DNA from: Pseudolabrys sp.
GTDB lineage: Bacteria; Pseudomonadota; Alphaproteobacteria; Rhizobiales; Xanthobacteraceae
Assembly: GCA_026125925.1 (NCBI GenBank)
Contig: JAHCKF010000196.1
Location: forward strand, 1-6,758
Direction: 5' to 3'
Length of the DNA stretch: 6,758 bases
A program made the translations under genes and the position numbers. The notes under the pieces are model-generated. The model saw only the letters and a program-made list of their open reading frames with translations. It did not search any database and had not been told where the DNA came from. How positions within the stretch are numbered: the stretch's first letter is position 1; the number at the start of each line of letters is the position of its first letter. This document shows, piece after piece, positions 1 through 6,758 of the stretch.

Positions 1-173
1 GCCCGGTCTGCCGGCCCGACTCCGAGTGCTACGACGTCGAGGTGAGCTTCTTCGGACCGGACAACGTGCTCAAGGCCAACCGGGTTTTCCGATACACGGT
101 CGATGTCAGCGACGTCATCCCGGTCACGATCGGCGACATCCGCACCTTCGCCAAACGCGGCTCAGGCACATAA
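1..173 (+). CDS. C-terminal end of a PatG-like RiPP maturation protease (partial)
   Basis: This is the 3' end of a gene that starts before the window. The frame runs from base 3 and ends at TAA 171-173, giving 56 residues. The tail contains SECYDVEVSFFGPDN, then RVFRYTVDVSDVIPVTIGD about ten residues from the end. From memory, a Cys-Tyr/Trp-Asp-Val block, 'FF-x-P-x-N', and a final 'TVDVSDV-x-PV-x-(I/V/L)-G' block are typical of the extreme C-terminus of PatG-type cyanobactin proteases. In that family this domain follows a subtilisin-like (S8) protease, which would lie off the window and is not visible here. The two Cys-rich peptide genes directly downstream on the same strand fit a maturation enzyme followed by its substrates. 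The coding frame is secure. The family call is moderate, because only the non-catalytic tail is seen. Confidence 0.55.
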   Translation, partial: PVCRPDSECYDVEVSFFGPDNVLKANRVFRYTVDVSDVIPVTIGDIRTFAKRGSGT

Positions 174-179
174 CGGTTT

Positions 180-198
180 CAGACGCCGCAAGCGTCTG
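180..198 (+). other. stem-loop after the PatG-like gene
   Basis: CAGACGC (180-186) pairs perfectly with GCGTCTG (192-198) around a 5-nt CGCAA loop, 6 nt after the upstream stop codon. No T-run follows, so it is a weak candidate for an intrinsic terminator. It could instead stabilise a 3' end or mark a processing point before the first peptide gene. The rest of the 82-nt spacer holds only the ribosome-binding site at 244-248. Confidence 0.35.
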
Positions 199-243
199 CG
201 GGTCATGCCCGTACCCCGAAACAAAACGCGGGCGATCGAGCGT

Positions 244-248
244 AGGAG
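244..248 (+). promoter_or_regulatory. ribosome-binding site that sets the peptide 1 start
   Basis: AGGAG lies 7 nt before ATG 256. The frame is open upstream to base 103, inside the preceding gene. This site and the MNLP start shared with the second peptide show that translation begins at 256. Confidence 0.75.
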
Positions 249-255
249 ACCATCC

Positions 256-426
256 ATGAACCTTCCCAAGCAATCGGCGCCGGTCCGGCGCAACGCATCG
301 GTGTCGGGTGTCAGGAGTAACGGCATTGCGCCGTCCGACTGCTGCGGATCCGGCAGTTGCTGCGTCGGCGCGTGCCTGTTCGGCCATTGCGCCGGAGCCT
401 GCGTCCCGAATATCGGGCAGTGCTGA
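256..426 (+). CDS. candidate RiPP precursor peptide 1, Cys-rich, 56 aa
   Basis: This gene encodes a 56-residue peptide. Residues 1-15 (MNLPKQSAPVRRNAS) are hydrophilic, free of Cys, and match the start of the next small gene at 10 of 15 positions, like a leader read by maturation enzymes. Residues 29-56 hold eight cysteines (29, 30, 35, 36, 40, 45, 49, 56) among Gly, Ala and Ser, and the last residue is Cys. Two units have the form C-x-G-A-C (36-40 and 45-49). There is no signal peptide or membrane segment, so export, if any, would follow processing. The start is fixed by AGGAG 7 nt upstream. The inferred role is substrate of the PatG-like protease, released as a disulfide- or thioether-bearing core. 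A small metal-binding protein is the main alternative. I cannot name a described peptide family. Confidence 0.75.
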   Translation: MNLPKQSAPVRRNASVSGVRSNGIAPSDCCGSGSCCVGACLFGHCAGACVPNIGQC

Positions 427-452
427 CCTCTTCGCTGGCATCGCGCCACGGA

Positions 453-480
453 CGCGTTCGCTGACAGCTCGGCGAGCGCG
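453..480 (+). other. 12-bp stem-loop between the two peptide genes
   Basis: Bases 453-464 pair with 469-480 around a CAGC tetraloop. The stem is continuous for 12 bp, including two G-U pairs. The structure sits 26 nt after the stop of peptide 1 and is followed by a pyrimidine-rich stretch (481-493) rather than a clear T-run. It may be a partial terminator or RNase barrier that sets the ratio of the two peptides. The rest of the 89-nt spacer holds only the ribosome-binding site of the second gene. Confidence 0.45.
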
Positions 481-515
481 CCCGTCCTTTCCCAATCAAC
501 CGGAGATCAAAGACG

Positions 516-692
516 ATGAATCTTCCTTTGCAAGCGCCACCCGTCAGCCGCCAGGCAAGCACGCATCATTACACCGCGGGGCACATTGCCGGTTCAGGCA
601 TCGCCTGCACGATATGCCGCGCCGCCTGCGACCAGCTCGGCGGCATCGCCAAGCAGCTCTGCCTCGCGGCTTGTGACCGGACGGTGTGCTGA
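516..692 (+). CDS. candidate RiPP precursor peptide 2, Cys-rich, 58 aa
   Basis: This gene encodes a 58-residue peptide paralogous to the one before it. Residues 1-15 (MNLPLQAPPVSRQAS) repeat the leader pattern MNLP-x-Q-x-x-PV-x-R-x-AS. A Gly-Ile-Ala triplet before the cysteines is also shared. The C-terminal part has six cysteines (31, 34, 38, 49, 53, 58) and again ends in Cys. It contains C-R-A-A-C (34-38) and C-L-A-A-C (49-53) ten residues apart, a CX3C-X10-CX3C layout. The segment between them could be helical, so a small helical hairpin held by two disulfides is one reading. The ribosome-binding site is a weaker GGAG at 502-505, 10 nt before ATG. It is probably expressed with peptide 1 as a second substrate of the same pathway; this is inference from context and the shared leader. 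Confidence 0.72.
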   Translation: MNLPLQAPPVSRQASTHHYTAGHIAGSGIACTICRAACDQLGGIAKQLCLAACDRTVC

Positions 693-700
693 CCGCGTCG

Positions 701-727
701 CGGCGACCGCGAACCCCGCGGTCGCCG
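701..727. terminator. strong hairpin, probable bidirectional terminator
   Basis: Bases 701-711 (CGGCGACCGCG) pair perfectly with 717-727 around the 5-nt loop AACCC, an 11-bp GC-rich stem. It fills the 42-nt gap between two convergent genes, 8 nt after the stop of peptide 2 and 7 nt beyond the stop of the minus-strand gene. Neither side has a good T-run, so efficiency as an intrinsic terminator is uncertain. Its position strongly suggests a 3'-end structure for both transcripts. Confidence 0.6.
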
Positions 728-734
728 TCGTCGC

Positions 735-1460
735 TCACTCGACCTTCTGGAACAACGAACCCCAGCCGGTGACCTGCTTGGGATCGGCACCGGCGACGAT
801 CAGGCTCTTCCATACGACCGTGGCGATGGTGTCGTAGACCGGCAGGCCGGTGGCGCGCTCGAGCTTCTCGGTGAGCGGCGCGGCGCGCAGATTGGTGCAG
901 ATGATGGCGATGGCCTGCGGCTTCGCCCTGGCGACCTCCATCGTCATCTCCTCGAGCTGCTGCGGCTCGACCTCGGCGAAGGAGAAATTGTCTTGCAGGT
1001 TGAGGTGGCGCTCGGCGGCGCAGCCGACGCCGATGTTCTCATAGTTTTGCAGGATCTTGCGCTGCACGTCGTCGCGATAGGGCGTGACGTAGCCGAGCTT
1101 CGTCACGCCGGTCTTCTTCAGGATCTCGTTGAGCGCCAGCATCGAGGTCGTGGCCGGGACGCCGGTTGCCGCCGTGATGCGCTCGCACAGTTTCACGTCA
1201 CGCTCGAAGCCGAGCCAGCCTGACGACGTGCCATTCCAGGCGATGCAGGCGACCTTGGCATGCGCCAGCAATTCGGCCGCGCGCAGGATCTCGCTATCGT
1301 CGAATTGCGCCAGCGCGCCCGGCGACAGCGCGATCTCCGTCACCTTGAAGCGCGAGAAGTGCGCCGACACTTGCGGCAGTCCAGCGACCATCGCCTGGGT
1401 AATCGGCTCGAGCGACGTGTTCGACGACGGCGTCAGCATGCCCAGCCTGACCCGCTTCAT
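735..1460 (-). CDS. Asp/Glu racemase superfamily enzyme, arylmalonate decarboxylase/maleate isomerase type
   Basis: This 241-aa protein has the N-terminal MLTPSSNT-x-x-E signature (8-18) of the maleate isomerase/arylmalonate decarboxylase (AMDase) branch, whose members are about 240-250 aa. The second catalytic Cys is present at 188 (IICTNLRAAP). The first active-site loop reads AWNGTSSGWLG (74-84), so a Gly (77) followed by Thr-Ser stands where racemases and isomerases carry their first Cys. AMDase from Bordetella has this Gly-Thr-Ser plus single Cys188 arrangement and decarboxylates disubstituted malonates. A cytoplasmic decarboxylase or lyase-like activity on a small dicarboxylate is inferred; the substrate is unknown. 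The start at 1460 has GAGGGG 5 nt upstream. The frame stays open to 1622, but that Ala/Arg-rich extension would overlap the upstream transporter gene and lacks family features. It probably shares a transcript with the transporter pair 74 nt upstream. Confidence 0.85.
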   Translation of the reverse strand: MKRVRLGMLTPSSNTSLEPITQAMVAGLPQVSAHFSRFKVTEIALSPGALAQFDDSEILRAAELLAHAKVACIAWNGTSSGWLGFERDVKLCERITAATGVPATTSMLALNEILKKTGVTKLGYVTPYRDDVQRKILQNYENIGVGCAAERHLNLQDNFSFAEVEPQQLEEMTMEVARAKPQAIAIICTNLRAAPLTEKLERATGLPVYDTIATVVWKSLIVAGADPKQVTGWGSLFQKVE

Positions 1461-1534
1461 GGCCACCCCTCGGCAGTCAGCGATGACGATGGCGGATCGT
1501 GCCCTTGCCATCGCGCAATGTCGAGCAGCGCTGG

Positions 1535-2080
1535 TCAAAGCATCGATGATATCAGTCGCGCCGCGACGAAGACCAAGCCACCCAGAACGAACAGCAGCAG
1601 CGGGTGCAGCCGCGGCTGCCACAGCAGCAGCGCCCCGGCGCCGCCGGCGACCGCCCAGGCGAGCGGCCCGCCGTGACCGATCGTCAGGATGGACACGGCG
1701 CCGGCGAGAATCAGGCCGACGCCGATCGGCGCCAGGCCCTGCTCCAGCGCGGTGTGCCAGCGCTTGCCGCGGTGCTGGCGCCAGACCATCGCCACGCCGT
1801 AGCAGATGATCGACGACGGCGCGAACAGCGCCAACGTCGCCACCAGCGCGCCGCTCCAGCCGGCCACGTGCCAGCCGATCAAGGTCGTCAGCATCGAGCC
1901 GGGGCCCGGCGCGGCGCGCGAAATGGCGAAGAAGTTGACGAATTCGCGCGACGTCATCCAGTGCTGCACGTCCACCGCCTGGTGCTGGATGCCGGCGATG
2001 ATGCTCGGCCCGCCGCCGATCGAGATCAGCGAGAACGGCACGAACACCGCGATCAGCTTCAGCAGCGGATCGTCCCTCAC
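1535..2080 (-). CDS. ChrA-family chromate transporter, short half (second of pair)
   Basis: This 181-aa membrane protein corresponds to one half of a full-length ChrA (CHR family, about 400 aa). It carries the half-domain motifs: SIGGGPS (20-26) in the first membrane helix, W-M-T-S-x-E-F (41-47), and APGPGS (57-62) before a second helix, followed by hydrophobic segments around 64-100 and 117-177. Short CHR proteins are usually encoded as adjacent pairs that work together in the inner membrane, with chromate (and sulfate competition) as the known substrate in characterised cases. The start is GTG at 2080, overlapping the stop of the preceding gene as GTGA, with GGAG 9 nt upstream, so translation is probably coupled. 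Family membership is clear. The actual substrate here is not established by sequence. Confidence 0.88.
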   Translation of the reverse strand: MRDDPLLKLIAVFVPFSLISIGGGPSIIAGIQHQAVDVQHWMTSREFVNFFAISRAAPGPGSMLTTLIGWHVAGWSGALVATLALFAPSSIICYGVAMVWRQHRGKRWHTALEQGLAPIGVGLILAGAVSILTIGHGGPLAWAVAGGAGALLLWQPRLHPLLLFVLGGLVFVAARLISSML

Positions 2081-2655
2081 GGCTTGGCGCTCCGGTGCCA
2101 GGCCGCCCAGACCGAGAGCGGCGCGACGACCGCGACGACCAGCAGCAGCGATAGGTGAAACACCGCGACGCCGAGGAATGTGGCGACGAGCGCGACGATC
2201 GAGCCTACATGCCGCGACGCGCGCCGGCCGCCTTTCACGGCGACGACCAGCAGAAGGCCGATCGCGGAAGCGGCGACGCCGTCCATTACGGTCTCGGTCC
2301 AGTCGAACGACGTCATCACGCTGTAGGCGCTGACCAGTCCGATCGCCACGAAGAACGGGCCGCTCAGCAAGGCGACCAGCGCCACCACGGCGCCGGTGGC
2401 GCCGAATAGCTTCTGTCCGATATAGAGCGACAGGTTCGCGACATTGGCGCCGGGCAGGATCTGCGACACCGCCAGGCCCGACATGAATTCATCCTCGTCG
2501 ATCCAGCCGCGCAAGGTCACCACTTCGCGGTAGATCCAGCCGCTCAATCCACCACCGAACGAAAACAGTCCGATGCGCAGGAAGACGGTGAACAGTGCGA
2601 TGAGTGTCGGCGGTTCGACGGGCGGGGAAGACGGTCTGTTGTCGATCATTCTCAT
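2077..2655 (-). CDS. ChrA-family chromate transporter, short half (first of pair)
   Basis: This is the partner half of the ChrA pair, 192 aa if read from ATG 2655. A Pro-rich cytoplasmic start is followed by FLRIGLFSFGGG (25-36), W-I-D-E-D-E-F (51-57) and S-Q-I-L-P-G-A-N (64-71), with later hydrophobic helices around 87-113, 126-140 and 151-185. The conserved P-G-P of the family is P-G-A here, while the other half keeps P-G-P-G, so the two halves are not interchangeable. It is the first visible gene of the minus-strand operon and overlaps the second half by 4 nt. The start is uncertain: GTG 2664, ATG 2655 and ATG 2649 are all in frame and none has a convincing ribosome-binding site. All alternatives lie before the first membrane helix. 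Confidence 0.87.
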   Translation of the reverse strand: MRMIDNRPSSPPVEPPTLIALFTVFLRIGLFSFGGGLSGWIYREVVTLRGWIDEDEFMSGLAVSQILPGANVANLSLYIGQKLFGATGAVVALVALLSGPFFVAIGLVSAYSVMTSFDWTETVMDGVAASAIGLLLVVAVKGGRRASRHVGSIVALVATFLGVAVFHLSLLLVVAVVAPLSVWAAWHRSAKP

Positions 2656-2832
2656 TAACGGCACGGTGGCGGCCGGCCGTTCAATCCAGGAGTGCGTTAT
2701 GAAACTCTAGAGCGGTTTGCAGTCAGGCGGCAGGAAATTCGACGTAACGATGATCATTGTAAGCCGGAAATCCGGTCGGACATCACGGAAAAATCATTTG
2801 CCCAGCGTTAGAGCTTCCGGCACATCGGCTTC
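2656..2832. other. divergent intergenic region
   Basis: This 177-nt region separates the minus-strand transporter operon from the plus-strand small secreted protein, so promoters for both should lie here. On the minus strand TACAAT (2761-2756) is a good -10 match about 100 nt before the transporter start, but no matching -35 is visible. On the plus strand I see no convincing promoter. It also holds AGGAG (2688-2692) before ATG 2699, whose frame stops after three codons, and a short CCGG-AAAT-CCGG repeat (2764-2775). No other gene or RNA is recognisable. Confidence 0.3.
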
Positions 2833-3246
2833 ATGCTAATGCCGGGCGACAGGACAAGAGCTATCGCAGCATCGGCGCGCGTTGTGGCCTCGTGGCCGCA
2901 CATCGCGCGACGTTGTCTCGCCGTGTTTGTCGCTTGCGCCATCGTCGCGGCGTCCGTCGCCCTCGCCGCACCGGCAAGCGCCGGAATCCACGGCCAAACC
3001 TCCGCCGCGGCGGAGATGTCGACGTCGCACAAGCAGGCGCCGACCCCCTGCCGGAAGATGATGCTGGCGGGATTGGCGAGTTCCTGTTCGGCATCAGGCC
3101 TGAGCTTCAGCGGCCTTCCCGCGGCCAACGCCGGAACGATCGTTCCCGAGGGCTTTTCCGCGACGCGCTGGGCCATCGTCGATGTCGCGCTGCCGCCGCA
3201 ATGCTCCGGCCTGTCGCCTTATCGGCCGCCTTGCATCGGCGTTTGA
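2833..3246 (+). CDS. small secreted four-Cys protein, possibly metal-related
   Basis: This 137-aa protein is not assigned to a named function. A basic N-region (ARR, 25-27) leads into a hydrophobic stretch at 28-47 and an A-P-A-S-A site (46-50), a classic cleavable signal sequence, so the mature part of about 87 residues should be periplasmic. The mature part has cysteines at 73, 85, 124 and 134, a Thr-Ser-His-Lys-Gln patch near 64-68, and ends in SPYRPPCIGV. Small secreted proteins with this plan (signal peptide, His/Cys patch, C-terminal 'RPP') are common next to copper genes and recall the DUF2946-like group, but that match is by eye only. Third positions are GC-rich, supporting coding. 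The start could be ATG 2833 or ATG 2839; neither has a clear ribosome-binding site. It lies on the same strand as scsBC, 264 nt upstream, and may be a client or metal-binding partner. Confidence 0.6.
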   Translation: MLMPGDRTRAIAASARVVASWPHIARRCLAVFVACAIVAASVALAAPASAGIHGQTSAAAEMSTSHKQAPTPCRKMMLAGLASSCSASGLSFSGLPAANAGTIVPEGFSATRWAIVDVALPPQCSGLSPYRPPCIGV

Positions 3247-3255
3247 CGCGCGCCT

Positions 3256-3291
3256 CGCGGTGTCGTTGAGCCGGTAACGGCGCGACACGCG
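3256..3291 (+). terminator. hairpin after the small secreted protein gene
   Basis: GTGTCG (3260-3265) pairs with CGACAC (3283-3288). An inner GCCG-GTAA-CGGC hairpin lies at 3270-3281, and outer CGC/GCG pairs (3256-3258 and 3289-3291) flank one bulged G. It starts 9 nt after the stop codon. There is no T-run, so it may be a weak terminator or a 3'-end stabiliser that separates this gene from scsB. Confidence 0.4.
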
Positions 3292-3348
3292 CGACGCATT
3301 AGGCGGCCTACATCGCGGCGCCGCCCTTCCATCCCGAACCGCAAATCT

Positions 3349-3493
3349 GGCCGGACGGTCTCTACCGTCAGGTGCAAGCAAGCCTTGCCAGGCAGGGGTT
3401 GTCCGGCCGGTCCAAGGAAACGCTCTCGCGGACTCTCAGCGGCAGCCGGCCCAGCCGGCCTGCACGTTTGGGGTCGTGCGCCATGCATGCACG
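3349..3493 (+). promoter_or_regulatory. structured upstream region of scsB
   Basis: If transcribed, this stretch can fold into several hairpins. Bases 3349-3356 pair with 3401-3408 (GGCCGGAC/GTCCGGCC). Within that, 3354-3359 pairs with 3364-3369 around CTCT, and 3374-3378 pairs with 3384-3388. Further on, 3442-3450 pairs with 3454-3463 with one bulged C. Finally CGTGC at 3475-3479 can pair either with GCACG at 3462-3466 or with GCACG at 3489-3493, next to the likely ribosome-binding site. I see no open frame here with coding character and no known riboswitch class. A promoter is expected but not recognisable. Confidence 0.35.
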
Positions 3494-3511
3494 GGAGACT
3501 GTGACGTCACA
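3493..3511 (+). promoter_or_regulatory. scsB ribosome-binding site with abutting 12-bp palindrome
   Basis: GGGAG at 3493-3497 is the only plausible ribosome-binding site, an unusually long 13 nt before ATG 3511. The gap is filled by the perfect palindrome TGTGACGTCACA (3500-3511), whose last base is the A of the start codon. Its arms, TGTGA and TCACA, are those of CRP/FNR-type sites, but the spacing is 2 rather than 6. It may be an operator or only a chance palindrome. Confidence 0.35.
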
Positions 3512-5649
3512 TGCCGAACCGTTTTAGCCATTTCGCCTTCGCCGCCATCGTCGCGCTGACGGTCTTCGTCAGTCCGTCATCAGCGCAGTTCGTCAACACC
3601 GCCGCCAAACCGGACTTCAACGCGCGGCTGATCGTCGGCGGTGCCGACAGGAATGATCCTTCCGCGAACTGGCTCGGCCTCGCGGTTCGCCTCGGGCCGG
3701 GCTGGCACACTTATTGGCGATCGGCTGGCGATGCCGGCGCGCCGCCGGAATTCGACTGGAGCAGCTCGACGAATATCGATGAGCCCACGATCGAGTGGCC
3801 GGCCCCGCGGCGCTTCAGTGACGCCGGCATCGACAGCTTCGGCTATGCCGACAAGGTTGTGCTGCCGATCAAGGTCCGCGTCCGCGATTCGCAGAAGCCT
3901 GCCGATGTCTCGCTCAAGCTCGCCCTGTATGTCTGCAGCACGATCTGTACGCGGAACGACCTGAGCTTCGACGCCAGGATTACACCGGGCCAACGGTCCG
4001 GCGAACAACTCGGCCTTATCGATCGGTGGCGAACGCGCGTGCCCCGCCCTCATTCGCCCAACCTGGCAATTCGGTCGCTGGATCTGCAAACGGCAAACCC
4101 TGGTGCGCTGCGGATCGAGGCGACCTCGACGTCAGGCTTCGCCGCCTCCGACGTCTTCGTCGACGGCGACGATGCCATTCTGGCGGGGCACCCGAAGGTG
4201 GCGATGAATGGCGCCAACGAGGCTGTCATCACCGTGCCGATCGACGGCGTCGAGAAACGGAATGCCGACAAACCGCTACGCGTGACGCTGGTTGCCGGCG
4301 GCAACGCCGTCGAAGCCACAGTGCCGGCGCCGCAGGCGCCGGCTGCCGTGCGAACGGGTGCGGGCCCTGCCAATTCCGCTATTGCCGGAACGGATATTTC
4401 GAAGGCGAACCTTGCCGGAGCGGGCCACGCAGAAAAGACGACGGGCATTCTGCCGATCCTCGCAGCCGCCCTGATCGGCGGCTTCATCCTCAACTTCATG
4501 CCCTGCGTCTTCCCGGTCCTGTCACTCAAGATGATGTCGCTGCTCGGCCAGACATCGCGCGACATGGGCGCCTTGCGCATTCGCTTCATCGCCTCGGCGG
4601 CTGGCGTCATCACCTCGTTTGTTCTGCTGGCGACAGCGCTCGCCGCGTTGAAGAGTGCCGGCGCGCAAATCGGCTGGGGCATCCAGTTTCAGCAGCCGCT
4701 GTTTCTGGGCGGCATGGCCGCCATCCTCGTGGCGCTCAGCGCCAACCTGCTCGACCTTTATGAAATCCGGCTGCCGTGGCGGCTGGGCAATCTGCTCGGC
4801 CGCTCCGGCGGCGGCCAGTCGGTCGCATCGTACTTCTTCAACGGCTTCATCATGACGCTGCTAGCGACGCCGTGCTCGGCGCCGTTTGTCGGCACGGCCG
4901 TCGGTTTCGCGCTATCGCAAGGGACCTGGCAGATCCTCGCTATCTTCGCCGCGCTCGGCGTCGGCATGGCTTCGCCTTATCTCGCGCTCGCGCTCGTGCC
5001 CCAAGTGGCGCGGCTGTTTCCGCGACCGGGCCGCTGGATGCAGACACTGCGCCAGCTTGCCGCCCTGGCCATGGCGGGTGCCGCAATCTGGCTGCTCTGG
5101 ATTCTCAGCGAGATCAGCGGTTCACGAACCGCCGTGATCGCCGGCACAGCATTGGGACTAATGGTGTGGGCGGTCGCGCTCTACCAACGCCGGCACGCGC
5201 ACGCGATCGCCGGTGTAGTGATGGCTAGCCTCGCGGCTACGGCGATCCTCATTGCCGGAGAGCGGACCGTTCCGACCGCCTCCAAGGCGGCCGATGGTGT
5301 CCCATGGCAAACCTTTGCGCCGCCGGATGTCGCAACGCTGGTGCGCAGCGGCCACACGGTGTTCGTCGATATCGGCGCCGCCTGGTGCGTGACCTGCAAG
5401 GTCAACGAGCGGTTGATCATCAACAGCAGCACGATCCGGCAGCGCCTGCTCGCCGATGTCGTGCCGCTGCAAGGTGACTGGACCAAGCCCGACCCCACCA
5501 TCGCCGCCTATCTCAAGTCGTTCGGACGCTTCGGACTTCCTTTCAATGCCGTGTTCGGGCCGGGCGCTCCGGACGGCATCGTGCTCCCCGAACTGCTGAC
5601 GCAGCAAGCGGTTCTCGCCGCTTTCGACGCAGCATCCACCCGCCCCTGA
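3511..5649 (+). CDS. scsB: ScsB-like DsbD-family membrane thiol-disulfide reductase
   Basis: This 712-aa inner-membrane protein has three parts. A signal peptide (about 1-25, ending SPSSAQ) leads to a periplasmic N-terminal domain with the pair C142-x3-C146 (YVCSTICTRND). A membrane domain of about eight helices (312-583) carries the two conserved cysteines in MPCVFP (C332) and ATPCSAPF (C455). The C-terminal periplasmic thioredoxin-like domain has W-C-V-T-C (C626, C629) and a probable cis-Pro at FGLPF (P677). In DsbD/ScsB proteins electrons pass from cytoplasmic thioredoxin through the membrane cysteines to the C-terminal domain, then the N-terminal domain, then a periplasmic partner. All six expected cysteines are present. 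The partner is probably the scsC-like gene 15 nt downstream. The frame is closed at 3502, so ATG 3511 is the first available start. The long N-terminal region and the C-x3-C pair favour ScsB over classical DsbD. Confidence 0.92.
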   Translation: MPNRFSHFAFAAIVALTVFVSPSSAQFVNTAAKPDFNARLIVGGADRNDPSANWLGLAVRLGPGWHTYWRSAGDAGAPPEFDWSSSTNIDEPTIEWPAPRRFSDAGIDSFGYADKVVLPIKVRVRDSQKPADVSLKLALYVCSTICTRNDLSFDARITPGQRSGEQLGLIDRWRTRVPRPHSPNLAIRSLDLQTANPGALRIEATSTSGFAASDVFVDGDDAILAGHPKVAMNGANEAVITVPIDGVEKRNADKPLRVTLVAGGNAVEATVPAPQAPAAVRTGAGPANSAIAGTDISKANLAGAGHAEKTTGILPILAAALIGGFILNFMPCVFPVLSLKMMSLLGQTSRDMGALRIRFIASAAGVITSFVLLATALAALKSAGAQIGWGIQFQQPLFLGGMAAILVALSANLLDLYEIRLPWRLGNLLGRSGGGQSVASYFFNGFIMTLLATPCSAPFVGTAVGFALSQGTWQILAIFAALGVGMASPYLALALVPQVARLFPRPGRWMQTLRQLAALAMAGAAIWLLWILSEISGSRTAVIAGTALGLMVWAVALYQRRHAHAIAGVVMASLAATAILIAGERTVPTASKAADGVPWQTFAPPDVATLVRSGHTVFVDIGAAWCVTCKVNERLIINSSTIRQRLLADVVPLQGDWTKPDPTIAAYLKSFGRFGLPFNAVFGPGAPDGIVLPELLTQQAVLAAFDAASTRP

Positions 5650-5664
5650 ACAGGAGAACTCACC

Positions 5665-6297
5665 ATGGCCATCAGATTTTTGCGTTTGGTTTCCGTACTC
5701 GCCGTCGCCACCGCCCTGCAAGCGCCCGGCGCTCTGGCGCAGTCGGCTAATCAGGATCCGCTCAGCACGGCCAGCATCCTGCACGACCCCGATATTCCGG
5801 TGCTCGGCAACCCGAAAGGCGACGTCACCATCGTAGAGTACTTCGACTACCGCTGTCCGTACTGCAAGAAGGTCAGCCCGGTGCTGCAAAAGCTCATCAG
5901 CGAGGACCGGGGGCTGCGGCTGGTCTTCAAGGACTGGCCGGTCTTCGGCGACGTCTCGATCTATGCGGCCCGGCTTGTCTTCGCCGCGAAATATCAAAAC
6001 AAGTATACGGAAGCGCACGAGGCATTGATCTCGGCGCAGGAGAAGCTGACCGAAGCCAATGTGCAGAGCATGCTGACGCAAGCCGGCGTCGACGTGCCGC
6101 GGGCCCAGCAGGACCTCGAAACCCATCGCAAGGAAATTGACGCAGTGCTGGCTCGCAACCACGAGCAGGCGATGGCCCTCGGCTTCCAGGGCACGCCCGG
6201 ATTCATCATCGGCAAATTCCGCGTGCCGGGCGCGATGGATGAGAAAAACTTCAAGCTGGCGATCGCCGAGTCTCGCGCCGCAGCCAAGAAGAAATAG
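5665..6297 (+). CDS. scsC: ScsC-like periplasmic DsbA-family thiol-disulfide protein
   Basis: This 210-aa protein has a signal peptide (1-25, ending PGALAQ) and a thioredoxin fold with an inserted helical domain. The active site is FDYRCPYCKK with C64 and C67, and the cis-Pro loop is GTPGF (176-180, P178). The stretch D-W-P-V-F-G-x-V-S (90-98) matches the 'P-(I/V)-x-G-x-x-S' block common in ScsC and BdbD-like proteins. ScsC proteins are kept reduced by ScsB and act as periplasmic disulfide reductases or isomerases, protecting clients under copper or peroxide stress. The segment between signal and thioredoxin domain is only about 27 residues, so the long trimerising stalk of some ScsC proteins appears absent. 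The start has AGGAG 8 nt upstream and the gene follows scsB by 15 nt, so they are probably co-transcribed. An oxidising DsbA-like role is the alternative, less likely given its ScsB neighbour. Confidence 0.9.
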   Translation: MAIRFLRLVSVLAVATALQAPGALAQSANQDPLSTASILHDPDIPVLGNPKGDVTIVEYFDYRCPYCKKVSPVLQKLISEDRGLRLVFKDWPVFGDVSIYAARLVFAAKYQNKYTEAHEALISAQEKLTEANVQSMLTQAGVDVPRAQQDLETHRKEIDAVLARNHEQAMALGFQGTPGFIIGKFRVPGAMDEKNFKLAIAESRAAAKKK

Positions 6298-6305
6298 GCG
6301 GCGCG
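6274..6305 (+). terminator. GC hairpin spanning the scsC stop codon
   Basis: CGCGCCGC (6274-6281) pairs perfectly with GCGGCGCG (6298-6305) around a 16-nt loop that contains the TAG stop. It lies at the junction of two convergent genes separated by 18 nt. No T-run follows, so a role in ending transcription is only suggested by position. Confidence 0.3.
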
Positions 6306-6315
6306 GCCGAGATGC

Positions 6316-6758
6316 CTACATCGGCACCATCGCCGCGTCCTTGGACTGGCGCAACGTCAGTGAGGTCTTGACGTTCTTCACGTTGGGACCCGAGGTGAGC
6401 TTCTCGACGAAGGTCTGGAAGGTCTTGAGGTCGGGCGCGACACACTTCAGCACGAAGTCAATCTCGCCCGACAGCATCCAGCATTCGCGCACCAGCGGCT
6501 GCGCCCGCACGAACGATTCGAAAGCGACCAGGTCGGCCTCGGCCTGGCTCGCCAGGTGGACGAATGCGAAGACCACGACCTCATAGCCGAGCAGCTTTTC
6601 GTCGAGCAGAGCCCGGTATCCCTTGATGTAACCGGCCTCCTCCAGCGCCCGCACGCGGCGCAGGCAAGGCGGCGCCGATATGCCAACGCGCCGCGCGAGT
6701 TCCACATTGGTCATCCGGCCGTCGTCCTGAAGTTCCTTCAGGATTTTGCGGTCGATGG
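6316..6758 (-). CDS. Lrp/AsnC-family transcriptional regulator (5' end outside window)
   Basis: A total of 146 residues are visible and the frame remains open at the window edge. The first visible residues (IDRKILKELQDDGR) are the usual start of the Lrp/AsnC helix-turn-helix domain, so probably only a few to about 15 residues are missing. ATG 6714 would cut this helix and is not the true start. The DNA-binding part includes MTNVELARRVGIS, then P-C-L-R-R-V-R-A-L-E-E-A-G-Y-I (recognition helix and wing). The C-terminal ligand-binding (RAM) domain starts near YEVVVFAF and includes SGEIDFVLKC, matching the family's G-x-x-D-(F/Y) turn. Such proteins form dimers and octamers and usually sense amino acids, often controlling a neighbouring gene. 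The target is probably outside the window, since the gene faces scsC tail to tail. Nothing links it to scsBC. Confidence 0.9.
   Translation of the reverse strand, partial: IDRKILKELQDDGRMTNVELARRVGISAPPCLRRVRALEEAGYIKGYRALLDEKLLGYEVVVFAFVHLASQAEADLVAFESFVRAQPLVRECWMLSGEIDFVLKCVAPDLKTFQTFVEKLTSGPNVKNVKTSLTLRQSKDAAMVPM

Follow-up and report, generated by a model that had tools for sequence, protein, structure and literature searches.

A PatA-like protease and tandem Cys-rich small genes in Pseudolabrys: a likely minimal relative of cyanobactin pathways

The 6,758-nucleotide stretch of Pseudolabrys DNA analysed here (the window) opens with the tail of a protease gene, and behind it are two tiny genes for peptides crowded with cysteines. 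Are these peptides precursors that the protease matures, and if so, what would it release from them? An earlier note on this DNA had read the arrangement as a RiPP locus, with a PatG-like protease, conserved leaders and variable cores, and perhaps as a distinct proteobacterial class. We consider it quite probable that the locus encodes a minimal pathway related to those of the cyanobactins, with a protease as its only enzyme, and that it would release linear Cys-rich miniproteins.

Two small genes behind a protease tail

All features described in this section as parts of the locus lie on the forward strand. The 3' end of a PatA/PatG-family protease gene, the rest of which falls outside the window, occupies positions 3..173, and the gene ending there matches PatG_C (PF18065) in Pfam with an E-value of 5.5e-13 and a score of 49.4 bits (cut-off 25.9). 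As the earlier note had seen, two tandem small ORFs follow: precursor gene 1 (256..426; 56 aa, 8 Cys) and precursor gene 2 (516..692; 58 aa, 6 Cys), each with Cys as its last residue and each an exact fit to the leader pattern MNLPxQxxPVxRxAS. Judging from the sequence itself, AGGAG at 244..248 and GGAG at 502..505 are the likely ribosome-binding sites of peptides 1 and 2, respectively.

The leaders, MNLPKQSAPVRR in peptide 1 (256..291) and MNLPLQAPPVSR in peptide 2 (516..551), were delimited by alignment. Cyanobactin precursors have the conserved leader motif KKNxxPxxxxPVxR (PMC3428304); both of our peptides contain its PxxxxPVxR part, with no KK and with MN-x-P in its place. In peptide 1, the family pattern and the PatA consensus (PMC10885120) point to GIAPS (322..336) as a putative PatA-type cut motif, with the predicted cut after Ser27, and conservation within the family is highest in the putative core 1 that follows, DCCGSGSCCVGACLFGHCAGACVPNIGQC (337..423; 29 aa, 8 Cys). 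Alignment with peptide 1 gives HIAGS (582..596) as the equivalent motif in peptide 2, a weaker fit in which Gly replaces Pro/Ala, and the invariance of the cysteines in the alignment marks out the putative core 2, GIACTICRAACDQLGGIAKQLCLAACDRTVC (597..689; 31 aa, 6 Cys). The Gly-Ile-Ala triplet that had been described as shared is indeed present in both peptides, but it is not homologous, standing before the putative cut (shown by a slash) in peptide 1 (GIAPS/D) and after it in peptide 2 (HIAGS/GIAC); the motif truly aligned between the two is xIAxS. Both precursors stop at the core Cys, and an AYDG/FAGD-like RSIII follower is absent.

RNA folding places a stem-loop between both precursor genes (427..512; -35.6 kcal/mol, z -3.13) and a strong one with no T-run after peptide 2 (690..745; -33.2 kcal/mol, z -4.17), where transcription of the unit perhaps ends; beyond it lies a convergent racemase-like gene. 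Further along the window, we noted frames of 181 and 195 aa at 1535-2664, the second of which is a chromate transporter in Pfam (the MAG locus described below has a single 437-residue chromate-transporter frame). At 3511-6297, Pfam finds tandem DsbD-like (DsbD_N, DsbD_TM, thioredoxin) and DsbA-like genes, which we take to resemble a copper-sensitivity-suppressor pair.

The protease and its linkage to precursor genes

A Pseudolabrys MAG (genome G001, locus L001) holds the full locus, with peptide 1 identical to that of the window as a protein and peptide 2 at 98% identity. The gene order is carB, greA, protease, peptide 1, peptide 2, a racemase-length frame and a chromate transporter. No other maturation gene was found among the eight frames scanned with Pfam, up to about 10.4 kb, and a scan for promoters and terminators gave no promoter and one terminator-like site, against 2.2 expected. 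The protease (L001:5678-7657, 659 residues) has S8, PatG_D and PatG_C domains in Pfam, so the upstream gene has the protease and PatG-type domains that the earlier note had suggested looking for, and it scores 580 bits against TIGR03895, above the cut-off. Among solved structures, PatA/PagA match it best (255 bits, compared with 134 bits for the PatG macrocyclase). By sequence it is thus PatA-like, PatA being the N-terminal protease of cyanobactin pathways, rather than PatG-like as it had been called. About 45 PatG residues have no counterpart in the protease model, and the macrocyclase insert of PatG appears to be missing.

A stretch of about 25 residues, AAAGND among them, is missing from the MAG protease. 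It is kept in 13 other aligned relatives and is intact in P0031-P0033, the closest other protease orthologues; the gap could be a real loss or an assembly fault. At least 2580 of the 7994 candidates scored are related to the protease at E 1e-30 or better. Our alignments of 14 and 25 sequences were drawn from the 120 relatives listed out of these 2580, and cultured genera such as Labrys, Bradyrhizobium and Mesorhizobium are represented among the matches listed.

Searches with PF18065 in overlapping sets of 150, 385 and 397 genomes were positive in 3, 2 and 8 of them, respectively. With 12 places in all, spread over 10 genomes, the system is rare, and two of these places (L006, L027) lack S8. 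In nine of the ten S8-containing places, with S8 called by Pfam or by tblastn, the protease is immediately followed, on its own strand, by one or more Cys-rich small genes (L001, L011, L012, L022, L023, L024, L025, L026 and L028); in L014, no Cys-rich small gene was recognised downstream of the protease. In the reverse direction, the peptide-1 model matched 4 of 251 genomes, every time beside the protease, the match in G556 being weak (E 8.5e-4). This two-way linkage of leader-core precursors to a maturation enzyme supports the proposal of a RiPP locus. One locus, L041, has three precursor types together, including relatives of both window peptides. Peptide searches of plasmids returned no match, and a candidate locus from Saprospiraceae (L002) was dropped as a chance match, its + strand ORF list having no fitting frame.

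The leader also recurs beside such proteases elsewhere. Scanned in six frames, the 16 protease-derived loci (314,824 bases) contain 13 occurrences of the start-anchored pattern M..P.Q..P..R, where simulation gives a mean of 0.45. The pattern was composed after many of these peptides had been seen; by their coordinates, all 13 occurrences are downstream of the protease and on its strand. The strict form M.LP.Q..PV.R occurs twice there against 0 in simulation, and MNLP.Q..PV.R does not occur. M..P.Q..P..R recovers the precursors in seven of the nine linked loci (six by scan, L001 by its own sequence); those of L026 and L028, which have more divergent leaders, were spotted by eye, as were the precursors of L009 and one in L040, which fall outside the leader patterns. 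A wider pattern, broadened after some sequences had been seen, has 18 matches in 18 loci (simulated mean 0.85), of which L001, L040 and L041 had entered via their peptides, and the 16 protease-derived loci give the fairer count.

Some of these loci show further peculiarities. The protease gene of L023 (8951-10619) is shortened and split over two frames, and the small genes downstream of it are still open. The S8-less places L006/L013 (G055:C50) and L027 (G559:C1) have PatG_D and PatG_C as stand-alone DUFs, and no precursors were recognised near them, by pattern scans only in the case of L006/L013. At L022 10374, L023 8871 and L012 9348, all loci of the xQS clade described below, there is a further type of small gene with a similar leader start, a C-terminal NPCL[VI]QL.TF and one or two Cys; it possibly encodes an accessory small protein in the manner of PatB, which in Gloeothece starts MRLPKLAPPVKR.

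Precursor families, cut motifs and selection

Peptide 1 has 25 relatives, with Ancylobacter, Phenylobacterium, Mesorhizobium and Aquibium among the named sources. In their alignment, M-x-L-P-x-Q-x-x-P-V-x-R is separated by a spacer of variable sequence from [GATRVM][ILV]x[PA]S, which leads into the core, in this family DCCGxGxCCVGACLPFGGCAGxCVPNIGQC. In all 26 sequences, [ILV]x[PA]S stands exactly one residue ahead of the first Cys, compared with a mean of 0.65 of 26 when the spacers are shuffled. The PatA-like cut falls after G(L/V)E(A/P)S (PMC10885120), a site that the peptide-1 motif resembles; Gly precedes the motif in 16 of the 26 sequences, and the Glu is absent from the window peptides. 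The NCBIfam CopL model (NF033807) does not list the window peptide up to an E-value of 1 and weakly matches two of the 26 family members (best E 0.0023). A PDB profile search with the alignment returned a single match (E 0.63), which we take as chance, and an AlphaFold model of peptide 1 was set aside with a mean pLDDT of 62.

For peptide 2 there are three relatives besides itself (P0002-P0004), plus one more in L041. Its six cysteines are invariant across 6 aligned sequences, and the motifs at the cut position (HIAGS, HIASS, HVTGS, QVTAS, GVNAA) fit loosely. Matches of the NCBIfam cyanobactin precursor models to relatives were below cut-off only, and no scanned precursor peptide reached the cut-off of any NCBIfam model.

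Between the window and the MAG, peptide 1 has three synonymous changes and no non-synonymous ones, and peptide 2 has two synonymous and one non-synonymous. In Nei-Gojobori counts for pairs of six peptide-1 genes, synonymous changes in the core number between 1 and 15 per pair, and non-synonymous ones range from 0 to 9.7 in the core and from 0 to 35.7 in the parts ahead of it. L040/L041 is the most telling pair, its cores differing by 15 synonymous and 0 non-synonymous changes. These counts rest on few sites and are to be read as indications, but the mostly synonymous changes agree with the purifying selection expected of both frames. Among peptide-1 orthologues it is the core that is conserved and the part before it that varies, so the picture of a conserved leader with a variable core applies to paralogues within a locus and is inverted for orthologues. 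The possibility that the small genes are spurious ORFs was ruled out by their homologues, the mostly synonymous changes and the linkage to the protease.

The cut motifs vary along with the proteases. In L011, L012, L022 and L023, the precursors have xQS ahead of the core, and the proteases of these loci form one clade (support 1.000); the proteases of L026 and L028 form another (support 1.000), with IEPA and looser forms as motifs, and L026c and L028b do not fit. Shared descent accounts for part of this concordance. Like cores, however, are found behind different motifs: the peptide-1 core is preceded by AVQS in L023 and by LAPS, IAPS or VTAS in L024, L040 and L041; the type-B core follows LMQS/ATQS in L011/L022 and VEPS/VTPS/IHPS in L024/L025/L041, the exception being the type-B peptide of L040, which carries VGLS. 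Protease specificity fits this switch best.

Readings of the locus and related systems

The loci that we found are mostly alphaproteobacterial, and similar arrangements are seen in other phyla. On a Gloeocapsa plasmid, a protease 44% identical to ours over 96% is followed by MKLPVQAAPVQR...GIKPS and a stretch with 10 Cys, where PLSDB's incomplete table has no gene. On a Nostoc plasmid, a small gene annotated as hypothetical encodes MNLPIQSKPIFR...AGITPS and 6 Cys, and in Acaryochloris we see MRIPNQS...GGVQPS and 4 Cys. Four small frames on a Streptomyces plasmid have QAPPVCR-like starts; three of them contain no Cys, and one, about 4 kb off on the opposite strand, has an exact GVEAS. Based on these precursors, the class looks wider than the Proteobacteria, and the idea of a purely proteobacterial class does not stand, given the similar precursors on the cyanobacterial plasmids and the published cyanobactin motif in the leader. 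A Cys-rich core looks common across these loci, not universal. In a Nostoc plasmid locus (L035), we noted that the protease tblastn match at 11998-13302 skips from query residue 196 to 414, and that a second PatG DUF-like stretch lies about 10 kb away at 23782-24609.

Considering frames of at least 80 aa (PatB and PatC are shorter), no neighbour family besides the protease recurs in more than two of 14 loci. Of twenty flanking frames examined in Pfam, six have no domain; the domains in the other 14 include transposase, HTH, AAA, ClpB, LepA, TetR, SSB, a potassium transporter and reprolysin-like and trypsin-like peptidases, and an FAD-dependent oxidoreductase frame adjoins L024. The genome-wide search for tailoring enzymes was a search for YcaO, and it found YcaO proteins in four of the ten carrier genomes, with no match in G001 or five others, which may be incomplete.

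What the sequence displays directly is an operon-like row, a PatA-type subtilisin with C-terminal PatG_D/PatG_C followed by two small genes with PxxxxPVxR leaders. The protease would then recognise the precursors and cut after [ILV]x[PA]S, or after HIAGS in the case of peptide 2, probably freeing linear cores of 29 and 31 residues. Macrocyclisation of these cores would not be expected because there is no follower, no second S8-bearing PatG_C place was found in the ten genomes (possibly incomplete), and the macrocyclase insert is apparently missing. The cysteines may form disulfides or bind metal rather than becoming azolines. Since its core is nearly fixed between genera, we would guess that peptide 1 has a constant role, for example in metal handling or signalling, and is not a fast-changing bacteriocin.

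A more far-reaching version, which we put forward tentatively, is that the solo loci are a reduced or ancestral cyanobactin pathway in which PatG_D/PatG_C reads PxQxxPVxR and presents the precursor to the protease, with folded Cys-rich miniproteins as products and peptide 1 kept for a constant role. In a 2014 structure paper, which does not settle what the conserved cyanobactin DUF does, the PatG DUF is reported to have shown no NMR binding of the PatE' precursor, plain or heterocyclised, and an ITC curve is ascribed to aggregation (PMC4259220). This speaks against simple leader binding, although the DUF tested was that of PatG and not of PatA. We retain the idea because no other candidate for a leader-reading protein was recognised near the solo loci.

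A RiPP leader motif well ahead of the cut motif usually serves tailoring enzymes. That spacing is found here, and it is a reason to entertain, as doubtful but worth keeping in mind, that the protease merely takes off the leader as a last step. The YcaO proteins in four genomes and the oxidoreductase beside L024 point the same way, but the six genomes with no YcaO match, the low recurrence of neighbour families and flanking domains that are not typical of RiPP tailoring, the oxidoreductase possibly excepted, argue against it. That the products are canonical macrocyclic cyanobactins, cyclised by a second (G) protease encoded elsewhere, is suggested by the shared protease family and leader motif; we consider this extremely unlikely, in view of the precursors ending at the core Cys, the apparently missing insert, and the single PatG_C place in G001, with the second places of G055 and G559 lacking S8 in genomes that may be incomplete.

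The nearly fixed peptide-1 core and the two weak CopL matches would also suit Cys-rich metal-binding proteins that act uncut beside an unrelated protease. Linkage in both directions, a leader motif in common with cyanobactin precursors and a cut motif that differs from one protease clade to the next make this very unlikely. The gap at AAAGND in the nearest MAG's protease and the split protease of L023 raise the further question of whether the system is decaying in the lineage of the window, the precursors remaining as the protease fails. We think this unlikely, with the precursor frames open and their changes mostly synonymous, P0031-P0033 intact at AAAGND, and an assembly fault able to account for the gap.

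Among the nearest described systems, cyanobactin pathways (patellamide pat, piricyclamide pir) share with our loci the PatA-family protease with PatG_D/PatG_C, the PxxxxPVxR leader and, by resemblance, the cut motif G(L/V)E(A/P)S; pir also has several precursor genes per locus. Disulfide-bridged piricyclamides and an inactive NIES843 pir cluster without PatD have been published (PMC3428304). Unlike those pathways, our loci have no G protease or macrocyclase that we could find, no C-terminal recognition sequence and no recurrent PatD/PatF, and their putative cores are about 17-53 residues long, in precursors with 4-10 Cys. The solo PatA/PatG-family proteases of the Gloeocapsa and Nostoc plasmids are likewise followed by a leader-bearing Cys-rich small gene, but in cyanobacterial hosts and with cores that differ from those of peptides 1 and 2. 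NHLP/Nif11 precursors also combine a common leader with differing cores, in some cases in tandem, but the leader is another one, and PMC4603692 appears to say that PatA/G-like proteases are missing from their clusters. A 2015 review gives cyanobactin clusters as identified only in cyanobacteria (PMC4663559). A cyanobactin peptidase gene and a suggested new cyanobactin-like peptide have been noted in the alphaproteobacterium Roseomonas oryzae, where, in contrast to our loci, the passages on this case in PMC8776678 describe no precursor. Among open-licence PMC papers, we found no published description of the precursors reported here.

With a protease-DUF protein and leader peptides alone, leader reading and cutting would be testable as a two-component assay. 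Beyond the loci examined here, the only ones in which precursors were sought, the at least 2580 relatives of the protease hint at an unannotated stock of Cys-rich peptides.
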